Assembly (NCBI GenBank): GCA_023150935.1
Contig: JAKLJW010000001.1
Span: 124,001 to 188,000, forward strand
Length of the DNA: 64,000 bases
DNA from: Candidatus Binatia bacterium
GTDB lineage: Bacteria > Desulfobacterota > Binatia > HRBIN30
Direction of reading: 5' to 3'
How positions within the stretch are numbered: the first letter of the stretch is position 1; the number at the start of each line of letters is the position of its first letter. Below are positions 1 through 64,000 of this stretch, piece by piece. The notes beneath the pieces were generated by a model that had not been told where the DNA came from, searched no databases, and saw nothing but the letters and a program-made list of their open reading frames with translations. The position numbers and the translations under genes were made by a program.

Positions 1-1102
1 GGTCGCACTGCGGATCGGCGACTTCCAGCGTCGCCGTTGCGGGCACGAAGCCGTGGCCGATCGCCAGCACCGTGGCAAGCGCTTCGATCGCCCCGGCGGC
101 GGCCAGACAATGGCCGATCATCGACTTGGTCGAGCTTACCGGCACCATGTCGGCGCGGGCGTCGAGGACGGCCCGCAGAGCACGCGTCTCGAGAACGTCG
201 TTGCTGGGCGTGCCGGTGCCGTGGGCGTTGACGTAGTCGACGGCGCCGGCGTCGATGCGTGCATCCGCCAGGGCCTGCCGCATCGCCTGCAGCATGCCGG
301 CACTGTCCGGCCGACCGTGCGTGATGTGGTAAGCGTCGGCGCTGTTACCGTAACCGAGCACTTCGGCCTGGACGGTAGCGCCGCGCGCACGGGCGTGCTC
401 GAGATCCTCGAGCACGAACATCGCAGCGCCTTCGCCGAGCGTAAGCCCGGCCCGATTGCGGTCGAAAGGACGGCACGGAACCGCGTCGAGGGCCTGCAGG
501 GCGTTGAAGCCCGAGTAGGTCATGCGGCACAGGGAGTCGGCCCCGCCGCAGAGGACGGAGTGCGCCTGGCCCCGGCGGATCCAATCGGCCGCCACACCGA
601 TGGCGTTCGCTCCGGAAGAGCAGGCGGTCGATACCGTGAGGCGCGGGCCGGTACACCGAAATACGTGCGCCAGTTTGTCGGCGCCCACGGACACCGGCAC
701 CGCGAGAATCGCGCTGTGACGGCGCAGCGGCTCGCCGGCCAGCAGGCGGCGATAGTACTCCTCGCCGTCAAACATGCCCCCCGTCGTGGTTCCCAGTACG
801 ACCCCGATCCCGGGGTTATCCCGTTCGGTTGTCGGCAGCCCGGCGCCGGCAAGGGCCTCGTGCGCGGCAGTCAGCGCCAGCAAGTCGGTCCGTGACGCAT
901 GGCGTGCGGTGCCCGGAGCCATCCACGCCGGTGGCCCCGGGTCGTGCACCTCGGCGGCGATGGTGCTGCGATAGCCCGCGGTGCTGAAACAGGTCAGCGG
1001 ACCGATCGCGCAACGTGCCGAGCGCAAGCCGGCAAGGAATGCCGGGACGCCGGCGCCGAGAGCGTTTATGCTGCCGGCGCCCGTGACCACCACCCGTCGC
1101 AT
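1..1102 (-). CDS. Beta-ketoacyl-ACP synthase (FabF-type), 3' end outside window
   Basis: Condensing enzyme of fatty-acid or type II polyketide synthesis; cytoplasmic. The frame opens at an ATG at 1102 (RRVVVTGAG follows) after an AGGAA-type ribosome site and stays open to the left edge, so about 367 residues are visible and the last ~40 are missing. The Cys-His-His triad is intact: C161 in STACSSG, H294 in NAHGTGTPSND, H331 in TKSMIGH; the GEGAA motif is present. It is the last visible gene of a six-gene minus-strand operon, 60 bp after the acyl carrier protein. It probably acts on acyl chains carried by that protein. FabF-type is chosen over FabB from the overall motif pattern; the substrate cannot be read. 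Confidence 0.9.
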   Translation of the reverse strand, partial: MRRVVVTGAGSINALGAGVPAFLAGLRSARCAIGPLTCFSTAGYRSTIAAEVHDPGPPAWMAPGTARHASRTDLLALTAAHEALAGAGLPTTERDNPGIGVVLGTTTGGMFDGEEYYRRLLAGEPLRRHSAILAVPVSVGADKLAHVFRCTGPRLTVSTACSSGANAIGVAADWIRRGQAHSVLCGGADSLCRMTYSGFNALQALDAVPCRPFDRNRAGLTLGEGAAMFVLEDLEHARARGATVQAEVLGYGNSADAYHITHGRPDSAGMLQAMRQALADARIDAGAVDYVNAHGTGTPSNDVLETRALRAVLDARADMVPVSSTKSMIGHCLAAAGAIEALATVLAIGHGFVPATATLEVADPQCD

Positions 1103-1162
1103 GCTGTTCCTGCCTTCGAGAGCGGGATTGGACGGGTCTCCCCTCCGCATCCGACCCGCGGT

Positions 1163-1450
1163 CTATGGCGCCGGCGCTGGCTGCCCCGCCGGCGGCTGGT
1201 GCGCGAGGATGTAATTGGCGAGCGCGTCGATCGACGCAAACGCTTCCTTGCCGGCCTCTTCGTCCGGGATCACGACTCGGTAATGCTCTTCGACCAGGAC
1301 CACCAGTTCGAGTGCGTCGATGGAATCCAGGCCGAGCCCCGCCACAAAGATGGGTTCGCGGTCCCCGATCTCATCCGGCCGGACATCTTCAAGCTTGAGC
1401 CCCTCTACGAGCAGGCATTTCAGCCGTTGCTTCAACTCGTTACGATTCAC
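1163..1450 (-). CDS. Acyl carrier protein
   Basis: 95-residue carrier protein for acyl intermediates. The phosphopantetheine serine is S43 in the motif GLDSIDALEL, in the usual place at the start of helix II; the protein is acidic as expected, with a short Ala/Pro-rich tail (residues 86-95). The start is a GTG at 1450, preceded by AGGGCGGAA. It lies 44 bp after fabG and 60 bp before the second ketosynthase. A dedicated carrier inside the cluster suggests a specialised pathway separate from housekeeping fatty-acid synthesis; DSI instead of the common DSL also fits a non-housekeeping carrier. The specialised role is inference. Confidence 0.92.
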   Translation of the reverse strand: MNRNELKQRLKCLLVEGLKLEDVRPDEIGDREPIFVAGLGLDSIDALELVVLVEEHYRVVIPDEEAGKEAFASIDALANYILAHQPPAGQPAPAP

Positions 1451-1494
1451 GGTTCCGCCCTTCGTGCGTCTCAATCGCAGATAACGACGCGATT

Positions 1495-2265
1495 TCACAT
1501 CATCGTGAGGCCGCCATCCACAGTCAAGGTTGCGCCCGTGATGTAGCGGGCCCGGGGTGACGCCAAGAACGCCACCGCCTCGGCCACGTCCTCCGGTGTG
1601 CCGAAGGTTCCCAGCGGGATCTGCCCGAGGTGACGTTCGCGCACGGCGGCGGGCAACTCGCCGACCAGTGAGGTCTCGATGACGCCCGGGCACACCGCGT
1701 TCACGGTTATCTGGTACCGGGCTACCTCGCGTGCCAGTGACTTGCCGAGGCTGAGCAAGCCGCCTTTCGAGGCGGCGTAGTTGGCGGCGCCCTCGAGGCC
1801 GACCAGCCCGGCCGGCGAGACGATATTGACGATGCGGCCCCAGCGGCGCGCCACCATGGTGCGCAATGCCTGGCGGGTGCAGAGGAAGGCACCGCGAAGA
1901 TTGGTCGCCAGCACCGTGTCCCAGGCGGCTTCGGAGAGGAGCATCAGGTAGCCGTCGCGCGAAACCGCGGCGTTGTTCACCAGGATGTCGACGCCTCCCC
2001 ACCGTTCCTTGACCTGACTGAACATGTCGGCGACCGCGCCGTTGTCGGCGACGTCGGCCTGGACGACGTGCGCCTCCCCGCCGGCGGCCACGATCGCGGC
2101 CGCGGTCGCCTCGGCTTCCGCCGCCGAGCGGGCGTAGTTGACCGCGACCCGGGCCCCGTCGCGCGCCAACGCCAGCGCAACCGCCCGGCCGATACCGCGG
2201 CTCGCGCCCGTGACCAGCGCGCACTTGCCGGTCAAACCCTCCTCGGTCATCGCAGCAGTCGCCAT
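1495..2265 (-). CDS. fabG: 3-oxoacyl-ACP reductase (FabG-type SDR)
   Basis: Short-chain dehydrogenase reducing the beta-keto group made by the ketosynthases, using NAD(P)H. Visible motifs: cofactor loop TGASRGIG (residues 19-26), NNAA (97-100), and the catalytic triad S150, Y163, K167 in NYAASKGG. Length 256 matches the family. The ATG at 2265 has AAGGGA upstream; a second ATG at 2250 would overlap the radical SAM stop codon as ATGA, so the true start may be either. It overlaps the radical SAM gene by 19 or 4 bases, indicating translational coupling within the lipid/polyketide-like operon. The assignment to the family is firm; specificity for ACP substrates is inferred from the neighbours. 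Confidence 0.92.
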   Translation of the reverse strand: MATAAMTEEGLTGKCALVTGASRGIGRAVALALARDGARVAVNYARSAAEAEATAAAIVAAGGEAHVVQADVADNGAVADMFSQVKERWGGVDILVNNAAVSRDGYLMLLSEAAWDTVLATNLRGAFLCTRQALRTMVARRWGRIVNIVSPAGLVGLEGAANYAASKGGLLSLGKSLAREVARYQITVNAVCPGVIETSLVGELPAAVRERHLGQIPLGTFGTPEDVAEAVAFLASPRARYITGATLTVDGGLTMM

Positions 2266-3635
2266 AGCTGTCCCTTGACCCTCCGTTCGCGCAGTCGCCT
2301 GAGAACCTCGATGTTGGTGCGAATTCCCTTGCCCGGGACGATCCAGTTGCGTCGCGCCCGCGCGTGCGCGTCGATTCGGGCGACCAGGTCGTCGCCGAGT
2401 GCCGGCGCCACGTAGAACCGGGGGTAGAGCAGGGTGTCGTCGGGGTCAAGCTGGCCGTCGGCGAGGGCGCGTTCCACCATACCCGTTCCCGGCAGGATAC
2501 GGATCCCGGTCATGGCGATCACTGCCGTCGGCTGCACTTCGTCCATCAGGCCGAGGGTCTGAGTCACCGTCTCCCACGTTTCGCCGGGGCCGCCGAAGAT
2601 AAGGCTGTGACAGAACTTCAGTCCGTAACGGCGGCAGAGTTCCGAGGCCCGCCGTAGATCGTCGACGTCGAATTCCTTCTTCAACGTCGCGATCATCTGG
2701 GGCGCCCCGGAGTCGGTCCCGAACTCGATTGCCTTGCAACCCGAACGGGCCATCAGGTCGCACAGCTCGGCATCGACGAAGCGGGGAGTGAGGTAGCCGG
2801 ACCATTCTATCGACAGGCCGCGGGCGACGATTTCCTCGCAGATCTCCTTGGCGTGCCGCAGCGGTGCGTTGAAGACGTTGTCGACGAAGAACCAGTTGCG
2901 GGCCCCGTGCTCTTCGAGCACCCCCTGCAACTCGTCGACGACGGCCCGCGCGCTGCGCAACCGTATCCGCGAGCCCTCGATCAGCGGGTAGCTGCAGAAG
3001 ATGCACTCGAAGACGCACCCGCGTTTGGTCTGAATGTTCAGGGCGCCCCCGCGCTCGTAATACCCGTGTACATCGAATTGCGACCGCCACGGAACGACGC
3101 CGGTGTCGAGGTGCCCGAGGCGCACGGCCGGCGCGACGCAGACGCCGTTCCCAACGCGCCGGCAGGTGACCGCGGCGGTCGAAGTCAGCTCGGCGCCGCG
3201 CGCGATCCGCTCCAGCACCCAGGGGAAGCTCAGCTCGCCTTCGCCGATTACGCCCACCTCGGCAGCAAGGTGGGCGAGGATCGTTTCCGGCATGACCGTG
3301 AAACCGGCGCCGCCCAACACGATCGGCGCCGCCGTCGACTGCCGGATGCCGTCGACGAGAGCCGCGTAGTCGTCGATGTACGAGGTGTTCTCCGGATAGG
3401 CGGCCGAATCGAGGTTGCGCAGCGAAATGCCGACAACGTCCGGAACCGCGTCGCGCACGGCCGCGGCCACGGCGGCGAGCGGGTTATCGAGGAAACAAAG
3501 GTCGAGAGTATGGACCGCGTGCCCGTGCTGCGAGGCCGCGGCAGCCATGTACGCCGCTCCGAGCGGGAACACCGGGTCGGGTAGCTGTTCCCGGTTGGCG
3601 GAGATGAGCAGCACGCGCAACGACTGCCGGTCCAT
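2247..3635 (-). CDS. Radical SAM protein with B12-binding-like N-terminal domain
   Basis: 462 residues. Residues 1-140 form a cobalamin-binding-like Rossmann domain (GISLRN, VLGGAGFT, GEGELSF), although the classical DxHxxG base-off ligand is not evident. The radical SAM core follows with its cluster motif CX3CX2C at C207, C211 and C214 (RGCVFECIFCSYP). This architecture is shared by BchE-like and methyltransferase-like B12 radical SAM enzymes. Such enzymes methylate or rearrange unactivated carbons. Being embedded between ketosynthase-like and fabG genes, with 6 bp and overlapping junctions, it probably modifies the acyl chain on the carrier or the released product. The actual reaction is unknown. 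The start ATG at 3635 begins DRQSLRVLLISAN. Confidence 0.85.
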   Translation of the reverse strand: MDRQSLRVLLISANREQLPDPVFPLGAAYMAAAASQHGHAVHTLDLCFLDNPLAAVAAAVRDAVPDVVGISLRNLDSAAYPENTSYIDDYAALVDGIRQSTAAPIVLGGAGFTVMPETILAHLAAEVGVIGEGELSFPWVLERIARGAELTSTAAVTCRRVGNGVCVAPAVRLGHLDTGVVPWRSQFDVHGYYERGGALNIQTKRGCVFECIFCSYPLIEGSRIRLRSARAVVDELQGVLEEHGARNWFFVDNVFNAPLRHAKEICEEIVARGLSIEWSGYLTPRFVDAELCDLMARSGCKAIEFGTDSGAPQMIATLKKEFDVDDLRRASELCRRYGLKFCHSLIFGGPGETWETVTQTLGLMDEVQPTAVIAMTGIRILPGTGMVERALADGQLDPDDTLLYPRFYVAPALGDDLVARIDAHARARRNWIVPGKGIRTNIEVLRRLRERRVKGQLWRLLR

Positions 3636-3641
3636 CGCCGA

Positions 3642-4898
3642 TCACCCCGCGCTGTCGAGCACCACTGCCACGCTCGTTCCGGAATAGCACAGGCCGTGGA
3701 TCATCGCCGATCGCGCGCGGGCGAGCCGATCGGCCACGCGGGTGGCCGGTCGCACCCCGGAGTCGGCCGCGATCTCGACGGCAAGCGCGTCGATCGACCG
3801 TGGCCGAGGCGGGTTCGTCATCAGCCCGGCGGCGAGAACGAACGCGAGCGCGCCGCTGGCGGCGAAGCCGTCGCCCAGTGCGCGCTTGGGCGCGAATACG
3901 AGTGGGGCCGCTGGTGCGGCGGCATACAGACGGCGCAAAGCGGCCGCTTCCACGGCGTCCAGCGGGGTTCCGTGAGCACTGCTCATGACGATGCCCACGT
4001 CGCCCGCCGGTCGCGCCGCCGCGGCCAGCGCCCGACGCAAGACGGCATCGATGCCGGTGGTTTGCCGTTGCCGCTCGGCGAGCGTGGGCTCGAAGCCCGA
4101 AGCGTAACCGGCGACCCGCGCCAGCGGACGGGCTTGTCTGGCGGCGGCGTGCTGCGGCGATTCGAGGACGACGACCACCGCCCCCTCCCCGGGAACGAGC
4201 CCGGGTGCCGCATCCTCGAAGGGCACCGGCACAGAACGTTTCAGCAAGCCCATGTCGTCGAGGGCCTGCAGCAGAGTGGGACCGAGCGCATCGCCGCCCC
4301 CGGCCAGCACCACGTCGGCGCGTCCCAGGTGGATGAGGTCGACGGCACGGCCGATCGCCTGCAAACCGGCGGCGAGTCCGGCGTGCATCGTGGCATTGAC
4401 GCCGCGAATGCCGAGGGCGATCGAGACCTCGCCGGCGGCGGCGCTCGACACCGTGTAGGCGAACAACTGCGGACTGGCTCCAGCGGGTCCGGACTCGATG
4501 ACCTTCTCGAAGTAGGCGGCGTTGGTCAGCAGGCAACCGAGGCCGGTTCCGAACACCAGTCCGACGCGTTCGCTGTTCTCGGCTTGCAGGTCCAGTCCGG
4601 AATCGACCACCGCCCGACTCGCGGCGGCCAGGAAGAGACGGGTGATTCTGTCCATCCGACCCACCCGCCGCAGGGTGCCGGCCGGGATCGCGTCCTGAGG
4701 GATGTCGGCGACCACCGCCGCCAGGGCGCCTTCGCGCCCGGTTCCGGTCACCGGCAGGATGGCGCTTTCGCCGAGTGCGAAGCGTCGGGTCAGTTCGGCG
4801 ACGGAGTGTCCGAGCGGAGAGACGACGCCGGCGCCGGTCACGACGGCGGACATTCCGGACTTCGGTTCTGAGTGCCGCGGGAATTTCATGAGCAGCAT
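3642..4898 (-). CDS. Catalytically degenerate ketosynthase, chain-length-factor-like (KS-beta)
   Basis: 418 residues with a full thiolase/ketosynthase fold signature (VVTGAGVVSPLG, GEGAVVVVLE). Aligned to its two neighbours, the nucleophilic Cys is replaced: the stretch HAGLAAGLQAIG puts Leu175 where TACSSG has Cys. The second His is also lost (ALGDGFAASG, Asp343), whereas the first His (AHGTPLD, H309) remains. In type II polyketide and aryl-polyene systems such an inactive paralogue, the chain length factor, dimerises with the active ketosynthase and sets chain length. Pairing with the active ketosynthase encoded 61 bp upstream is therefore likely. The start may be the ATG at 4898 or the one at 4853 (SAVVTGAG follows). 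Confidence 0.88.
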   Translation of the reverse strand: MLLMKFPRHSEPKSGMSAVVTGAGVVSPLGHSVAELTRRFALGESAILPVTGTGREGALAAVVADIPQDAIPAGTLRRVGRMDRITRLFLAAASRAVVDSGLDLQAENSERVGLVFGTGLGCLLTNAAYFEKVIESGPAGASPQLFAYTVSSAAAGEVSIALGIRGVNATMHAGLAAGLQAIGRAVDLIHLGRADVVLAGGGDALGPTLLQALDDMGLLKRSVPVPFEDAAPGLVPGEGAVVVVLESPQHAAARQARPLARVAGYASGFEPTLAERQRQTTGIDAVLRRALAAAARPAGDVGIVMSSAHGTPLDAVEAAALRRLYAAAPAAPLVFAPKRALGDGFAASGALAFVLAAGLMTNPPRPRSIDALAVEIAADSGVRPATRVADRLARARSAMIHGLCYSGTSVAVVLDSAG

Positions 4899-4959
4899 CC
4901 GCGCGGGTTAGTCTCGAGCGGAAGACATCGGGTATCCGCCGAAAGACCTGGCCCGGGCG

Positions 4960-6246
4960 TCAGACGGCGTGGCGTTCATCTGTCGCGTCGTTGCGGTTCC
5001 CGATCGAGGCGGGAGTCAGATTGCGAAGCACGACGGCGGCGTTGTTGCCGGCGAAGGCGGAAGAGGTCGACAAGGCGCAGCGCACCGGATGCGGCCTCGG
5101 CGCACCCATGACGACGTCCAGGCTGCAGGCCGGATCGAGTTGTTCGCAGTTGAGGGTCGCGGGCACGAGTCCGCTGCGCATTGCCATGACGCACATGATG
5201 GCTTCGAAGCTGCCGGCCGCCGCCAGCGTGTGGCCGATGGCGCCCTTGATCGAGTTGACCGGCACGCTGCCCGCGCGATCGCCGAGAACCGCGGCGATCG
5301 CGGCGCACTCCATGGCGTCGTTGAAGACGGTGCCGGTGCCGTGGGCGCTGACGAAGTCGACGGCGGCGGAATCGGTCCCGGCGTCGCGCAATGCCATGCG
5401 CATGGCGCGGGCGGCGCCGCTGCCGTCTCGGGCCGGGGCGGTCATGTGGGTCGCGTCCCCCGCCATGCCGGTCCCCGCCACTTCGACGGCAACGGTCACC
5501 CCACGCTGGCGCGCATGTTCCAGCGCTTCGACGATAACGACGGCAGATCCCTCGCCGAGCAGTAACCCGGAACGGCGCGCATCGAAGGGCCGGACCACGT
5601 CCGCGGTCGTTGCGCGCAAGCAGTTGAAACCGTTGACGACGAACGGCGACAGCGCCTCCGCGCCGCCGACAATGAAGAGGTCGCCGCGGTCCAGACGCAC
5701 GAAGTCGAGGGCTATCCCGATGGCCTCGGTGCCGGAGGCGCAGGCGATGGACGGACTGAGCACCGGGCCGCGCACGCCGAGGGTCCGCGCCAGCCGGTTG
5801 GCGACATCGTAATAGGGATGGTGCAGCAGGGCGCGAGCGTCGAAACCGCCGCGCGGCCCGGCGGTTTGCGCCAGATAGCGTTCGCCGATTTCCATGCCGC
5901 CAAGGGTGGTACCGAGCAGCACCCCGACGCGGGTCGGGTCGATCGCCGCGAGATCGAGAGCGGCGGCCGCAATCGCCTCGCGGGTTGCTGCCAGCGCGTA
6001 CTGGTCTACCCGGCCGAGCCGTTCCCTTTCCGCCGCGGACAGCCGGTGTTCGGGAATCGGGTCGGCGATTTCGGCTGCCCACGTAACGCTCATCCCGGTA
6101 GTGTCGAAACGGCGAATCGGCGCGCAGCCGCGGCGCCCGTCGAGAAGCGCCTGCCAGAAGGCCGGTAGCGAATTGCCGACGGGTGAAACGACGCCGCAAC
6201 CGGTAATTCCCGCCCGGCGTTTCCGGCTGGAAAAAAACATGCCCAT
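4960..6246 (-). CDS. Beta-ketoacyl synthase (KS-alpha candidate)
   Basis: 428 residues, full-length FabF-type condensing enzyme. The triad is complete: C169 in SIACASG, H302 in SAHGTGTVFND, H339 in KGAIGHTLAAAG; GEGSAV is also present. It is the first gene of the minus-strand lipid/polyketide-like operon and precedes the inactive ketosynthase-like partner by 61 bp, the order seen in KS-alpha/KS-beta pairs. The start could be the ATG at 6246 or 6240; neither has a strong ribosome site. It probably forms a heterodimer with the downstream protein and elongates chains on the cluster's carrier protein. Confidence 0.92.
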   Translation of the reverse strand: MGMFFSSRKRRAGITGCGVVSPVGNSLPAFWQALLDGRRGCAPIRRFDTTGMSVTWAAEIADPIPEHRLSAAERERLGRVDQYALAATREAIAAAALDLAAIDPTRVGVLLGTTLGGMEIGERYLAQTAGPRGGFDARALLHHPYYDVANRLARTLGVRGPVLSPSIACASGTEAIGIALDFVRLDRGDLFIVGGAEALSPFVVNGFNCLRATTADVVRPFDARRSGLLLGEGSAVVIVEALEHARQRGVTVAVEVAGTGMAGDATHMTAPARDGSGAARAMRMALRDAGTDSAAVDFVSAHGTGTVFNDAMECAAIAAVLGDRAGSVPVNSIKGAIGHTLAAAGSFEAIMCVMAMRSGLVPATLNCEQLDPACSLDVVMGAPRPHPVRCALSTSSAFAGNNAAVVLRNLTPASIGNRNDATDERHAV

Positions 6247-6341
6247 GGGAACGGTGGAGAACCGTACAGAAACCGCGCCGCGGCAGCAACAACGCGCCGG
6301 TTGCCGGTGCGCACGGATCCGTGCGGCGCGAGCCTCGCCGA

Positions 6342-9068
6342 TCAGAAAGATTGCCGTGTGCCGAAGAGCACCTGCAGCCCTCCGGTGCTGCCGGGGCCAT
6401 GGGCCTCCGTGGCGAACTCGAGATAGGCAACATGGGGGAAGAACCCCATTACCTCGTACATCGCGGCGACGCCGATGCCCACGCCGACAGCGTATCCGGT
6501 GGGGTCGTATATCCGACCGGCGGAGTTACTCACCTGACCGGTGTCGACAAACAGCCGCAACTGCGAGCGCCGCAGAACGATCAGGTCGAAGAAGCTGAGA
6601 TCGATTTCCGGGTAAATCGTCTGCCGTACCTCGGTGCGGAGCAGGAAGATATTGCGTGCGAGTTCCTCCTCCGCGCCGATGCCGCGGATCGATAGGGAAC
6701 CCCCGAGACTGAAGAGCCCCTGCAACGGTACCGCGGTCGAACCCGTGGGCTCAATAAAGCCGTTCACGACCTCGGCGGCGACCACCGTGCGATGCGTCAG
6801 GACGGGATGGGTAAAGCCGGCCGCGGCGCCGAAGCGAACGTAGTCGAAGTTGCTGCCGATTGCGGTGTCGAACCAATCGAGAAACAGGCGGCCGCGCGCA
6901 GACTGAGTCGGGTTGTTGAGGGTCTGCACGGTGGTGTAGTCGTAGCGCGCGCCCAGGGTGTTGACGTGGCCGGCGGTGCGGAGCGACGGGTTTTGCCGGT
7001 CGCGGAATCCGGGGTCGAGAGACTCGATCCCGTAGAAGGCGTACAGGTTGTGCCTGTAGGTATTGGGATCGTTCTGCGGCCCCCAGTGCAGGCGGGGGCC
7101 AAGTGCCGCGCCGATACCGCGGTTCGTGTAGAACCCGGCCAGGGCCAGGTCCTTCGTGTAATCGTAGCGACCGCGCGCGACCACCAACCCGGCGATGGCA
7201 AACTCGGTCGAGGAGACGTCGACAGTGGCGGAATCGAGAACAACCTGTGCGATCGGCGGGCGCGCGTTGTCGGCCCGAGACGTCTCCAGCAGGCGCTGCC
7301 CGGGATCGATTACCGCCTGCCACGGCCGCGCGACCGATGCGATCCGGAGTCGGCCGGTGTCCCCGACGCCGTCCCAGGTGAGGCGCAGAGGCTCGCCACC
7401 GAGAGTCCGCACGGTAACCGGCACCGGCTCCCGGATGGGGCGCGATGACCGCCGCCGCAGCACCAGTTCGCCGGCATAGCCGCCGGCAGGGTCGTGCGCG
7501 GTGCGGAAGTCTGCAATCGAGTAGTTCAGCTTCGGATACGGCTGTACCCATTGCTCGTAGAACTCGTCTAGCCGCAATCCGCTCGCTGACGCGGTGCAGT
7601 GCCGGAAGGGATGCGGGGAGGCAAGACAACGGTCTATGGTTTGCTCGAAGTCCCGGTCGCCGAGTTCCAGATGCAGCTTCCCGAAGATCACGTGTCCGGG
7701 GGGCAGGGCGTTGTTGAACGTCGTGAAGCGGTCGCGCACCTGATCGACTTCCGGCACGCTGTCGAAGAGCGTTTCCGCAAACGGCATCTTCGGTGCGGTC
7801 TCGAAACGGTCGACGATGGCGAAGAAGTTGAACAGATCGATCCATTCGCGGGTGGTCCGAGTCGTCGGATAGATCTGCTTGCGGTAGCGTTCCGCGAGGA
7901 GGTGTGCCTCGCCCTCCCGCACCCAGACGAAATCCCGGGTGGGCTCGCGGGCCGCCAGCGTGGGCCGCAGGACCTCGGCGTACACGGCGCGCGCGAGTTC
8001 GCGGTCGTGAAACGGGTGCAACAGCGGAAACACGTGCAGGGTGCGGTCCGAGATCGCCACCATGCCGTCGCCTTGCGCGGTGAGTTCCCAGCGCAGCGGC
8101 ACCTCGACGACCGCCAGCGAGCGCGGGAAAGGCGGTGTTCCCGGCGGCGGGTTGGCGACGATATTGCGCAGCGCGTCCAGCGTGACCGTGTGCGGGTCGG
8201 GGCCGACGCCGAGTCCGAGGCGATAGGTCAGGCTGGGGGAGCGGGAGAAAAGACTGAGCCGTGTGTTGCCCGCGATGACGTCGTCGCGTCGCAGGTCGGG
8301 TGCGGCCACGAGGGTCAACGCGTGAACAGCGGAGACGTGGGTGTGGATTTCGCCGCGCGGGGCAGGGAAGTAACGGCCGTTGACGAGGACGTCGTTATCG
8401 TCGGGGACGCGCAACGTAAGGTCGTAATCGGCGACCCGCGGCAGCATCTCCGTTGCCCAGGAGCCGTCGGGTTCGAGCGCGGCGACGGCGGGATACCAGC
8501 CGCCGAGGGCGGTGAGCATGCCGTCGGCGACGCCGAAGGTGCCGTAGCGTTGCGGAATGGTGGTGACGAAGTCGGCGGTCAACACGACTCTTCCTCCCGG
8601 CGGAACGGGGTGTGCCGGTAGCACCTCGAGGAAGCACCGCGCCGCTAGGTCGGAAGCCGCAAGTGGCCGCGTCTGCGCGGCTTGGCCCTCGATACGCACC
8701 GCCTCGACGTGCATGGCGCCGGGGCTGAACGCCTCGCGATACCAGATGTAGGGTCGGTTGACGTCGGTAACGGTCGGGTCGGGAGCCGCGAACCGATTCG
8801 GGAACAGGACGAGAACGATGCGATCGAGCGGCTGTGCGGTGGGATTGCTGAACTCCACCGTCGCCTTGCCGCCGATCCGCGGGGGGTCCAGCGAGAGCGT
8901 CGCCTCTATTCGGTAGAGCGGGAGAGCGGCGGTGCCGCCCGCGGCCGCGCCGCCCGCGGCGGTGCCGGGGGCCAGCAGGCCAAGCAGGCCGGCGCAAATT
9001 CCGAGGAAGCGATGTCCTTGCCCGCGCACGTCTCGTCCCGGTTGCGAATCCGCCGATCGCGCCGTCAT
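6342..9068 (-). CDS. Outer-membrane protein: M1-peptidase-like N-terminus fused to Omp85/surface-antigen-like barrel
   Basis: 908 residues. Residues 1-45 hold a signal peptide. Residues ~50-500 resemble the beta-sandwich and catalytic region of M1 aminopeptidases, but I find no HExxH zinc motif, so peptidase activity is doubtful. Residues ~610-908 show alternating beta-strands, an Omp85-type motif (LGGSLSIRGIG), the pattern LFVDTGQV and a terminal Phe, all typical of BamA/TamA-like barrels. No POTRA domains are seen; the M1-like part takes their place. It sits 95 bp before the first ketosynthase on the same strand and may be cotranscribed with that operon, which would fit export or surface placement of a product. 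Fold calls are by eye. Confidence 0.65.
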   Translation of the reverse strand: MTARSADSQPGRDVRGQGHRFLGICAGLLGLLAPGTAAGGAAAGGTAALPLYRIEATLSLDPPRIGGKATVEFSNPTAQPLDRIVLVLFPNRFAAPDPTVTDVNRPYIWYREAFSPGAMHVEAVRIEGQAAQTRPLAASDLAARCFLEVLPAHPVPPGGRVVLTADFVTTIPQRYGTFGVADGMLTALGGWYPAVAALEPDGSWATEMLPRVADYDLTLRVPDDNDVLVNGRYFPAPRGEIHTHVSAVHALTLVAAPDLRRDDVIAGNTRLSLFSRSPSLTYRLGLGVGPDPHTVTLDALRNIVANPPPGTPPFPRSLAVVEVPLRWELTAQGDGMVAISDRTLHVFPLLHPFHDRELARAVYAEVLRPTLAAREPTRDFVWVREGEAHLLAERYRKQIYPTTRTTREWIDLFNFFAIVDRFETAPKMPFAETLFDSVPEVDQVRDRFTTFNNALPPGHVIFGKLHLELGDRDFEQTIDRCLASPHPFRHCTASASGLRLDEFYEQWVQPYPKLNYSIADFRTAHDPAGGYAGELVLRRRSSRPIREPVPVTVRTLGGEPLRLTWDGVGDTGRLRIASVARPWQAVIDPGQRLLETSRADNARPPIAQVVLDSATVDVSSTEFAIAGLVVARGRYDYTKDLALAGFYTNRGIGAALGPRLHWGPQNDPNTYRHNLYAFYGIESLDPGFRDRQNPSLRTAGHVNTLGARYDYTTVQTLNNPTQSARGRLFLDWFDTAIGSNFDYVRFGAAAGFTHPVLTHRTVVAAEVVNGFIEPTGSTAVPLQGLFSLGGSLSIRGIGAEEELARNIFLLRTEVRQTIYPEIDLSFFDLIVLRRSQLRLFVDTGQVSNSAGRIYDPTGYAVGVGIGVAAMYEVMGFFPHVAYLEFATEAHGPGSTGGLQVLFGTRQSF

Positions 9069-9201
9069 GCGCAGCGAAGGAACGTGCAGTCAATGGCCCG
9101 GCGTCGTGTGCCGGTAGTCCGGCGTTACCAGTCCGCTCCGGCGAGAGCTGTCGACTCGCGGTGGCCGGGGCTCGTATCGCGGGCGTTGCGGCCGAGAGCG
9201 A

Positions 9202-10530
9202 TCAGTCGCAGCCCGCCAGCGAGCGGTTCACTGCGGTCAGCAGTTCGGCGACGTCGACCTGGCCATCGGCGCCGATGTCGAGACTCATGCAGGCGGTCAG
9301 CGGTGCGTAGCCGAGAGCGACGTTTACCGCGTAGACGATCTCGTCGATGGTCACGTCGCCGCTGCCGTCGCAGTCGCCGTGGCAGGTGTCGGCCGCGAAC
9401 GGGTCGCTGAAGCGCGGATCGGTCAGGAAGGTGTTGTCGGTAAGGCTTTCGAGAAACGCGATGAGGTCGGCTTTCTCCTGTGCGGTCAAGCTGAACCCGA
9501 CCAGCAGATCGCTTTTCAGCGGGCTGGCGCTTCCGACTCCGGCGTAGGGTCCCTCGGCGATCGTGCGGCCGCCGGCGGCGTAGTGGTCGATGACCTCGTC
9601 GAGGGTTGCGATACTGCCGTCGTGCATGTACGGCGCGGTGACGGCGATGTTGCGCAGTGTCGGCGCCTTGAAGCGGCCCATGTCATCGGCCTTTCCGGTG
9701 ACGGCCGCCGCGCCGGTATTGTCGGGTGGGTAGGCGCCGCGGCCGTCGAGATTGTAGAGGCCGGTGTTGTGAAAAGCGGCGCCGACAACGGGTTGGCCGC
9801 CGTGTCCGAGGGTGCCGGAAAAGTTGAACCCGCCATGGCAGTGGAAGCACTCCAGCCGTTCGGAGAAGAAGAGCCGGCCGCCGCGCACCGCCGCCGGTGA
9901 GAGGGCGTTGGGATCGATGCCGTTGACGAACCGGTCGTAGGGGGCGTTGCCGGAGAGCAGCGTGCGTTGGAAGGCGGCCAGCGCTCTGGTGACGTTGACC
10001 GGCGAGATGGGCTCGGCATCGGCGGGGAAGGCGGTCTGAAAGAGTTCCGGGTAGCGGCGGTCCTCGCGCAGGCGCCGCAGCAGTTCGTCCTCGTGCCCGC
10101 CCATGCCGAGAACGACGGGGTCGGAGCCGAAAAGAGCGACCGGCGCCTGTGCTTCGAGGCTGCGCAGGTCCGGATTCGCCCACTCGAAGGTCGAGAGGTA
10201 GGCGACGTTGGCAATGCTCAAGGAGCCGCGCGGGTGTCGGGTGCCGGTCGATCCGAGGGCGTGGGCGCGGCCGTCGGTGAAGGCGAGCGGCTGAAGGTGG
10301 CACGTGCCGCAGGATTGAGTCAGGTTCCACGACAGGCGGCGGTCGTAGAAGAGGCGCCGGCCGAGTTCGACCTTTTCGATGGTCATGGGGTTATCCGCCG
10401 GGACCCCGGGGGCGGGGAACCCGGGCGGCAGATTCCACACATAGGGGGTCGCCGCCGGAGCGGTCGGGGCGGCCATTGCGACGAGCAGGGCCGCGAGCGC
10501 CGCCACCCGGCTAGCCGTCGGTTTCCTCAT
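9202..10530 (-). CDS. Diheme cytochrome c peroxidase/MauG-like protein with dockerin-like EF-hand tail
   Basis: 442 residues from the ATG at 10530 (RKPTASRV follows), which has AGAGGAA upstream and gives a clean signal peptide ending at APAA. Two c-heme motifs: SCGTCH (about residues 73-78) and CFHCH (228-232), the spacing of the bacterial CCP/MauG family; the protein acts in the periplasm or at the surface. The C-terminal ~60 residues are an addition not found in ordinary CCPs: two EF-hand-like loops ([14 protein letters not shown] and [14 protein letters not shown]) ending in Cys, as in dockerin-type calcium modules. The same module starts the surface protein at 16709. The electron donor and substrate are unknown. 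Confidence 0.88.
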
Positions 10531-10739
10531 GATCGCAGTGTTCCTCTCGCCTCGTAGCGTCGTAGCGCCGGGTCGGCCCTTTGCAAGCTGCCGCAAGACG
10601 CGGGTTAACGCCGCAACTCACCAGCCAGCCGGCGGCGGACCGAACCAGAACGCTGTCCGGCTGGTCGCCCGATCCCGTGGCGCCGGTGTGGTGGAGCGTC
10701 CTGTTCGGCATTTCCCTGGCAAGCAAGTTCCCCTCGGGG

Positions 10740-10877
10740 TCGGAATCGGAATCGGAATCGGGATCGTAATCGATCCGTTGCCCGGTGTGCCCGGCCGACG
10801 GACTCGATGGCTGCTCGGTAGACCGCAAATCGCTCGTGGCCGAAGCTCATGTCGTCCTCGATTCCGATTCCGATCCA
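10740..10877. repeat. GGAATC-type hexamer repeats in inverted orientation
   Basis: At 10740-10765 the + strand carries about four consecutive GGAATC/GGGATC units; at 10858-10877 the complementary GATTCC units recur. The arms are about 90 bases apart and could pair imperfectly. They bracket the gene remnant at 10770-10850. Confidence 0.7.
10770..10850 (-). pseudogene. Remnant of a four-helix-bundle (23S rRNA IVP-like) protein gene
   Basis: From the ATG at 10850 the minus strand reads SFGHERFAVYRAAIES and continues for about ten residues. This closely resembles the N-terminus of the small four-helix-bundle proteins related to those encoded by 23S rRNA intervening sequences (FxHExLxVYxxAI). After ~27 codons the frame enters the hexamer repeat and becomes Arg/Phe low complexity, so the remaining ~90 residues are missing. 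The family call comes from a short segment and remembered motifs only. Confidence 0.45.
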
Positions 10878-11046
10878 GACCCGGACCCCGATTGGTTCTA
10901 GGCGAAAAAGGGCCGGAGATCGTTTGCCTGCGGGAGCCGTGTGGACATAGGTCGTCCGCATCGGTCGCTCGATCGTCGGCGACACTGACGGTGAGGCGAC
11001 GGGACCTCGTTTACTGCCGGCGGCGGTCGGGCTAGCATGGGGTCTC

Positions 11047-12138
11047 GTGGCGGAGAGCTACGGCGATAGCGATGGGATGCGGCGGTTTCTGCCGGCGCGC
11101 TTGCGGCCGTTGTTCGCGGAGAACCGGCATGTTACCCCCCGCCGGTTCTTTAACTATCTGCTGCTGCATCTCGAGATGCGGCTGGGGCGTTCCCGGCTTC
11201 TGTCCAGACCCTACGAGATCTGCATCGACGTCAGCAACAAGTGCAACCTGGCGTGTCCTTTCTGTCCGACCGGCCGGCGGGAGAGCGGCCGTGGCAAGGG
11301 GAGCATTTCTTTCGACAACTTCGCTTCGATCGTGGACGAGCTGGCGCCTTACGCGTTTAGCCTCGAGCTTTTCAACTGGGGCGAGGCGTTCTTCAACCGC
11401 GAGTTGCCGCGCCTGATTGCGCATGCCCGCCGGCGCCGGCTGGTTACTGTCGTCTCCAGCAATCTGAGCTTCAAGTTGAGCGAGCAAACCGTTAGAGAGA
11501 TCGTCGCCAGCGGTTTGACCCACCTGACCGCATCGGTGGACGGGGCCGACCAGGGGTCGTACGAGGTCTACCGGCGCGGCGGCCGGTTCGATCTCGTCAT
11601 GGACAATTTGCGCGCGTTCGTGCGGCTCAAACGCGAAACCAACAGTCCCTTTCCGATTCTCAACTGGGTGTACCTGATATTCGCGCACAACGAGGATCGC
11701 GTCGAGGACGCGCGGCGGCTGGCGCAGGAGATCGGAGTGGACCGGTTTGCGGCGCGCGGCGGACTTTACGACGATCCGAGCTGGGCGCCGAGGCAGGCGC
11801 AGCCGGTGCCGTATCTGGCGCAGGAGCCCGATCGCTGCGTGCACTTGTGGAAGAAGGCGGTGTTTCACTGGGACGGGGGCGTGGCTTCCTGCTGTAACGG
11901 CTTTCACGAGAAGGACGATTTCGGCGCCTGGCGTCCGGGTGCCTTCGGGCGGATCTGGAACAACGAGAAATTCGTGGCGGCGCGCCGAATATGGACGCAA
12001 CCGGAATCCCCTTTGCCGGAAGGCCATTTCTGCGTCGACTGCGAGTGGGTGCGTATGTATCGCCGCCTGCCGCCGCGCGGGGATCGCCTCGCCGGCGCGC
12101 CGAGATCCTCCGGGGGCGGCGAGGCGATTGGCGAATAG
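11047..12138 (+). CDS. Radical SAM protein with SPASM-like C-terminus
   Basis: 363 residues. The radical SAM cluster motif is CX3CX2C at C66, C70, C73 (KCNLACPFCPTG). The C-terminal part has further Cys residues (RCVHLW, ASCCNGF, FCVDCEW), typical of a SPASM/twitch auxiliary-cluster domain. The family modifies peptides, lipids or sugars. The neighbouring genes (diheme peroxidase divergent, RegBA-like pair convergent) do not reveal a substrate, and no precursor peptide gene is seen next to it. The first start is a GTG at 11047; the ATG at 11077 (RRFLPARLR) is an alternative. Confidence 0.85.
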   Translation: MAESYGDSDGMRRFLPARLRPLFAENRHVTPRRFFNYLLLHLEMRLGRSRLLSRPYEICIDVSNKCNLACPFCPTGRRESGRGKGSISFDNFASIVDELAPYAFSLELFNWGEAFFNRELPRLIAHARRRRLVTVVSSNLSFKLSEQTVREIVASGLTHLTASVDGADQGSYEVYRRGGRFDLVMDNLRAFVRLKRETNSPFPILNWVYLIFAHNEDRVEDARRLAQEIGVDRFAARGGLYDDPSWAPRQAQPVPYLAQEPDRCVHLWKKAVFHWDGGVASCCNGFHEKDDFGAWRPGAFGRIWNNEKFVAARRIWTQPESPLPEGHFCVDCEWVRMYRRLPPRGDRLAGAPRSSGGGEAIGE

Positions 12139-12285
12139 CTCCTTATGAACACCGGCTCCGTGTCTTCCCGACGCGGTACCGCCGCTGCTGCCGGGTCAAC
12201 CGGGCCAGGGGTGACGGTCCGGGAGGAAAGACCGCACTGATTTGCGATTTCCGCGTTCGCGTGGACGGTGCGAAGAAATCGGATG

Positions 12286-12351
12286 GGGAGGGCGAGGCTC
12301 CAGCCGAGCCGTCCTCAGACCGTCACGGCTGGGCTGGAGCCTCGCCCTCCC
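12286..12351. repeat. Palindromic dispersed repeat (GC-rich hairpin)
   Basis: A perfect 20-bp inverted repeat: arm 12286-12305 begins GGGAGGGCGAGGC and arm 12332-12351 is its exact complement, with a 26-base loop that itself carries a smaller GCCGT/ACGGC pairing. Sixteen bases of the right arm (GGAGCCTCGCCCTCCC) recur at 15663-15678. This looks like a mobile palindromic element of the kind seen scattered in Planctomycetes and similar genomes, where it is often miscalled as the peptide EGEAPAEP. Confidence 0.8.
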
Positions 12352-12394
12352 GAAGGCATGGTTGATCAGGCCATTGGGTGGCGGGCGCCAGCCT

Positions 12395-12437
12395 GCTCTG
12401 AGCCTCGAAGAGTGTCAGAGCTTAGGTCCTCTTCGAG
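12395..12437. terminator. Overlapping hairpins at convergent gene ends
   Basis: GCTCTGA (12395-12401) can pair with TCAGAGC (12415-12421), and CTCGAAGAG (12404-12412) with CTCTTCGAG (12429-12437). The two stems are mutually exclusive. Placed just beyond the response-regulator stop, they may terminate transcription from both sides; no T-tract follows. Confidence 0.4.
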
Positions 12438-12450
12438 ATGGCGGGGGCGG

Positions 12451-13005
12451 TCAGTCGACCGGGGGGTACTTTTGCAGCTTGCGTTGCAGCGAGCGCCGGT
12501 GGATGCCGAGGCGACGTGCGGCCTCGGAGATGTTGCCGCCGCAGTCTGCCAGCACGCGCTGGATGTGTTCCCACTCGGCGCGGGCCAGCGACGGCGTGGT
12601 GAACTCGGCCGGTGGGGTGTGCAGCGGAGGCGCGTCGCCGCGGGCGAAAGCGGCGAGCACGTCGTCGGCGTCGGCTGGCTTGCTCAGGTAGTACACCGCC
12701 CCGAGGCGCACCGCTTCGATGGCCGTAGCGATACTCCCGTAACCCGTCAGCACGACGATTCTGGTGGCCGGGTCGATACGGTGCAGTTCCCGGGTCAGTT
12801 CGAGGCCCGAGCGGCCCGGCATGCGCAGATCGACCACCGCGTACTCGGGGGAATCGGCGCGCGCCAGTTCGACGGCGTCGTCGTAACCGGCGGCGACCCG
12901 CACCTCGAAGCCGCGGTCACGCAGCGCGCGCGCCAGACGCTCACGGAAAGCCGCGTCGTCATCGACGACCAGGAAAGAAGGTCCGCCCGCGCCGCTTTCG
13001 CTCAT
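12451..13005 (-). CDS. RegA/ActR/PrrA-like response regulator
   Basis: 184 residues: receiver domain (VVDDDAAFRE acidic pocket; phospho-acceptor Asp in VVDLRMPG; LTGYGS; LSKP Lys), then a linker and a Fis-type helix-turn-helix at the end (GGNISEAARRLGIHRRSLQR). This short layout, with the receiver joined directly to a Fis-type HTH, is that of the RegA/PrrA/ActR family, which controls energy metabolism in response to redox state. The ATG at 13005 overlaps the kinase stop as ATGA, so kinase and regulator are translationally coupled. In known systems RegA acts on oxidase, cytochrome and carbon-fixation genes; targets here are not evident, although cydAB is in the window. Confidence 0.9.
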   Translation of the reverse strand: MSESGAGGPSFLVVDDDAAFRERLARALRDRGFEVRVAAGYDDAVELARADSPEYAVVDLRMPGRSGLELTRELHRIDPATRIVVLTGYGSIATAIEAVRLGAVYYLSKPADADDVLAAFARGDAPPLHTPPAEFTTPSLARAEWEHIQRVLADCGGNISEAARRLGIHRRSLQRKLQKYPPVD

Positions 13006-14342
13006 GCACCCGCTCCCTGAACGATTGCGACGTCGCCGCAATCCGCCTTTGCCGCGGCGGTTGCAGGCAGGACCATGATTACCGTCGTGCCGGCTTCGGC
13101 CGCGGATGTAATGTCGAGGCGGCCGCCGACTTGCGAGATGGTCGTTCGCGCCAGGTAGAGCCCGAGGCCCATTCCATGTCCGGGCGGCTTGGTGGTGAAA
13201 AACGGCTCGCCGGCATGACGCAGAACTGCCGGCTCCATGCCCGGGCCGTCGTCCCGGACGACGAATTGCCACTCCGCCCCGCGGCGCGCAACGGTGAGCC
13301 GCACCGGGGACGACGGCGGCGAGGCCTGCACGGCATTCTGCAAGACGGCCCGCAGGGCCTGGGCGACCGCATGCACGGGCACGGAAATCGTCGCCCGCGC
13401 GGTTTCCGGCGGCAGCGAGACCTCGCAGCGGCTGGCTGGCGGCAAGCCGTCGATCGCCTCCGCCACCAGTCGATCGAGAGTCACCGGCGCGGGCGTCTCG
13501 CCGCCGTCCGCCGCCATGCGGGTCAGGATGTCGCGGCAGCGGTCGACCTGCTGGCGAATCAGGCGGACGTCGCCGAGGGTGACCGCATCCGCTCCGTCGC
13601 GCGCGAGCTGGCGGTCGAGCTCCTTGGCGACCACGGCGATCGTCGAAAGCGGTGTCGCCAACTCATGGGCCGCACCGGCGGCGAGCGCGGCCAGTGACGC
13701 GAATCGCTCGTTGCGGGCCGTCCGGGTCCGCGCCTCGGCTAGCTCGGCGTCACGCCGGGCGAGGGCGCTCGTGATCTGCTGCACGAAATAGACAATGAAC
13801 CCGGCGGCCACCGCAAAAGCGACCCACATGCCCACCAGGTGAAGGCGCAGGTGGTCGGGTTGGTGGCCGGCATGGCCGTCCTCCGGGGGGTTGCCGGGGA
13901 CGAGGAACAGCATGCCGTACGCGCCGAGCGCAACGGCCAGCACCAGCCATGAGGCGCGGCTACGCAACACCACCGCCGCAAGGGTTACGTGGACGAGATA
14001 GAGGAACGTGAACGGGTTGACGGCGCCGCCCGTGAGATAGAGCAGGGCGGTCAGTGCGGCGGTGTCGGCGACGATGAGGCCGGTGAGCGCCCGCGGCGGA
14101 ACGTGCGTGCGGGCGCGGGCCCAGCGAGCGCACGCAACGTTCGAGGCGGCCTCCAGGCCGATCAGCGCGAAGATCGGGACCAGAGGCAGAGCCAGGCGCA
14201 TCGTCGCCTCCACGGCGAGGATGAGGACGACCTGCCCGGCAATGGCTACCCAGCGCAGGCGCAGGAGCCAGCGCAGGTTGATCGTCTCGATATCCGCCGG
14301 CGGAGCAAGAGGCGTCGCGCCGGCGACGGGCGGAAGTTCCAT
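13002..14342 (-). CDS. RegB/PrrB-like redox sensor histidine kinase
   Basis: About 446 residues from the ATG at 14342 (ELPPVAGATP follows). There are about six transmembrane segments within residues ~25-200, with the RegB hallmark GGAVNPF loop proposed to bind ubiquinone in characterised homologues. The dimerisation/phosphorylation box follows (AHELATPLSTIA), then N-box, DDGPGM and GLGLYLA of the ATPase domain. It is the cognate kinase of the overlapping response regulator. The frame stays open upstream of 14342 without good starts. A beta-barrel gene is transcribed divergently 132 bp away and could be a target. Confidence 0.88.
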   Translation of the reverse strand: MELPPVAGATPLAPPADIETINLRWLLRLRWVAIAGQVVLILAVEATMRLALPLVPIFALIGLEAASNVACARWARARTHVPPRALTGLIVADTAALTALLYLTGGAVNPFTFLYLVHVTLAAVVLRSRASWLVLAVALGAYGMLFLVPGNPPEDGHAGHQPDHLRLHLVGMWVAFAVAAGFIVYFVQQITSALARRDAELAEARTRTARNERFASLAALAAGAAHELATPLSTIAVVAKELDRQLARDGADAVTLGDVRLIRQQVDRCRDILTRMAADGGETPAPVTLDRLVAEAIDGLPPASRCEVSLPPETARATISVPVHAVAQALRAVLQNAVQASPPSSPVRLTVARRGAEWQFVVRDDGPGMEPAVLRHAGEPFFTTKPPGHGMGLGLYLARTTISQVGGRLDITSAAEAGTTVIMVLPATAAAKADCGDVAIVQGAGA

Positions 14343-14474
14343 CGACACCGAGTATTTTCCGCGCGCGGCCGGAAGGCCAGGGGCGAGGGCGGTCTTCCTG
14401 CGGCGTTTTGCCGCATCGTGCGCCCCCGGAGGGCTGGCTAGAACGGCCAGGCTATCCACCCTCTGGAAGAATAA

Positions 14475-15617
14475 ATGAAACGCGGGGCAGGGGATACTGA
14501 CCGGAGAGAACACGCGGCGGCCTCCATGATCGAGACAGTATTCCGCCTTTTCCGCTTCGCCGTGAGGCGTGTCATCGGTCCGCAGCCGGTCCTGCACTCA
14601 TATGTCTTCCGCGCCCTCGGAGTCGGACTGCTCGCAGCCGGCATCTTGAACCCGCAGATGGCGCCCGCGTGCGACATGTGCGCCGTCTACACGGCGACCG
14701 GGGCACAGGTGACCCGGACCGGGTTGAGGATCGGGGTGGCGGAGCAGTACACCCGCTTCAGCACCCTGCAGGAAGGGGGCGGTGCCGTGCCCAACCCGGA
14801 CGGGGAATTCATCGACAGCTCGATTACGCAGTTCGTCATCGGCTACGTCCCTTCGCCGCGCTTCGGCTTACAGATCAACGTACCGTACATTTACCGCGGA
14901 TACCGCCGCGCCACCGACGACGGCGCGGTCAATGGACATGTGACCGGAGCGGGCGACCTGTCACTGGTGGGGCACGCCGTGCTCTACGAACACGTCGACG
15001 TTCGATTGCTCGGTCAAGTCCTGATGTACGGCGGCCTGAAGCTGCCCAGCGGCAGCACGGCAATGCTCGGAGAAGAGGTCGAGCCGGCTGTTGACCCGTG
15101 CGCCGGCATTCCTCCGGAATTCTGCACCGCGCGCCGGCCGACCCCGCGCCACGGCGGGGGCGGGGTACCGAGCGGCGTACACGGCCACGATCTCACCCTC
15201 GGCACCGGATCGGTCGACGTCATTCTCGGGGCCAGCACGTTCTGGGCTTACGATCGTTGGTACGCAACGCTCAACACGCAGTACATCCTGCGTACCGTCG
15301 GCGCCTACGACTACCAGTACGCCAACGAGCTGAGCGTCGCCGGCGGTCCGGGCGTGTTCCTGATCACCGATCATCGATTTACGCTTGGCGTTCAGGCCCT
15401 GATCGGCTGCGATACCAAGGGTAACGACAGCATGGCCGGTGTGACGCAGGGCGACACTGCCCTGACGGCACTCTACGTCGGACCTGGCCTGCGGGTCACG
15501 TCGGGGGTGGCCTTGAGCGGCGAGGTCGCCGTTGACGTGCCGGCGATCGAGAACAACGCCGGCCTGCAGCTCGTTCCGGATTACCGTGTTCGCGGTGCCA
15601 CGATGCTGCGGTTCTGA
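14475..15617 (+). CDS. Predicted outer-membrane beta-barrel protein with CxxC motif at mature N-terminus
   Basis: 380 residues. A hydrophobic segment (about residues 45-60) precedes APACDMCAVYTATGAQ, after which alternating polar/apolar strands and a terminal Phe suggest a beta-barrel of the phenol-degradation-associated transporter type. The CDMC pair at the predicted mature end is distinctive and might bind a metal or heme, or form a disulphide. The ATG at 14475 has GGAAG upstream; the ATG at 14526 (IETVFRLFRF) would give a more normal signal peptide and may be the true start. It is divergent from the RegB-like kinase. Function unknown. Confidence 0.65.
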   Translation: MKRGAGDTDRREHAAASMIETVFRLFRFAVRRVIGPQPVLHSYVFRALGVGLLAAGILNPQMAPACDMCAVYTATGAQVTRTGLRIGVAEQYTRFSTLQEGGGAVPNPDGEFIDSSITQFVIGYVPSPRFGLQINVPYIYRGYRRATDDGAVNGHVTGAGDLSLVGHAVLYEHVDVRLLGQVLMYGGLKLPSGSTAMLGEEVEPAVDPCAGIPPEFCTARRPTPRHGGGGVPSGVHGHDLTLGTGSVDVILGASTFWAYDRWYATLNTQYILRTVGAYDYQYANELSVAGGPGVFLITDHRFTLGVQALIGCDTKGNDSMAGVTQGDTALTALYVGPGLRVTSGVALSGEVAVDVPAIENNAGLQLVPDYRVRGATMLRF

Positions 15618-15662
15618 GCGTCGGCAGGTCGCGTCGGACCGGGGACTCGGTTCGGCTCACCA

Positions 15663-15678
15663 GGAGCCTCGCCCTCCC
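15663..15678. repeat. Partial second copy of the GC-rich dispersed palindrome
   Basis: GGAGCCTCGCCCTCCC is identical to 12336-12351. Only one arm is present, between the convergent barrel and ZIP transporter genes, so this is a solo or decayed copy. Confidence 0.7.
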
Positions 15679-15716
15679 CGTCTAATTTCTGCGCGTTGTG
15701 GGCGCAGACTCGGAAA

Positions 15717-16454
15717 TCAATGGCCGCTCGGTACCAGTGCCAGCAGCAGGGCGACAAGCACGATGCCGAGCAGGAAAGGCACCACGCCCAGCAAGGAGCC
15801 GCGCCAGCGGGCGTGGTGCAGCTCCGGGATCAGGTCGGACCCGGCGATGTAAATGAACATGCCGCCGGTGGCCGCGAGCAGCCACCCGAGGTGCGCGGTC
15901 AACCAGGCCTCGAACAGGAAGCACGACGCGGCGCCGATGACGGCGGCGAGACTCGACAGGAAGTTGAGGGTCAGCGCCATGCTCTTGCTGAACCCGCCGC
16001 TCACGAGGACACCGTAGTCGGCGACCTCCTGGGGAATTTCGTGCGCCGCCACGGCCACCGTCGTCGCGACGCCCACGGCGGGGTCGACCGCAAAGCTGGC
16101 GGCGATGGCAATTCCGTCAATGAAGTTGTGCAGACCGTCGCCGACCAGAATCAGGTAGCGCGACGCCACGGTGTGCGTCTCCTCGTGCTCATGGAAGCCG
16201 TGGAGATAACGCTCGAGGAGGAAGAACGCGACCATGGCGACGAGACAGGCCGAGAACACCGACCCGTCGGGCCCCGCCCGGGCAGCTTCGGGTAGCACCT
16301 TCAGGAAGGTCGATGCCAGCAACACCCCGGCGGCAAAGCTGAGGGACAGGATCTCGAGCCGCGGCGTCCAACGCGTGAACGCAAATAGAATTCCGGCGAG
16401 GGAGATCGCGCTGACGACCAGCGTGGCGAGTAAGGAGTTGGCGAGCGCCGACAT
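15717..16454 (-). CDS. ZIP family metal transporter
   Basis: Inner-membrane importer or exchanger of divalent metals such as zinc, iron or manganese. About 245 residues from the ATG at 16454 ([10 protein letters not shown] follows), with eight predicted membrane segments. The two metal-site helices are clear: [10 protein letters not shown] and [12 protein letters not shown] His-rich cytoplasmic loop ([10 protein letters not shown]) lies between segments 3 and 4, as is usual. A 12-bp perfect palindrome sits 41 bp before the start and could be a metalloregulator site. The frame extends upstream to 16505 but those residues look non-genic. Confidence 0.9.
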
Positions 16455-16494
16455 GCGAGGACAACCAGCCGCGTAGCAATACGTGTAAAACCAT

Positions 16495-16506
16495 GTTGCA
16501 TGCAAC
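16495..16506. promoter_or_regulatory. 12-bp perfect palindrome upstream of the ZIP gene
   Basis: GTTGCATGCAAC reads identically on both strands. On the minus strand its TTGCAT could serve as a -35 element with TATTGC about 18 bases downstream, so a bound repressor would block the zip promoter. No particular regulator can be named. Confidence 0.35.
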
Positions 16507-16708
16507 GCCGGGTCGGCTCAGGTCGTCCGGCAACCGCCAGTGCCGGTGGCGTAACCCGCCCGTTCCGCCAAATCGCCGTCGGGGACAGCCCGGGCCGCGG
16601 CCGAACGGAGACCGAACGCCCGTTCGCGCTGGCGTGGCATTGCACATGCTAATTGCCGTGGGGCTGCCTGTAGCGAATGGGCGAGCGGGTGGTTCCGAGG
16701 ATGGAGGC

Positions 16709-19700
16709 ATGTCGAGGGCCCTTGCGAAATTGCTGGCTTCCGTCGGGCTGTTTGTCGGGGCGGTGTCGATTTCCGCGACCGCCATGGCCGTGTGTGCCGG
16801 CGACATCGACGGCGACGGTCAGGTGTCCGTCGACGAGCTGATCGTGCTTGTCCGCAACGCCACTGAGGGCTGCGTGCCCGGGGTGCCCTGTGCCGGCGAC
16901 ATCGACGGCGACGGGGCGGTTACGGTGGACGAGCTGATGGCAGCGATTCGCAATGCGCTCGAAGGTTGCCCGCGTCATCCGACCGCGACCCCGACCGCGG
17001 CGCGATCGGCAACTCCGACGAGCACGCCGGGATGCGAGGACATCAACCTCTGCCACTTCATTCGCAGTCCGGGGTTCTGGAAGAACTACCGCAACCATAT
17101 GTCGGACGCGCAGTTCCTGGCCATTCTGCAGGCGACTGGGGACTTCGGCGGTCTGAGCGTCGCCCAGGCCATGGCGATTCTCGAAGACACTTCGAACCAG
17201 TACATGAGGCACCTGCTGGCGGCGGAACTCAACGCCGCGTGGAATGGCGACGTTCACGACCCCGCTCCCGGTGGCCAACTCGGCGATGGGGTCTACAGCA
17301 ACCCGGCGTACCCGGCCAGTACCTTGAACGGACTCACGGTTAACGAGATTAACCACATTGCCTTCGTCACACCGTCCGAGGATGCCGGTTCCGACCTCGT
17401 TGCTTATGTTCTGTACGTCGGCGCGGGCGGGGAAGGCGCCTCGAGGACCGCGTGTCTCGTCAAGCCGCCGCAGTGCATCACGCCGACCCCGACCCGATCG
17501 GCGACGAGGACCGGCACGCGCACGTCCTCGCCGAGCCGGACACCCACGGCCACGAGCACGAGCACCCCGAGTCCGACCGCGAGTCCAACCCTGGCGCCGA
17601 CCGCTACGCCTTCGCCAGGCGCCACCGCGACGCCGATCTTCACTGCTACGACCAGCCCTACCGTCACCGGGACCCTAACTCCGACGCATACCCCGAGTCT
17701 CACCGCGACCCGGACGGCGACCCGGAGCAGAACGCCCACGCGCACCCGCACGCCAACGGCTACGGTCACTGCCACGGCCAGTGTGACCGCGACAACCACG
17801 TGGACCATGACGGCGACCGGCACACCTTCCAGAACGGCGACAGGTACGCCGACTTACAGCGCGACAGCGACTGCGACCGGGACCGCCTCGGTGACGCCGA
17901 CCAGGACCGCGACGACGACACCGACGCGCACGGCGACCAGGACGGCGACGCTTACGGCGACGGCGACGGCGAGCGCGACGGCGACAGCGACGGTCACGGC
18001 CACGAGGACGGGGACGCGGACAGCGACGGCGAGCCGGACGGCAACCCGGACCGCAACTGTCACGTTGACCCCGACCGCGACGGCAACGGCGACGCGGACG
18101 GCAACCGTCACGGCGACATCGACGCCAACAGCGATCCCGAGCGCGACGCAGAGCGCGACCGCAACGGCGACAAATACGGCAACACCGACCGGAACCGCGA
18201 CGTTGACGCCGACGCCATCGGCGAGCCGAACGGCGAGTCGGACGGCGACCTTCACCGCGACCCCGAGCGCGACCGCGACACCCAGCCTGACGCCAACTCG
18301 TACGGCGACGTCGACGTTAACCGCGACCTCGACCCCGACCTCGACAGGGACGTCGATGCCGACCCGTACGGCAACGCCGACCGAGACGCCGACCACGACC
18401 CCGATGCCGACGGCGACGATGACGTCGACCCGAACGGCGACGCATACGCCGACAGCGACCCCCACGGCAATCCCGACCGAGACCGCCACCTCGACACCGA
18501 CGGAGGTGGCAACGCCGACCGCGACAGCCAGTGCGACGGCGAGCGGGACCGTCACCGCGACGGTCACGCCGACCGCATCGGCGACTCATACGGCGACGTC
18601 GACGTTGACCGCGACGCCGACGGTGACCCTCACTGTGACCCCGACTGGGACCGCAACGTTGATGCCGACCGAGACGCCGACCGAGACGGCAACCGCAACG
18701 CCGACGGCCACGGCAACGCCGACGCCCACCGCACCGGCGACGCCGTCCGCGACTCAGACAGCGTCGTTCACGGCGACCTCCATCGCAACGTTGACGCCGA
18801 GCGCGACGGCGACCCCCAGCGCAACGCAATCCCCGTCGTCCACGCCGAGCGGGACCCCAACCGCACCGCCGACTGCTACGGCGTCGCCCCCGCCCACGGG
18901 CACGAGTACTCCGACGTTCAGCCCCACCGCATCCCCGACCGATTCCCCGACGGCAACCCCGACGGCGGTACCCAGCTCCACCCCGACGACAAGCCCGACG
19001 GCCGTGCCGACGCCTTCCGTCACGCCGACCGCGAGCGCCACGGAGACCCTCTCCCCGACAGTTACTCCCACCGCCACGGCGACGGCCGCGCCGAGCTTGA
19101 CCCCGACCGTAAGCGCAACGACGACACCGACGCTCACCGTGACGGCGACGACGGTGCCGAGCGCCACGCCGAGCGCGAGCGCGACCCAGAGTGCGACGGC
19201 TTCCCCAACTCCGTTGCCGTCGAGCACGCCGACGGAGAGCACGGCTCCCACGGACACGCCGACCGGAACGCCAACGACGACCCCGACGGCCGTCGATACG
19301 CCCACGGGCACGGCGACGCCGACGCCAAGTCAGACGCCCACGCTCAGCCAGACACCACCTCCCAGTCAGACACCGACCCCCAGTCCGAGTGTGCCGCCGA
19401 CGTCAAGCCCGACCGCGAGTCCCTCTCCGTCGATCACGGCGACCCCGATCCCGAGCTCGACCCCGACCGTGACGGGGACGCCGACCGCAACGCCAACGCC
19501 GGGTGCGCCGGTCTTGCAGATCGTCAAGACCTCGGAGTCGGAAGTGTCCCCGGGTGCCGTGCTGGTGTACACGATCGCGTTCGCCAACATCGGCAGTGGA
19601 ACCGCCACGGGTGTGGTGATTACCGAGACCGTGCCGGACCACACGAAGTTCGAGGCCGGCGCCGGCACGCCGGGATGGAGTTGCCCCGACGGCAGCTTGC

Positions 19701-19984
19701 CCGGCACCACCTGCACGCACGGCGTCTCGGACCTGCCGCCGGGCGCGGGCGGCTCGCTGCTTTTTGCCGTCCGGGTCAACAATCCCGCGGGCGCCGTGGC
19801 GATCCGCAACAACGTCGTCATCAGCGACGAGGAGGGCGGGGAGAGCAGCGGTGGCGACTCCACGATCGTTCGCGGTTCGGCGCCCGTGCCGCTCTTGAGT
19901 GCGCGGGGTATCCTGGCGGCAATCGCGGCCCTGGCAGTGGTCGCGATCGTGGGCCTGCGCCGCCAGCGGCGCTCGGCGGGTTGA
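16709..19984 (+). CDS. Giant secreted Pro/Thr-rich surface protein with EF-hands, DUF11 and C-terminal anchor
   Basis: 1091 residues from the ATG at 16709 ([10 protein letters not shown] follows); signal peptide to about residue 31. Order of parts: two dockerin-like EF-hands ([14 protein letters not shown] and [14 protein letters not shown], residues ~34-90); a Thr/Pro spacer; a Cys-flanked domain (~110-255) with the SPGFWKN motif found in many bacterial surface proteins; a ~670-residue linker almost wholly of Pro, Thr, Ala and Ser (TPTATPT-type, ~260-930); a DUF11 beta-sandwich (~932-1055); and PVPLLSARG, a hydrophobic helix and RRQRR, the layout of IPTL/PEP-CTERM sorting tails. The linker is probably extended and may be glycosylated. 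Likely a stalk-like adhesin or scaffold. The downstream gene is unrelated. Confidence 0.82.
17488..19503 (+). repeat. ~2-kb low-complexity repeat encoding the TPT linker
   Basis: Degenerate short repeats built from ACC/ACG/CCG/GCG codons. Because of the base bias, other frames also stay open for hundreds of codons (Asp/Gly/Arg-rich on +, Val/Gly/Ala-rich on -). Only the Pro/Thr frame is flanked by recognisable domains. Confidence 0.9.
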
Positions 19985-20206
19985 CGCCGGCAGTCCCTGG
20001 TGTTTCTCATTGGCGCCGGGCCGGAACGCGGCCACGTTGCGTGCGAGGAGAACCCGGATGCCGTTGCAGCTTGGGGCGGTCTGCGTGAACGGGCGGTGGT
20101 GCGACTCCGATCGGCCGGCTGCGGGGGAGCCGGCCGCATGGTGTCGCCGGGTGCCGCTCGGCCGGCGCGGTGCGGTCAATGCGTTCTGCATGGGCCGGGG
20201 GTACTG

Positions 20207-20758
20207 ATGGGATCGACGAATCCAGACGGACCGCTGGTGTGGGTCGACCTGGAGATGAGTGGGCTCGACCCCGACCGGCATGCGATTCTGGAGATCGCGA
20301 CGCTGATCACCGACGCCGAGTTGGCGGTACTTGCCGAGGGGCCGGTGATCGCCATTGCGCACCCGGCGCCGACGCTCGAGGCGATGGACCAGTGGAACCG
20401 CGAGCATCACGGCGCCTCGGGCCTGACGGCGCGGGTGCTGGCGTCGACGGTGTCGGTCCAGGCTGCCGAAGAAGAAACGCTGGCGTTCGTACGGCGCCAC
20501 TGTTCCGAGCGGCAATCGCCCTTATGCGGCAACTCCATTCACCAGGACCGACGGTTTATCGCTCGCTACATGCCGCGCTTCGACAACTACCTCCACTACC
20601 GCAACGTCGACGTGAGCACCGTCAAGGAACTGGTCCGTCGCTGGTACCCGCAGGGTCCGGCGCTGCCGGAAAAGAAGCACGCGCACCTTGCCCTGGACGA
20701 CATCCGCGAGTCGATCGCCGAGTTGCGCTTCTACCGCGAGAACTTCTTTCGGCGCTGA
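20207..20758 (+). CDS. orn: Oligoribonuclease
   Basis: 183-residue 3'-to-5' exoribonuclease that degrades 2-5-nt RNA, including the linear products of cyclic di-GMP turnover. The DEDDh motifs are in place: WVDLEMSGLD near the start (Exo I), NSIHQDRRF (Exo II), and HLALDDIRESI (Exo III, with the His). Length is normal for the family. The chosen ATG at 20207 (GSTNPDGPL follows) gives the usual short leader before WVDLEMSGLD; the frame is open further upstream without support. It is followed 10 bp later by the M20 peptidase gene, so the two are probably cotranscribed. Confidence 0.95.
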   Translation: MGSTNPDGPLVWVDLEMSGLDPDRHAILEIATLITDAELAVLAEGPVIAIAHPAPTLEAMDQWNREHHGASGLTARVLASTVSVQAAEEETLAFVRRHCSERQSPLCGNSIHQDRRFIARYMPRFDNYLHYRNVDVSTVKELVRRWYPQGPALPEKKHAHLALDDIRESIAELRFYRENFFRR

Positions 20759-20768
20759 GAGGCCGGCA

Positions 20769-22202
20769 ATGATCGCTTCGTCGGTTCTACCGTTCGTCGA
20801 GGAGACGTGGCATCGCAGCATAGTCCCCGCGCTCGAGGACTACATCCGCATCCCCAACGAATCGCCCGCCTTCGACCCCTTGTGGCGGGAGCACGGGCAC
20901 ATGGACCGTGCCGCGGAGCACGTCGCCGGATGGATGCGGACCCACGGGCCGCCGGCAATGCAGCTCGAAGTTGTGCGTTTGCCGGGGCGCACGCCGCTGG
21001 TCTTCGCCGAGATTCCCGGGTCCGGCGAGGAGACCGTGTTGTTGTACGGGCATCTCGACAAGCAGCCGCCGATGGCAGGATGGCTCGAAGGTCTGGGGCC
21101 GTGGACGCCGGTGATCAGGGAGGGGCGGCTCTACGGTCGCGGCGGCGCCGACGACGGCTACGCGGCGTTCGCGGCGGTCACGGCGATTGCCGCCCTCGAG
21201 CAGGCCGGAGTGCCGCACGCCCGCTGCGCGATCGTCATCGAGGCTTGCGAGGAGAGCGGCAGCATCGACCTGCCGTGCTACATCGATCGCTTGCAGGCTC
21301 GGATCGGCACGCCGAGCCTGGTTGTCTGTCTCGATTCGGGTTGTGGCAACTACGACCAGCTCTGGATCACCACCTCGCTGCGCGGCCTGCTCGCGGGGAC
21401 GTTGCGTGTGTCGACGTTGACCGAGGGTGTGCACTCGGGAAAGGCGAGCGGCATCGTACCGTCGTCGTTTCGAATCGCGCGGGGACTGCTCGAGCGTCTC
21501 GAGGACGCGCGCACGGGCGAAATTCGGCCGCGGGGTTTGCACGTCGAAATCCCGGCCGAGCGGCGCGCTCAGGCGAGGGACGCCGCGGCGGTTCTGGGTG
21601 GCGGCCTCTTTGCGGAGTTCCCTTTTCAGCCCGGCGTGCGACCGGCGGCGAATGACGTCGAGGAGTCGATTCTCAATCAGACCTGGCGGCCGCAACTGGA
21701 GATCGTCGGGGCCGAGGGCCTGCCGGGCCTGCAGCGGGCGGGAAACGTGCTGCGACCGTTCACGTCGTTGAAGCTGTCTCTCAGGTTGCCGCCCACGCTG
21801 GACGCGCAGACGGCGGCGGCGGTGATGGCGGGTTTACTGACGGAGGAGCCGCCGGCGGGAGCCCGGGTCGAATTCGAACCCGAACAGGAAGCCGACGGCT
21901 GGAATGCGCCGCCGGTTGCGGCCTGGCTGGCAGCGGCGGCGCAGACGGCCTCTATCGAGGCGTTCGGTCGTGAGGCGTGTTGGCTCGGCGAAGGGGGCAC
22001 GATCCCGTTCATGAGTATGCTCGGCAAGCGTTTTCCGATGGCGCAGTTCATGATCACCGGGGTCCTTGGACCCAGGTCGAATGCGCACGGTCCCAACGAG
22101 TTTCTGGACCTCAGCGCCGGAGTCAAGCTGACGGCTTGCGTGGCTGCGGCGATCGCGGCGCACGCCGCCGCGCACGGGGTTCCATGCTCGGAGACCGGCT
22201 GA
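20769..22202 (+). CDS. M20 family metallopeptidase (dipeptidase-like)
   Basis: 477 residues, cytoplasmic zinc peptidase of the M20/ArgE/CPG2 group. Metal ligands are visible in order: His in YGHLDKQP, bridging Asp in GRGGADDGY, Glu-Glu in EACEESGS, Asp in CLDSGCGN, and the C-terminal His in AHGPNEF. A dimerisation domain lies between, as expected for this subfamily of dipeptidases. The ATG at 20769 lies 10 bp after orn. The substrate is probably a small peptide; it cannot be specified. Confidence 0.9.
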   Translation: MIASSVLPFVEETWHRSIVPALEDYIRIPNESPAFDPLWREHGHMDRAAEHVAGWMRTHGPPAMQLEVVRLPGRTPLVFAEIPGSGEETVLLYGHLDKQPPMAGWLEGLGPWTPVIREGRLYGRGGADDGYAAFAAVTAIAALEQAGVPHARCAIVIEACEESGSIDLPCYIDRLQARIGTPSLVVCLDSGCGNYDQLWITTSLRGLLAGTLRVSTLTEGVHSGKASGIVPSSFRIARGLLERLEDARTGEIRPRGLHVEIPAERRAQARDAAAVLGGGLFAEFPFQPGVRPAANDVEESILNQTWRPQLEIVGAEGLPGLQRAGNVLRPFTSLKLSLRLPPTLDAQTAAAVMAGLLTEEPPAGARVEFEPEQEADGWNAPPVAAWLAAAAQTASIEAFGREACWLGEGGTIPFMSMLGKRFPMAQFMITGVLGPRSNAHGPNEFLDLSAGVKLTACVAAAIAAHAAAHGVPCSETG

Positions 22203-22243
22203 GTGCTCTGGTTCATAAATTCGCCAACGTATTCTGAATCATG

Positions 22244-22355
22244 CGACCCGCTAACCCCTCGACCCGCTCACCCTTCGACCGGCTCACCCTTCGACCCGCT
22301 CACCCTTCGACCCGCTAACCCCTCGACCCGCTCACCCTTCGACCCGCTCACCCTG
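22244..22355. repeat. Seven tandem 16-bp units (CGACCCGCTCACCCTT type)
   Basis: Units start at 22244, 22260, 22276, 22292, 22308, 22324 and 22340 with one to three changes each; two carry CTAACCCCT instead of CTCACCCTT. The last runs into a palindrome (CACCCTGAGCCTGTCGAAGGGTG, 22349-22371 region). The core CACCCTTCGA is shared with the array at 22728-23007. Confidence 0.9.
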
Positions 22356-22391
22356 AGCCTGTCGAAGGGTGCGCCTGCCGAAGGGTGAGCT
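22349..22391. repeat. REP-like palindrome ending the 16-bp array
   Basis: CACCCT pairs with AGGGTG across GAGCCTGTCGA, followed by a second CCGAAGGGTGAGC. The core matches the widespread TTCGACAGGCTCAGGGTGA family of bacterial palindromes. Confidence 0.7.
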
Positions 22392-22441
22392 AACCGGCCG
22401 ACATGGCCATAGCCCCGACGTCGGTGTAGAAGAAGCGCAAG

Positions 22442-22753
22442 ATGTCGTTCTGGGTTTATCTCCTAAGATGTGCCGATGGTTCATTCTACGTTGGGCATAC
22501 CGATAACCTCGAGCAACGAATGGAACAGCATCGGTCGGGCGAGTTGGGAGGCTACACCAGCACGCGCCGCCCTGTTGATCTCGTCTACTCAGAAGAGTTT
22601 TCGACTCGCGACGAAGCATTTGCTGCGGAACGGCAGATCAAAGGTTGGAGTCGCAAGAAGAAGGAGGCTCTCATCCGCGGCGACTGGGAAGAGATCAAGC
22701 GGCTTGCACGAGGGCGCTCCAGAGAACGTCACCCTTCGACGAGCTCAGGGTGA
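22442..22753 (+). CDS. GIY-YIG nuclease family protein ending inside a repeat unit
   Basis: 103 residues. The single-domain GIY-YIG fold is clear: the first strand WVYLLRCADGSFYVGHT supplies the GIY and YIG equivalents (VYL, YVG), then the RMEQH and Arg-containing helix, STRRP, EEFSTRDEAFAAERQIKGW with the catalytic Glu-type position, and WSRKKKEALI. It resembles the small UPF0213/YhbQ-like group. The ATG is at 22442. The last residues (HPSTSSG) and the stop codon are encoded by the first 40-bp repeat unit, so the repeat has replaced or capped the native 3' end. Repeat arrays lie on both sides. The physiological target is unknown. Confidence 0.9.
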   Translation: MSFWVYLLRCADGSFYVGHTDNLEQRMEQHRSGELGGYTSTRRPVDLVYSEEFSTRDEAFAAERQIKGWSRKKKEALIRGDWEEIKRLARGRSRERHPSTSSG

Positions 22754-23007
22754 GCGGGTGCGGATAGGTCACCCTTCGACGAGCTCAGGGTGAGCGGGTG
22801 CGGATAGGTCACCCTTCGACGAGCTCAGGGTGAGCGGGTGCGGATAGGTCACCCTTCGACGAGCTCAGGGTGAGCGGGTGCGGATAGGTCACCCTTCGAC
22901 GAGCTCAGGGTGAGCGGGCGCGGATACGTCACCCTTCGACGAGCTCAGGGTGAGCGGGCGCGGATACGTCACCCTTCGACGAGCTCAGGGTGAGCGGGCG
23001 CGGATAC
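22728..23007. repeat. Seven tandem 40-bp units with REP-like palindromic core
   Basis: Units begin at 22728 and every 40 bases to 22968. Each holds TCACCCTTCGACGAGCTC and AGGGTGA, giving an inverted repeat TCACCCT/AGGGTGA around an SstI-like centre, then a 15-base spacer. Units 1-4 share GGGTGCGGATAG; later units change to GGGCGCGGATAC. The homogeneity suggests recent amplification. Confidence 0.95.
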
Positions 23008-23235
23008 GTTGCCATACCTATGCCGACGAGTACTAAGTAGTTTACCGGAGCATGAGTTCGGCTGCGCCTCGACGCGAAACGGCCGGGCGCCGTTTGCCCG
23101 GCGGAGGTCCGGCTTTTCGCGGGTTGTCGCGGAGGGTTGGGCGACCGACTCCCGTGCCGGCGGCGAGGGCTTGCCGGTCGCAGAGACCCGAATACTTCGC
23201 CATACTTGTGGCGAACTCGATTCGAGGAGGTAGCA
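22754..23235. other. 482-bp non-coding stretch: repeat array plus leader
   Basis: The first part (to 23007) is the 40-bp repeat array. The remaining 228 bases to the rhodanese start hold no supported gene; a GAGGAGG ribosome site is at 23224-23230. Confidence 0.6.
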
Positions 23236-23607
23236 ATGCAGCATGCTCCTGGTTTTCTGCGGTTGGTGAACGAGACGCGGGCTCGGGTCCGCGAGTGCGG
23301 TGTTGCCGACGTCAAGGCGATGCTCGACCGCGGCGAGAAGTTCCATCTGATCGACGTGCGTGAGGAAAGCGAGTGGGCGAATGGGCATCTGCCCCAGGCT
23401 CAGCACCTCGGCAAGGGAATCATCGAACGCGATGTCGAGGCCAGGTTCCCCGACCCCACGGAGTGTCTGGTTCTCTATTGCGGCGGCGGGTACCGTTCCG
23501 TGCTTGTTGCCGACGTCCTGCAGAAAATGGGTTACACGGACGTTACTTCGATGGACGGCGGGTGGCGCGACTGGGTTGGTGCCGGTTACCCGGTAGTGCG
23601 GGACTGA
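23236..23607 (+). CDS. Rhodanese-like sulfurtransferase
   Basis: 123 residues, single rhodanese domain. Motifs: LIDVREESEWANGHLP (CH2A-like) and the active-site loop LYCGGGYRS with catalytic Cys and Arg, then GYTDVTSMDGGWRDW at the end. It could move sulfane sulfur between a donor and an acceptor in the cytoplasm; no signal peptide. The ATG at 23236 follows a very good GAGGAGG site at a 5-base spacing. It stands alone after the repeat array. Confidence 0.93.
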   Translation: MQHAPGFLRLVNETRARVRECGVADVKAMLDRGEKFHLIDVREESEWANGHLPQAQHLGKGIIERDVEARFPDPTECLVLYCGGGYRSVLVADVLQKMGYTDVTSMDGGWRDWVGAGYPVVRD

Positions 23608-23734
23608 CGCCGGTCCGTCTGCCTCGCCGTCACGCTGCCGGGTCCGGGGCCTCGCCCGAACCGTGCCTGCCGCTTCCGAGCACATCCGCTTACCGGTTGA
23701 CATACAGCGTCCGCCCGGCCAGTGCTGTCGGGAT

Positions 23735-25984
23735 ATGCGATACGAAGGCGCGGCCGTAAGAAGACTGGCGCTGCTGTGTGCCCTGACGGTGCTCGGGGGC
23801 TGCGGCGACAACGACGGGGTAACGGTACCGAGCGGGCTCGCCGCGGCGCAGCCGGCCAACTACACCGCTCGCGGTAGTGTGGGGCAGGTGGCAGTCACCG
23901 ACGCTGAGCCGGGAACCGCGCTGGAACTGCTCGACGCGGCCGAGCGTGTCGTTGCGACGGGGACGACCGACGGGGAGGGGACGCTCCTGTTTCGCGCCCT
24001 CCCGCCGGGTGCGGGGTACGTCGTCGTCAGCCGTGACGACACCGGGCTGCGGGCTTCGGACCGGGTCGCGGTAACCACGGCATCGGAGGTTCCCGATCCG
24101 AGCTTTTACGCGCAACAACGGCTCGGCGCCGGTTACGGGTACATACAGACGCGCGACGGCACGCTACTGGCCGTGAATGTCATTCTGCCGGGGCCGATCG
24201 AGGATGGGCCTTATCCGACCGTGGTCGAGTATTCGGGGTACGATCCCGCCAACCCCGATCAGCCGCAACCCAGCAGCCTCATTGCCAGTGCACTCGGTTT
24301 CGCCGCGGTGGGAGTGAACATGCGGGGCACGGGGTGCTCCGGCGGCGCCTTCTCGTACTTCGAGACGCTACAGTCGACCGACGGCTACGACGCCGTCGAG
24401 ATCGTCGCCGCGCAGCCCTGGGTGAAGGGCGGCAAGGTGGGGATGGTCGGCATTTCGTACCCGGGAATATCGCAGCTCTTCGTGGCGCGTTTGCAGCCCC
24501 CGCACCTGGCTGCGATTGCGCCGCTGTCCGTCGTTGCCGATCCGGGACGCGGCACGCTCTATCCGGGCGGCATCCTCAATGACGGCTTCGCCATCGACTG
24601 GGCACGCGGGCGGATGAGCGACGCGGCTCCCGGCGGTCAGCCCTGGGCACGCAAGCGCATGAATGCCGGTGACCTGACGTGCATCGCGAATCAGCGGATG
24701 CGCGGCCAGAACGAAGACCTGATCGCGATGATCGGGCGTAACGTCCACTACGACCCGACGGTTGCAGATCCGTTGTCGCCGGTGACGTTTGTCGACCGCA
24801 TTGCCGTTCCCGTCTTTCTTGCCGGCGCCTGGCAAGACGAGCAGACCGGCGGCCACTTTGCGACCATGCTCGATCGTTTCACCGGCACGGACAGGGCCTT
24901 TTTCACTCTGGTCAACGGTACGCATGCGGACCCGCTGGGACCGGCGATATTCTCGCGCTGGTTCGAGTTCCTGAGCTTTTACGTTGCCAGGCAGATCCCC
25001 CGCCAGCCGGCTGCCGGGAGTCTCGTCCTGCAGGTGTTGGCGCGGGAGGCGTTCGGCGTGAGTCGGCTGCATATAGAACGCGACCGGTTCACGAACGGCC
25101 TCACCTTCGAGGAAGCGCGCGCGCGGTTCGAGGCCGAGCCGCGGGTGCGCATTCTGTTCGAGAACGGCGCTCTGGAGCCGCTCGGGGGACCGGCACCTGG
25201 ATTCGAGGAGGGCTTTGCTACCTGGCCGGTGAACGGGGTGGAGCCGGCGGCCTGGTACTTCGACGCCGCGGGGAAGCTCGCTACCGAGCCGCCGGTGACG
25301 AGTGCCGGCGCGGACCGGTACTACTACGATACCGCCGACGCACAGCGCACGACCTTCAACGGTTCGAGCGATGCGGTATGGCGGGCACTGGCGCCGTTGG
25401 ACTGGCGTCCGCTTCCCGCCGACAAGTCGGTGGCGTACGCGACCGAGCCGCTGGCTGCGGACCTCGTCATGGTGGGCTCCGGCAGCGTCGATCTGTGGAT
25501 CAAGTCGACGCTCTCCGACGTCGACCTGCAGGTGACCCTGAGCGAGATTCGGCCCGACGGCCGGGAGATGTACGTTCAGAACGGCTGGCTGCGCGCCAGT
25601 CACCGGGCGCTCGACGAGGCCGCGTCCTCGTTGCTGCGCCCCGTGCGTACCGACCGGGCCGCCGATGCCCGCCCGTTACCGACCGGCGAGTTTGTGCTCG
25701 CGCGCGTCGAGATATTTCCGTTTGCGCATGCCTTCCGGGCCGGTTCGCGGATTCGCGTTTCGGTGGAGGCCCCGGGCGGCAGCCGGCCGTTATGGAAGTT
25801 CGCGGCCCTGCCGGGCGACGGCACGGCGACGGTGGCGGTGGCCCGTTCGGCTGCCCACCCGTCGCGCGTGGTGCTCCCCGTGGTACCCGATGCCACGATA
25901 CCCACCGCCCTGCCGCCGTGTCCGAGTCTGCGCGGGCAGCCGTGCCGGGAGTACGTGGAGGGCGAGAACGCGGAGGGGGAGTGA
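23735..25984 (+). CDS. CocE/NonD family hydrolase, predicted lipoprotein
   Basis: 749 residues from the ATG at 23735 (RYEGAAVRRL follows), with a lipobox VLGGC (Cys23), so it is predicted to be membrane-anchored on the outside of the cytoplasm. A short beta-domain (~30-120) is followed by the alpha/beta hydrolase fold of the X-Pro dipeptidyl-peptidase S15/CocE group: nucleophile Ser in GISYPG, Asp in AWQDEQTGG, His in NGTHADP. A C-terminal jelly-roll domain (~480-720) with the DLWIKSTLSDVDLQVTLSE signature completes it. The family cleaves esters, amides or acylated peptides. Substrate unknown. Confidence 0.9.
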   Translation: MRYEGAAVRRLALLCALTVLGGCGDNDGVTVPSGLAAAQPANYTARGSVGQVAVTDAEPGTALELLDAAERVVATGTTDGEGTLLFRALPPGAGYVVVSRDDTGLRASDRVAVTTASEVPDPSFYAQQRLGAGYGYIQTRDGTLLAVNVILPGPIEDGPYPTVVEYSGYDPANPDQPQPSSLIASALGFAAVGVNMRGTGCSGGAFSYFETLQSTDGYDAVEIVAAQPWVKGGKVGMVGISYPGISQLFVARLQPPHLAAIAPLSVVADPGRGTLYPGGILNDGFAIDWARGRMSDAAPGGQPWARKRMNAGDLTCIANQRMRGQNEDLIAMIGRNVHYDPTVADPLSPVTFVDRIAVPVFLAGAWQDEQTGGHFATMLDRFTGTDRAFFTLVNGTHADPLGPAIFSRWFEFLSFYVARQIPRQPAAGSLVLQVLAREAFGVSRLHIERDRFTNGLTFEEARARFEAEPRVRILFENGALEPLGGPAPGFEEGFATWPVNGVEPAAWYFDAAGKLATEPPVTSAGADRYYYDTADAQRTTFNGSSDAVWRALAPLDWRPLPADKSVAYATEPLAADLVMVGSGSVDLWIKSTLSDVDLQVTLSEIRPDGREMYVQNGWLRASHRALDEAASSLLRPVRTDRAADARPLPTGEFVLARVEIFPFAHAFRAGSRIRVSVEAPGGSRPLWKFAALPGDGTATVAVARSAAHPSRVVLPVVPDATIPTALPPCPSLRGQPCREYVEGENAEGE

Positions 25985-26016
25985 GGGGGGCCTGAGGGAG
26001 TGGGGGCGTGAGGGGG

Positions 26017-27408
26017 TTATTCGTCTGCGGTCAGGCCGTATTTCTTGGCCCGGTAGCGCAGGGTCTGGCGGGTGGTACCGAGCGCGCGGGCGGCCGCGCT
26101 GGCGTTGTAATCGCTACGTTCCAGGGCGCTCTTGACGATGTAACGATCCATGTCCTCCAGCGACATGCTGCCGTCGAGGGGGATGAGCAGGCGATCGGAG
26201 GCTGGGGCCGGGGCCGGGGTTGAGGTTGCGTGGGTGCCCGGTAGCTGGAGCCACCTTTCCGGCAAGACGGCGCTGTCGGCCAGAAGCACGCAGCGTTCGA
26301 TGACGTTGCGGAGCTCGCGAACATTGCCCGGCCAATCGTAGCGGCGCAGTGCAGTCCAGACCTCGGCGGGGATTTCGCGCACCGCCTTTCCGGAGCGGAC
26401 GTTGTACTCGGCAACGATGGCCGGCACCAACTCGTCGAGATCCTGCAGGCGTTCGCGCAGCGGCGGCAGGGTGAGCGAAAAGACCGACAGGCGGTGGTAG
26501 AGGTCGGGGCGAAAGGTACGGTCGCGGACGGCATCGGCCAGATCGCGGTTGCTGGCGGCGACGATCTGAACGTCCACGACCACCTCTCGTTCGGAGCCGA
26601 GCGGCCGCAGGCGCTGGTCTTCGATCACTTTGAGCAGCTTGGCCTGGAGTTCGATGTCGAGTTCGCCGATTTCGTCGAGAAAGAGCGTGCCCCCGCTAGC
26701 CTGCTCGACGAGTCCGCGCCGGCGTCTTTGCGCGCCGGTGAAGGCGCCGGCCTCGTGGCCGAATAACTCGGATTCGAGCAGTTCTCGTGGCAGGGCTGCG
26801 CAGTTGACCTCGACCAGCGGTCCCGCGGTGCGACTGCCGCGGTAGTGCAGGATGCGGGTTACGAGACCCTTGCCGGTACCCGTTTCGCCGCCGATGATCA
26901 GGGCGCTGAACGGCACCTGCGACAGTTTGCGCAGGAACGTACGCACGCTCTCCGCCTGCGGGCTGGCGCCGATGAAGCCGTCGATGGGATAGGCCCGGTG
27001 CTGCTGTGCGGCCTGGTCCTGAAGCCGGCGTTGTGCGCGGGCGCTGCGGGCGGCGCCGGTGACGACGAGATCGAGCCGTTTCTCGTCGCAGGGTTTCTCG
27101 AGGAAATCGAAGGCGCCGAGTCGCAGCGCGCGAACCGAATCGGCGACGCTGCCGAACCCGGTCAGAAAGATCCATTCGCCGCCGTGCCCGTGTTCCCGAG
27201 TTTGGGCCAGCAGATCGAGCGAGTTTCCGTCCGGGAGTTGCATGTCGGCGAGCACGACCAGAGGCGCGAGTTCCTTGTCGAGCAGGAGTCGGCGAGCGTC
27301 GGCCAGGTTGGCGCACAGCTCGACTTCCCAGCCGTTGCGGCGGAAATGCCGCGCCAGCTCGGTGCCTAACAGCGCCTCGTCTTCGATGAGCAGCAACGTG
27401 TCCGTCAT
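26017..27408 (-). CDS. NtrC-family sigma-54-dependent response regulator
   Basis: 463 residues: receiver domain (LIEDEALLG; Asp in LADMQLPDG; LEKP), AAA+ domain with Walker A GGETGTGKGL, the sigma-54-contact loop GAFTGAQ, GGTLFLDEIGEL, and arginine-rich sensor motifs, then a Fis-type HTH (NASAAARALGTTRQTLRYR). It activates sigma-54 promoters when phosphorylated. No kinase adjoins it; the nearest kinase on the same strand (31103-32527) lies four genes upstream and is a plausible partner. The ATG at 27408 begins TDTLLLIEDE. Confidence 0.93.
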   Translation of the reverse strand: MTDTLLLIEDEALLGTELARHFRRNGWEVELCANLADARRLLLDKELAPLVVLADMQLPDGNSLDLLAQTREHGHGGEWIFLTGFGSVADSVRALRLGAFDFLEKPCDEKRLDLVVTGAARSARAQRRLQDQAAQQHRAYPIDGFIGASPQAESVRTFLRKLSQVPFSALIIGGETGTGKGLVTRILHYRGSRTAGPLVEVNCAALPRELLESELFGHEAGAFTGAQRRRRGLVEQASGGTLFLDEIGELDIELQAKLLKVIEDQRLRPLGSEREVVVDVQIVAASNRDLADAVRDRTFRPDLYHRLSVFSLTLPPLRERLQDLDELVPAIVAEYNVRSGKAVREIPAEVWTALRRYDWPGNVRELRNVIERCVLLADSAVLPERWLQLPGTHATSTPAPAPASDRLLIPLDGSMSLEDMDRYIVKSALERSDYNASAAARALGTTRQTLRYRAKKYGLTADE

Positions 27409-27465
27409 GGCTGAGTCAGTATCAACCGTGCCCGCACGCGATGGCGCGCGGCGCGGGCAGGTCGG

Positions 27466-28152
27466 TCACCGCCACGGGAACGGTGAGGCTCCGAAAATGA
27501 GGTGATGGTGTCCGAGGACGGCGCCGAACAGCACCAGCGCCAGGACGAAGCGCCAGAGTTTAATTTCGTCCAGTCGGAGCTGGTTGCGGCCCGATAGAAT
27601 CGCAGCGAACGGCGCGTTCGAGGTAACCGCGGCAAAGCGTTCCCACTTGGCGCCGAAGCGCCGGGCGCGTTTGGCGTCGATCGAACGCGGGCCGATGTGG
27701 GCGAGGACGAGAAACGTAAGGAACAGGACCATCGAGGCGGCGTCGCCGTTGACCAGCAAGTGGGCCGCCGCCCAGAGGGCGACGCCCCAGAGGAAGGGGT
27801 GGCGGGTGACGCGCAGGATGCCTTGCGCCGGCTCGGGCTCATCGAGGCGGCCTTCGCCGCCCGCGGCGGTCGGGCTGGGGGTGGCGAGTCCGATCACGAC
27901 GAACAGGAACGCGAAGAGCATAAGAACAAGCGCCAACCAGCGCAGCATTCCGGGCGGGGACCACAGGACGATCACCGGGGCTCCCCGGTAGGCAAGTATT
28001 ACCCAGATAAGGCTCAGCAACGAGGCGAGCGAGAAGAGTCCCTGAAAGGATTTCTCTCCGAGGCGCGCGACCAGGGTGTCCCGCAGTTGCGAGCCCGAGA
28101 CCAGGACGTGCAGCAGAACGAAGACCGTGCCAGCCAGGATCAGGTTGATCAT
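27466..28152 (-). CDS. NnrU-like integral membrane protein
   Basis: 228 residues with about six hydrophobic segments. The signature HPFLWGVALWAAAHLLVNGD and the conserved SIDAKRARRFGAKW segment match the NnrU family, first named for nitrate/nitrite-reduction loci and distantly related to isoprenylcysteine methyltransferase-like membrane enzymes. The biochemical role is not settled. It lies between a secreted protein gene and the NtrC-type regulator on the same strand; no denitrification genes are visible here. Confidence 0.75.
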   Translation of the reverse strand: MINLILAGTVFVLLHVLVSGSQLRDTLVARLGEKSFQGLFSLASLLSLIWVILAYRGAPVIVLWSPPGMLRWLALVLMLFAFLFVVIGLATPSPTAAGGEGRLDEPEPAQGILRVTRHPFLWGVALWAAAHLLVNGDAASMVLFLTFLVLAHIGPRSIDAKRARRFGAKWERFAAVTSNAPFAAILSGRNQLRLDEIKLWRFVLALVLFGAVLGHHHLIFGASPFPWR

Positions 28153-28209
28153 GGCCCGTTCCTAACCCCGAGAGCGCTGCCGGGTCAATGCGCGAGCGCC
28201 GTGGCGCGT

Positions 28210-29487
28210 TCACCGCGGGGTCGGTCGGAGCGTTCGCCAGCCGAGCAGGGCAAGCATTATCACCAGCATGCCGACGCCGAGCCAGGATGCGGTCGGCGCC
28301 GCCGCGGGGCATTGCGGAGCGCCCGCGCACTGCGGATCGGCGCAGTCAGTAAGGCCGTCGCGGTCGTTGTCGATGCGATCGTTGCACGGCGACGGCGAGT
28401 TGGGGTCTTCGGATTCGTCGATCACTTCCGGTGGCGTTGGGGTCGGCGGAGGCGAGGTCGGAGTCGCCGTCGGCGATGCGGACGGTGGATGCGTTGCGGT
28501 GGCGGTCGCCGAAGGAACGGCGGATGGGGTTGTCGTGGTAGTCGCGATGCGTGTGGGCGTGCTGGTTGCGCTCGACGTTGGCGTCGACGTGCTTGCGACG
28601 GTTGGGGTCGTCGTCGGCGTCAGCGCAGTTGTGGGCGCGAGCGTCGGTGACCCGGTTGGGGTTGGCGAGGGGATGGCGGATGGTGTGGCAGACGGTTGGG
28701 GCAGGGTTGGGGTTGGTGGGACGCTCGGTGTCGGCGTCGGACCTCCGAAGGTCTCCACGAGGTCGATCGCCAGGTCCACGGCCGGGGTGGCTCCGTCGAT
28801 TCTGATTGTGATGGCGCCGATACTCGCGAGGACCGCGGGGGTGGCGCAACCAGGCGCCGTTACGAATCCAGAGAAGGGCAGATCGTAAGTGTCGATCGTA
28901 AATGCCGTGTCGGCCGGGACCAACAGGGAGACCTGCGAGCAGGCACTGGCTCCTGAATAGATGGTTACGGAGATCTGCGCTCCGAGATCGCTGGTGGCGT
29001 GGAGTCGGATGCCGGCCTGGGTGCCGCCCGCGGTCAGGTCGACACCTCCGAGTCCCGTGGGATCCAACGCACTGGCACTGTCCGGGCCGTCGTAACTCAC
29101 CAGGGCGTTACCCGCCGTAAACGAGCCCGAGGCGTACGTGCAGGTATCGGGAATGGCGGTGCCGACATCGAGTTCGACCGGGCCGGCGTTGTTGCTCGTG
29201 CGTTCGAGGAGCACGTCGCGGCTACCGCCGAGCAGGCCGCTCGATGGACCGGCAACGCTACCGCCGGTCTGGGCCGGACCCGCAGGCGGCCCAGAGATCT
29301 CCAGGTGTTGGCCGGTGCTGCAGGAATCGACGATGAGCGCCGCCGCCGTTCGGGTGCCGGTGAACGCTCCGGAGGCGGCTACCGTCATTGCGACGACCAG
29401 CGCATTGATCAAGGTCGCTCGCTTGCGGGACCCGCGGCGCAACGCGGTCGCTTTATGGCGCTTAACAAGGAGACTCCGGCCGGTCAT
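28210..29487 (-). CDS. Secreted protein with Pro/Thr linker, Cys motif and C-terminal anchor
   Basis: 425 residues from the ATG at 29487, which overlaps the previous stop as ATGA (a GTG at 29499 is possible). Signal-type hydrophobic segment (ALVVAMTVAASGAF); a beta-rich domain (~50-250); a TPTPT linker (~255-370); then CNDRIDNDRDGLTDCADP, a calcium/Cys motif common at the ends of myxobacterial and related surface proteins; and a C-terminal membrane helix followed by Arg. The N-terminal domain is similar to that of the upstream gene (LLGGSRDVLLE versus LLGGERDVHLS), so the two arose by duplication. Function unknown; cell-surface location inferred. Confidence 0.7.
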   Translation of the reverse strand: MTGRSLLVKRHKATALRRGSRKRATLINALVVAMTVAASGAFTGTRTAAALIVDSCSTGQHLEISGPPAGPAQTGGSVAGPSSGLLGGSRDVLLERTSNNAGPVELDVGTAIPDTCTYASGSFTAGNALVSYDGPDSASALDPTGLGGVDLTAGGTQAGIRLHATSDLGAQISVTIYSGASACSQVSLLVPADTAFTIDTYDLPFSGFVTAPGCATPAVLASIGAITIRIDGATPAVDLAIDLVETFGGPTPTPSVPPTPTLPQPSATPSAIPSPTPTGSPTLAPTTALTPTTTPTVASTSTPTSSATSTPTRIATTTTTPSAVPSATATATHPPSASPTATPTSPPPTPTPPEVIDESEDPNSPSPCNDRIDNDRDGLTDCADPQCAGAPQCPAAAPTASWLGVGMLVIMLALLGWRTLRPTPR

Positions 29488-31016
29488 CGCGGCAAACACT
29501 CCATGATGAGGTAGTCGCTGTCCTGCTTGGTTACCTTGCGCCCCACCTTGGGGTGTTTCGTGGTGACCGTGATCATCTTCCTGCCCGGGCGAAAGCCGCC
29601 GCCTGTGCTCAGCCGGAGCGGGACTTTGAAATCCGCGTACGTGGTACAGCGATCCTGTGCCGTCAGCGGTGGATCGAACTCGACGAAGCGCTGGCCGGGA
29701 CGCACCCTGAGGACGCCGCCGATACCGAAAAGGGCGTTCTCGAGGGCCGTCCGATTAGCGACGTCGAGAGTCTTTGACGGTTGAACGCGTCGGAGGCGCA
29801 CGGCAGAGACGCCTTTGGGCGGAAGTCCGAAGCAGGGTAGGCGTTGATCCTGAACGTTGAAGCAGAGCGCCACGTGGAACGTGCACATGTGATCGCCGGG
29901 CGGGCCAACGTCACAGGTCGGGTCGTCATCGGTGCACCGGACCATCACGCCGGGGAGGCCGCCGAAGCGGACCATGGGGGCGGCGGGAAAGCCGGTGCAG
30001 AACTCGTGATCGCAGTCGTTAATGCGGGTGTTACAGTACCCGGGAATCAGACGGTCCGTGTTCTTAAGGCAGGGGCTCGGTGTGCAATCGTTCTCGCACC
30101 CGTCGAGGGACACCGAATTACCGTCGTCACAGGACTCGCCGGAAGTGACGATGGCGTTGCCGCAGCGTGTTGCCGTGCAGTTGGTGTCGCAGCCGTCCCC
30201 GTTCACCGTATTGGCGTCTTCGCATTCCTCTGGCGGCTCGACGATGCCGTTGCCACAGACTGCCGCGGGCGTCGGTGTGCGGGTAGGAGTTCCCGTCGGT
30301 TGACCGGACGGCGTCAAAGTGGGTGTTGGCTCTGGAACGGTTTGGATCTGTTCGACGGAGAGGTCGGTCGCCCCGACCGCCGTTCCGTCGATGGTGAGCC
30401 TTATGGCGCCAACGTTGGTGAAATTGGCCGGTCCGACGCATCCCGGCCCGAGGCCGAACTCGCCGTAGCGGAATTGCAGCCTGCGATTGTCAGCGGGAAC
30501 CGTACTGGCAGGGGCCGGCAGGGTGCGTTGCGAGCAATGAGTGGCATCGCTCCAGACGGCAAGGGTCACGGCCGCCCCGAGGTCTGCAAACGGTAAACCG
30601 ACCACGATCGACGAGTGGCTTCCACCCACGGTCAAATCGACGCCATCGAGGCCAGCGGCGTCGAGGGTATGCGGGTCGCCGTCATCGCCGTCGTAGGTTA
30701 TCTGCGTGATGCCTCGTACCTGGCCTGCCGCGGCGTGACTGAAGGCCCCCGAACGGCTCATTCCGGCATCGGCCCTGAGAGTTCCGCTTCCCGTGGTAAT
30801 CGAGAGATGGACGTCTCGTTCGCCACCGAGCAGGCCGCCGGCGGGCCCGTCCACGCTATTCCCGGAGGCACCGAGCCCGGCTTGCGAGACGGTCTGTGCG
30901 GTGTCGAACGCGTCGATGACGACTCCACCCGCCGGTACGGCGAGGAAGGTCGTCACCGCACCGAGAGCAAAGCGGACAACGCTCCAGAAACCGGCTGCGC
31001 GGTGCTTGCACGACAT
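29484..31016 (-). CDS. Secreted protein with DUF4215 Cys-rich repeats
   Basis: About 510 residues from the ATG at 31016 (SCKHRAAGF follows) with a signal peptide ending near AVPAGG; a GTG at 31058 would add 14 residues. An N-terminal beta domain (~30-235) resembles the next gene's. After a short Pro/Thr spacer come two DUF4215 repeats (CGNGIVEPPEECEDAN..., CGNAIVTSGESCDDGN...GC), a Cys-rich extracellular module typical of myxobacteria and allies. The last ~200 residues are unassigned. It lacks the C-terminal anchor of its paralogue. It is coupled to that gene by a 4-base overlap. Confidence 0.75.
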   Translation of the reverse strand: MSCKHRAAGFWSVVRFALGAVTTFLAVPAGGVVIDAFDTAQTVSQAGLGASGNSVDGPAGGLLGGERDVHLSITTGSGTLRADAGMSRSGAFSHAAAGQVRGITQITYDGDDGDPHTLDAAGLDGVDLTVGGSHSSIVVGLPFADLGAAVTLAVWSDATHCSQRTLPAPASTVPADNRRLQFRYGEFGLGPGCVGPANFTNVGAIRLTIDGTAVGATDLSVEQIQTVPEPTPTLTPSGQPTGTPTRTPTPAAVCGNGIVEPPEECEDANTVNGDGCDTNCTATRCGNAIVTSGESCDDGNSVSLDGCENDCTPSPCLKNTDRLIPGYCNTRINDCDHEFCTGFPAAPMVRFGGLPGVMVRCTDDDPTCDVGPPGDHMCTFHVALCFNVQDQRLPCFGLPPKGVSAVRLRRVQPSKTLDVANRTALENALFGIGGVLRVRPGQRFVEFDPPLTAQDRCTTYADFKVPLRLSTGGGFRPGRKMITVTTKHPKVGRKVTKQDSDYLIMECLPR

Positions 31017-31102
31017 GAAGGCGTCCGAGAAGAACGGTCCTCCACTGTTTCTCCGCACGCCGGTGTTTTGTCAATCGCATAATGCCCCAATCCCCCGGGC
31101 CC

Positions 31103-32527
31103 TCAACTCCCCGAAGCCATCGGTAGCGTAACGGTTACGCAGGCGCCGCGTGCGGGCAGGTTGGCGAGGTCGATGTCGCCGCCGAGGTCGCGGGCAAAGC
31201 GTCGCACCATGGCGAGGCCGAGCCCGGTACCGCCTGCCCGGGTAGAGACGAACGGCCTACCGCCGGCGGCGAGCACCGGCTCGGGGAATCCGGGGCCTTC
31301 GTCGCTGACGCTCATACGCAAGCGCCCGGCGGTCAGGTTTGCGCCCACGACGATGGTCCCGCCGGACTCGGTGCTGGCGGCGACTGCGTTCAAGACCAGA
31401 TTGAGAATCGCCTGTTGCAGGCGATCGCGGGGAAGCGTGACGAGGACGTCTGCGGGGACGCGGTTTTCCAACTTGACTGCGGATGGAATCTCGAAGCGCA
31501 CCACGCCGAAGATGTCATCGACGAGGGCGGCGACCGGCACTTCCCGGGGGGGTTCGTTGTTCGGGCGCGCCGTGTCGAGCAACTGTCCGAGAAGCCGGGT
31601 CAGACGTTCCACTTCGGCAAGCACGAGATCCAGGCGCTCCGCGAGATCCGGGTCGGCGATCTCGGTTCGGAGGTTGGCCAACGTCATCTTGATGCCGGCG
31701 AGCGGATTGCGTAGCTCGTGCGCCACGAGGGCTGCCAGTTCGCCGGTGGCGGCGAGACGTTCGGCCCTGCCGAGACGTCGCTGTTGTTCGAGCAACTGGC
31801 GCGTTGCCGCGCGCACCTCTTCTTGCAGGGTTACGGCGCGAACCTGATGAGCGCGTTCCAGCTCGTCGAGACGGCGCACCAGCTCGTTGAATCGGCGGTG
31901 CAGTGGCAGCATCACCGGGTCAATGTCGTCAGCGGGTGCGGGGGAGAAGTCGCCGTCAGCCACCCTGGCGAGTTCGGCGCCGAAAGCCTCGATCGGAGCG
32001 ATAATGCGGCGGCGGGCAAAGGGTACCAGAAGAATGCCCGTAGCGATGATCGCCAGCGGGGCGGCGAGCTCCAGTTGGAGCTGCCAGTTTGCGCCGGCCT
32101 CGAGGCTCCCGAGCAACTCGGCCTCGCCGGCGTCCTGTATGACCGCCAGTCGATGCAGCGCTGTGAGAGACGCAATAAGGGCTGGCGCCGGGGGCGGTGC
32201 GTCCTCGCGAATGCGTGCGTCAAGTTCGGCGAGCTGGGCGTGAGTTTCCGGGTCGGTCGCCAGAGCCTTCAGGGCTGCAAGATGTCTGGGCGCGTCCTGT
32301 CGCGCCCGCGATGCTGCCGGCTCCGGGCCCTGCATCGTGATCAGGGCTTCGGTCAGGGATACGTGTATCCGTTCGAACGCGTGCAGCCTTCGCAGGTCCG
32401 ACACCGCGCCGCGCAAGCGCCGTTGCTCGTACAACGTGAGCCCGGCGGAAATGACAAGCGCCAGAACGATCAGAGTCAGGAACGTGAAGGTCGCCAACTG
32501 GATGCGCCGGAACAACGGAGGATACAT
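31103..32527 (-). CDS. Sensor histidine kinase (HAMP-HisKA-HATPase)
   Basis: About 474 residues from the ATG at 32527 (YPPLFRRIQL follows). Two membrane helices (~12-35 and ~180-200) enclose a periplasmic sensor region; a HAMP-like segment follows (PIEAFGAELARVADGDF), a coiled coil, the phospho-acceptor box AHELRNPLAGIK, and ATPase motifs DEGPGF and GTGLGLAM. The frame is open further upstream but without start support. It lies 35 bp after batD on the same strand. The signal is unknown; the NtrC-type regulator at 26017 is the only unpaired regulator nearby. Confidence 0.88.
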   Translation of the reverse strand: MYPPLFRRIQLATFTFLTLIVLALVISAGLTLYEQRRLRGAVSDLRRLHAFERIHVSLTEALITMQGPEPAASRARQDAPRHLAALKALATDPETHAQLAELDARIREDAPPPAPALIASLTALHRLAVIQDAGEAELLGSLEAGANWQLQLELAAPLAIIATGILLVPFARRRIIAPIEAFGAELARVADGDFSPAPADDIDPVMLPLHRRFNELVRRLDELERAHQVRAVTLQEEVRAATRQLLEQQRRLGRAERLAATGELAALVAHELRNPLAGIKMTLANLRTEIADPDLAERLDLVLAEVERLTRLLGQLLDTARPNNEPPREVPVAALVDDIFGVVRFEIPSAVKLENRVPADVLVTLPRDRLQQAILNLVLNAVAASTESGGTIVVGANLTAGRLRMSVSDEGPGFPEPVLAAGGRPFVSTRAGGTGLGLAMVRRFARDLGGDIDLANLPARGACVTVTLPMASGS

Positions 32528-32562
32528 GGTATTCCTCGGTTGCCGTTTCCGGTGGCCTCCTG

Positions 32563-34926
32563 TCAACCGGGCGCGACGGTAGTCTGGTCGCTCGCTGCTG
32601 TCTGTGGTTCCGATCCGGGGCTCGGTCGGGTGGCGTAGAGCGGTACGACGTCGGTGCTGCGCAACCAGCCGACCTCGCCGCCGGCGCGGGTAACCTGCAC
32701 CCAATCGAGGAAGCGCCGGTCGATGTTCACGATGCCACCGGCGGCAATCGGCTTCTCGACCTGCGCCACCGCCGTCGGTACCGAACGTAGCGACGTCTCC
32801 GCAGCGACCATCGCCGCGTTGGGGGCAGACAGGGGGCCGTAGGTATGTAATGCCGTCGCGGCAGCGGCGAGCGATATGATCCCCGGCAACAGCGTTGCCG
32901 CGGCGCGGGCGGGTCGTAGCGGCTTTCCGCGATGCCGGCGGTAAAGTGCCAGGGCCGAAGCGCTCATCAGAAGTCCGGCACCAAGTGCCAGCGTGACCTG
33001 CCAACCGGCGGGCGCAAGCAGGGTCGCCAACCGGGCAGGGCCGGTGCCGCGCACCAACGATACGAGGCGGGAGTCTGCGGCCGGAGTCCGGTCGATGAAG
33101 GTACCCAGGTTCCAGCGTGCGGCGTCGTCACGCGGGTGCAGCAGGAACGCCGCTGTCGTCTCCGCCAGGGCGTGTCCGGAATTCCCGAGTTGCGCCTCGG
33201 CGAGGCCGAGGTTGTAGCGTGCGATCCAATCCGTCGGTTCCGCCGCAACGCGTTGTTGCCAGGCGTCTCTTGCGGCGGTGAAGTTACCGGACTGGTAGTC
33301 ACCCAGCGGTCCCGCCGCGGCGGGACCGCTGCAGGCGAGGACGGCCACGACCACCGCGGGTGCGGCGGTGGCGAACAGATGCCGGGGTACAAAACTGCGC
33401 AGAACGTTGAAGCGTGGAAGGCCGGTATATCGTGCCGCGCGCAGCGCCCGGTCGCACCACTCCGGAGGGAGAGTACCATCCGGCGCGTGGATGGCCCGCT
33501 CGCTGTGCGTCCACAGTTCCGTCCATTCGTGTCCGGCGCTGGCGGATAAGGGGAGGCAGAGTGCGCGCCATGCCGTGCTCGTCGGGGCCTGGGTCGGCAA
33601 TCCGAGAGCGCAGACGGTCGTTCGTTGCCAGTCGAGCAAGGCTTGCTCGCGGTCTTTGGGTGTTTGAGCGCGGCGCACGGCGGCAACCACGGAGGCGAGG
33701 CGGAGCGCGGCAAGGCGACGGGAACGCAGAGGGTCGCTTTCCCGGGCGCGCAGGGCGCCGAGCCGGAGCGTGAAGGCAGCGAGCAAGAGGAATGGCACGG
33801 CCAGCGCGGTGAGCAGGACCGAGGTCGTGAAGGGGGCAATGGCGCCTGCGCTGCCTTCGATCGGCCCCCGCGGCAGCCGGGTGACCGCGGCTTCTGCGAC
33901 GGCCGGCGGTGCGGCGGGCGCGGCAGCCGGCGCCGCAACGGATTGTGCCTGCGCCGGTACGGGTCCGGGTTGCACGCCGATCGCCGGCACGGCGGCCTGG
34001 ATGGTGACGTACTCGCCCTGGTCAGGATCGAAATAGACGAATCGAACCGGGTCGAGTTGCAGTTCTCCGGCCTCCGCGGGGATGAGCACGAGTTCTTCGG
34101 TTACCGAGCCCGTAAAGCGCTCCGACTCCGCGAATTCGGTCCGCGTCTTCGGCTTCAATGTGCGCGTGCCCGCCGGCGTTGTCCTTCCCGGGAGGTCGAT
34201 CCCCGTCGGCCAGTTGCCCGTGCCGCGCAGAGTAAGACTCCACGTCACCGGTTCGCCGGCTTTGACGGTGCCGGGTGTCAGTTGCGAGTCGAGCGTGAAA
34301 TGACCGACCGCACCGCTGAAGCCCGGGGGCGCCGGCTGCGGCAGCGGGCGCACTTCGAGGGCGACTGGCGCACTGGTGGCGGTTACCGTCCTTGTCGTTG
34401 CGGCCGCAAAGAACTCGGTGAAGATGTCGTCGGCGAAACCACCGGAGAAGAACCGGTCCTTGAACGCGTCGCCGATGCGGTTGCCTTCCCCGCGTACGCG
34501 CACCTCCTGAGCGATCTCGGGGAGAAAGCCGACTCCGGCGGCGGTAGCGGCGGCGCGTGAGCGGGAACGGATGGCGGGATTACCATTCACCGTGGTGCGT
34601 TCGGGCGCGCTCCAGGCGGTGGTTGCCGTGGTGTCGCCCTCGGCCTCGCGCCACTGCGGACTGCCTACGACCTGTCCGCCGCGGCTGCGGTCGGCAGTGA
34701 TCAGGACTTCTACTTCGATGACCTCGCCGGCGTAGGGCGTCCGGGTGGAAGGGATGACCTCGATGCGAATACCGTCGGCACTTTGTCGTTGCGGTGGCTG
34801 CGGCAGCGGTAGGGATCCGCCGCTGCCGCGCTGAGCCGCTACTGGCATTGCCGCCAGGGCGACGATCGAGCCGATGGTTGCGGCGAGTGAAAGTTGCCAG
34901 CGGATGTGATTGAGACCTCGGGTCAT
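32563..34926 (-). CDS. batD: BatD-like protein fused to BatE-like TPR and SH3 parts
   Basis: About 787 residues from the ATG at 34926 (TRGLNHIRW follows), which has GAGAGGAAA upstream; a GTG at 34941 overlapping the batBC stop is an alternative. Signal peptide, then BatD beta-sandwich repeats (~45-340) with a GFSGAVGHFTLDSQ motif, a membrane helix (~370-395), a Bat-type cytosolic/periplasmic segment, a tetratricopeptide stretch (GDYQSGNFTAARDAWQ, YNLGLAEAQLGN) and a terminal SH3-like piece (GWLRSTDVVPLY). The TPR-SH3 part corresponds to BatE. Bat proteins form an envelope complex linked to aerotolerance and stress in Bacteroides and Leptospira. Confidence 0.82.
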   Translation of the reverse strand: MTRGLNHIRWQLSLAATIGSIVALAAMPVAAQRGSGGSLPLPQPPQRQSADGIRIEVIPSTRTPYAGEVIEVEVLITADRSRGGQVVGSPQWREAEGDTTATTAWSAPERTTVNGNPAIRSRSRAAATAAGVGFLPEIAQEVRVRGEGNRIGDAFKDRFFSGGFADDIFTEFFAAATTRTVTATSAPVALEVRPLPQPAPPGFSGAVGHFTLDSQLTPGTVKAGEPVTWSLTLRGTGNWPTGIDLPGRTTPAGTRTLKPKTRTEFAESERFTGSVTEELVLIPAEAGELQLDPVRFVYFDPDQGEYVTIQAAVPAIGVQPGPVPAQAQSVAAPAAAPAAPPAVAEAAVTRLPRGPIEGSAGAIAPFTTSVLLTALAVPFLLLAAFTLRLGALRARESDPLRSRRLAALRLASVVAAVRRAQTPKDREQALLDWQRTTVCALGLPTQAPTSTAWRALCLPLSASAGHEWTELWTHSERAIHAPDGTLPPEWCDRALRAARYTGLPRFNVLRSFVPRHLFATAAPAVVVAVLACSGPAAAGPLGDYQSGNFTAARDAWQQRVAAEPTDWIARYNLGLAEAQLGNSGHALAETTAAFLLHPRDDAARWNLGTFIDRTPAADSRLVSLVRGTGPARLATLLAPAGWQVTLALGAGLLMSASALALYRRHRGKPLRPARAAATLLPGIISLAAAATALHTYGPLSAPNAAMVAAETSLRSVPTAVAQVEKPIAAGGIVNIDRRFLDWVQVTRAGGEVGWLRSTDVVPLYATRPSPGSEPQTAASDQTTVAPG

Positions 34927-34937
34927 CGCGTTTCCTC

Positions 34938-37052
34938 TCACCAGTCTTTTTCGCTCGGTGGCTGGACGGCGCGTCCTTCTGCCGCCTTCATGCGGTCGAA
35001 CAGCACGGCCGGAGCATCGGCCCGGCGCAACGCCGCCAGGGCCTCCGCGGCGCGCGTCGCGGCGCCGGCGGTTGCGGGGTCATGGACCGTGCCGCCGCCG
35101 ATCGTGGCTGCGGAGTCCGACTCGTCGGTGGCGGGGCGTCGTTCCTGACTGCCGGTCGCGGTAACCGATTGCGGCTTCTGGGCGGCGTCGTCGTGGTGGG
35201 CGTCGAGGTTGCGTGTGTCCGGCTCTCCCGCGCCGCCATCGGACTCTGCTTTCTCGGCCGCCGCTGCCAATTCCTCGGGCCTGGTCTCGTGACCTTCAGC
35301 CTCGAATTTCTGCGAAGCGGCCGACGTGGAGGGAGCACCGTTCGAAGTCGTGCCGTTGCGTTCCTGCGGCGGCGTTTGGGCGTCCTCGGCATCGCCGGCG
35401 GCTTGTGCGTTCCCTTCCTGGGATTCGGCTTCGGCGGAAGGGCGCGCATCGGGTTGCCCGGATTGTGTTCCGGACGCGGTCTCGCCCTGAGCGGGGTCTG
35501 CGGGATCGTCGCCCGCGTCGGCCGACGGCGCTGCGCTGGCTGAGGACTGTCCGGTGTCTTCCCGGCTTCCGTCCGAATCGGCCTGCCCGGGGTTTTCTTG
35601 CTCTGGCTCCGAAGGTGGAGGCGGCGCCAGCAATTGCTCTAACTGTCGTCGCAGGTCTCTCCAGTCCGCCGCCTGCGGGTCGAGTCGTTCGCCGTGCGCG
35701 ACGGCGACGAGGGCGTCGGAGATCGTCTGGGTGCGTTCGCTCTCGGTGCGGGCGTTGCGCGGGGCAGCGCTTGCGTATGCGACGGTCGCTCTGGCCAGGT
35801 CGGCGTAATCCGGGGCAGCCGGGTTGGGCTTGATGGCGATGCGACCGACGGCGGCTTCCAGCGCTTCGCGTTCGGATTGGTCATTGGGGAGAGGCGGCAG
35901 GGTCGAAACGGTAGGAGGGGCCGTTCGACCCTGCCGCTCTGGGGGTGCGGCCCCGGCGGCAGAGGCGGACCGCGGGGACGCCCAGAGAGGGATAATGAGC
36001 AGCAATGCAGCGGCGGCTTGTGCCGGTCTTGCCGCGCCCGGACGCCGCAAGGTGCGTGGCAGCGTGAGGGTAATGGGGAACTCGAGCCACAGGCTGAGCA
36101 GACCGCAGAGTACGGCTGGCGCGAGGAACCACTGATAACGGTCCGGCTCGCGAGTCGAGCGGGTTTCGACGAACGCCCCGCGGTCGCCGCGCGCCACGGT
36201 TTCGGCGATCAGCTCCGGAATGTCGACCCAGGCAGCGGCGGTACGGTAAACGCCGCCGGTCGTCGTCGCGATGGACTCGAGCGAGGCGGGTTCCAGCCGC
36301 GAGAGTACGGCGGCCCCGGAAGCGTCTTTGACGGCGCCGCCATCGGCGGCCGGCACGAGGGCTCCGGCGTCGGTTCCGATGCCGAGAGCGATCACCTTGA
36401 TACCACGCTGTGCCAGCGCGGGTACGGCGGTTTTCCAGGATTCGTCGAGGGCTTCCCCATCGCTGAGAACGATCATGTAGCGGTCGGCGGCGCCCGTGCT
36501 GAAGGCCTCGACGGCCGTGTCGATCATCTGCCCGAAGCGGGTGCCGCCCTGGGGAATGTACGACGGGTCGATCTGGGGCAGGAGCGCGCGCAACACCTCG
36601 GTATCGGCGCTCAGCGGGACTTGAACGAAGGCGCTGCCCGCGAACAAGAGCAGGCCGACGCGATCGCCGCGGACCTCGTCGACAAGGTTCTCGGTTAGCA
36701 GCTTGGCGCGGTCGAGCCGGGTGGGCGTGACGTCGTCGGCTAGCATGCTGCGGGAGAGGTCGAGCGCGACCAGAACCTCGCGGGCGTGCCGATAGCGAAC
36801 GTCGTCGACCTGTCCCCACTGGGGTCGTGCCAGGGCGATGACGCCGAGGATTGCGGCGCCAGCGAACAGCAGACCTCTCCCGCGACGATGGCTCACGGGG
36901 GGGATTGCCGTGAGGCCGCGGCGATCGGCCCACAGGCGTGCGATACGGCCGAGCGAGGTGCCGTGTGCCGCGTGGCGCCGGTGGAAGATCCACCAGGCGT
37001 ACACCGCGACGGCGGGAAGCAGCGATAGGGCGAGCGGCTGCGCGAAGGTCAT
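34938..37052 (-). CDS. batB: BatB-like VWA protein with BatC-like C-terminal extension
   Basis: 704 residues. Two N-terminal membrane helices, a von Willebrand A domain with the metal site DLSRSM and conserved TRFGQMIDTA, a third helix (~305-330), then a long hydrophilic tail. The tail starts with TPR-like helices (~400-475) and ends in an acidic Glu/Asp/Ser/Pro-rich region, as in BatC. The stop overlaps the possible GTG start of batD. It sits in the order moxR, DUF58, batA, batB/C, batD on the minus strand, the classic arrangement. Confidence 0.85.
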   Translation of the reverse strand: MTFAQPLALSLLPAVAVYAWWIFHRRHAAHGTSLGRIARLWADRRGLTAIPPVSHRRGRGLLFAGAAILGVIALARPQWGQVDDVRYRHAREVLVALDLSRSMLADDVTPTRLDRAKLLTENLVDEVRGDRVGLLLFAGSAFVQVPLSADTEVLRALLPQIDPSYIPQGGTRFGQMIDTAVEAFSTGAADRYMIVLSDGEALDESWKTAVPALAQRGIKVIALGIGTDAGALVPAADGGAVKDASGAAVLSRLEPASLESIATTTGGVYRTAAAWVDIPELIAETVARGDRGAFVETRSTREPDRYQWFLAPAVLCGLLSLWLEFPITLTLPRTLRRPGAARPAQAAAALLLIIPLWASPRSASAAGAAPPERQGRTAPPTVSTLPPLPNDQSEREALEAAVGRIAIKPNPAAPDYADLARATVAYASAAPRNARTESERTQTISDALVAVAHGERLDPQAADWRDLRRQLEQLLAPPPPSEPEQENPGQADSDGSREDTGQSSASAAPSADAGDDPADPAQGETASGTQSGQPDARPSAEAESQEGNAQAAGDAEDAQTPPQERNGTTSNGAPSTSAASQKFEAEGHETRPEELAAAAEKAESDGGAGEPDTRNLDAHHDDAAQKPQSVTATGSQERRPATDESDSAATIGGGTVHDPATAGAATRAAEALAALRRADAPAVLFDRMKAAEGRAVQPPSEKDW

Positions 37053-38074
37053 GCCGGCACCTCCGTGCGGGCCGGTGCCGCCGACGCGAAGGCGGCGGCA
37101 AGCAGCAATAGCGCCGGCCAGACGAAATAGGGGAACATGTCGACGCCGCGGCGATGGGCCGCGGCATCTATGGCGATCGGATTGGCTCGATCGATCGCCG
37201 CAAAGGCGGTGTCGATCGTGTCGGCGTCCTCGGCACGGTAATAATGACCGCCGGTGGCCGTCGCGATGTTGACCAGGGTTTCTTCGTCGAGGTCGGACTG
37301 CACCGTTTGGTAGCCGACCTTACGACCGTCCTCGGAGAAGACCGGCATCGGCACGAAACCGGATTGGCCGGTGCCGATCGTATAGACCGGCACTCCTTCG
37401 CGGGCCGCCAGGGCAGCGGCATCGGCCGGCGATGTTACGCCGGCGTTGGTCGCGCCGTCGGTGAGCAGCACCACGAACCCACCCTGGCGTCGACCGCCGT
37501 CCGCGCGGGCGGGTTGATCGAGACGGGCGACGGCGAGGGCGAGAGCGTCGCCCACGGCCGTGCCGTCCTCGACGAGGCCGACGTGGAGGCGATTGACCTG
37601 CTGTGCCAGCCAGTCGTGGTCTGTCGTCAGCGGTGCCAGGGTGTACGCGCGCCCGCCGAAGGCGACCACGGCAATGCGATCGTTGGGACGGCGAGCGACG
37701 AAGGCGTCGATGACAGGCTTGACGGCCTCGATACGGCTGATGCGCCGGCCGGCGCGCTCGCCGTCTTCGGCGAGCATGCTGCCGGAGATGTCGATTGCCA
37801 TGACGATGTCGTAGCCGTCCTGGGTGCGCTGCTCCTTTGGATCGATCCGCTGCGGTCGGGCGAGTGCGACGATCATGGCAGCTATGGCGAGGGTTGCCGC
37901 GACGGTGGCTAGGGGCGAACGGCGCGCGTCGTCGATGCCGGCCCAGCGGCTCGCGAAGGGAATGACGAACACCGGGCGCGCGCGCCGCGTTCGCAGCCGA
38001 CTTACGAGCGGCAGGGCGAGAAGCAGCAGCAGCCAGGCCGGGTCGGTCAGAGTCCAACCGAAAAGCTGGGTCAT
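37049..38074 (-). CDS. batA: BatA-like VWA membrane protein
   Basis: 341 residues: two N-terminal membrane helices, a VWA domain with an intact MIDAS (DISGSM, then DGTAVGDALALAV and LLTDGATNAG), and a C-terminal helix. The protein faces the periplasm or cytoplasm in an envelope complex with BatB. It overlaps batB by 4 bases and is overlapped by the DUF58 gene, so the operon is translationally coupled. Confidence 0.9.
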   Translation of the reverse strand: MTQLFGWTLTDPAWLLLLLALPLVSRLRTRRARPVFVIPFASRWAGIDDARRSPLATVAATLAIAAMIVALARPQRIDPKEQRTQDGYDIVMAIDISGSMLAEDGERAGRRISRIEAVKPVIDAFVARRPNDRIAVVAFGGRAYTLAPLTTDHDWLAQQVNRLHVGLVEDGTAVGDALALAVARLDQPARADGGRRQGGFVVLLTDGATNAGVTSPADAAALAAREGVPVYTIGTGQSGFVPMPVFSEDGRKVGYQTVQSDLDEETLVNIATATGGHYYRAEDADTIDTAFAAIDRANPIAIDAAAHRRGVDMFPYFVWPALLLLAAAFASAAPARTEVPA

Positions 38075-39024
38075 GCGCGCACCGCCTGCATTCGGGCGCG
38101 GAATAGTCGCACCAGAGCGCCGAGCGTGTCGTCGGTCGTGGTCACCGTGAACGCGTCGATGGAACGTGGGAACAGGTGCTGAAAGAACGCATCACGCTCG
38201 GTCACCCAGTCGCGATGGCGGCGACGGCTCGAGCGCGAACGCGGGTCGATCGGCAGCAGATCGCCCGTGGTCGGGTCGACCGCGGTGAGACGGCCGCAGG
38301 CCGGCAGGTTGCGTTCCCACGGATCTTCGACGCGAGCGCCGATGACCTCGTATCGGCGCCGCAGCGCCGTCCAGGCATAGGGCAGTGGGCCCGGGGCGAA
38401 ATCGCCGATCCAGAGCAACACGCTGTGACGCGGAAAGGCGAAGTAGAGCTGCTTCCAGTCCACCTGGACGTGGCCGCCGTCGACCAACTCCGGTACCGGC
38501 TGGCCGAGGAACTCGACGGCGGCACCGACGACGGCGCTGCGGCCGCGGGCCGGAGGTTTGACTGCCTGGCAGCGAGGGGTGGCATGCCAGAAGCCCACCC
38601 GATCGCGGTTCATTGCCGACAGCAGGGCGACGTAGCCGGCGAGTTCGAGAGCAACTTCGCGTTTCGTTCGGGACCCGGACCCGAACTGCAACGACGGGGA
38701 ATCCTGAAACAGGATGGCGACCGTGAGTTCTCGCTCCTCGACGAACTTCTTACGGTAGGGCTCGCCGAGTCGGGCGGTGACGTTCCAGTCGAGGTCGCGA
38801 ACATCGTCGCCCCAGGTGTAGCGGACCACCTGGTCGAACTCGCGGCCGCGGCCCCGGAATGCCGAACGGTAGCTTCCGCCGAGAGCGGAATCGGCCGACC
38901 GGCGCACCCGCCATTCGAGCTTGCGAAGTAGCGTGGTGGGCGACGGTGTCGAAGCGGTTGCGGTCATCGGCGGGGTGCGCGGTTCTTTGAGCCGGCGTTC
39001 CGTGCTCGGTGTTCGACGTTCCAT
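38071..39024 (-). CDS. DUF58 domain protein of the MoxR-Bat operon
   Basis: 317 residues. The DUF58 signature GREFDQVVRYTWGDDVRDLD and DWNVTARLGEPYRKKF is complete; the rest is a VWA-like fold. In this operon class the protein is cytoplasmic and works with the MoxR ATPase, probably as a chaperone-type complex. Its ATG abuts the moxR stop with no gap and its stop overlaps batA. Confidence 0.9.
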   Translation of the reverse strand: MERRTPSTERRLKEPRTPPMTATASTPSPTTLLRKLEWRVRRSADSALGGSYRSAFRGRGREFDQVVRYTWGDDVRDLDWNVTARLGEPYRKKFVEERELTVAILFQDSPSLQFGSGSRTKREVALELAGYVALLSAMNRDRVGFWHATPRCQAVKPPARGRSAVVGAAVEFLGQPVPELVDGGHVQVDWKQLYFAFPRHSVLLWIGDFAPGPLPYAWTALRRRYEVIGARVEDPWERNLPACGRLTAVDPTTGDLLPIDPRSRSSRRRHRDWVTERDAFFQHLFPRSIDAFTVTTTDDTLGALVRLFRARMQAVRA

Positions 39025-40110
39025 TCAGATGCGCGACGATTCGCCGGTGGGTATCGGCGTGCGGGCGAGGAGTTCGCCGAGCACGCTGTCGGCGCTCAGG
39101 CGTTCCGCTTCGGCTTCATAGGTCAGTCCGACACGGTGGCGGCAGGTGTCGAGGAAGAGTTCCTGGACGTGCGCCGGGGTGGCGTAGGTGTCGTCGCGGA
39201 CAAAGGCCAGCGCGCGCGCAGCCTGGACGAGGGCGAGGGTCGCGCGGGGCGAGGCGCCGAAGGCGAGGGGCCGAGGTCCGGTGCTGCGCGGACTTTCTGC
39301 GGCTCGCGCGATGTCGCGCGTGGCGCGCACAAGGGCGAGCACATAGCGCCGCAACGGCTCGCTGACGTGGATGCGGTCGACGCCGGCGCGCAGGGCGAGG
39401 AGTTCTGCGACGGAGGATACGGGGGAAAGTTGGGGCTGGGTGGTGATCTGACTCCAGCGCTGCAGCATACCCTGTTCGTCGTGTTCCGAGGGATAGTCGA
39501 CAAGGAGCTTGAAGAGGAAACGGTCGGTCTGGGCTTCCGGCAACGGGTAGGTGCCTTCCTGCTCGACCGGGTTTTGAGTCGCCATGACGAGAAAGGGTCG
39601 CGGCAGCGGATGCGACTGGCCGCCGATCGTGACCTGACGTTCCTGCATGGCTTCGAGCAGCGCGCTCTGGACCTTGGCTGGGGCGCGGTTGATCTCGTCG
39701 GCGAGCACGAGGTTGGCGAACACCGGGCCCAGGTGGACGCCGAAGGTGCCGTTCTGCGGTTGGAACACCATGGTGCCCACGACGTCGCTGGGCAGGAGGT
39801 CCGGGGTGAACTGGATGCGCTCGAAATCGAGGCCCATGGTTGTCGCGAGGCTCTTGACCAACAGCGTCTTGGCGAGACCGGGCATACCTTCGAGCAAGAC
39901 GTGACCGTCTGCCAGTAAAGCGACAAGCAGGCGCTCGACGATGGCTTCCTGGCCGACCACGGCCTTGCCGACTTCGGACCGTATGCGGTCAGCCCAGTCT
40001 TTCCCGCTGCAGAGGAGGAAGGTGTTGCGGACCTCGGCTTGCGCCGCTTCCGGGGTTGAGTGCGGTACCGCCGCCGAACCGTTCCCGTTGCCTACCATTC
40101 GTGTCTCCAT
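39025..40110 (-). CDS. moxR: MoxR-type AAA+ ATPase
   Basis: 361 residues from the ATG at 40110 (ETRMVGNG follows), preceded by GAGGAGGAAA. Walker A GMPGLAKT, Walker B with LADEINRAPAKVQSALLEAMQE, and sensor motif MATQNPVEQEGTYPLPEAQ are all typical of MoxR. It is a cytoplasmic chaperone ATPase heading the DUF58-bat operon, thought to mature or activate VWA proteins. It diverges from the gene at 40507. Confidence 0.95.
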   Translation of the reverse strand: METRMVGNGNGSAAVPHSTPEAAQAEVRNTFLLCSGKDWADRIRSEVGKAVVGQEAIVERLLVALLADGHVLLEGMPGLAKTLLVKSLATTMGLDFERIQFTPDLLPSDVVGTMVFQPQNGTFGVHLGPVFANLVLADEINRAPAKVQSALLEAMQERQVTIGGQSHPLPRPFLVMATQNPVEQEGTYPLPEAQTDRFLFKLLVDYPSEHDEQGMLQRWSQITTQPQLSPVSSVAELLALRAGVDRIHVSEPLRRYVLALVRATRDIARAAESPRSTGPRPLAFGASPRATLALVQAARALAFVRDDTYATPAHVQELFLDTCRHRVGLTYEAEAERLSADSVLGELLARTPIPTGESSRI

Positions 40111-40506
40111 GAGTTTCCTCCTCGTCCGAACCAGGGTGACCGGGAAGGTTGGCAAGCGGCGTGCCACGTTGCGCGGAAGCCTTGCTCCCGAGCGCAAGCC
40201 GGCGCGGAGTGGGTCGAGCAACCGGGGTATGGTTCAATTCGACCGTGGCGGGTGGCGGACATGGACCACCGAGTCCCAGGCGTTGCGTGAGGTTGCGGCT
40301 GGCAAGGCGAGTGCGTGCGGTTTGCCGCGATCCGACGTGAGTCGGGCCGCCTGACGGCGATGGGGACGGGGCGAGGCGTTCGGCCCGGTGGAATCGAGTT
40401 CGGGGGCGCGGGAGTTGCACCGGTGTGGGCCGGGCAGATATCAGGGTCGTTTGTGGCAAGAGCGGGGCAATTACGGCCGGAGGGCGGCCGCTGGTCCCTG
40501 GTGACG
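40111..40506. other. 396-bp divergent intergenic region
   Basis: Promoters for moxR (minus) and the lyase-like gene (plus) should lie here. The plus-strand frame is open across most of it, but the amino-acid content is atypical before 40507. I see no repeat or clear operator. Confidence 0.5.
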
Positions 40507-42897
40507 ATGTTATGGACGGCCATCGTTCTGGGCGCCGTTGGACCAGTCGATCTGGCGGTGGCGAGCCCCGGTGCGGAGCCGGTCCTGCGGGTGCGTGAGT
40601 CAGCCGGGGCGGCGCTGCGGGGGTGGCCGGTATGGGCAGGCGTTCCGCTGCCGCGGGGTAGGTTACACGAGGCGGCGGCCGCGCAACTGCACGAGGTTGG
40701 GGGCCCCGCCGAGGGCGCGCAGGTGCCCGTGCAGGGACGGGTGCTCGGTCGTTGGCCCGACGGTAGTATCCGCTGGCTGGGTCTGGACTGGCAGACCGAT
40801 CTCGCGCCGCGGCAGGAGCGGCAGTTTGCGCTGAGCTGGGACAAGCGGGTTGGGGCGGGGCGGGGTTCTGTGGGCGTGCGGCGGGTCCAGGTGCGCGATA
40901 CGCCGCAGCGCGTCGAGGTCGATACCGGGGCGCTGCAGTTCAACGTGCCGAAGCAGACGGCTGGGTTCCTCGCCGACCTGCGTCTGACCGGACGCCCCGG
41001 CGTGGTGCCAACGGTCATTGGCTTCATGGACCTCGGGGGGGTGCGGCATGTGGCCCGGACGGCGGAATCGGTGGTGGTGACGGAGACGGGTCCGCTGCGA
41101 GTGCGCGTTGAAGTCCGAGGCGTATATGCCCCCGCGTTTCGTTATGTCGTTCGGATCGACGCGTATGCGGGCCAACCCTTCGCGCGGATTCTGCACACCT
41201 TCGAGCAACACGGGCCGGAACGGTACACGCCGCTCGGTCAGCTCGCCCTTGAATTCGGCTCGGTTACTGCGGGGGGGACGCCGTCGTACACGGTGGGTCG
41301 AGAGGACGGGGAGGCGTGGACGGGCGCGGTGCCGGATAGCGGGATCGTGATTGCGCAGGACGACAACGAGACGGGACGAGCCGCGGGGACCAGGTACGTC
41401 GGGCGTGCGGCGGGGTGGATAGACGTGCACGACGCGTCGGCCGGTGTGACCGTCGTCGGGCGTTACTTCTGGCAGGAGTACCCGCAGAGCTTCGCGGTGC
41501 GGGGGCGCGCGCTGACCTACAATCTCTGGGCGCCGGATGCGCCGCCGGGGATGATTGGCATGGGGGCTGCGAAGACACACGAGCTGGTCGTCCTGCTGCA
41601 CGCGCGCGAGGCCCCGCCGCCGGCTGTGCTGGAGGCCGTCAGATCGCCGCTGGTCGCGCCGGTGGCGGGGAACTGGTTGGCGATAACCGGCGCGTTGCGC
41701 AATGCCGTGGTGCCGCAGGTGGCGTCCGAATTCCTGTCCCGGTTTGCCGCCGCGTACACACGCGTGGCGGCGCGTGCCGCAGTGGAACGGTGGGACGACG
41801 GCAACGCGGTGATCTGTGCCGACCCGGCACGTGAGCGGCCACGGCGCGGTTTCTATGGGATGTTGAACTGGGGGGACTGGAACTTCCCCGATTACCACGA
41901 CTCGGTCAAAGGCTGCGACGCTTGGGGCAACCTCGAATACGACACCGCGCAGGTATTCGCCCTCGCCTACGCGGCGACCGGCGAGGCGCAGTACCGTGAT
42001 GCCATGGTCGCGGCAGCTCGCCATTTCATGGATGTAGACCGCATCTACTTTCAGGACCGTCATCCGAACTGGGTGGGCATGAATCATCCGAAGAACCCTT
42101 TGCACTTCGCCTTCGAACTGGGCGGTGTCGATCTCGGTCACACGTGGAACGAGGGACTACTGTCCTACTTCACGCTCACCGGTGACGAGCGGGGACTGGC
42201 CGCTGCCCGCGGCATCGCCGATTACCTGACGACACGGGTTCGCCATGGGACAATCAGAGGAAATCCGCGGCAGTGGGGATGGCCGCAGGTGGCGCTCGTT
42301 GCGGCGTACGAGGCCACCGGCCACGTTCCGTACCGCGATGCGGCGTTGGCTTACGCACGCGGCGGAATGGCGGCGCACCCGCCGGGACCGATCTCGCACT
42401 GGAAGATCGGCATTCTCGCCGATGGGCTGAGTTACACGCACGCGGTGACGGGCGACCCCGACATCCTGGCGTGGTTGGAGAAGTACGCGAATGCCTGGAA
42501 GGCGCAACCGACACTGACCGATCCGCGTCTGCTCCCCGGGGCTGCCTATGTGGCCCGGCTCACCGGTGACGGTGCGATGCGTCGACGAATCCTGGAACGA
42601 GTTGCGGCGTTGCAGTTGGGGAACTGGGCAAAGCCTCTGACGATTGGCGGCCGCTCGGCCTTCAGGATACTGGCCCTCCTTGGCGCCGAAGCGTCGGCGT
42701 CGGGGCCCGCAGCGGATGCCGAGGCAACGGCGACCGTCCCGGCACCGGCACCGACGCCGTGGGCGCCTCCGTCGGGCCACTGGGAGGCCCCGACGCCCCC
42801 GGTGTGGGAGGCCACCGCGGCGGCGACCTGGCCGGTTCCGCAGCCGACGGCGACACCTGCCGAGGGGGCGAGCGGCGGCACGCCCAGTGCTCAGTAG
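40507..42897 (+). CDS. Exo-rhamnogalacturonan-lyase-like secreted protein (RIFT barrel plus alpha-barrel)
   Basis: About 796 residues from the ATG at 40507 (LWTAIVLGAV follows), giving a plausible signal peptide; earlier in-frame starts to 40315 are possible. The N-terminal part (WPVWAGVPLPRGRL, GRWPDGSIRWLGLDWQ) matches the PcRGLX/YetA-like RIFT-barrel domain. The middle and C-terminal parts (GMLNWGDWNFPDYHDS, YDTAQVFALAYAATGE, HTWNEGLLSYFTLTGDE) look like an (alpha/alpha)6 barrel. Characterised relatives cleave rhamnogalacturonan. A Pro/Thr/Ala/Trp tail of ~60 residues ends the protein. Its stop overlaps that of cydB by 7 bases. Polysaccharide substrate is inference. Confidence 0.7.
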   Translation: MLWTAIVLGAVGPVDLAVASPGAEPVLRVRESAGAALRGWPVWAGVPLPRGRLHEAAAAQLHEVGGPAEGAQVPVQGRVLGRWPDGSIRWLGLDWQTDLAPRQERQFALSWDKRVGAGRGSVGVRRVQVRDTPQRVEVDTGALQFNVPKQTAGFLADLRLTGRPGVVPTVIGFMDLGGVRHVARTAESVVVTETGPLRVRVEVRGVYAPAFRYVVRIDAYAGQPFARILHTFEQHGPERYTPLGQLALEFGSVTAGGTPSYTVGREDGEAWTGAVPDSGIVIAQDDNETGRAAGTRYVGRAAGWIDVHDASAGVTVVGRYFWQEYPQSFAVRGRALTYNLWAPDAPPGMIGMGAAKTHELVVLLHAREAPPPAVLEAVRSPLVAPVAGNWLAITGALRNAVVPQVASEFLSRFAAAYTRVAARAAVERWDDGNAVICADPARERPRRGFYGMLNWGDWNFPDYHDSVKGCDAWGNLEYDTAQVFALAYAATGEAQYRDAMVAAARHFMDVDRIYFQDRHPNWVGMNHPKNPLHFAFELGGVDLGHTWNEGLLSYFTLTGDERGLAAARGIADYLTTRVRHGTIRGNPRQWGWPQVALVAAYEATGHVPYRDAALAYARGGMAAHPPGPISHWKIGILADGLSYTHAVTGDPDILAWLEKYANAWKAQPTLTDPRLLPGAAYVARLTGDGAMRRRILERVAALQLGNWAKPLTIGGRSAFRILALLGAEASASGPAADAEATATVPAPAPTPWAPPSGHWEAPTPPVWEATAAATWPVPQPTATPAEGASGGTPSAQ

Positions 42898-43913
42898 CTC
42901 ATGTGGTCGAGGCGGACCTTGCCGCGGAATACCCAGTAGATTCCCACCGTATATGCGGCAACCAGCGGTCCGCCGATGGCCGCGATGATAGTCATGGTGC
43001 GCAGAGTGCCCGGGGACGAGGCGGCGTTGTGCAGGGTTAAGCTCAGAACCGGATCAGTGGCGACGACGAGTCGCGGAAACATGCCGATACCGACGAGTGC
43101 CCAGAGGCCGAGGATGGTCAGGCACGAAGCGACGAATGCCGTTCCCGGCCGGCCGTGCCGGACTGCAAGGGGGATCCCGAGGACTGCCCCGAACGTGCCC
43201 AACGGCACAACGGCGAGCGGGGGACGCGCGGCAAACGGAGCGATCATGTGGGGCACGAACAACAGCGTCGCGAGTGTGGTGGTCGCGTAGAGCGTGACGA
43301 ACGTCAGGATCGCCGGGCGAATCCACCGCGCGACAAGGGCCTGGGTGGCACCCTCGGTGCGCAGGGTGAGGTAAATCGTACCGTGCATCGTGAACAGGGC
43401 AACCGTCGTTGCGCCGACGATCAGAGAGTACGGGTTCAGCAAGTCGAAGAAGCTGCCGGTGTAGTCGCCGGCGACGTCGAGCGGGATGCCGGCGATGACG
43501 TTGCCGAGAGCGACACCCATGAGCAGCGCTGCCGTCGTGCTGGCGACCGAGAAGCTGACGTCCCAGGTCTGCCGCCAGGTCCTTCCGGGTTCCTTGCTGC
43601 GGAACTCGATTGCGACGGCGCGGAAGATGAGTGCGAACAGCAGCAGGATGAGCGCCAGGTAGAAACCCGAAAAGACGGTCGCGTAGACCGGCGGAAACGC
43701 CGCAAATAGCGCCCCGCCAGCGACGACCAGCCAGACCTCGTTGCCATCCCACACCGGGCCGATGGCGTTGAGAAAGATGCGCCGCTGCTCGTCCGTGCGC
43801 CCGAGAAGGTGCAGGGTCCCGACGCCGAGATCGAAGCCGTCGAGCACCGCGTACCCGGCGAAGAGAAGCCCGACCAGCAGGTACCAGAGCAGAGGTAGAG
43901 CACTCACGTCCAT
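42891..43913 (-). CDS. cydB: Cytochrome bd oxidase subunit II
   Basis: 340 residues, eight to nine membrane helices. Family motifs: YAVLDGFDLGVGTL, FLNAIGPVWDGNEVWL, and FRAVAIEFRSK. Partner of CydA in the quinol oxidase that reduces oxygen at low concentration without proton pumping. The ATG at 43913 overlaps the end of cydA. No small CydX gene is recognisable next to it. Confidence 0.95.
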   Translation of the reverse strand: MDVSALPLLWYLLVGLLFAGYAVLDGFDLGVGTLHLLGRTDEQRRIFLNAIGPVWDGNEVWLVVAGGALFAAFPPVYATVFSGFYLALILLLFALIFRAVAIEFRSKEPGRTWRQTWDVSFSVASTTAALLMGVALGNVIAGIPLDVAGDYTGSFFDLLNPYSLIVGATTVALFTMHGTIYLTLRTEGATQALVARWIRPAILTFVTLYATTTLATLLFVPHMIAPFAARPPLAVVPLGTFGAVLGIPLAVRHGRPGTAFVASCLTILGLWALVGIGMFPRLVVATDPVLSLTLHNAASSPGTLRTMTIIAAIGGPLVAAYTVGIYWVFRGKVRLDHMSY

Positions 43914-45256
43914 GCGCGGCGTCCGGTGACGACAAGGTCCTCCGGCAACGGCCCGTGCCGGATCTTCTTGTCGAGCAGATAGATGAACAGGACGAACAGC
44001 AGTAGATAGATGATCGTGAAGAGCACGACCGAGATCCATACCTCGGCGGCGGAGACTCGGGGGGAAACGCCGTGCGCGGTGCGCATGACTCCATAGACGA
44101 TCCACGGTTGGCGGCCGAACTCCGCGACCATCCAGCCGAGCTGGTTGGCGAGTTGCGGCGCGACGACGGCAGGGACGAAGAGCCGCAGCAGCCAGCGGGT
44201 CGAGAACAACGTGCCACGCCAGAGAAGGAAAAGGGCGGTGAGCGCCAGCGCGAGCAGGACAAACCCCAGCGCGACCATGAGGTGAAAGGCCTGGAAGACG
44301 CGCTGCACCGGCGGCCAGTCCTCCCGTGGAATCGCATCGAGGCCGACGATTGGCGCCGTCGCGTCGAAATGGACCAGCCAGCTAAGCATGCCGGGGATCT
44401 CCGGCCCGTGAACCCGCCGCGCTTCCGTGTCGACCCACCCGAACAGATGGAGTCCGGCGGGGGCGCTGGTCGGGAACACGCCTTCCATGGCGGCGAGCTT
44501 GGGCGGCTGCGTGGTGGCGAGGGTGCGGGCGCTGGAGTCGCCGGTGAGTGCCGAGGCGATCGTGGCGACGACCGCGACTGCGAGGCCGATTCGGAACGAG
44601 GCTTTGGCGAACTCCAGGTGGCGGCCCTTGAGGATGTACCAGGCGCTGATCGAGAGCACGAGGAAGGCGCCGGCTTGCCAGGCACCTGCCAACGTGTGGC
44701 TCAACCTGTCCAGCGTCGAGGGGTTGAAGACCACCTGCCAGAAGTCAGTGGTTTCGGCTCTTGCGGCGAGTCCCTCGCCCACGATGCGGAACCCCGCCGG
44801 GGTCTGCATCCAGGAGTTGGCGACGATGATCCAGACGGCGCTGAAATGGGCGCCGAGACACACCATCACGGTAGCGAGGAAATGGGTCCGCGGGCGCACG
44901 CGCTCCCAGCCGAACAGGAGCAGTGCAAGGAATCCGGACTCGAGGAAGAAGGCGAAGATGCCTTCGGCGGCGAGGGCGCTGCCGAAGACGTCACCCACGA
45001 ACCGCGAGTAAGCCGCCCAGTTGGTTCCGAACTGGAACTCCATGACGATGCCGGTGGCGACGCCGATCGCGAAGGTCAGGCCGAACACCCGCACCCAGAA
45101 CCGCGTCACCTGCTGGTAAAGGGCCTCGCCGGAACGCAGGTAAAGGGCCTCCATGATGACCAGGCAGAGACCGAGGCCGATCGAGAACGGCGGGTAAATG
45201 TAGTGGAACGCAATGGTGAGTCCGAACTGCAACCGCGAGAGATCGACCGCATCCAC
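43904..45256 (-). CDS. cydA: Cytochrome bd oxidase subunit I
   Basis: 450 residues. Heme ligands and proton-path residues are found in the expected positions: H18 in FHYIYPPFSIG (b595), H187 in DRLSHTLAGAW (b558), E98 and E106 in AAEGIFAFFLES. The quinol loop with GDSSAR and QPPKLAAMEG is of the short type, as in cyanide-insensitive-oxidase-like and many non-enteric enzymes. It is transcribed with cydB and divergent from msrA. Control by the RegBA-like pair in this window is possible but no site was identified. Confidence 0.95.
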   Translation of the reverse strand: MDAVDLSRLQFGLTIAFHYIYPPFSIGLGLCLVIMEALYLRSGEALYQQVTRFWVRVFGLTFAIGVATGIVMEFQFGTNWAAYSRFVGDVFGSALAAEGIFAFFLESGFLALLLFGWERVRPRTHFLATVMVCLGAHFSAVWIIVANSWMQTPAGFRIVGEGLAARAETTDFWQVVFNPSTLDRLSHTLAGAWQAGAFLVLSISAWYILKGRHLEFAKASFRIGLAVAVVATIASALTGDSSARTLATTQPPKLAAMEGVFPTSAPAGLHLFGWVDTEARRVHGPEIPGMLSWLVHFDATAPIVGLDAIPREDWPPVQRVFQAFHLMVALGFVLLALALTALFLLWRGTLFSTRWLLRLFVPAVVAPQLANQLGWMVAEFGRQPWIVYGVMRTAHGVSPRVSAAEVWISVVLFTIIYLLLFVLFIYLLDKKIRHGPLPEDLVVTGRRAWT

Positions 45257-45455
45257 GTCAGTTCGCTTCCTGCGCTCCGGAACCCGGCGCGCGCCGAAGT
45301 CGATGTCAGGGGCTCCCGTATCTCAGCGGGCGGAATTTGCAACGCCGAAATCTGCCGCCGGCGTGAGCGCGGGCTCCGGGTAGGGGCGGCCGGCCCCCCT
45401 CTCGCATGGCTGCCGAAGCCCCGGTAACGTCGGAAATGACAGGGAGGAACGGAGC

Positions 45456-46133
45456 ATGCGGATCGAGAGATGGCGGCGCGCGGTGCCGGATTCGGCCGCG
45501 CCGTTGCCGGGACGTTCCGAGCGCATGGCGGTGCCGGCCCGACACTTCGTAAACGGGGCGCCGCTGGAGCCCCCGTTCCCAGTGGGGATGGCGCGGGCGG
45601 TTTTCGGTATGGGGTGCTTCTGGGGTGCGGAGCGCAAGTTCTGGCAGATCGAGGGCGTGTACAGTACCGCGGTGGGCTACGCCGGCGGACACACGCCGAA
45701 CCCGACCTATCGCGATGTGTGCGGCGAGCGCACCGGTCATGCCGAAGTTGTCCTGGTGGTGTACGACCCGGCCGCGGTGAGTTACGAGCGGTTGCTGCAG
45801 GTATTCTGGGAGAACCACGATCCGACCCAGGGGATGCGTCAGGGTAACGATGTCGGCACGCAGTACCGCTCGGTGGCGTACTGCTACGACGAAGCGCAAC
45901 GCCGGGCCGCGGAGACCTCGTGCGAGAACTACCGGGAACGCCTCACGGCGGCCGGTTACGGACCGATCACCACCGAGATTCGCGAGGCGCCGGAGTTCTA
46001 TTACGCCGAGGATCATCACCAGCAGTATCTCGCTAAGAACCCCGGGGGCTACTGCGGTCTCGGCGGGACCGGGGTCGCCTGCCCGTCAGGCGCGACGCTA
46101 GGCGGCGGTTCCGCGGTCACATCACCACGGTAA
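45456..46133 (+). CDS. msrA: Peptide methionine sulfoxide reductase MsrA
   Basis: 225 residues. The catalytic motif [13 protein letters not shown] is intact; [21 protein letters not shown] and the substrate-binding [11 protein letters not shown] are present. The N-terminal extension of ~45 residues and resolving Cys near the C-terminus (GYCGLGG) match the longer form. The ATG at 45456 has GGGAGGAACGGAG upstream. No export signal is obvious. It repairs oxidised methionine; the end overlaps the convergent barrel gene by 17 bases. Confidence 0.95.
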
Positions 46134-47190
46134 AGCCTGCGAACAGCGCCAGGGAATTGTACTTGGTGTCCGGGGCGGGAGTGCTGTCGTACTCGTTGAG
46201 CAGCGTGAACTTGATGGCGAACGGGTCCCAGAAGGGGATGAGCAGCGAAGCGTCGGTGCGAAGCAGGTAGTTGTCCGCCCACTCGCCGAATGCCGGCAGA
46301 TAGTCGGTTCTGAACTTGAACCTCGCGTCCCGTGGCAGCTCCTTGTAGGCCTCTACGCCAAAGACGGCGGTGGGGTAGTCGTTGGTGCTGCCCCCGAAGT
46401 AGCGTTCGTAGAGATAACCGGCACCGGCTTCGAATTGGAGGTAGGCGGTCTTGGTGTTGTAGACCTTGTACCCCAGGCCGGCACGAGGCGCGGTGCGGAT
46501 GCTCAACTTCTGAATCGCGTCGTAGAGGGCGTCGGCGGCCGTGAAGCCGAAGAAGTTGTCGGTGAAGGAATAATCGCCGCGGATAATGCCGCGAACATCG
46601 TTCTGAGTCGTCGTTTGCGACTTGTCTTGCGGCTTCTGGGTGCCGTAGCGGGTGCTGGCGCCCAGGCCGAGCTTGAAGGGGCCTTTGGTTCGGGTTGCCC
46701 CCAGCCCGACGAGGATCTGCGAGGTGTTGATCGTGGCCGCCGTGTAGCTGAAGCCGATGTCGAAGTTGCCGGTCCAGAAGCGCAGTCGCTGGCGCAGGCG
46801 CACCATCATCGAGTCGTCGTACCTCTTCTGGGTGACGGACCAGGCGATCGAGTCGACGGGGACCTGGGTGTCGCCCATCAGGAGCTTGCCGTCACTGTAC
46901 CCCGAGATCGGCGCGACGGTGGTGGCGTCCTCCCCGTGCAGCACGTGCATCGGCGCGTCGGTCTTGAGGTTCTGAATATCGCTGTACTCGATGGTAATGT
47001 CTCCCTTGCCGTAGTCGGGGGTGAACGCGACGCCGGTCGACGTGACATCGGAGATGGTACCGCGGAGAAGATCTCCCTTGGCCGTGATCTCGTCAGCCGC
47101 GGCCGTTCCGGCAACGAGAGCGCAGATGGCGATCGCCAGGCTCAGCGGCTTCTGCCGCGACATAACTACCCACCGGGGATTCCCTTGCAT
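46117..47190 (-). CDS. DUF481 outer-membrane beta-barrel protein
   Basis: 357 residues from the ATG at 47190 (QGNPRWVVM follows) after AGGAAGGAG; the ATG at 47163 is an alternative with a more compact signal peptide ([15 protein letters not shown]). A short periplasmic domain (~35-120) precedes a DUF481/YdiY-like barrel of ~16 strands. The last strands are LFAGFTVVM. Function of the family is unknown; some members respond to acid or salt. Confidence 0.8.
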
Positions 47191-47510
47191 GACGTCTCCT
47201 TCCTGAGTGCGACTCCGGCACCGAGGCGGTCTTGCATGTCCGCCCCGTCCAGTGGTCCGCACGACTGTCACCTCGATATGCGCAAATGGATTGACTGGCA
47301 GTCTTCCAGACGCCGCGATCGTGTCAAGACAAACCCGGAGCATCCTGGCTTCGGGCGGCAGCAGAACGCGTGGCTTATCGACCCGGAATAGGATAGTTCC
47401 GGCAATGACAGCGGCGAGAAAGTGTTGGGGCCGGAAGTCCGGCGTTGACGGTGGTTGGCCGGTAACCATGGCGGTGGCGGCCTGGGCGCGGCAGAGAGGA
47501 AGGAGCAGTC
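47191..47510. other. 320-bp divergent intergenic region
   Basis: Between the DUF481 gene (minus) and the GST gene (plus). Apart from the two ribosome sites I see no repeat, operator or small gene. Confidence 0.5.
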
Positions 47511-48509
47511 GTGGACCTTCGGAATCGCTTGTTTGGCAACGAGTTATCGCCGTATTCGGTGAAGGTACGGTCCTACTTCCGGTACAAGCGCATCCCGCAC
47601 GAGTGGGTGGTGCGCAACAGCGAGGTCGAGGAGGAGTTCCTGAAATTCGCGAAGCTGCCGCTCGTGCCGCTGGTGGTGACCCCGGAAGGGCAGGCATTGC
47701 AGGACTCGACGCCGATCATCGAGCACTTCGAGCGCCTCTATCCTGAGCCCTCGATTCACCCTGCAACGACCACTGCGGCCTTCATTTCGGCGCTCATCGA
47801 GGAGTACGCCGACGAGTGGGCCAACAAGCCGATGTTCCACTACCGTTGGACCTACGAGGCCGACCGGGAATCGGCGGCAGACAGGCTGGCGCGCAGCCTC
47901 ATGCCGGGTGCCGATCCGGGGCCAATGGCGACCATGATCAAGGGCCGCATGGTGCCGCGACTGGCGTTCGTCGGTTCGTCGGCGCAGACGAAGGATATCA
48001 TCGAGGCATCGTACCGGCGGCAGTTGAACATACTCGAAGCGCACCTGCACCGCCGTCCGTATTTGTTCGGTCAGCGTCCGGCGTTTGCCGACTTCGGCCT
48101 CTACGCCCAACTCTACCAGTGCAGTACCGACCCGACGCCGGCGGCGATCATGCGAGAATCGGCACCGCACGTGGCCCGCTGGATTCAAGAGATGCTCAGT
48201 CCGCGGGCCGAGGGCGAGTTCGAGCCGTGGGAACCGCTCGCCCCGACGCTGTTGCCATTGCTCCGCGATGAGATCGGCGGGTTGTTCTTGCCCTGGTCGG
48301 CGGCGAACGCCAGCGCGCTCGCCGCCGGGGAGAAGACCTTTTCCGTTACGCTTGCGGGCCAGCCGTTCGGACAGGATACGCAGAAGTACCATGCCCGCTC
48401 GCTGGCCGCGTTGCGGGCGCGATATGAGGCCCTTACTGACCGGACCGAGTTGGATCGAGTCCTTGCGGAAACGGGTTGTCTGCCGTGGCTGACGGGGGCG
48501 GCGTCGTGA
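47511..48509 (+). CDS. Glutathione S-transferase family protein
   Basis: 332 residues, longer than classical GSTs (~210). The N-terminal thioredoxin-like domain includes ELSPYSVKVRSYFRYKRIPHEW, VPLVV and DSTPIIEHF (the glutathione-binding D/ST element); the helical domain includes RPYLFGQRPAFADFGLYAQLYQ. An extra ~100 residues at the end are unassigned. Starts with GTG at 47511 after AGGAAGGAGC. The reaction is unknown. Confidence 0.88.
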   Translation: MDLRNRLFGNELSPYSVKVRSYFRYKRIPHEWVVRNSEVEEEFLKFAKLPLVPLVVTPEGQALQDSTPIIEHFERLYPEPSIHPATTTAAFISALIEEYADEWANKPMFHYRWTYEADRESAADRLARSLMPGADPGPMATMIKGRMVPRLAFVGSSAQTKDIIEASYRRQLNILEAHLHRRPYLFGQRPAFADFGLYAQLYQCSTDPTPAAIMRESAPHVARWIQEMLSPRAEGEFEPWEPLAPTLLPLLRDEIGGLFLPWSAANASALAAGEKTFSVTLAGQPFGQDTQKYHARSLAALRARYEALTDRTELDRVLAETGCLPWLTGAAS

Positions 48510-48528
48510 TTCGCCGGCAGCCGCCCGG

Positions 48529-49377
48529 TCAGCGTCGGTGCGGAACGAACCACACCGGGCAACTCGCCCGGTGAAGGATCTCGCGCGCCGTGTGCTGGGT
48601 GAACAGGCGGTGGAACACGCCGCCAACGTGCTCGCCCACCACCATGAACGCCGGGCGAGTGGCGTCGACCGTCCCCAGGATGTCATCCAGCGCCTTGCCC
48701 TGATGGACGATCCGTTCGACGCGATCGGCGAGGTCCGAGGGGGTCAGGTCCTTCAGCTTGCGCTCCGCGGCGGTGGCAGCGCTGGCGTCGCGTGCCACGT
48801 GCAGAAGGGTCACGTGCAGCGGCAGTCGCCGCGCCAGCTCGAAAGCGTAGTGGACGGCCGTCGCTGCGGAATCCGACAGATCGGTAGGCACAAGTACCTT
48901 GACCGCCGGCTCGCCCGTCTGCGGCCGCAGCCGGAAGGCGTGTTCGTGTCCTTCCTGAATGGTCAGGACCGGGCACGGGCTCTTTTCGACGATACGTTCC
49001 GTGACCGAGGAATGCTCCTCGGTGCTCCACCCGTGACTGCCAAGGACGACGAGGTCGGCGGGAAGTTGTTCGGCGAGAAGCAGCAGGACCGGGGCAACCG
49101 AGCCACTGCTGATCTTGGCTTCTGCCTGGACGCTGGCCGGCAGGGTCGCGAGCACGCCTTCGAGGCGCTTGAAGGCGTCACCTTCGGAGGGGGCGTGCCC
49201 CTGGTGCACTTCGGACCATTCCCAGGCCTTGCTGAATCCGACCCCGGTGATCATGACGTTGTGGTGCAGGACGAGCTTCGATCCGAACGCTTCGCAAACC
49301 TGGACCGCGAGGTCGAGCTCGCGTGCGGCGAGATTCGAGAAATCGATTGGACACAGTACCTTCTTCAGCTCCAGCAT
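48529..49377 (-). CDS. Tandem universal stress protein
   Basis: 282 residues, two UspA domains. The first has the ATP-type loop GSHGWSTEEHSSVTERIV, the second GEHVGGVFHRLFTQHTAREI, followed by CPV strands in both. Cytoplasmic stress protein. The ATG at 49377 begins LELKKVLCPID. It stands 20 bp from the convergent GST gene. Confidence 0.93.
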   Translation of the reverse strand: MLELKKVLCPIDFSNLAARELDLAVQVCEAFGSKLVLHHNVMITGVGFSKAWEWSEVHQGHAPSEGDAFKRLEGVLATLPASVQAEAKISSGSVAPVLLLLAEQLPADLVVLGSHGWSTEEHSSVTERIVEKSPCPVLTIQEGHEHAFRLRPQTGEPAVKVLVPTDLSDSAATAVHYAFELARRLPLHVTLLHVARDASAATAAERKLKDLTPSDLADRVERIVHQGKALDDILGTVDATRPAFMVVGEHVGGVFHRLFTQHTAREILHRASCPVWFVPHRR

Positions 49378-49489
49378 GGCGATCCTCCCGCCCTATCGGG
49401 CGGACGTCTCTATACTCCTACCGCGCGCCGAGTGCTAATGGGGGGCGACATGCGGCCGGTACAGCGTCATCGGTCCGGCGGGGGAAGCT

Positions 49490-49858
49490 TCAGGCCGGTC
49501 TTCGAGGGGTAACTCGCGGACGCCGATCGGCGTTGCGCGCCGTCTCGACGAAGTTGCCGATGCGTTTCAAGCGGCGTTCGTAGTAACCGAGAGCCCGCAG
49601 AGAAAACGGTTCCGACTCGATCCGTTCCCACGGTCCGTCGCCGGTGGCGGTGGCGTAGCCCACCTCGACCCCGCCGTCGGCGGAGCGCCGAAACAACAGG
49701 CGTGCGCGGACACCCGGGGTCGCGCGCAGTTCGTACGCCGGGCCGACCAGGGCCCCGTCGGGTGCCCGTTGCAGAGCGGCGTCGACGCCGAGGCGGCGCA
49801 GAGCCTGCATGGCTTTGGCGGAGAGATCGCTGCGGTGGCGCACGGTGTCGAACTTCAA
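49490..49858 (-). CDS. Hypothetical protein coupled to the acyl-CoA dehydrogenase gene
   Basis: 122 residues, Arg-rich (pI high), no membrane segment or recognised motif. The ATG at 49858 overlaps the stop of the acyl-CoA dehydrogenase gene as ATGA, which supports it as a real translated gene. Content: a helical start (SAKAMQALRRLGV), then beta-type segments (RARLLFRR, VEVGYATATG) and a basic tail. No function can be assigned. Confidence 0.6.
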   Translation of the reverse strand: MKFDTVRHRSDLSAKAMQALRRLGVDAALQRAPDGALVGPAYELRATPGVRARLLFRRSADGGVEVGYATATGDGPWERIESEPFSLRALGYYERRLKRIGNFVETARNADRRPRVTPRRPA

Positions 49859-50991
49859 CGGATGGCGTCCTCGCCGGTGATGTCGCGGCCGACGATCAGG
49901 GTGTGCATGTCGTAGGTGCCCTCGTAGGTGTTAACGGTTTCGAGATTCAGCATGTGCCGTATCACCGGGTAGTCGTTGACGATACCGTTTGCGCCGAGGA
50001 TGTCACGGGCAAGACGTGCAATCTTGAGGGCTTCGCCGACGTTGTTGCGTTTAGCGAGGGAGATCTGTTGCGGCCGGACCTTGCCCTGATCCTTGAGTTG
50101 GCCGAGCCGGAGCGCAAGCAACTGCCCCTTGGTGATCTCGGTGAGCATGTACACGAGCTTCTGCTGCACGAGTTGGTAGCCGGCGAGGGGGCGGTCGAAC
50201 TGGCGGCGGCTTCGCGCGTACTCGAGCGCCGTGGTGTAGCAGGTCATAGCCGCACCCAGAGCGCCCCAGACAATACCGTAGCGCGCCTGATTCAGGCACG
50301 AGAACGGGCCGCGCAAACCCTCTACGTGCGGGAGCATGGCGGTAGCCGGGACGCGCACGTCTTCGAGGATCAGCTCGGAGGTGACCGAGGCGCGTAACGA
50401 GAACTTGCCCTTGATGTCGCGCGTCGAGAATCCGGTAGTTCCTTTCTCGACGAGGAAGCCGCGAATGCCATCGGCGGTTCTGGCCCAGACGATGGCGACG
50501 TCGGCGAGGCTGCCGTTGGTGATCCACCGCTTGACGCCGGACAACACGTAGCCCGAGCCGTCGCGGACGGCGCGCGTTTCCATACTCCCGGGGTCCGAGC
50601 CGTGATCCGGTTCGGTCAGGCCGAAGCAGCCGATGGCGCGGCCCGCGGCCATGGGCGGTAGCCAGCGCTGCTTCTGTTCTTCGGAGCCGAAGGCGTGGAT
50701 GGGGTGCATGCACAGCGATCCTTGCACGGACACCATCGAACGCAGGCCGCTGTCGCCCCGTTCCATCTCCTGGCAGATCAGTCCGTAGGCAATGTTGTTC
50801 AGGCCGGCGCACCCGTAGCCCTTTAGATTGGCGCCGAAAAGGCCGATCTCGCCGATTCGCGAGATAAGATGATGCGGGAAGCTCTCGCGGCTGTGGTGGT
50901 CTTCGATGATCGGGAGGGCTTCGCGGTCGACGAAGTCACGCACGGTCTTGCGGATCATGCGTTCCTCGTCGCTCAGGACGTCAATCGACAC
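49855..50991 (-). CDS. Glutaryl-CoA dehydrogenase-like acyl-CoA dehydrogenase
   Basis: 378 residues. Acyl-CoA dehydrogenase fold with FAD-binding GCFGLTEPDHGSDPGSM and the catalytic Glu in NTYEGTYDMHTLIVGRDITG, the pattern of glutaryl-CoA dehydrogenase, which oxidises and decarboxylates glutaryl-CoA to crotonyl-CoA in lysine, tryptophan and aromatic catabolism. The start is a GTG at 50991 (SIDVLSDEE follows); a strong ribosome site at 51014-51020 serves instead a tiny overlapping frame (ATG 51007). It is divergent from a LysR regulator, a likely controller. Confidence 0.9.
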   Translation of the reverse strand: MSIDVLSDEERMIRKTVRDFVDREALPIIEDHHSRESFPHHLISRIGEIGLFGANLKGYGCAGLNNIAYGLICQEMERGDSGLRSMVSVQGSLCMHPIHAFGSEEQKQRWLPPMAAGRAIGCFGLTEPDHGSDPGSMETRAVRDGSGYVLSGVKRWITNGSLADVAIVWARTADGIRGFLVEKGTTGFSTRDIKGKFSLRASVTSELILEDVRVPATAMLPHVEGLRGPFSCLNQARYGIVWGALGAAMTCYTTALEYARSRRQFDRPLAGYQLVQQKLVYMLTEITKGQLLALRLGQLKDQGKVRPQQISLAKRNNVGEALKIARLARDILGANGIVNDYPVIRHMLNLETVNTYEGTYDMHTLIVGRDITGEDAIR

Positions 50992-51007
50992 CGGCGAACG
51001 GGTTCAT
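50983..51007 (-). other. Eight-codon leader frame overlapping the dehydrogenase start
   Basis: On the minus strand the perfect site AGGAGGT (51020-51014) is followed at a 6-base spacing by ATG (51007) and the frame MNPFAGVD-stop. This frame overlaps the GTG of the dehydrogenase in another phase. It is either a leader peptide coupling translation or the mark of a one-base frameshift that displaced the original start. Confidence 0.5.
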
Positions 51008-51102
51008 TGAAGTACCTCCTCGGACCGGTCGGATCGTATCGTGGGTGTTCGGCGAGCGGCAAGGGCGGCACCGTGGCCTCGATTAGGTCGCTTGGCGCTG
51101 AG

Positions 51103-51136
51103 TTGACACATCGATGAGACTGGCTAACTATTAGCC
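51103..51136 (+). promoter_or_regulatory. Promoter and inverted repeat before the LysR gene
   Basis: TTGACA at 51103-51108, TAACTA at 51125-51130, and the inverted repeat GGCTAA-CTA-TTAGCC at 51122-51136, ending two bases before the GTG start codon. If the promoter is real, transcription would begin at or next to the start codon, giving a leaderless mRNA, and the repeat could be the LysR autoregulatory site. Confidence 0.4.
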
Positions 51137-51138
51137 CG

Positions 51139-52038
51139 GTGCATATAGAAACGTTGAAAGTCTTCTGCGACGTGGTCGAGACCGGCAGTTTCTCGCTGGC
51201 GGCGTCGCAGAACTTCATCACCCAGTCGGCGGTCAGCCAGCAGTTGCGGACACTGGAGTCGAAGTACAGGTGCAAGCTGCTGGAGCGTGGGCGTTCCGGG
51301 GCCAAGCCGACCCCGGCGGGCGAGATCCTGTATCAGGCCAGTCGCGAGATATTGGACCGATATCGGGAGATCGAGACTCGCCTGCAGGAAACCGGAGACA
51401 CGATCTGCGGAACACTGCGGGTGGCGATCGTTTACAGCGTCGGATTGCACGAGTTGCCGCCGTATCTGAAGGAGTATTTGCGCAACTTCCCGCAGGTTAA
51501 CGTGCACGTGGAGTACGCGCGACCGAATCGGATCTACGACGACACGATCGGCGGGCGCATCGACCTGGGCATCGTAGCCTATCCGTCGAAGCACCCGCAG
51601 ATCGCCATCGTACCTTTCCGGGAGGACCGTCTGGTGCTGGCGTGCCCGCCTTCTCATCCGCTCGCCGCGGCGCGCAAGGTGCCGCTGGCACGGCTCGACG
51701 GGGAGGCATTCGTGGCCTACGAGCGGGACATCCCGACGCGCAAGGCAACGGATCAGTTGTTCAGGGATCGTGGCATCATGGTGCGCCTTGCCGGCGAATA
51801 CGACAACATCGAGACGATCAAGCGCGCCGTGGAGATTGGTCAGGGGGTGGCGATTGTGCCCGAGGCGGCGGTGCAACCGGAACTGGGGTACGGAACGCTG
51901 CGCGTGGTGCATTTGTCCGACGAGACGCTGCGGCGACCGCTCGGGATCATTCACAAGCGCGGTCGGCACCTGTCTCCCGCGGCCGTCAAGTTCATAGAGA
52001 TCCTGCAGCGCGAAGACCTGCGCACGCTCCCGGCGTAG
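51139..52038 (+). CDS. LysR-family transcriptional regulator
   Basis: 299 residues, N-terminal winged HTH (HIETLKVFCDVVETGSFS, AASQNFITQSAVSQQLRTLE) and a periplasmic-binding-protein-like effector domain. GTG start at 51139 fits the family's usual leader. No Shine-Dalgarno sequence precedes it. Divergence from the glutaryl-CoA dehydrogenase gene suggests control of that gene, with a coenzyme A ester or dicarboxylate as a possible effector; this is inference. Confidence 0.92.
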   Translation: MHIETLKVFCDVVETGSFSLAASQNFITQSAVSQQLRTLESKYRCKLLERGRSGAKPTPAGEILYQASREILDRYREIETRLQETGDTICGTLRVAIVYSVGLHELPPYLKEYLRNFPQVNVHVEYARPNRIYDDTIGGRIDLGIVAYPSKHPQIAIVPFREDRLVLACPPSHPLAAARKVPLARLDGEAFVAYERDIPTRKATDQLFRDRGIMVRLAGEYDNIETIKRAVEIGQGVAIVPEAAVQPELGYGTLRVVHLSDETLRRPLGIIHKRGRHLSPAAVKFIEILQREDLRTLPA

Positions 52039-52180
52039 CGACCCGTTTGGCGACCGCTGCGAGTGCTGAGATGGGAGCCCGGTGCCCGGACGCCACGTGG
52101 GCTCCTGAAGCGCAGGAGCGGAGGTGGCCGCTCCGGATCGTAAGGCGGCCGCAGTTGACATAGACCGGCGACGGGTCTAG

Positions 52181-52197
52181 TTGAAAACGGTTTTCAA
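52181..52197. promoter_or_regulatory. Fur-box-like palindrome before the FMN-binding protein gene
   Basis: TTGAAAACGGTTTTCAA is a perfect 17-bp inverted repeat. Its core TGAAAAC-G-GTTTTCA matches 10 of 14 positions of the 7-1-7 Fur consensus. A TTGACA -35 element lies at 52155-52160, so binding would cover the -10 region. Confidence 0.6.
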
Positions 52198-52228
52198 AAT
52201 GATCCGTTGCGGCGACAGGAGAGGTGCA

Positions 52229-52819
52229 GTGGGCGGGATCGGCCGGCGCGGGGCCCACGTTGGACGTATGGTCGGCCGGTGGCTGCTGAGTAGCGCGCTG
52301 CTGCTCGGCTGGGTGGCGGTTTATGCCCCGATCGGCGTTCATGCGAAGGTTTTCCACGCGCGCGACGAGGCGCTCGCGCTGGCATTTCCGGGGGTCGATA
52401 GCGTCGAGCGGCGGAATTTCTTCCTGACCGGGGCGCAGCGCGAGCGCATCGAGCAATTGGCACGGGCGCCGCTCGAATCCGACATGGTGACGATCTATGT
52501 GGGCATGCGGGGCGGGGAAGTGGCCGGGTATGCGATTTTCGATACGCATCTGGTGCGCACGCTGCCGGAGACGTTTCTCGTCGTCTTGAGTCCCGATGGG
52601 GCGGTGGTCGGTACGCATCTCCTGGCCTTCTACGAGCCGCTCGATTACATGCCGGGTGACAGGTGGTTGCGGCAGTTCGACGGGCGTCGATTGGACGACG
52701 ATCTGGCGATCGGTCGAGGCGTGGCGGCGATAACCGGGTCGACTCTCACCTCGCGGGCGGTTGCCGGCGGTGTGCGGCGAGCACTGGCGCTATACGCGGT
52801 GCTGCTGGGAGAGAAGTGA
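52229..52819 (+). CDS. Secreted FMN-binding domain protein (flavinylated electron carrier)
   Basis: 196 residues from the GTG at 52229, preceded by AGGAGAGG; the open frame starts at 52181 but that TTG lies inside the Fur-like box. A signal peptide ends near GVHA. The C-terminal part has the FMN_bind signature ITGSTLTSRAV, equivalent to SGATLTS of NqrC/RnfG, in which Thr (T172 here) is covalently linked to FMN by ApbE. The ApbE gene is two genes downstream. Predicted role: periplasmic one-electron carrier fed from the membrane protein encoded next, possibly for ferric iron reduction given the Fur-like control. Confidence 0.82.
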   Translation: MGGIGRRGAHVGRMVGRWLLSSALLLGWVAVYAPIGVHAKVFHARDEALALAFPGVDSVERRNFFLTGAQRERIEQLARAPLESDMVTIYVGMRGGEVAGYAIFDTHLVRTLPETFLVVLSPDGAVVGTHLLAFYEPLDYMPGDRWLRQFDGRRLDDDLAIGRGVAAITGSTLTSRAVAGGVRRALALYAVLLGEK

Positions 52820-52822
52820 CGC

Positions 52823-53347
52823 GTGCGTTTCGTGGTCAGCGGAGAGTGGACGCGCCATCGTCTGCTCAAGACGATCGTCTGGTGCTTCCTGCTGTACACG
52901 TTCATCCTCTGGGTGACGAATGCCGGCCTGTACTTCTCGAAGATGAGTCTGAGGCCGGCGTCGGTGGTGGAGTACTACCTTGGCAACCCGGACCGCTTCA
53001 TGGAGCCGCGCTCGCTGCGGGGGTTGCTCGAAACGCTACACTTCCACAGCTTCGCGATGGGAATCCTGCTGCTCACGCTGACCCATCTGCTCTTGTTCGT
53101 GCCGATCTCGCTGCGGATGAAGGCATGGGGGATAGCGACGGCTTTCGGGGCGGGATTGGGCGGGGAACTCAGCGGCTGGGGGGTGCGTTTCGTCCACCCG
53201 GCGTTTGCGGTACTGAAGGTGGCCAGTTTCCTCGCCCTCGAAGGGGTGTTGCTCTGGCTGATGATTCTGGTGGCGCGCGCTCTCTTGTTGGAGCAGCCGA
53301 GCGCTTACACGCAGGGGGACGAGCGGCTGCGGGTTCCCGTTCCCTGA
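52823..53347 (+). CDS. Small four-helix membrane protein of the FMN/ApbE operon
   Basis: 174 residues, GTG start 3 bp after the previous stop. Four hydrophobic segments (~18-35, ~75-95, ~100-120, ~130-155). Helix 2 contains HFHSFAMGILLLTLTH, with histidines 13 apart as in diheme cytochrome b helices; another His lies in RFVHPAF. I recognise no family. The genomic place between a flavinylated protein and the flavin transferase suggests a membrane electron donor, perhaps heme-bearing. Confidence 0.7.
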   Translation: MRFVVSGEWTRHRLLKTIVWCFLLYTFILWVTNAGLYFSKMSLRPASVVEYYLGNPDRFMEPRSLRGLLETLHFHSFAMGILLLTLTHLLLFVPISLRMKAWGIATAFGAGLGGELSGWGVRFVHPAFAVLKVASFLALEGVLLWLMILVARALLLEQPSAYTQGDERLRVPVP

Positions 53348-54321
53348 CGCGGCGATTAGTCGGTCTGGCGGTTTGCGGCCTCTTCGGCTGCGCGCCGGCG
53401 CCGGCCGCCGAGACGGCGCGCGTCGGTCAGCCGGTAATGGGAACTATTCTCGATGTTACGGTGGTCGCTGCCCGAGCGGAGGATGCGCGTGCGCTTGCCA
53501 ACGCCGCGGTTGACGAGGCGCGGCGGTGGGACGGTGTCCTGACGACCTGGAGGGCGGACGGCGAGCTGGCGCGGCTGAACGACCGTGCCGGCCAGGGCGC
53601 GGTGTCGGTGAGTTCGGAACTGGCCGGTGCGTTGCGAACGATGCTGGCGTTACGGGCGGCTACGGGTGGCGCGTTCGACCCGCTGCTGGGCTCGCGGGTG
53701 CGGGCCTGGCGGGCGCCGGGCGGGGATAAGGCTGCGGCTCTGCTGCTTCCGCCGGTGAGCGGCGAAGCCCTGCGGATTGGCGAACGATCGGCGACCCTGG
53801 CGCCGCAGATCGAGATCGATGCCGGGGGGATTGGAAAAGGAGTCGCACTGGACGCGATAGTGCGGCGACTGCGTGTTGGCGGGGCCGCGGCGGCATTCTT
53901 GAATTTCGGTGGTTCCAGTCAGACGGCCTTCGGAAATCCTCCGGACGAACCGCGCGGCTGGCCCGTCATGGTGGCAGCCGCGGCGGACGGGGTCGCGCAC
54001 GGGATCGTCTGGCTCAAGGACGCTTCGCTGTCGACTTCCCGGGCGTCGGGTCCCGGAGACGAAGCCGGCCCAATCGTCGATCCCGTGCTGGGCCAACCGG
54101 TCCCGGGTCCGCGGGTGGCCACCGTACTGGCGCGGGATGCGACCAGTGCGGACGCCTGGTCGACGGCGCTCGTGGTGCTGGGGCGCAAAGGATTGGACCG
54201 TGCGCAGGCGCAGGGCATTGCCGCGCTCGTCGACGACGGCGCGGCGGTGGCGACGACTCCAGCTTTTCCGCTGGTGCCGGGGCCGAGCGCGGACGGCTCG
54301 GCCCCGCCTGCCATAAGGTGA
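53344..54321 (+). CDS. apbE: FAD:protein FMN transferase (ApbE)
   Basis: About 325 residues. ApbE motifs: GTILDVTVVA, VDEARRWDGVLTTW, EIDAGGIGKGVALD (the magnesium/FAD site), FLNFGGSSQTAFG, and SADAWSTALVVLG. An N-terminal hydrophobic stretch with GLFGCAPAPA suggests a lipoprotein. No ATG or GTG fits this stretch; the first usable codon is CTG at 53344, overlapping the upstream TGA as CTGA. The next in-frame ATG (53436) would delete the signal peptide. It attaches FMN to Thr of the protein encoded at 52229. The stop is 6 bp from the convergent porin gene. Confidence 0.88.
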   Translation: MTRRLVGLAVCGLFGCAPAPAAETARVGQPVMGTILDVTVVAARAEDARALANAAVDEARRWDGVLTTWRADGELARLNDRAGQGAVSVSSELAGALRTMLALRAATGGAFDPLLGSRVRAWRAPGGDKAAALLLPPVSGEALRIGERSATLAPQIEIDAGGIGKGVALDAIVRRLRVGGAAAAFLNFGGSSQTAFGNPPDEPRGWPVMVAAAADGVAHGIVWLKDASLSTSRASGPGDEAGPIVDPVLGQPVPGPRVATVLARDATSADAWSTALVVLGRKGLDRAQAQGIAALVDDGAAVATTPAFPLVPGPSADGSAPPAIR

Positions 54322-54327
54322 TTTCGA

Positions 54328-55788
54328 TCAGAAGATGAAACCGCCGCCGAGACGCAGGACGTCCGGTGCGGTACCGCTGGCGCGGTCCTGAATGTGGTAG
54401 TCGGCCTTGAGGACGACTTCGGGGATGGGTTTGTATTGCAGTCCGAACTCGTAGAAGTCCTGGCGCTGCCGGAGATCGGGCGAGTAACCGGAGGGCACGT
54501 TGTTCTGGGTGTCGAGCCACGAGTAGCGGAACCAGGGAGCGAGGTAATGCGTGGTGTCGGGCAGAATCAGCGGCATAACGTCGTACGCAAGCTCGATGTA
54601 AGCGCCCAGCATGTCCTTGGCGATCGGCTCGCCGCCGGTGGCTTTGGAGATCTGGGCGTCCTGGCTGAGCCGGAGGGCATCGTCGATGTGCACGGCGGTG
54701 CCGAGGGCGCGCAGGTGAACGCCGTGCGACTGGAACTGGGCGTGAACCTCGTAGAGCTGCGTGAAGGCGCCGATGCCTTCGAACCCGATGGTGTCGTTGC
54801 CGAAGTCCTGGTCCTGGCCGGCGTTACCGAGGAACATCGATCCGCCGACGACGGTGCTGGGTATCGGATCGTAGTCGAGGCGCCCGACGAAGGCCCAGTC
54901 GTCGGCGAGGTCGCGGTTACCCTGCTGGCGGGCATTGCGGAGGCCGGTGTTCCGGTAACCCTTGGCGTTGAAACTGACGACGCCGTACATCTGGTAATCG
55001 AGGTCGGGCAGGATGTTGCCGTAGAGGCCGAAGCCGGGTTCCCGCCACGTGGTCGGGATGATGGCGATTTCGACGGGCGGTCGGGTGTTGCCGAAATAGA
55101 AGGGAGGTTCGTGAACGAGGTTGACGAAGCCGACCGGCATAAGGATCAAACCGCCGCGGGCGTTGGCGTGTTCGTGCAGCAGGAAATCGAGGGTTGCGAA
55201 CTCGAGGGATACCGAGCCGCCGCCCGAGGAGACCGTTGAGCTGGTGGTGGCGTGTTCGAACTCGATTTCCGAGTTCAGAACGATCCAGTCATTGTACTTG
55301 TATCCGACGTACATCACGAAGCGGACGAAATCGAACTCGTTCTTCTCCCCGTCGCCGTCCTTGACGACCAGTTTGAAGTTCGTCTCGCCGTAGCCGCCGA
55401 TGGAAAGCCCGCGCTTGATGCCGTAGACGCGCGAGGCCGCGGGGGCGAGACCGTAATACTGCTTCAGTTCTCCGGTTTCCGGCAGCACGAGAAGTTCGCG
55501 GAGCCGATCGACCTCAGAGGCGAGAATGCTCTGACGGCGCTCGACCTCCTCGACACGTTCGCCTTCCTGGGTCGGGGCCGGAGCGGCGGTGGGTTGCGAT
55601 CCGTCGGGGGGGATGTCGAGTTGGCGGCGCAGTTGCTGCAGTTCCCGGTTGAACTGCTGCTGCTGTCGTTCGAGTTCCTCGACGCGCCTGCGTGCGGCAT
55701 CGTTGTCGGCGACGGCTTGTCCGGCAGGGGTTGCGAGCAGAATCGCCGCGCACACGAGCGCCAGTGCGCGGTAACCGGTGACGTTCAT
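54328..55788 (-). CDS. Porin with N-terminal coiled coil, Fur-regulated
   Basis: 486 residues. Signal peptide (ALALVCAAILLATPAGQAVA), a Gln/Glu/Arg-rich coiled coil (RRVEELERQQQQFNREL, ~35-110, for trimerisation or cell-wall contact), then a beta-barrel of ~16 strands ending GGGFIF with terminal Phe. The layout is that of OprO/P- or DcaP-type porins. A ribosome site GGAGG precedes the ATG at 55788. A Fur-box-like palindrome lies 27 bp upstream, implying iron repression. Substrate unknown; iron chelates, citrate or phosphate are candidates. Confidence 0.78.
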   Translation of the reverse strand: MNVTGYRALALVCAAILLATPAGQAVADNDAARRRVEELERQQQQFNRELQQLRRQLDIPPDGSQPTAAPAPTQEGERVEEVERRQSILASEVDRLRELLVLPETGELKQYYGLAPAASRVYGIKRGLSIGGYGETNFKLVVKDGDGEKNEFDFVRFVMYVGYKYNDWIVLNSEIEFEHATTSSTVSSGGGSVSLEFATLDFLLHEHANARGGLILMPVGFVNLVHEPPFYFGNTRPPVEIAIIPTTWREPGFGLYGNILPDLDYQMYGVVSFNAKGYRNTGLRNARQQGNRDLADDWAFVGRLDYDPIPSTVVGGSMFLGNAGQDQDFGNDTIGFEGIGAFTQLYEVHAQFQSHGVHLRALGTAVHIDDALRLSQDAQISKATGGEPIAKDMLGAYIELAYDVMPLILPDTTHYLAPWFRYSWLDTQNNVPSGYSPDLRQRQDFYEFGLQYKPIPEVVLKADYHIQDRASGTAPDVLRLGGGFIF

Positions 55789-55814
55789 ATCGGGCCTCCG
55801 TTCCTAGATGAATA

Positions 55815-55829
55815 TGATTCTCATTTTCA
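55815..55829. promoter_or_regulatory. Fur-box-like palindrome before the porin gene
   Basis: TGATTCT-C-ATTTTCA matches 11 of 14 positions of the 7-1-7 Fur consensus. It lies 27 bp upstream of the porin ATG. Confidence 0.65.
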
Positions 55830-55956
55830 TAGGCGATGAACGGAGTCAAGGGCGGCGGGCGAGTTGTCTGGCGCGGCGGCGCGCGTCGGGCGGTCCGGTG
55901 CGGCCCGCGCCGCGGCGTCGCGCCGGCCGGGTCGAGGGTGGTTGCAAGCGCTGCGC

Positions 55957-55966
55957 GGGGGGGGGG
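55957..55966. repeat. G10 homopolymer
   Basis: Ten consecutive G between the porin and the creatininase-like gene, in non-coding DNA. It may be prone to slippage; it lies ~170 bp upstream of the porin start. Confidence 0.9.
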
Positions 55967-55976
55967 CGAAAGTCGC

Positions 55977-56951
55977 TCAGGCCACGCCGTCGGGGATGTG
56001 CAGCAATCGGTTGAACAACCGCACCATCAACCGGTTGGTGAACAGGAAGCGCCGCGGCCACAGCGGCGAGTGCCACCGGTCGGGCGGCAGCGTGCCGTCG
56101 AGGATTTCGGTCACGGCGCGCGCGGCCTCCGACGCGAGGCGGTCCAGGATCTGCTCGCCGATTTGCGGCGAGGCGGCAGCAGGGGCGCCGGCATAGGTCT
56201 CGGCGCGGAGAAAGCGCAGACCGCTGCGGAAGGCCCGGATCATTGCCAACAGGCCCGCCGGCCTGCCACGCTCGAGGGCCGGCGCAATTTCCCCCCGCTC
56301 GGCGAGCCAGATGTTGACCGTTCGCCGCGGCAGCTCGACATAGTCCTTTTCCACCCACTCCGGATGCAACGCGAGGAGCTGGGCCGTTTCCACGAGACCG
56401 GCGTGGGTGTCGCCGACCAGGTCCTCACGGCGAACGCCGGGGATATTGCCGAGAACGTCGTACAGCTCGGAACTACCGCCGGTCAGGCGGCTGACGAGGA
56501 TCGAAAAGAGCGAAGCCATCTTGACGCCTCGCTCGCGAGTTACGCGGGCGCACGCTCTCTCCATAGCCAGGAAGTGGCGCGGACTGCCGTGAAAACTCGA
56601 CACCAGGAGGTTGCCGAATCCCTGCGCTGCCAGCGACCTTCCCAGGTCGGTCAGCACCGCCATGGTAGTCGACGGTTGGAAGAATATGGACCCGGGATGC
56701 GGCAGCGTGTCGGTGGCGGCGTAGATGTAGGGCAAGAGCAAGAACGTCCGGTCCCGATGCTCGGCGGGGAGATAGCGGAGCATGCGGACCGCGAGGCCCT
56801 GGCCTTCGAGTGCGTCCGTACCCAGCGGGAGGTGCGGACCGTGCACTTCGAGCGGAGAACAGCTCACCAGCACCACGGCACGGCCGCGGTCGATTTGGTC
56901 GAAACGGCGCTTGGTGATCGCCTCCCAGCGCAGGAGGGTCGGTTCCGTCAT
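55977..56951 (-). CDS. Creatininase-family protein
   Basis: 324 residues from the ATG at 56951 (TEPTLLRW follows), with GGAAGG upstream; the frame continues to 57119 without support. Creatininase-fold motifs with metal ligands: EVHGPHLPLGTDALEG, SSFHGSPRH and GDTHAGLVETAQLL. Members hydrolyse cyclic amides or serve in cofactor (e.g. mycofactocin MftE-like) maturation. No cofactor genes are nearby, so the role is open. The C-terminal ~80 residues are Arg-rich. Confidence 0.85.
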   Translation of the reverse strand: MTEPTLLRWEAITKRRFDQIDRGRAVVLVSCSPLEVHGPHLPLGTDALEGQGLAVRMLRYLPAEHRDRTFLLLPYIYAATDTLPHPGSIFFQPSTTMAVLTDLGRSLAAQGFGNLLVSSFHGSPRHFLAMERACARVTRERGVKMASLFSILVSRLTGGSSELYDVLGNIPGVRREDLVGDTHAGLVETAQLLALHPEWVEKDYVELPRRTVNIWLAERGEIAPALERGRPAGLLAMIRAFRSGLRFLRAETYAGAPAAASPQIGEQILDRLASEAARAVTEILDGTLPPDRWHSPLWPRRFLFTNRLMVRLFNRLLHIPDGVA

Positions 56952-57118
56952 CGCGTTGCCTTCCACTTCAGGTTGGTCGCGCCGCTGCATGTATCGGGGC
57001 GGCGGCCGGAAGGCAACCGCAGGCCGCCGGCGAGTTGTAGACTGGCGCGCGCCGTCGTATACGTCATGCGTCAACGACAAACCGAGGGCGCCGCGGGCAG
57101 CGTCGAACAGGAGGCGCA

Positions 57119-57523
57119 ATGAGTTCGTTGCTCAAGGAGTTCCGAGACTTCGCCATGCGCGGCAATGCGGTCGACATGGCGATCGGCATCGTTATCGGAG
57201 CGGCGTTCGGCAAGATCGTCGACGCCCTCGTAAACCAGATCCTGATGCCCCCGATCGGTCTGCTGATCGGCGGGATGGACTTTTCCGAGCTGGCCATTCA
57301 GCTCAAGGCGAAGACCGACGCCGAACCGGCCGTCGTCCTCGGATATGGGGTGTTCATCAACACGGTCATAAACTTCGTCATCATCGCCTGGGCGTTGTTT
57401 ATGGTCATGAAGGCGATGAACGCGGCGCTCCGGAAGCAGGCAGCGGCGCCGCCTCCGCCGCCGGCGCCGAGCAAGACCGAGGTCTTGCTGACGGAAATTC
57501 GCGATGCGCTGAAGGCCCGGTGA
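57119..57523 (+). CDS. mscL: Large-conductance mechanosensitive channel
   Basis: 134 residues, two membrane helices. N-terminal [27 protein letters not shown] is the pore helix signature; the C-terminal bundle helix is [13 protein letters not shown]. Pentameric inner-membrane valve opened by hypo-osmotic stress. AGGAGG stands 5 bases before the ATG at 57119. Confidence 0.96.
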
Positions 57524-57550
57524 CCGCTGCCGTCCGAGTGGTTGCACGGG

Positions 57551-58174
57551 TCAGGGCCGGCGCGGCCGCTCGGCGGACCGCCGTGCCCTGGCGGCGGCCC
57601 GAGAGCGCTTCAGTCTCGTGAGTTGCTGCTCGATGCAGCGGTCCGCCTGCGCGAGCAGCGAGCGGCTGTCGGTGTACTTCTCTATCATGTAGCTCAGGTC
57701 GCCGAGATCGTGGATGAGAAGCTGGACCGCACGTTCCCGCTCGCGTTCGCCCCGCACCGCACTGAGCAGGTCCAGCACCAGATCCTCGAGTTCGGAACCC
57801 TCGACCATGAGCGCGATCTGAAAAGCTCGCGCCAGGCTGATTCCGCTGTGCGCTTCGGCCTCGGCGTCGGACAGGAGTTTGCGGGACTGGCGTACGTGCT
57901 CCGTGGTTACCGCCCGCAGCGGCGGCAGCAATCTCGGTGGCGTGCTATCGAGCAGACCCGCCACCAGGGCGAGGGCGCCGAAATGGCGGGATTCGTGCTG
58001 TGCCATATCGAACCAGAACGCCCGAACTTCTTCCGGTTCCGGAAAGAGGCTTTCGAGCCGGCAGTAAAGCACCATGGTGCGTCTTTCGAGCTCCATGGCC
58101 ACGTCGACGAGACGCCGCAGGCGCGCCGGGGCGGGTGGGGTTCTATGCCTCCGGGGATTTCGTGCCTTGGTCAT
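57551..58174 (-). CDS. Rubrerythrin/ferritin-like protein
   Basis: 207 residues in four long helices. Iron-ligand-like residues: ELERRTMVLY (helix 1), QHESRHFG (ExxH, helix 2), EGSELEDL (helix 3); helix 4 has IHDLGDLSYMIE and lacks a clear ExxH, so the di-iron site may be incomplete. A basic tail ends the protein. It follows feoB on the same strand after a strong hairpin, and may store or handle the iron taken up by FeoB. Confidence 0.7.
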   Translation of the reverse strand: MTKARNPRRHRTPPAPARLRRLVDVAMELERRTMVLYCRLESLFPEPEEVRAFWFDMAQHESRHFGALALVAGLLDSTPPRLLPPLRAVTTEHVRQSRKLLSDAEAEAHSGISLARAFQIALMVEGSELEDLVLDLLSAVRGERERERAVQLLIHDLGDLSYMIEKYTDSRSLLAQADRCIEQQLTRLKRSRAAARARRSAERPRRP

Positions 58175-58197
58175 GGACGCTTGTTAGCACGGTTGCG

Positions 58198-58232
58198 CCG
58201 ACCCCTGCCACGGCGCGGCCGTCCGGGGTCGG
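58198..58232 (-). terminator. Bipartite hairpin directly after feoB
   Basis: CCGACCCC (58198-58205) pairs with GGGGTCGG (58225-58232), and inside it ACGGC (58210-58214) pairs with GCCGT (58218-58222) over a GCG loop. It abuts the feoB stop and lacks a T-tract. It could reduce read-through into the ferritin-like gene or protect the feoAB mRNA end. Confidence 0.55.
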
Positions 58233-60398
58233 TTAGAGACCGAGCAGCCGCCCTCCCTGGTAGACGACAAAGCTGCTGACCCAGGCGAGGGCCGTCATGT
58301 AGGCGAACATGAAGACCGGCCACCTCCAGCTTCTGGTTTCGCGGCGGGTGACCGCCAGCGTGCTCATGCACTGGCAGGCGAGGGCGAAAAACACCATGAG
58401 CGAAAGGCCGACCAGCGGTGTGTACACCGGCGTACCGTCGGCCCGGCGCTCGGCGCGAATCCGCTCCCGCAGCGGCGTGGGATCGTCGTCGGAATCGCCG
58501 ACGCCGTAAATAATACCCATGGTGGAGACGAAGACCTCCCGCGCCGCAAACGCCCCGACGAGGCCGACTCCGATCTTCCAGTCGAAGCCGAGCGGTGCGA
58601 GCGCCGGCTCCAGGGCGTGGCCCAACCTCCCGCCCCAGCTGTTCGCCAGCCGTGCCTGTTCCGGAGCCATCCCGGCGGCTCCATCGCTCGTTGCCGGCGG
58701 AGTCGAACGCGGAAACGTCAACAGGCCCCAGAGCACGACCGTGCAGACGAGGATGACCGTGCCGGCTTCGCGCAGAAAGATCCCGGCACGTCCCACCATG
58801 GCCCGCAAAATGGTGCGCATGGCCGGCAGACGGTACGGGGGCAGTTCTAGTATGAGCGGCGTCCGCGAACCCGAGACCACGGTGCGGCTCAAGACGGCCG
58901 CGGCGGCCAGCGTCGTGGCGATCGAGAAGACGTACATGCCCACCATCAACGTGCCCTGCACCGGCCAGCGTGCGTCATCTTGCGGGAATAACGCGGCGAT
59001 GATCAGGGTGTAGACGGGTAGGCGGGCCGAACACGTCATCAGCGGGATAACGAGCATGGTCAGCAGGCGATCGCGATGACGTTCCATTGTGCGGGTCGCC
59101 AAAATCGCGGGGACGGCACAGGCGAGGCCCGAGAGCATGGGGACAAACGCCCGGCCGTGCAGACCGAGGGCGCGCATGATGCGATCGATCAAGAAGGCGA
59201 CCCGCGCCATGTATCCGGAATCCTCCAGGAGGCCGATGAAAAAGAACAGGAGGAGGATTTGGGGGAGGAAGACGACGACGTTGCCGACGCCGCCGATGAT
59301 GCCGTCGGTCAGCAGATCGGTGACGACGCCCGCTGGAAGGCCGGCGGCCAGCCAGCCTCTCGCCTGGCCGGTTGCTTCCTCGATCAGCCCGATGGCGGGA
59401 TCCGCCCAGGAAAAGAGGGCCTGAAAGACGACGAACATGAGGGCGATTAACGCCGCAAAGCCATACGCGGGATGCAGCAGGATGCGATCCACGCGCTCCG
59501 AAAGCGGGTGCTTCGGGGGGTGTTCGTCGGCCCGATCGAGCAGGCCCGGCACGTGCCGATCGAGGAAAGCGTAGCGCGTCGCAATCACTTCCTGATCGAT
59601 GTCGCGGTCGCCGGCAGCGCGGTGCACGGCGAGGCAGCGCTCCCGCAAGTTGGCGTCAATGCCTCGCAACTCGTCCCGCCGCTCGATGCTCGTGAGCGCC
59701 CAGAGGGCGAGGGCGCGGTCACGTCGCGGCGACGAGCGCCAGGCTGATGGCAGCGCCGCGACGATCTGTTCGGCATCGGCGAGCAGCGCGGGCGGGTAGG
59801 GGAGGTCGAGTTCGGGGTCCGGCGGCGCGTCGAGCGCCCCGGCGATGGTCGCCTTCAGTGCGGTCACGCCGATGCCCTTACGGGCGTTGGTTGCCACCAC
59901 CGGTACGTCGAAGAGATGAGATAGTCCGGCCGGAGACGGGGGATTATCCTCGACCTCGTCGATCATGTTGAGCACGACAATCATCGGCACTTCGAGCTCG
60001 GCGAGCTGCAAGACGAGGTAAAGGTTGCGAGTCAGTTGTCCGGCGTCGACGACGACCACCACGAGCGCCGGCCGCGGGTTGTTGCCAAGACCGAGGACGG
60101 CGTTGATGGCGATCTGTTCTTCCGCCGATCTCGCCGTCAGGGAGTATGCCCCGGGGACGTCGACGACTTCGATTGTCCGAGGCGCGTGGGTGGGGCTGGT
60201 CGGCGGGAGTTCGACGAAACCCGGAAGGCGCTCGACGGTGACGCCCGGATAGTTACCGACCCGGGCGTTCTGGCCGGTAAGACGGTTGAACAGGGTCGTC
60301 TTTCCGGTGTTCGGATTGCCGACCAGGACGACGAGCGGCCGCGCCCCTCCGGCTTGCGGTTGAGGCCGGCGGCGACCGGTATCGGCAGTCGTCGTCAC
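58233..60398 (-). CDS. feoB: Ferrous iron transporter FeoB
   Basis: 721 residues, GTG start at 60398 overlapping the feoA stop as GTGA (the frame stays open to 60545 but that part lies within feoA). N-terminal GTPase: G1 GNPNTGKTT (near residue 28), DVPGAYSLT (G3), NMID (G4); then the membrane part with gate helices containing the conserved Cys (GLACAVPAI, MTCSARLPVY). It imports Fe2+ across the inner membrane. Regulated by the Fur box upstream of feoA. No FeoC is seen. Confidence 0.96.
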   Translation of the reverse strand: MTTTADTGRRRPQPQAGGARPLVVLVGNPNTGKTTLFNRLTGQNARVGNYPGVTVERLPGFVELPPTSPTHAPRTIEVVDVPGAYSLTARSAEEQIAINAVLGLGNNPRPALVVVVVDAGQLTRNLYLVLQLAELEVPMIVVLNMIDEVEDNPPSPAGLSHLFDVPVVATNARKGIGVTALKATIAGALDAPPDPELDLPYPPALLADAEQIVAALPSAWRSSPRRDRALALWALTSIERRDELRGIDANLRERCLAVHRAAGDRDIDQEVIATRYAFLDRHVPGLLDRADEHPPKHPLSERVDRILLHPAYGFAALIALMFVVFQALFSWADPAIGLIEEATGQARGWLAAGLPAGVVTDLLTDGIIGGVGNVVVFLPQILLLFFFIGLLEDSGYMARVAFLIDRIMRALGLHGRAFVPMLSGLACAVPAILATRTMERHRDRLLTMLVIPLMTCSARLPVYTLIIAALFPQDDARWPVQGTLMVGMYVFSIATTLAAAAVLSRTVVSGSRTPLILELPPYRLPAMRTILRAMVGRAGIFLREAGTVILVCTVVLWGLLTFPRSTPPATSDGAAGMAPEQARLANSWGGRLGHALEPALAPLGFDWKIGVGLVGAFAAREVFVSTMGIIYGVGDSDDDPTPLRERIRAERRADGTPVYTPLVGLSLMVFFALACQCMSTLAVTRRETRSWRWPVFMFAYMTALAWVSSFVVYQGGRLLGL

Positions 60399-60712
60399 GC
60401 GGAACCGGGGGTGGCGCAGGCGTCGCCGTGGGCGCAACTCGCCGGACATGCCCGCGCGGGCGCGGCATTCGAGCGAGCGGTCGCCGGGGCGCCCGGGACG
60501 ACGGTTACGCACAGCGCCTCGCCCCGGCGGATTGAGAGGCTGCACCCGCGAACGAGCAGTTCGATCGGATCGCCCAGGGGTGCCCGCCCGACGACTTCGA
60601 CACGCGTTCCGGGCACGAGTCCCAACTCCATGAGTCGTCGGCGAAACGCGCGGTCCCCGCCCACGTATTGTACGATGACGAGAAAGCCGCGGCTCACGTG
60701 TGCGAGGGTCAT
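60395..60712 (-). CDS. feoA: FeoA-type SH3-like protein with Cys-rich tail
   Basis: 105 residues from the ATG at 60712 (TLAHVSRGF follows) after AGGAG. The FeoA core includes RRRLMELGLVPGTRVEVVGRAPLGDPIE and SIRRGEALCVTV. At 105 residues it is ~25 longer than usual, and the extra tail ACPASCAHGDAC holds three Cys and one His, a possible metal site. It binds FeoB and overlaps it by 4 bases. Confidence 0.93.
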   Translation of the reverse strand: MTLAHVSRGFLVIVQYVGGDRAFRRRLMELGLVPGTRVEVVGRAPLGDPIELLVRGCSLSIRRGEALCVTVVPGAPATARSNAAPARACPASCAHGDACATPGSA

Positions 60713-60743
60713 AAAGAGAACTCCTGCTCCAGATTGGCAGAGG

Positions 60744-60758
60744 TGAAAATGATTTTCA
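60744..60758. promoter_or_regulatory. Fur-box-like palindrome before feoA
   Basis: TGAAAAT-G-ATTTTCA is a perfect palindrome matching 12 of 14 consensus positions, 32 bp upstream of the feoA ATG. Confidence 0.75.
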
Positions 60759-60949
60759 ACTTCAGGCTGCGAAAAACTCTCCACCGGTCGGTCCGGGGGG
60801 CGCGAGGCCGCCGCGTCGCCGGCGCAAGCTCCCTCCCCACGTCCCCCAATGCCGGACGGTCGGGGAAATCCGCGCCACGCACGCGACTCGTCCATGGGCG
60901 TGCGGCCAAGCCCGGTGGCTGCCGAGACAAGCAAGCAGCAGAACGCTCT

Positions 60950-60964
60950 TGATAATGATTCTCA
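60950..60964. promoter_or_regulatory. Fur-box-like palindrome on the bfd side
   Basis: TGATAAT-G-ATTCTCA matches 13 of 14 positions of the Fur 7-1-7 consensus, the best in the window. It is 226 bp before bfd, which implies a long leader, or it serves the feoAB promoter as a second site. Confidence 0.75.
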
Positions 60965-61190
60965 ACCTCAGTATATCCGGAGTGTGGCGGCGAGGCAGGA
61001 GGCTGCAGACAAACCAGCGGACGGATGACGGGGCGGCCTGCGAAAGGGCCAGAGGTTTCGGCCCGAAAGGGCTGCGGCCGGGAATCGCAGCCAGTTTGCG
61101 CCGGTTGTGCGCGGCCGCCCTCCGGATCGCGGTTTCTGATGGGTCGTCCCCCAAACCTCTTGCCGCCAGAGATTGCTGAGGGTGCGCGAC

Positions 61191-61379
61191 ATGATCGTTT
61201 GCCATTGCACGGGCGTGACGGATTGCACGATTCGGATGCTGATCGACAGTGGTGCCTCGACCGTCGAGCAGATAACCAACCTTTGCGGGGCGGGGGCCTG
61301 CTGCGAACCGTGCCGCGAAGAGATCACCGCCCTGCTTTACTCGGCAGCGCGGCCGACGCATACTCCGATCGAACGTTAG
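61191..61379 (+). CDS. bfd: Bacterioferritin-associated ferredoxin
   Basis: 62 residues from the ATG at 61191 (IVCHCTGV follows), with GAGGGTG upstream. The four cluster ligands follow the Bfd pattern: CHC near the start and CGAGACCEPC near residue 35-45 ([2Fe-2S]). Bfd reduces bacterioferritin heme so that stored iron is released. The bfr gene follows 85 bp downstream. Confidence 0.93.
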   Translation: MIVCHCTGVTDCTIRMLIDSGASTVEQITNLCGAGACCEPCREEITALLYSAARPTHTPIER

Positions 61380-61464
61380 TCTCTAACTGCAGACGGTCGA
61401 GAGGGGTGCAGTCCACCGCACGAGGGGACGACTGCCCGCTCGGCACTGCCGGAGGTCGGGCCGC

Positions 61465-61935
61465 ATGAAGGGTAACCCAAAAGTCGTCGAGATTTTGAAC
61501 GAGGTGCTCACTGCCGAGCTGACCGGCATAAACCAGTACTTTGTGCACGCGAAGATGTGCCAGAATTGGGGATATAGACGCCTTGCCGCGATGGTAAAGC
61601 AGGAATCGATCGGCGAAATGAAGCATGCCGACGAGGTGATCGAACGTATCCTGTTTCTTGAGGGGGTTCCAAACATGCAGCGCCTTGGCAAGGTGCGCGT
61701 CGGCGAGACGGTCGCCGAACAGTTCCGGCTCGACTACGGCCTCGAGATAGACGCGATTGGCCGCCTCAACGCCGGTGTCGCGGTAGCAAGGGAAGTTGGC
61801 GACAACGGCACCAGGGAACTCCTGGAGAAAATCCTGGTGTCAGAAGAAGAGCATGCCGACTGGCTCGAGGCGCAGCTCGAATTGATCAAGCAGGTGGGGG
61901 AGCAGAACTACCTCGCGCAGCAGATCAACGACTGA
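61465..61935 (+). CDS. bfr: Bacterioferritin
   Basis: 156 residues. All ferroxidase ligands are present with canonical numbering: E18, E51, H54, E94, E127, H130, plus the heme ligand M52. It stores iron in the cytoplasm as a 24-mer. Paired with bfd for release. Confidence 0.96.
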
Positions 61936-61949
61936 GTCGATCTTGAACC

Positions 61950-61970
61950 GCGGCACTGACGGCGTGCCGC
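61950..61970. terminator. Hairpin between convergent bfr and permease genes
   Basis: GCGGCAC (61950-61956) pairs with GTGCCGC (61964-61970) over a 7-base loop. It lies 15 bp past the bfr stop; a bidirectional terminator is likely, though a T-tract is lacking. Confidence 0.5.
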
Positions 61971-62007
61971 CGCAGCGCTCCGGCAGTCTCCCAGTTCCCG
62001 GGCAAGC

Positions 62008-62931
62008 TCAACCTTCGTCGCCGCCGGCGCCCAGGGCGGCGGGACCCCGGGCCGCAGCGCCCCCGGCCGCCAGGGCTAGCAACGTCAGCACGTAGGGGAG
62101 GGCCAGTAGGGCCTGATACGGGATCGGAAGGCCGAGCGCTTGGACGTGGAACTGCAAAGCAGTGGCAAAGCCGAACAAGAGCGACGCGAGCAGGATCCCG
62201 GAGGCGGACCAGCGCCCAAAGATCACGATGGCCAGAGCGATAAAGCCGCGGCCCGCTGACATGCCTTCGACAAACGTATGCGCGTACGCCACGGAAAGGT
62301 ACGCCCCCCCGATTGCGGCTAACGCGCCGCAGCCGAGGATGGCAAGGAACCGCACGCGGCCCACTTGCACTCCCTGGGCGGCTGCGGCCACGGGGTCTTC
62401 TCCCACCATGCGCAGTCGCACCCCGGTAACGGTCCGGTACATCCCCCACGCCAGCAACGGCACGATGGCGAACGCGACGTACCCGATCCAGGTTTGGGCG
62501 AAAAACGCCGGTCCGATTACAGGGAGCCCCGATAGGCCGGGCAGCGGCCACCTCGCCACGGGGGCCACGGTGAGCGCTGCACCCGTCACACCGAAGAGGG
62601 CTCGGTAGGCGACGCCGGTGAGACCCAGCGCCAGGAGATTGAGTGCGATGCCGGCCACCACCTGGTTCGCTCCCGCAACCGCGACCGCCCAGGCGAAGCC
62701 GCCGGCCAGTAGCATCCCGGTAACCAGGGCGGCGCTTACACCGGCGAGCGGCGATGCCGTCGCGTATGTAACCGCCATGGCCGCGAACGCCCCGACGAGC
62801 AGCATCCCTTCCAGCCCGACGTTGATGACGCCGGCTCTCTCCACGAGCAACTCCCCTTCGGCCGCCAACAATAAGGGTACCGCCATTGCCACGGTGGATT
62901 CCAGAATGCCGCTGGCGAGACTCGCATCCAT
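62008..62931 (-). CDS. ABC transporter permease, nucleoside/simple-sugar type
   Basis: 307 residues from the ATG at 62931 (DASLASGIL follows), ~8-9 membrane helices. The signature VERAGVINVGLEGMLLVGAF places it with the YufQ/NupQ-type permeases that work with a BMP-family binding protein. Partner permease, ATPase and binding protein are not next to it: both flanking genes are on the other strand. It may be an orphan subunit. Ends in an Ala/Gly-rich tail. Confidence 0.85.
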   Translation of the reverse strand: MDASLASGILESTVAMAVPLLLAAEGELLVERAGVINVGLEGMLLVGAFAAMAVTYATASPLAGVSAALVTGMLLAGGFAWAVAVAGANQVVAGIALNLLALGLTGVAYRALFGVTGAALTVAPVARWPLPGLSGLPVIGPAFFAQTWIGYVAFAIVPLLAWGMYRTVTGVRLRMVGEDPVAAAAQGVQVGRVRFLAILGCGALAAIGGAYLSVAYAHTFVEGMSAGRGFIALAIVIFGRWSASGILLASLLFGFATALQFHVQALGLPIPYQALLALPYVLTLLALAAGGAAARGPAALGAGGDEG

Positions 62932-63018
62932 ATCCACCCACAAGCTATGTGAAGAACCTCACGGTGGGCAAGATGCGGTGGCGTGCCATGCATTGGATGC
63001 CCGCGGCGGTGGTAGGGC

Positions 63019-64000
63019 ATGACGATCAGGCAATCCGCGCGGGCTGGTGAACTCGATCTGACCGTCCACGTACCCGAGAACGCTCGGCCGGTCGTGGCGT
63101 TCGCCGGCTCCGAACTGGCGGGCTACATATCCCGCATCTCCGGAGCGCGAACGGTGGTGCGCTCGGCGGCGGCACTGTCCGGCCTCGATGCGCTGGTGCT
63201 CGGCTCCGTCACCGGTGCGCCCGTGCAGAACCTGGGGGGAGAGAAGGCCGGTTTTCGCGTCCGGTCCGATCGTCGCTGCGTCGTCCTGAGCGGCGCCAAC
63301 CCACGGGCCGTGCTCGACGCGGTCTACGCGCTGCTGGCCTCGTGGGGATGCCGATGGTCGCCCCACGGTGCCGGTGAAGAGCAGTTGCCGCACCTTTCGA
63401 CTTTCCCACCGCCGGCCGTATCGATTTCGGCGAGGCCGCGTTTCGCGGCGACGGGCTACGCGGCCGACCTGATGACGTGGCATGCTTCGGAGCCGGCGCT
63501 GTACCGCGAGCGCCTCGTGGAGGACGCAGCGCTGATCGATTGGATGGGAAAGACGGGGGCAAGCCGCTTCCTCTACATAAGACACCCCGCCGACGAACTA
63601 CTCACCGTTCCCGAACTGCAGGACGATCTGAATCGGCGCGGCATCGCGGTGGAGTTGGGCGGACACGTAATTCCCGCTCTGGTGCCGCGCGACCTGTTTG
63701 CCGTCCATCCCGAGTACTTCCCCTGCGGCCCCGACGGTGTGCGCAACAGCAATGGCAACATCTGTACGGCTCAACCGGCGGCACTCGATACGGCGCGGCG
63801 GAATGCCGTGGACTGGGCCCGCGCACATCCGGGCGTTGCGGGCTTCCACATCTGGGGCGCCGATCTCTGGCAGGGAGGGTGGTGTCTGTGCGCCGAATGC
63901 AGTGGGGTGAGCGTCCAGGATCAGAGCCTGGCTCTCTGCAATGCCGTGGCTCGCGGTCTGAGGGATGCGGGTATCGCCTGCCCGGTGTACTATCTTGCCT
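63019..64000 (+). CDS. DUF4838-domain protein, 3' end outside window
   Basis: About 327 residues are visible from the ATG at 63019 (TIRQSARAGEL follows); the frame is open to the right edge. N-terminal part (~1-120) resembles the alpha-glucuronidase-type N-terminal domain (GANPRAVLDAVYALLASWG). Then comes the DUF4838 region with HPEYFPCGPDGVRNSNGNIC and FHIWGADLW, WCLCAEC. The family is probably glycoside-hydrolase-like. No signal peptide is seen at this start. It is divergent from the permease by 87 bp. Confidence 0.8.
   Translation, partial: MTIRQSARAGELDLTVHVPENARPVVAFAGSELAGYISRISGARTVVRSAAALSGLDALVLGSVTGAPVQNLGGEKAGFRVRSDRRCVVLSGANPRAVLDAVYALLASWGCRWSPHGAGEEQLPHLSTFPPPAVSISARPRFAATGYAADLMTWHASEPALYRERLVEDAALIDWMGKTGASRFLYIRHPADELLTVPELQDDLNRRGIAVELGGHVIPALVPRDLFAVHPEYFPCGPDGVRNSNGNICTAQPAALDTARRNAVDWARAHPGVAGFHIWGADLWQGGWCLCAECSGVSVQDQSLALCNAVARGLRDAGIACPVYYLA

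Follow-up and report, generated by a model that had tools for sequence, protein, structure and literature searches.

In Kuenenia stuttgartiensis, the genes kuste2802-2805 encode an ACP synthase, a SAM radical/B12 enzyme, a FabF and a non-canonical FabB (PMC2649909, PMC4790861), so the core trio of ketosynthase (KS), inactive KS and B12-binding radical SAM protein that we consider here is not new. Export of the aryl polyene (APE) of E. coli relies on LolA-like, RND and LolB-like components (PMC8253772). In nosiheptide biosynthesis, NosL acts first, followed by adenylation by NosI and then by the carrier NosJ (PMC5585349). The locus described below resembles each of these systems in part. It shares with kuste2802-2805 an active FabF, a non-canonical FabB that lacks the active Cys, a B12-binding radical SAM protein and a carrier-protein-related gene, but it has two KS/chain-length-factor (CLF) pairs, export genes and a NosL-like gene, and no desaturase was seen in it. 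The APE cluster of E. coli CFT073 has in common with it a KS/CLF, a ketoreductase (KR), a dehydratase (DH), an ACP, an AMP ligase and an acyltransferase, along with LolA-like, RND (MMPL) and lipoprotein genes for outer-membrane export (the lipoprotein here is recognised by a lipobox and a weak LolA_like match); APE differs in its ordinary SAM methyltransferase ApeB, thioesterase, two ACPs, ApeG and 4-hydroxybenzoate starter, and in having no radical SAM or NosL gene. With the nosiheptide side-ring pathway the locus shares the series of NosL-type enzyme, adenylating ligase and carrier protein, the ligases being likened by role and not by direct comparison; there the acid is joined to a peptide, whereas we propose extension by ketosynthases.

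The overall kind of pathway, type II synthesis of the aryl-polyene/flexirubin/ladderane kind with export to the envelope, is known; the linkage to NosL is new, and in the open-access literature we found no report connecting NosL relatives with aryl polyenes, with ladderanes or with type II PKS. An earlier note on this DNA had rightly named aryl polyene and ladderane clusters as relatives; its further remark that the combination matched no cluster it could name was too strong, given the TIGR04072 membership of the radical SAM protein and the published Kuenenia set.

A thirteen-gene minus-strand run with two ketosynthase pairs

The window, which is the whole 64,000-nucleotide stretch that was analysed, corresponds to contig C1:124001-188000; positions beyond its left edge are given in the left extension L001 (C1:114001-132000). 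Six minus-strand genes reported by the earlier note (a KS, an inactive KS-like partner, a B12-radical SAM protein, a ketoreductase, an ACP and a second KS) are present as open frames where it placed them, and its intergenic distances of 61, 6, an overlap of 19, 44 and 60 bp are reproduced, the last when counted from a KS3 start at 1102. In NCBIfam and Pfam profile searches the core genes match their families far above chance. These six make up half of a 13-gene minus-strand run of 16,085 bp (C1:116984-133068) that extends 7 kb to the left of the window and gains an Omp85 gene on the right. Its genes are co-directional, with a largest gap of 95 bp and overlaps at six of the last seven junctions. 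The features are as follows.

Window 6342..9068, minus: Omp85-superfamily outer-membrane protein, 908 aa, Omp85 domain C-terminal (PF01103, 3e-11)
Window 4960..6246, minus: KS1, FabF-type ketosynthase, KS-alpha of pair 1 (TIGR03150, 358 bits)
Window 3642..4898, minus: KS-beta, chain-length-factor-like partner of KS1 (profile matches, alignment)
Window 2247..3635, minus: rSAM, B12-binding radical SAM protein, TIGR04072 rSAM_ladder_B12, TsrM-like fold (377 bits)
Window 1495..2265, minus: KR, SDR ketoreductase, FabG/FlxB-like (TIGR01830, 284 bits, cut-off 298; flexirubin FlxB, 241 bits)
Window 1163..1450, minus: ACP (PF00550; DSI phosphopantetheine site, motif GLGLDSIDALELV)
Window 1..1150 (cut by the edge; complete at L001:9888-11150), minus: KS3, ketosynthase (TIGR03150, 394 bits)
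L001:8660-9895, minus: KS4, inactive KS (alignment)
L001:8025-8663, minus: LolA-like protein (profile match; resembles flexirubin LolA2)
L001:7594-8028, minus: FabZ-like dehydratase (profile match)
L001:6836-7597, minus: putative lipoprotein (lipobox and weak LolA_like match only)
L001:4365-6839, minus: MMPL exporter (profile match)
L001:2984-4381, minus: PaaK-like ligase (profile match; SGTTG motif)
L001:1617-2900, plus: NosL-like gene, convergent to the operon and outside it

The Omp85 gene lies 95 bp upstream of KS1, and we count it in the operon because its relatives directly precede the ACP in genome G006 (L095) and rSAM in genome G464 (L135). Its long N-terminal part resembles, by eye, an M1-peptidase-type beta domain and has no Pfam match there. 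Beside the cluster lie a di-haem cytochrome c peroxidase/MauG gene (window 9202-10596, minus) and a SPASM radical SAM gene (window 11047-12138, plus) that reaches no NCBIfam cut-off; genome-wide, G000 has 77 Radical_SAM matches, with dense radical SAM gene arrays on contigs C31, C46 and C48.

The alignment of the four ketosynthases resolves two KS/CLF pairs, KS1 with KS-beta and KS3 with KS4. The Cys-His-His triad is intact in KS1 and KS3, while KS-beta carries Leu in the Cys column and Asp in the second His column, and KS4 has Glu for Cys and has lost both His. In G006 the counterparts of KS1 and KS-beta are fused into one 901-aa frame (L054:4094-6799, minus), a fusion which suggests that the two would work as a heterodimer. 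The top PDB matches of KS1, KS3, KS4 and the PaaK-like ligase are the recent entries 9s5h (chains B/C) and 9s3l_A, whose close codes may mean that they come from one related pathway.

Could such genes simply serve housekeeping type II fatty acid synthesis? KS1, KS3, KR (which has both the Gly-rich motif and YxxxK) and the dehydratase each resemble an enzyme of that pathway, but the TIGR03150 scores of KS1 and KS3 are both under the FabF equivalog cut-off of 494, two of the ketosynthases are inactive, the run includes rSAM, MMPL, LolA, ligase and Omp85 genes, and the gene set is patchy between close relatives. We regard housekeeping synthesis as very improbable, and the same scores, inactive ketosynthases and patchiness bear out the earlier view of the operon as dedicated to a type II lipid or polyene.

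The earlier note had also predicted further genes to the left. A dehydratase, export genes and an acyl ligase are there, with an LpxL-type acyltransferase farther left; a glycosyltransferase and a thioesterase were not seen there. The acyltransferase belongs to a second minus-strand run (L143) beyond the NosL-like gene and divergent from it, which also encodes an XrtA-type polysaccharide deacetylase, an HpnL-like flippase, an ICMT-like methyltransferase and a second B12-radical SAM protein. The last of these (L143:2568-4085, minus; C1:111568-113085) is HpnJ-like at 199 bits, below the cut-off. Similar flippase and deacetylase neighbours occur in L124.

The B12-binding radical SAM protein

The rSAM protein has PF02310 and PF04055 domains, with CX3CX2C at residues 207-214, and matches TIGR04072 ('lipid biosynthesis B12-binding/radical SAM protein') over residues 7-459 at 377.2 bits, above the curated cut-off of 360. 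At its own locus and in many relatives the TIGR04072 gene sits among lipid-type KS, KR, ACP or DH genes; in families f4 and f115 it is located outside the KS block. Across the phylum, 148 of 395 sampled genomes have TIGR04072-like genes (E <= 1e-60), and since most of these genomes lack NosL, the substrate of such enzymes need not be indolic.

The closest PDB fold to the AlphaFold model of rSAM (mean pLDDT 92.8) is TsrM, a tryptophan C2-methyltransferase, with Z 38.7 and rmsd 2.2 over 451 residues, followed by AprD4 with Z 29.6. Identity to TsrM is 28%, and the score in the TsrM family TIGR04428 is 164 bits, below its cut-off of 500. In TsrM, Arg69 blocks the lower cobalt face (PMC8992657); its counterpart by hand count on the alignment, Arg73 of rSAM, does not vary across the 59 sequences. 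The TsrM iron ligand Glu273, in contrast, corresponds to Val254 in rSAM, and 57 of 59 relatives have Ile, Val, Ala or Thr there; rSAM may therefore work by a mechanism other than that of TsrM. A TsrM-like non-radical mechanism was considered on account of the invariant Arg and may apply, though less surely because Glu273 is not kept. The modelled fold makes a methyltransferase the likely role of rSAM, and so points away from the radically modified chain that the earlier note had imagined.

Membership in TIGR04072 also bears on a ladderane-type or polyunsaturated-hydrocarbon pathway, in which rSAM would act on a polyene acyl-ACP with no aromatic ring, by radical cyclisation or other chemistry of the chain. 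Kuste2803 has been proposed for cyclisation (PMC2649909), the KS, inactive KS and rSAM are as in kuste2802-2805 (PMC4790861), and 'ladderane' clusters are annotated across many non-anammox phyla (PMC9902471). Ladderanes themselves, however, are not known outside anammox bacteria, and Desulfotalea, which has similar clusters, yielded none. None of the cluster genes identified is phytoene-desaturase-like (as are kuste3336 and 3607), a gene that kuste2802-2805 itself also lacks, and such a route leaves the linked NosL and aryl-ligase genes without a role. We consider it unlikely.

The NosL-like gene and its linkage to the cluster

Several comparisons place the NosL-like protein nearer to NosL than to its relatives. 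A PDB sequence search gives 208 bits to NosL, 96 to HydG and 93 to ThiH; in the tree it groups with NosL, with ThiH and HydG split off at 100/99 (the three reference branches are long); and its model (pLDDT 80.7) aligns to NosL with Z 47.3, as against 38.3 to ThiH. In the MIA-synthase model TIGR04158 it scores 223.8 bits, short of the curated cut-off of 400, and we treat it as a relative and do not class it as an MIA synthase. Counterparts of NosL Tyr90, Arg323 and Ser340, which we take to be the NosL residue numbers and which were hand-counted on the alignment, are all present; Y119 and R355, the counterparts of the Tyr and Arg, are invariant in 13 relatives, and the Ser is Thr in the f4 relatives. 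Because the conserved Tyr, Arg and Ser are common to ThiH and HydG, and because the score is 224 against 400, tryptophan is not proved as the substrate. Tyrosine cleavage of the ThiH type was rejected as a first choice, as tree, fold and score all side with NosL.

We then ask how tightly this gene is tied to the operon. A search of 148 genomes belonging to the class gave 17 with the NosL-like gene (E <= 1e-50), 15 with rSAM (E <= 1e-90; the one in G526 is only 37% identical) and 19 with the PaaK-like ligase (E <= 1e-60). The ligase is present in 17 of the 17 NosL genomes and rSAM in 14 of them. Fisher tests by genome, which ignore the relatedness of genomes, give p = 2e-20 for NosL with ligase and 7e-16 for NosL with rSAM; by genus, again ignoring phylogeny, they give 3e-11 and 4e-12. 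Of the 7 genomes in family f1, just G000 and G006 carry NosL and rSAM, and G004 has the ligase alone; of the 5 in f109, G461 is the only one with all three. The three genes thus come and go together inside families, with a patchy distribution.

Physical linkage follows the same lines, with PaaK or KS4 next to NosL at most loci. In G000, G454, G455, G456, G098 and G464 the immediate neighbour of NosL is PaaK, while in G461, G462, G463, G482, G483 and G485 a distance of 4 bp to 2.3 kb separates NosL from KS4; in G524 a different AMP-binding gene adjoins it. A contig search returned a single relative at 67% (L053), whose gene content is that of G485:C328 and which we take to be the same contig. 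In two other families, flavin-dependent genes lie near NosL or rSAM (L130:16316-17587, which matches Trp_halogenase PF04820, and L058:10487-11815, recognised by eye only); halogenated product variants are possible there.

This linkage has to be weighed against an ordinary aryl polyene or flexirubin-type operon whose product would have a benzenoid head, such as 4-hydroxybenzoate; the NosL-like gene would then feed something else, and rSAM would replace the SAM-dependent ring methyltransferase ApeB. The set of KS/CLF, KR, DH, ACP, AMP ligase, LolA-like, MMPL and lipoprotein genes does resemble that of E. coli APE, the KR is similar to FlxB and the LolA-like protein to LolA2 of the flexirubin pathway, and the nearest named ligases use aryl acids (BagE/FevW at 157 bits; PaaK-like structures). 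Against it stand the ligase found in every NosL genome and the genome's own content: a search covering two sources of the 4-hydroxybenzoate type, aromatic ammonia lyase (PF00221) and UbiC-type chorismate lyase (PF04345), found neither. We judge a benzenoid head somewhat doubtful.

A proposed pathway to an aryl-headed lipid

Our leading reading, which we hold tentatively and at a little under an even chance, is that the operon makes and exports an aryl-headed polyene-type lipid. From the observed gene content, gene order, catalytic motifs, family membership and conserved linkage, we infer its substrates, its products and the order of its steps. The order NosL-NosI-NosJ of nosiheptide serves as the model for the starter logic and E. 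coli APE as that for the export logic. The NosL-like radical SAM enzyme would cleave an aromatic amino acid (tryptophan is the likeliest) to an indole-2-carboxylic acid, and the adjacent PaaK-like ligase would adenylate the acid and load it on the ACP. KS1 with KS-beta, KS3 with KS4, the KR and the FabZ-like dehydratase would then extend it with malonyl units to a conjugated chain, and the TsrM-like TIGR04072 enzyme probably methylates the ACP-bound ring or chain. Finally, the LpxL-type acyltransferase, the LolA-like protein, the lipoprotein, MMPL and Omp85 would attach the lipid and carry it to the outer membrane; the L143 run, including that acyltransferase, may have a part in the pathway.

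The linked NosL-like gene suggests that the ring comes from tryptophan, and we infer a starter that is either an indolic acid made from tryptophan or some other aryl acid. The specific version, an indole-headed polyene lipid with a NosL-type tryptophan lyase supplying the starter, methylation by the TsrM-like rSAM and outer-membrane export, is possible, though we lean on it less than on the aryl-headed reading.

The link between TIGR04072 enzymes and ladderane synthesis is more than 15 years old and, to our knowledge, has no known reaction behind it. The NosL and aryl-ligase context gives these enzymes a class of substrates that can be tested, aryl or indolyl chains bound to a carrier, and the cluster allows such a test independently of slow anammox cultures. 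If the proposed first step is true, synthesis of a membrane lipid would begin with a radical tryptophan lyase, an enzyme known from thiopeptides, and aryl polyene-like pathways, which are very widespread, would gain a new type of starter.

Follow-up and report, generated by a model that had tools for sequence, protein, structure and literature searches.

The window, a stretch of 64,000 nucleotides from the genome of a Candidatus Binatia bacterium, contains beside a group of ketosynthase genes an open reading frame in which a region resembling M1 peptidases precedes a barrel of the Omp85 type, and this raises the question of what such a protein would do. The preliminary description had proposed a secretion, assembly or surface-binding machine, perhaps serving the adjacent pathway.

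Architecture and conservation of the fusion protein

The fusion gene (6342..9068, minus strand) begins with an ATG and encodes a protein of 908 residues, made up of an M1-like module, a small beta domain and an Omp85-type barrel. Both the extent of the reading frame and the presence within it of an M1-like region and a barrel, as put forward in the preliminary description, were confirmed, the domains by sequence, profile and model. The codon-position GC of the gene equals that of its operon neighbours. Residues 18–46 (8931..9017, minus strand) form a probable Sec signal region, as judged from hydropathy, and the homologues begin with similar hydrophobic stretches. A sequencing or frame artefact as the origin of the fusion is ruled out by 20 intact sequences, the window's own included, which have no internal stops and show 36–51% identity to the window protein. 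Of 98 genomes in the class, 23 have the fusion, counted as matches above 290 bits; two of these, G002 and G014, are cut by contig ends and lie outside the 20-sequence alignment, as does the frame-split G046, the locus of which is nevertheless included in the 19-locus count below. A profile scan of the contigs gave 14 loci, apparently all from genomes already found, while a single-protein scan of genome contigs found no relative, a plasmid search gave no match and a PDB sequence search returned chance matches only.

Restriction of the fusion to the class Binatia (two of 297 genomes, one the window's own) is refuted by a very distant full-length relative, G335, and also by a second, G383. Compared directly with active-type M1 paralogues these two match weakly (probability 12.9, E 0.0022, 107 columns), and their M1 nature follows from their match to the Binatia profile. 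A wider draw of 395 genomes gave matches at 1e-8 in 10, of which seven were barrel-only; six of the seven carry POTRA, L101 shows a bare Omp85 match, and none of the seven was counted as a relative.

The M1-like module spans residues 50–507 (7548..8921, minus strand). A profile of the N-terminal part, built from the 20 sequences, matches three M1 peptidases of the active HExxH type from the same class (probability 99.4, E 2.8e-21, 429 columns), and the whole AlphaFold model superposes on the solved M1 peptidases 3q7j and 1z1w (Z 25.1, rmsd 8.0–8.1 Å, 420 residues) and on leukotriene A4 hydrolase, 1hs6 (Z 22.4, rmsd 4.6 Å, 363 residues). In its N-terminal and catalytic domains the fusion protein has the same fold as M1 peptidases such as ERAP1, tricorn factor F3, leukotriene A4 hydrolase and a paralogue in the window's own genome (L055, 8324–10294). 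In contrast to these the fusion protein is joined to a barrel, gives no Pfam M1 match (PF01433) at E≤0.01 in the 20 members scanned and has no HExxH, which was absent from all 23 family sequences in which it was looked for (a set that includes two partial sequences and a frame-split one). The M1-like region without HExxH that had been noted from the sequence is therefore borne out. Where M1 peptidases carry this motif, as part of the HExxH-x18-E zinc site, there is a degenerate site, HDREL (residues 354–358; 7995..8009, minus strand), in which position 358, that of the second zinc histidine, is leucine, valine or isoleucine in 20/20 members and histidine in none. With both features lost, a live metallopeptidase is ruled out. 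The GxMEN-type strand is also absent; the strand that reads GMEYP in the active-type paralogues aligns here with GMVAISD, and it is at this strand that an SDR motif sits (residues 340–342), which together with a PLR motif (324–326) occupies 8043..8102 on the minus strand. Pro324, Leu325, Arg326, Ser340 and Asp341 are invariant even with the distant relatives included, and within the class the arginine of SDR is found in 19 of the 20 members, one having SDK. The loss of the second zinc histidine while the SDR of the old binding strand stays points to a cleft that was kept and a chemistry that was lost.

The small beta domain (residues 513–587; 7308..7532, minus strand) is seen in the AlphaFold model and is missing in six of the 20 members, all of family f9. 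It is followed by the barrel, residues 607–908 (6345..7250, minus strand). The Pfam Omp85 family PF01103 matches residues 639–868 with an E of 3.3e-11 (43.7 bits, cut-off 24) and is matched by 13 of the 20 members at E≤0.01. In structure the barrel resembles that of TamA, 4n74 (Z 20.8, rmsd 3.8 Å, 260 residues), and that of BamA (Z about 18–19). The loop-6 motif LGGSLSIRGIG lies at residues 788–798 (6675..6707, minus strand); Arg795 is present in all 20 members and both distant relatives, with the glycine that follows it replaced by alanine in L039, L040 and L042. Equally invariant in these 22 sequences is the final residue, Phe908, an aromatic outer-membrane signal. Structure and profile comparison thus recovered both the M1-like fold and the Omp85 barrel with its motif. 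The fusion protein shares the barrel fold, the RG-type motif of loop 6 and the C-terminal phenylalanine with TamA and BamA, but differs from them in its M1-like head, in the lack of a detectable POTRA domain and in having 14 long barrel strands in the model. These strands are seen in two AlphaFold models, in which the pLDDT of the barrel is 54–90 per block. Most BamA structural alignments begin at residue 450 (TamA at residue 291), a few beginning earlier at larger rmsd (e.g. 8pzu_A at 406 and 6fsu_B at 412), so that the first hairpin has apparently been lost and the barrel may have 14 strands rather than 16.

The Omp85 superfamily is described as having a 16-strand barrel and POTRA domains (PMC11116518). 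No POTRA was detectable in 22 members (the 20 of the class and the distant pair) by a scan that detected POTRA in six of seven other Omp85 proteins. Omp85 proteins without POTRA were known previously, in a few subfamilies (PMC4104836), and the WD40, Metallo and noNterm subfamilies of Heinz and Lithgow (2014) resemble the fusion protein in that their N-terminal parts are non-POTRA or absent; the 'Metallo' domain is PF00149, however, and an M1-like subfamily is absent from the subfamily section of that paper (PMC4104836). PlpD, a patatin-type Omp85 protein, likewise has an enzyme-type fold N-terminal to the barrel, but there the fold is a patatin-type lipase domain, with a single POTRA and a barrel of 16 strands (PMC11116518), where the fusion protein has no POTRA and dead chemistry; no patatin-domain Pfam match was found in the 20 members. 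No description of an M1 module on an Omp85 barrel was found in the literature searched, which covered few subscription papers.

Lipid genes around the fusion gene

In the window the fusion gene is followed on the same strand, 95 bp downstream, by a beta-ketoacyl synthase of the FabF type (4960..6246), and then by a second beta-ketoacyl synthase (3642..4898), a B12-binding radical SAM protein (2247..3635; TIGR04072 rSAM_ladder_B12, 377.2 bits against a cut-off of 360), a 3-oxoacyl-ACP reductase-type SDR (1495..2265), an acyl carrier protein recognised by a PP-binding match (1163..1450) and a further beta-ketoacyl synthase (2..1150), all on the minus strand. The last of these continues past the window edge into a lipid cluster (L057) that holds ketosynthase, FabA-like, LolA, MMPL and AMP-ligase genes and genes for radical SAM, deacetylase, LPG-synthase-TM and lipid A-type acyltransferase proteins. 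A LolA-like carrier (L057, 17026–17886) and an RND/MMPL pump thus occur together with ketosynthases in this genome; a DUF3261 LolB-like protein gave no match in the ORFs scanned, which took in part of the small ones. The carrier, the pump and an acyl ligase are also near one another in the aryl-polyene set (ApeL, ApeM and ApeN), where ketosynthases and acyltransferases are likewise clustered, although the fusion protein and B12 radical-SAM enzymes are absent from Table 1 of that study (PMC8253772). With the ladderane-type clusters of Kuenenia and Desulfotalea the window genome has in common a B12 radical-SAM protein and several FabF paralogues (PMC2649909), but the outer membrane is not mentioned in PMC2649909.

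Across the class the fusion gene lies among genes of lipid or polyketide type: at least one lipid-cluster gene (at least 100 bits) was found at 19 of 19 relatives' loci against one of 20 control stretches from the same genomes, and at least two lipid-gene families at 14 of 19 against none of 20, counts which, like all the linkage and co-occurrence counts given here, are inflated by the relatedness of the genomes. Only proteins encoded in the window's own genome served as queries, the control stretches were picked by round coordinates before their content was read, and the count leaves out L032 and L052, which have too little flank, and L053, at which LolA, MMPL and AMP-ligase genes are present. 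A strong AMP-ligase orthologue was found in 12 of the 21 genomes searched and lies about 12 kb or less from the fusion gene in nine of them, spanning five families; for the B12 radical-SAM orthologue the figures are 15 of 21 genomes and, within about 17 kb, eight of 15. Among the 98 genomes, one or other of these two genes is present in 20 of the 23 that carry the fusion (three have neither) and in 10 of the 75 that lack it. LolA and MMPL genes stand beside the fusion gene at L033–L035, at L053 and in the window genome, but among the 19 loci MMPL or LolA adjoins it in only three.

Co-occurrence with ketosynthases, which the preliminary description had singled out, proved too narrow as the key link. 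A ketosynthase adjoins the fusion gene only in the window genome and at three f4-family loci (L036–L038), where nothing but ketosynthases, in one case also an SDR, is near it, and in G012 a ketosynthase lies about 10 kb away; the fusion is linked rather to a wider set of lipid and transport genes. The suggestion that the protein serves the adjacent pathway has support in this class-wide linkage to lipid and ketosynthase-type genes, but only in part. The genes of G335 and G383 lie between those for phosphoglycerate mutase and tRNA nucleotidyltransferase, with no lipid genes. The fusion is thus not tied to a lipid pathway, and these housekeeping neighbours speak against a lipid-only role.

Possible roles of the fusion protein

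We tentatively favour the view that this is an Omp85-type insertion or translocation protein serving an envelope-lipid pathway in Binatia, with the dead M1 module as a periplasmic receptor in the place of POTRA. In the mechanism that we infer, the ketosynthases, acyl carrier protein, SDR, FabA-like protein, radical-SAM enzymes and acyltransferases would make an envelope lipid, and the MMPL pump and LolA-like carriers would move it across the inner membrane and the periplasm. The dead M1 fold, with the small beta domain in most members, would replace POTRA as the receptor, its cleft taking the lipid or its carrier, and the lipid would then enter the outer membrane by way of the barrel seam, with the fusion protein at the end of a dedicated envelope-lipid line. 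The module is predicted to lie on the periplasmic side, as do POTRA domains and the patatin domain of PlpD (PMC11116518), and the earlier suggestion of surface binding is on this account unsupported. In the aryl-polyene clusters of Escherichia coli, lipid delivery has been assigned to the LolA-like ApeL and the RND protein ApeM, and the final flip across the outer membrane was left open (PMC8253772). The lipid-gene setting of the fusion suggests an undescribed delivery of molecules to the outer membrane, and since the fusion gene is linked to a set of genes for envelope lipids, a lipid route there could be tested at one gene. Conserved as it is, an Omp85 subfamily in which a dead M1 module stands in the POTRA place, perhaps with a shorter barrel, would also test which components the machine requires. 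A more specific version, a POTRA-less 14-stranded lipid insertase without the gate-forming first hairpin, whose dead M1 lipid receptor takes ladderane- or polyene-type lipids from the LolA-like carrier, is at present doubtful.

There is a real chance that the protein works instead as a translocase or as an assembly factor for outer-membrane proteins at large, like BamA, TamA or FhaC, with a dead M1 groove that replaces POTRA and binds unfolded or extended polypeptides; the linkage to lipid genes would then be incidental or regulatory. M1 folds bind peptides, which would suit this role, as would the housekeeping neighbours of the distant relatives. The strength of the lipid-gene linkage and co-occurrence in Binatia argues the other way, no recurrent candidate client gene adjoins the fusion in the families examined, and the barrel apparently lacks strands 1 and 2, of which strand 1 provides the lateral gate of BamA. 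In keeping with an assembly factor, every Omp85 protein studied earlier has a part in assembling or translocating proteins (PMC11116518). The substrates of those characterised so far are proteins and not lipids, which counts against the lipid reading.

It seems unlikely that the dead module is only a scaffold keeping partners such as LolA or the periplasmic domain of MMPL close to a barrel that is plugged or an ordinary pore, with no insertion by this protein. The segment VDRFETAPKMPF (residues 419–430; 7779..7814, minus strand), better conserved within the class than any other 12 residues in a row and not present in the two distant relatives, is a low-confidence loop in the AlphaFold model, as a partner-binding loop would be. 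Conservation, however, is higher in the barrel (mean pairwise identity 0.53) than in the M1 module (0.38), and 48 of the 302 barrel columns are invariant, Arg795 among them, suggesting that the barrel is active. A residual enzyme or metal binder of altered chemistry, in which His354 with Ser340 and Asp341 would act on a periplasmic lipid or cell-wall substrate in the manner of the patatin domain of PlpD, is very unlikely: these three residues are invariant in 20/20 members, but the glutamates at positions 355 and 385 are found in only 13 and 12 of them, and the invariance of His354 is lost once G335 and G383 are added. That the barrel exports the M1-like module as a passenger to the cell surface, as PlpD was first described (PMC4104836), is scarcely credible, since the head of PlpD was later placed in the periplasm (PMC11116518) and the divergence of the M1-like module closely tracks that of the barrel (r = 0.95, 190 pairs), although common descent accounts for most of this.

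M1-like module and its zinc site

The fusion gene (6342-9068, minus strand) encodes a protein of 908 residues and resembles the neighbouring genes in codon-position GC. On the same strand, a ketosynthase gene begins 95 bp beyond its stop codon, and a MauG-type peroxidase gene ends 133 bp ahead of the fusion gene's start. Pfam places an Omp85 barrel at residues 639-868 (E 3.3e-11), with no match above cut-off in the first 600 residues. In an AlphaFold2 model of the whole protein, built with 14 sequences (pLDDT 77.2, pTM 0.77), residues 50-507 adopt an M1-like fold, followed by a small beta domain (513-587) that is absent from 6 of the 20 members, all six from one family. The best solved matches to the whole model are tricorn factor F3 and ERAP1 (Z ~25, rmsd ~8 Å, 420-431 residues), and LTA4 hydrolase also matches (Z 22.4, rmsd 4.6 Å, 363 residues). 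A profile of the N-terminal part gives independent evidence, matching over 429 columns three M1 peptidases from the same class that carry HExxH (probability 99.4, E 2.8e-21); the window's own genome encodes one of the three, a paralogue (Pfam Peptidase_M1, E 2.5e-13). The structure and profile matches bear out the M1-like region proposed in the preliminary description, and its lack of HExxH is confirmed, the motif being found in none of 23 family sequences.

The aligned zinc site reads HDREL. All 20 members have His354 and none has His at 358; Glu occupies position 355 in 13 of them and position 385 in 12. Ser340 and Asp341 are likewise shared by all 20, and 19 carry Arg342; this SDR motif aligns with the GMEYP strand of active-type paralogues. 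Both PLR (324-326) and S340-D341 remain invariant when the two full-length relatives from outside class Binatia, G335 and G383, are added. The most conserved stretch within Binatia, VDRFETAPKMPF (419-430), forms a low-confidence loop in the model, and its DRF motif is missing from this distant pair. The protein shares the fold of M1 peptidases yet is not one of them; with a dead site and a kept cleft, the module looks like a binding module rather than an enzyme.

In three genomes an unknown family of 277-286 residues is encoded immediately after the HExxH M1 peptidase gene (L055 7460-8320, L054 7494-8327, L056 11278-12135).

Outer-membrane barrel

The barrel was also modelled alone (pLDDT 78.6). 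Its structural matches include BamA and the TamA barrel (Z 20.8, rmsd 3.8 Å, 260 residues), in agreement with the Pfam match and with the Omp85-type barrel originally suggested. Fourteen long strands are visible in both models, nine before loop 6 and five after, and a 14-stranded barrel is predicted. Most alignments to E. coli BamA begin at residue 450, the few that begin earlier having larger rmsd; the first BamA strand, at about 424-435, lies ahead of the aligned part. Similarly, the TamA barrel entry 4n74 (314 residues) aligned at 291-575, its first part being unmatched. From these starts and the strand count the first hairpin appears, with moderate confidence, to have been lost.

No POTRA domain is detectable. 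Heinz and Lithgow describe ten Omp85 subfamilies, some without POTRA (PMC4104836); M1 is not among the subfamilies in section 10 of that paper, in whose text no word beginning 'peptidase' or 'aminopeptidase' occurs. A literature search for M1 combined with Omp85 found no description, and in two Omp85-related papers '14-stranded' refers to FadL and to Toc90/Toc159. The fusion protein is filed as belonging to the Omp85 kind, as a variant new to it.

Distribution of the fusion

Among 98 genomes around the window, 35 have some match to the fusion protein and 23, the window's own included, have it above 290 bits. Of these 23 copies 20 are intact, the one in G046 is split over reading frames, and those in G002 and G014 are truncated at contig ends. 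The intact sequences align over their whole length, the other 19 being 36-51% identical to the window protein. The split homologue (L045 11066-13698) reflects either an assembly error or a decaying gene.

In a draw of 297 genomes from the phylum, two matched the profile at 1e-10, the window's own and G335; the 859-residue ORF of G335 matches the profile over its full length (792 columns, probability 99.6, E 4.9e-25). G383 was the second of 2 matches among 198 genomes around G335. A wider draw gave 10 matching genomes among 395; apart from the window's own, G020 and G335, these are barrel-only, and POTRA is present in 6 of the 7. The fusion is thus rare, but it is old and extends beyond a single class. 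A 519-residue frame in G228 (L101, C253:9671-10198) has an Omp85 barrel with neither POTRA nor any other Pfam N-terminal domain.

Lipid-gene linkage and possible role

In the window the gene lies near two ketosynthases, a TIGR04072 radical-SAM/B12 protein, an SDR, an ACP and a further ketosynthase. The stretch to the left (L057) encodes a ketosynthase, LolA-like, FabA-like and weakly LolA_like proteins, MMPL, an AMP-ligase, a radical-SAM protein, a polysaccharide deacetylase, LPG-synthase-TM, an ICMT/PEMT-like protein, radical-SAM/B12 proteins and a lipid A-type acyltransferase. Together (G000 C1:105000-134600, L057 plus window 1-9068) they make up a large lipid/polyketide-type cluster, which encodes LolA-like proteins and an MMPL pump beside several ketosynthases and two B12 radical-SAM enzymes. 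A ladderane-type radical-SAM orthologue occurs at 63-70% identity in several Binatia.

When only proteins of the window genome served as queries, with a threshold of at least 100 bits, all 19 relatives' loci contained at least one lipid-cluster gene, compared with a single control stretch out of 20 (where the match was an SDR); two or more queries matched at 14 of the 19 loci and at 0 of the 20 controls. Of the 23 genomes that have the fusion, 17 carry the B12 radical-SAM orthologue and 13 the AMP-ligase; among the 75 of the 98 that lack it the counts are 8 and 6 (p = 1.3e-8 and 2.8e-6 respectively, values that overstate the case because the genomes are related). The subsets of adjoining genes differ between relatives. 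The ketosynthase co-occurrence raised earlier holds at L036-L038; elsewhere other subsets are kept, namely LolA and MMPL at L033-L035 and L053 (three of which also have AMP-ligase), radical-SAM/B12, acyltransferase, deacetylase, LPG-synthase and AMP-ligase at L039, L040 and L042, and acyltransferases with GT2 at L046-L048, L050 and L051.

The suggestion that the protein serves the adjacent pathway is therefore favoured by the linkage in Binatia, whereas in the distant pair the gene has housekeeping neighbours, being flanked by genes for phosphoglycerate mutase and tRNA nucleotidyltransferase (identified from their translations). The transport genes MMPL or LolA, too, adjoin the fusion gene in only 3 of the 19 loci in Binatia. 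Either the role is broader and became linked to lipids within Binatia, or the linkage says nothing about function.

If the role does concern lipids, the M1-like head may accept a lipid or lipid carrier, and the barrel seam would then insert the lipid into the outer membrane. The head is predicted to be periplasmic, being N-terminal to the barrel like POTRA and like the head of PlpD, described as periplasmic (PMC11116518). For E. coli aryl-polyene clusters, lipid delivery has been proposed for LolA-like ApeL, RND ApeM and LolB-like ApeN, a last flip being called no more than potential (PMC8253772). Phospholipid flow has been discussed for TamA/TamB (PMC11014939), so that the involvement of an Omp85 protein with lipids would be unproven but not far-fetched. 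None of the six lipid, cluster and outer-membrane terms searched occurs in the Binatota paper (PMC8262859).

The MauG-type peroxidase (9202-10596) has a cysteine-bearing, EF-hand/dockerin-like tail of ~60 residues at its C-terminus, which recurs in another genome (L054 15529-15711; 46% identity, E 1.4e-12); the same segment is matched by part of the 1163-residue window ORF 16493-19984 (48%, E 5.9e-9). The common tail is perhaps a C-terminal sorting or anchoring tag of the lineage. In one genome (L034 5109-8575) a caspase-fold protein (PF00656) and then a WD40-repeat protein are encoded directly upstream of the fusion gene.
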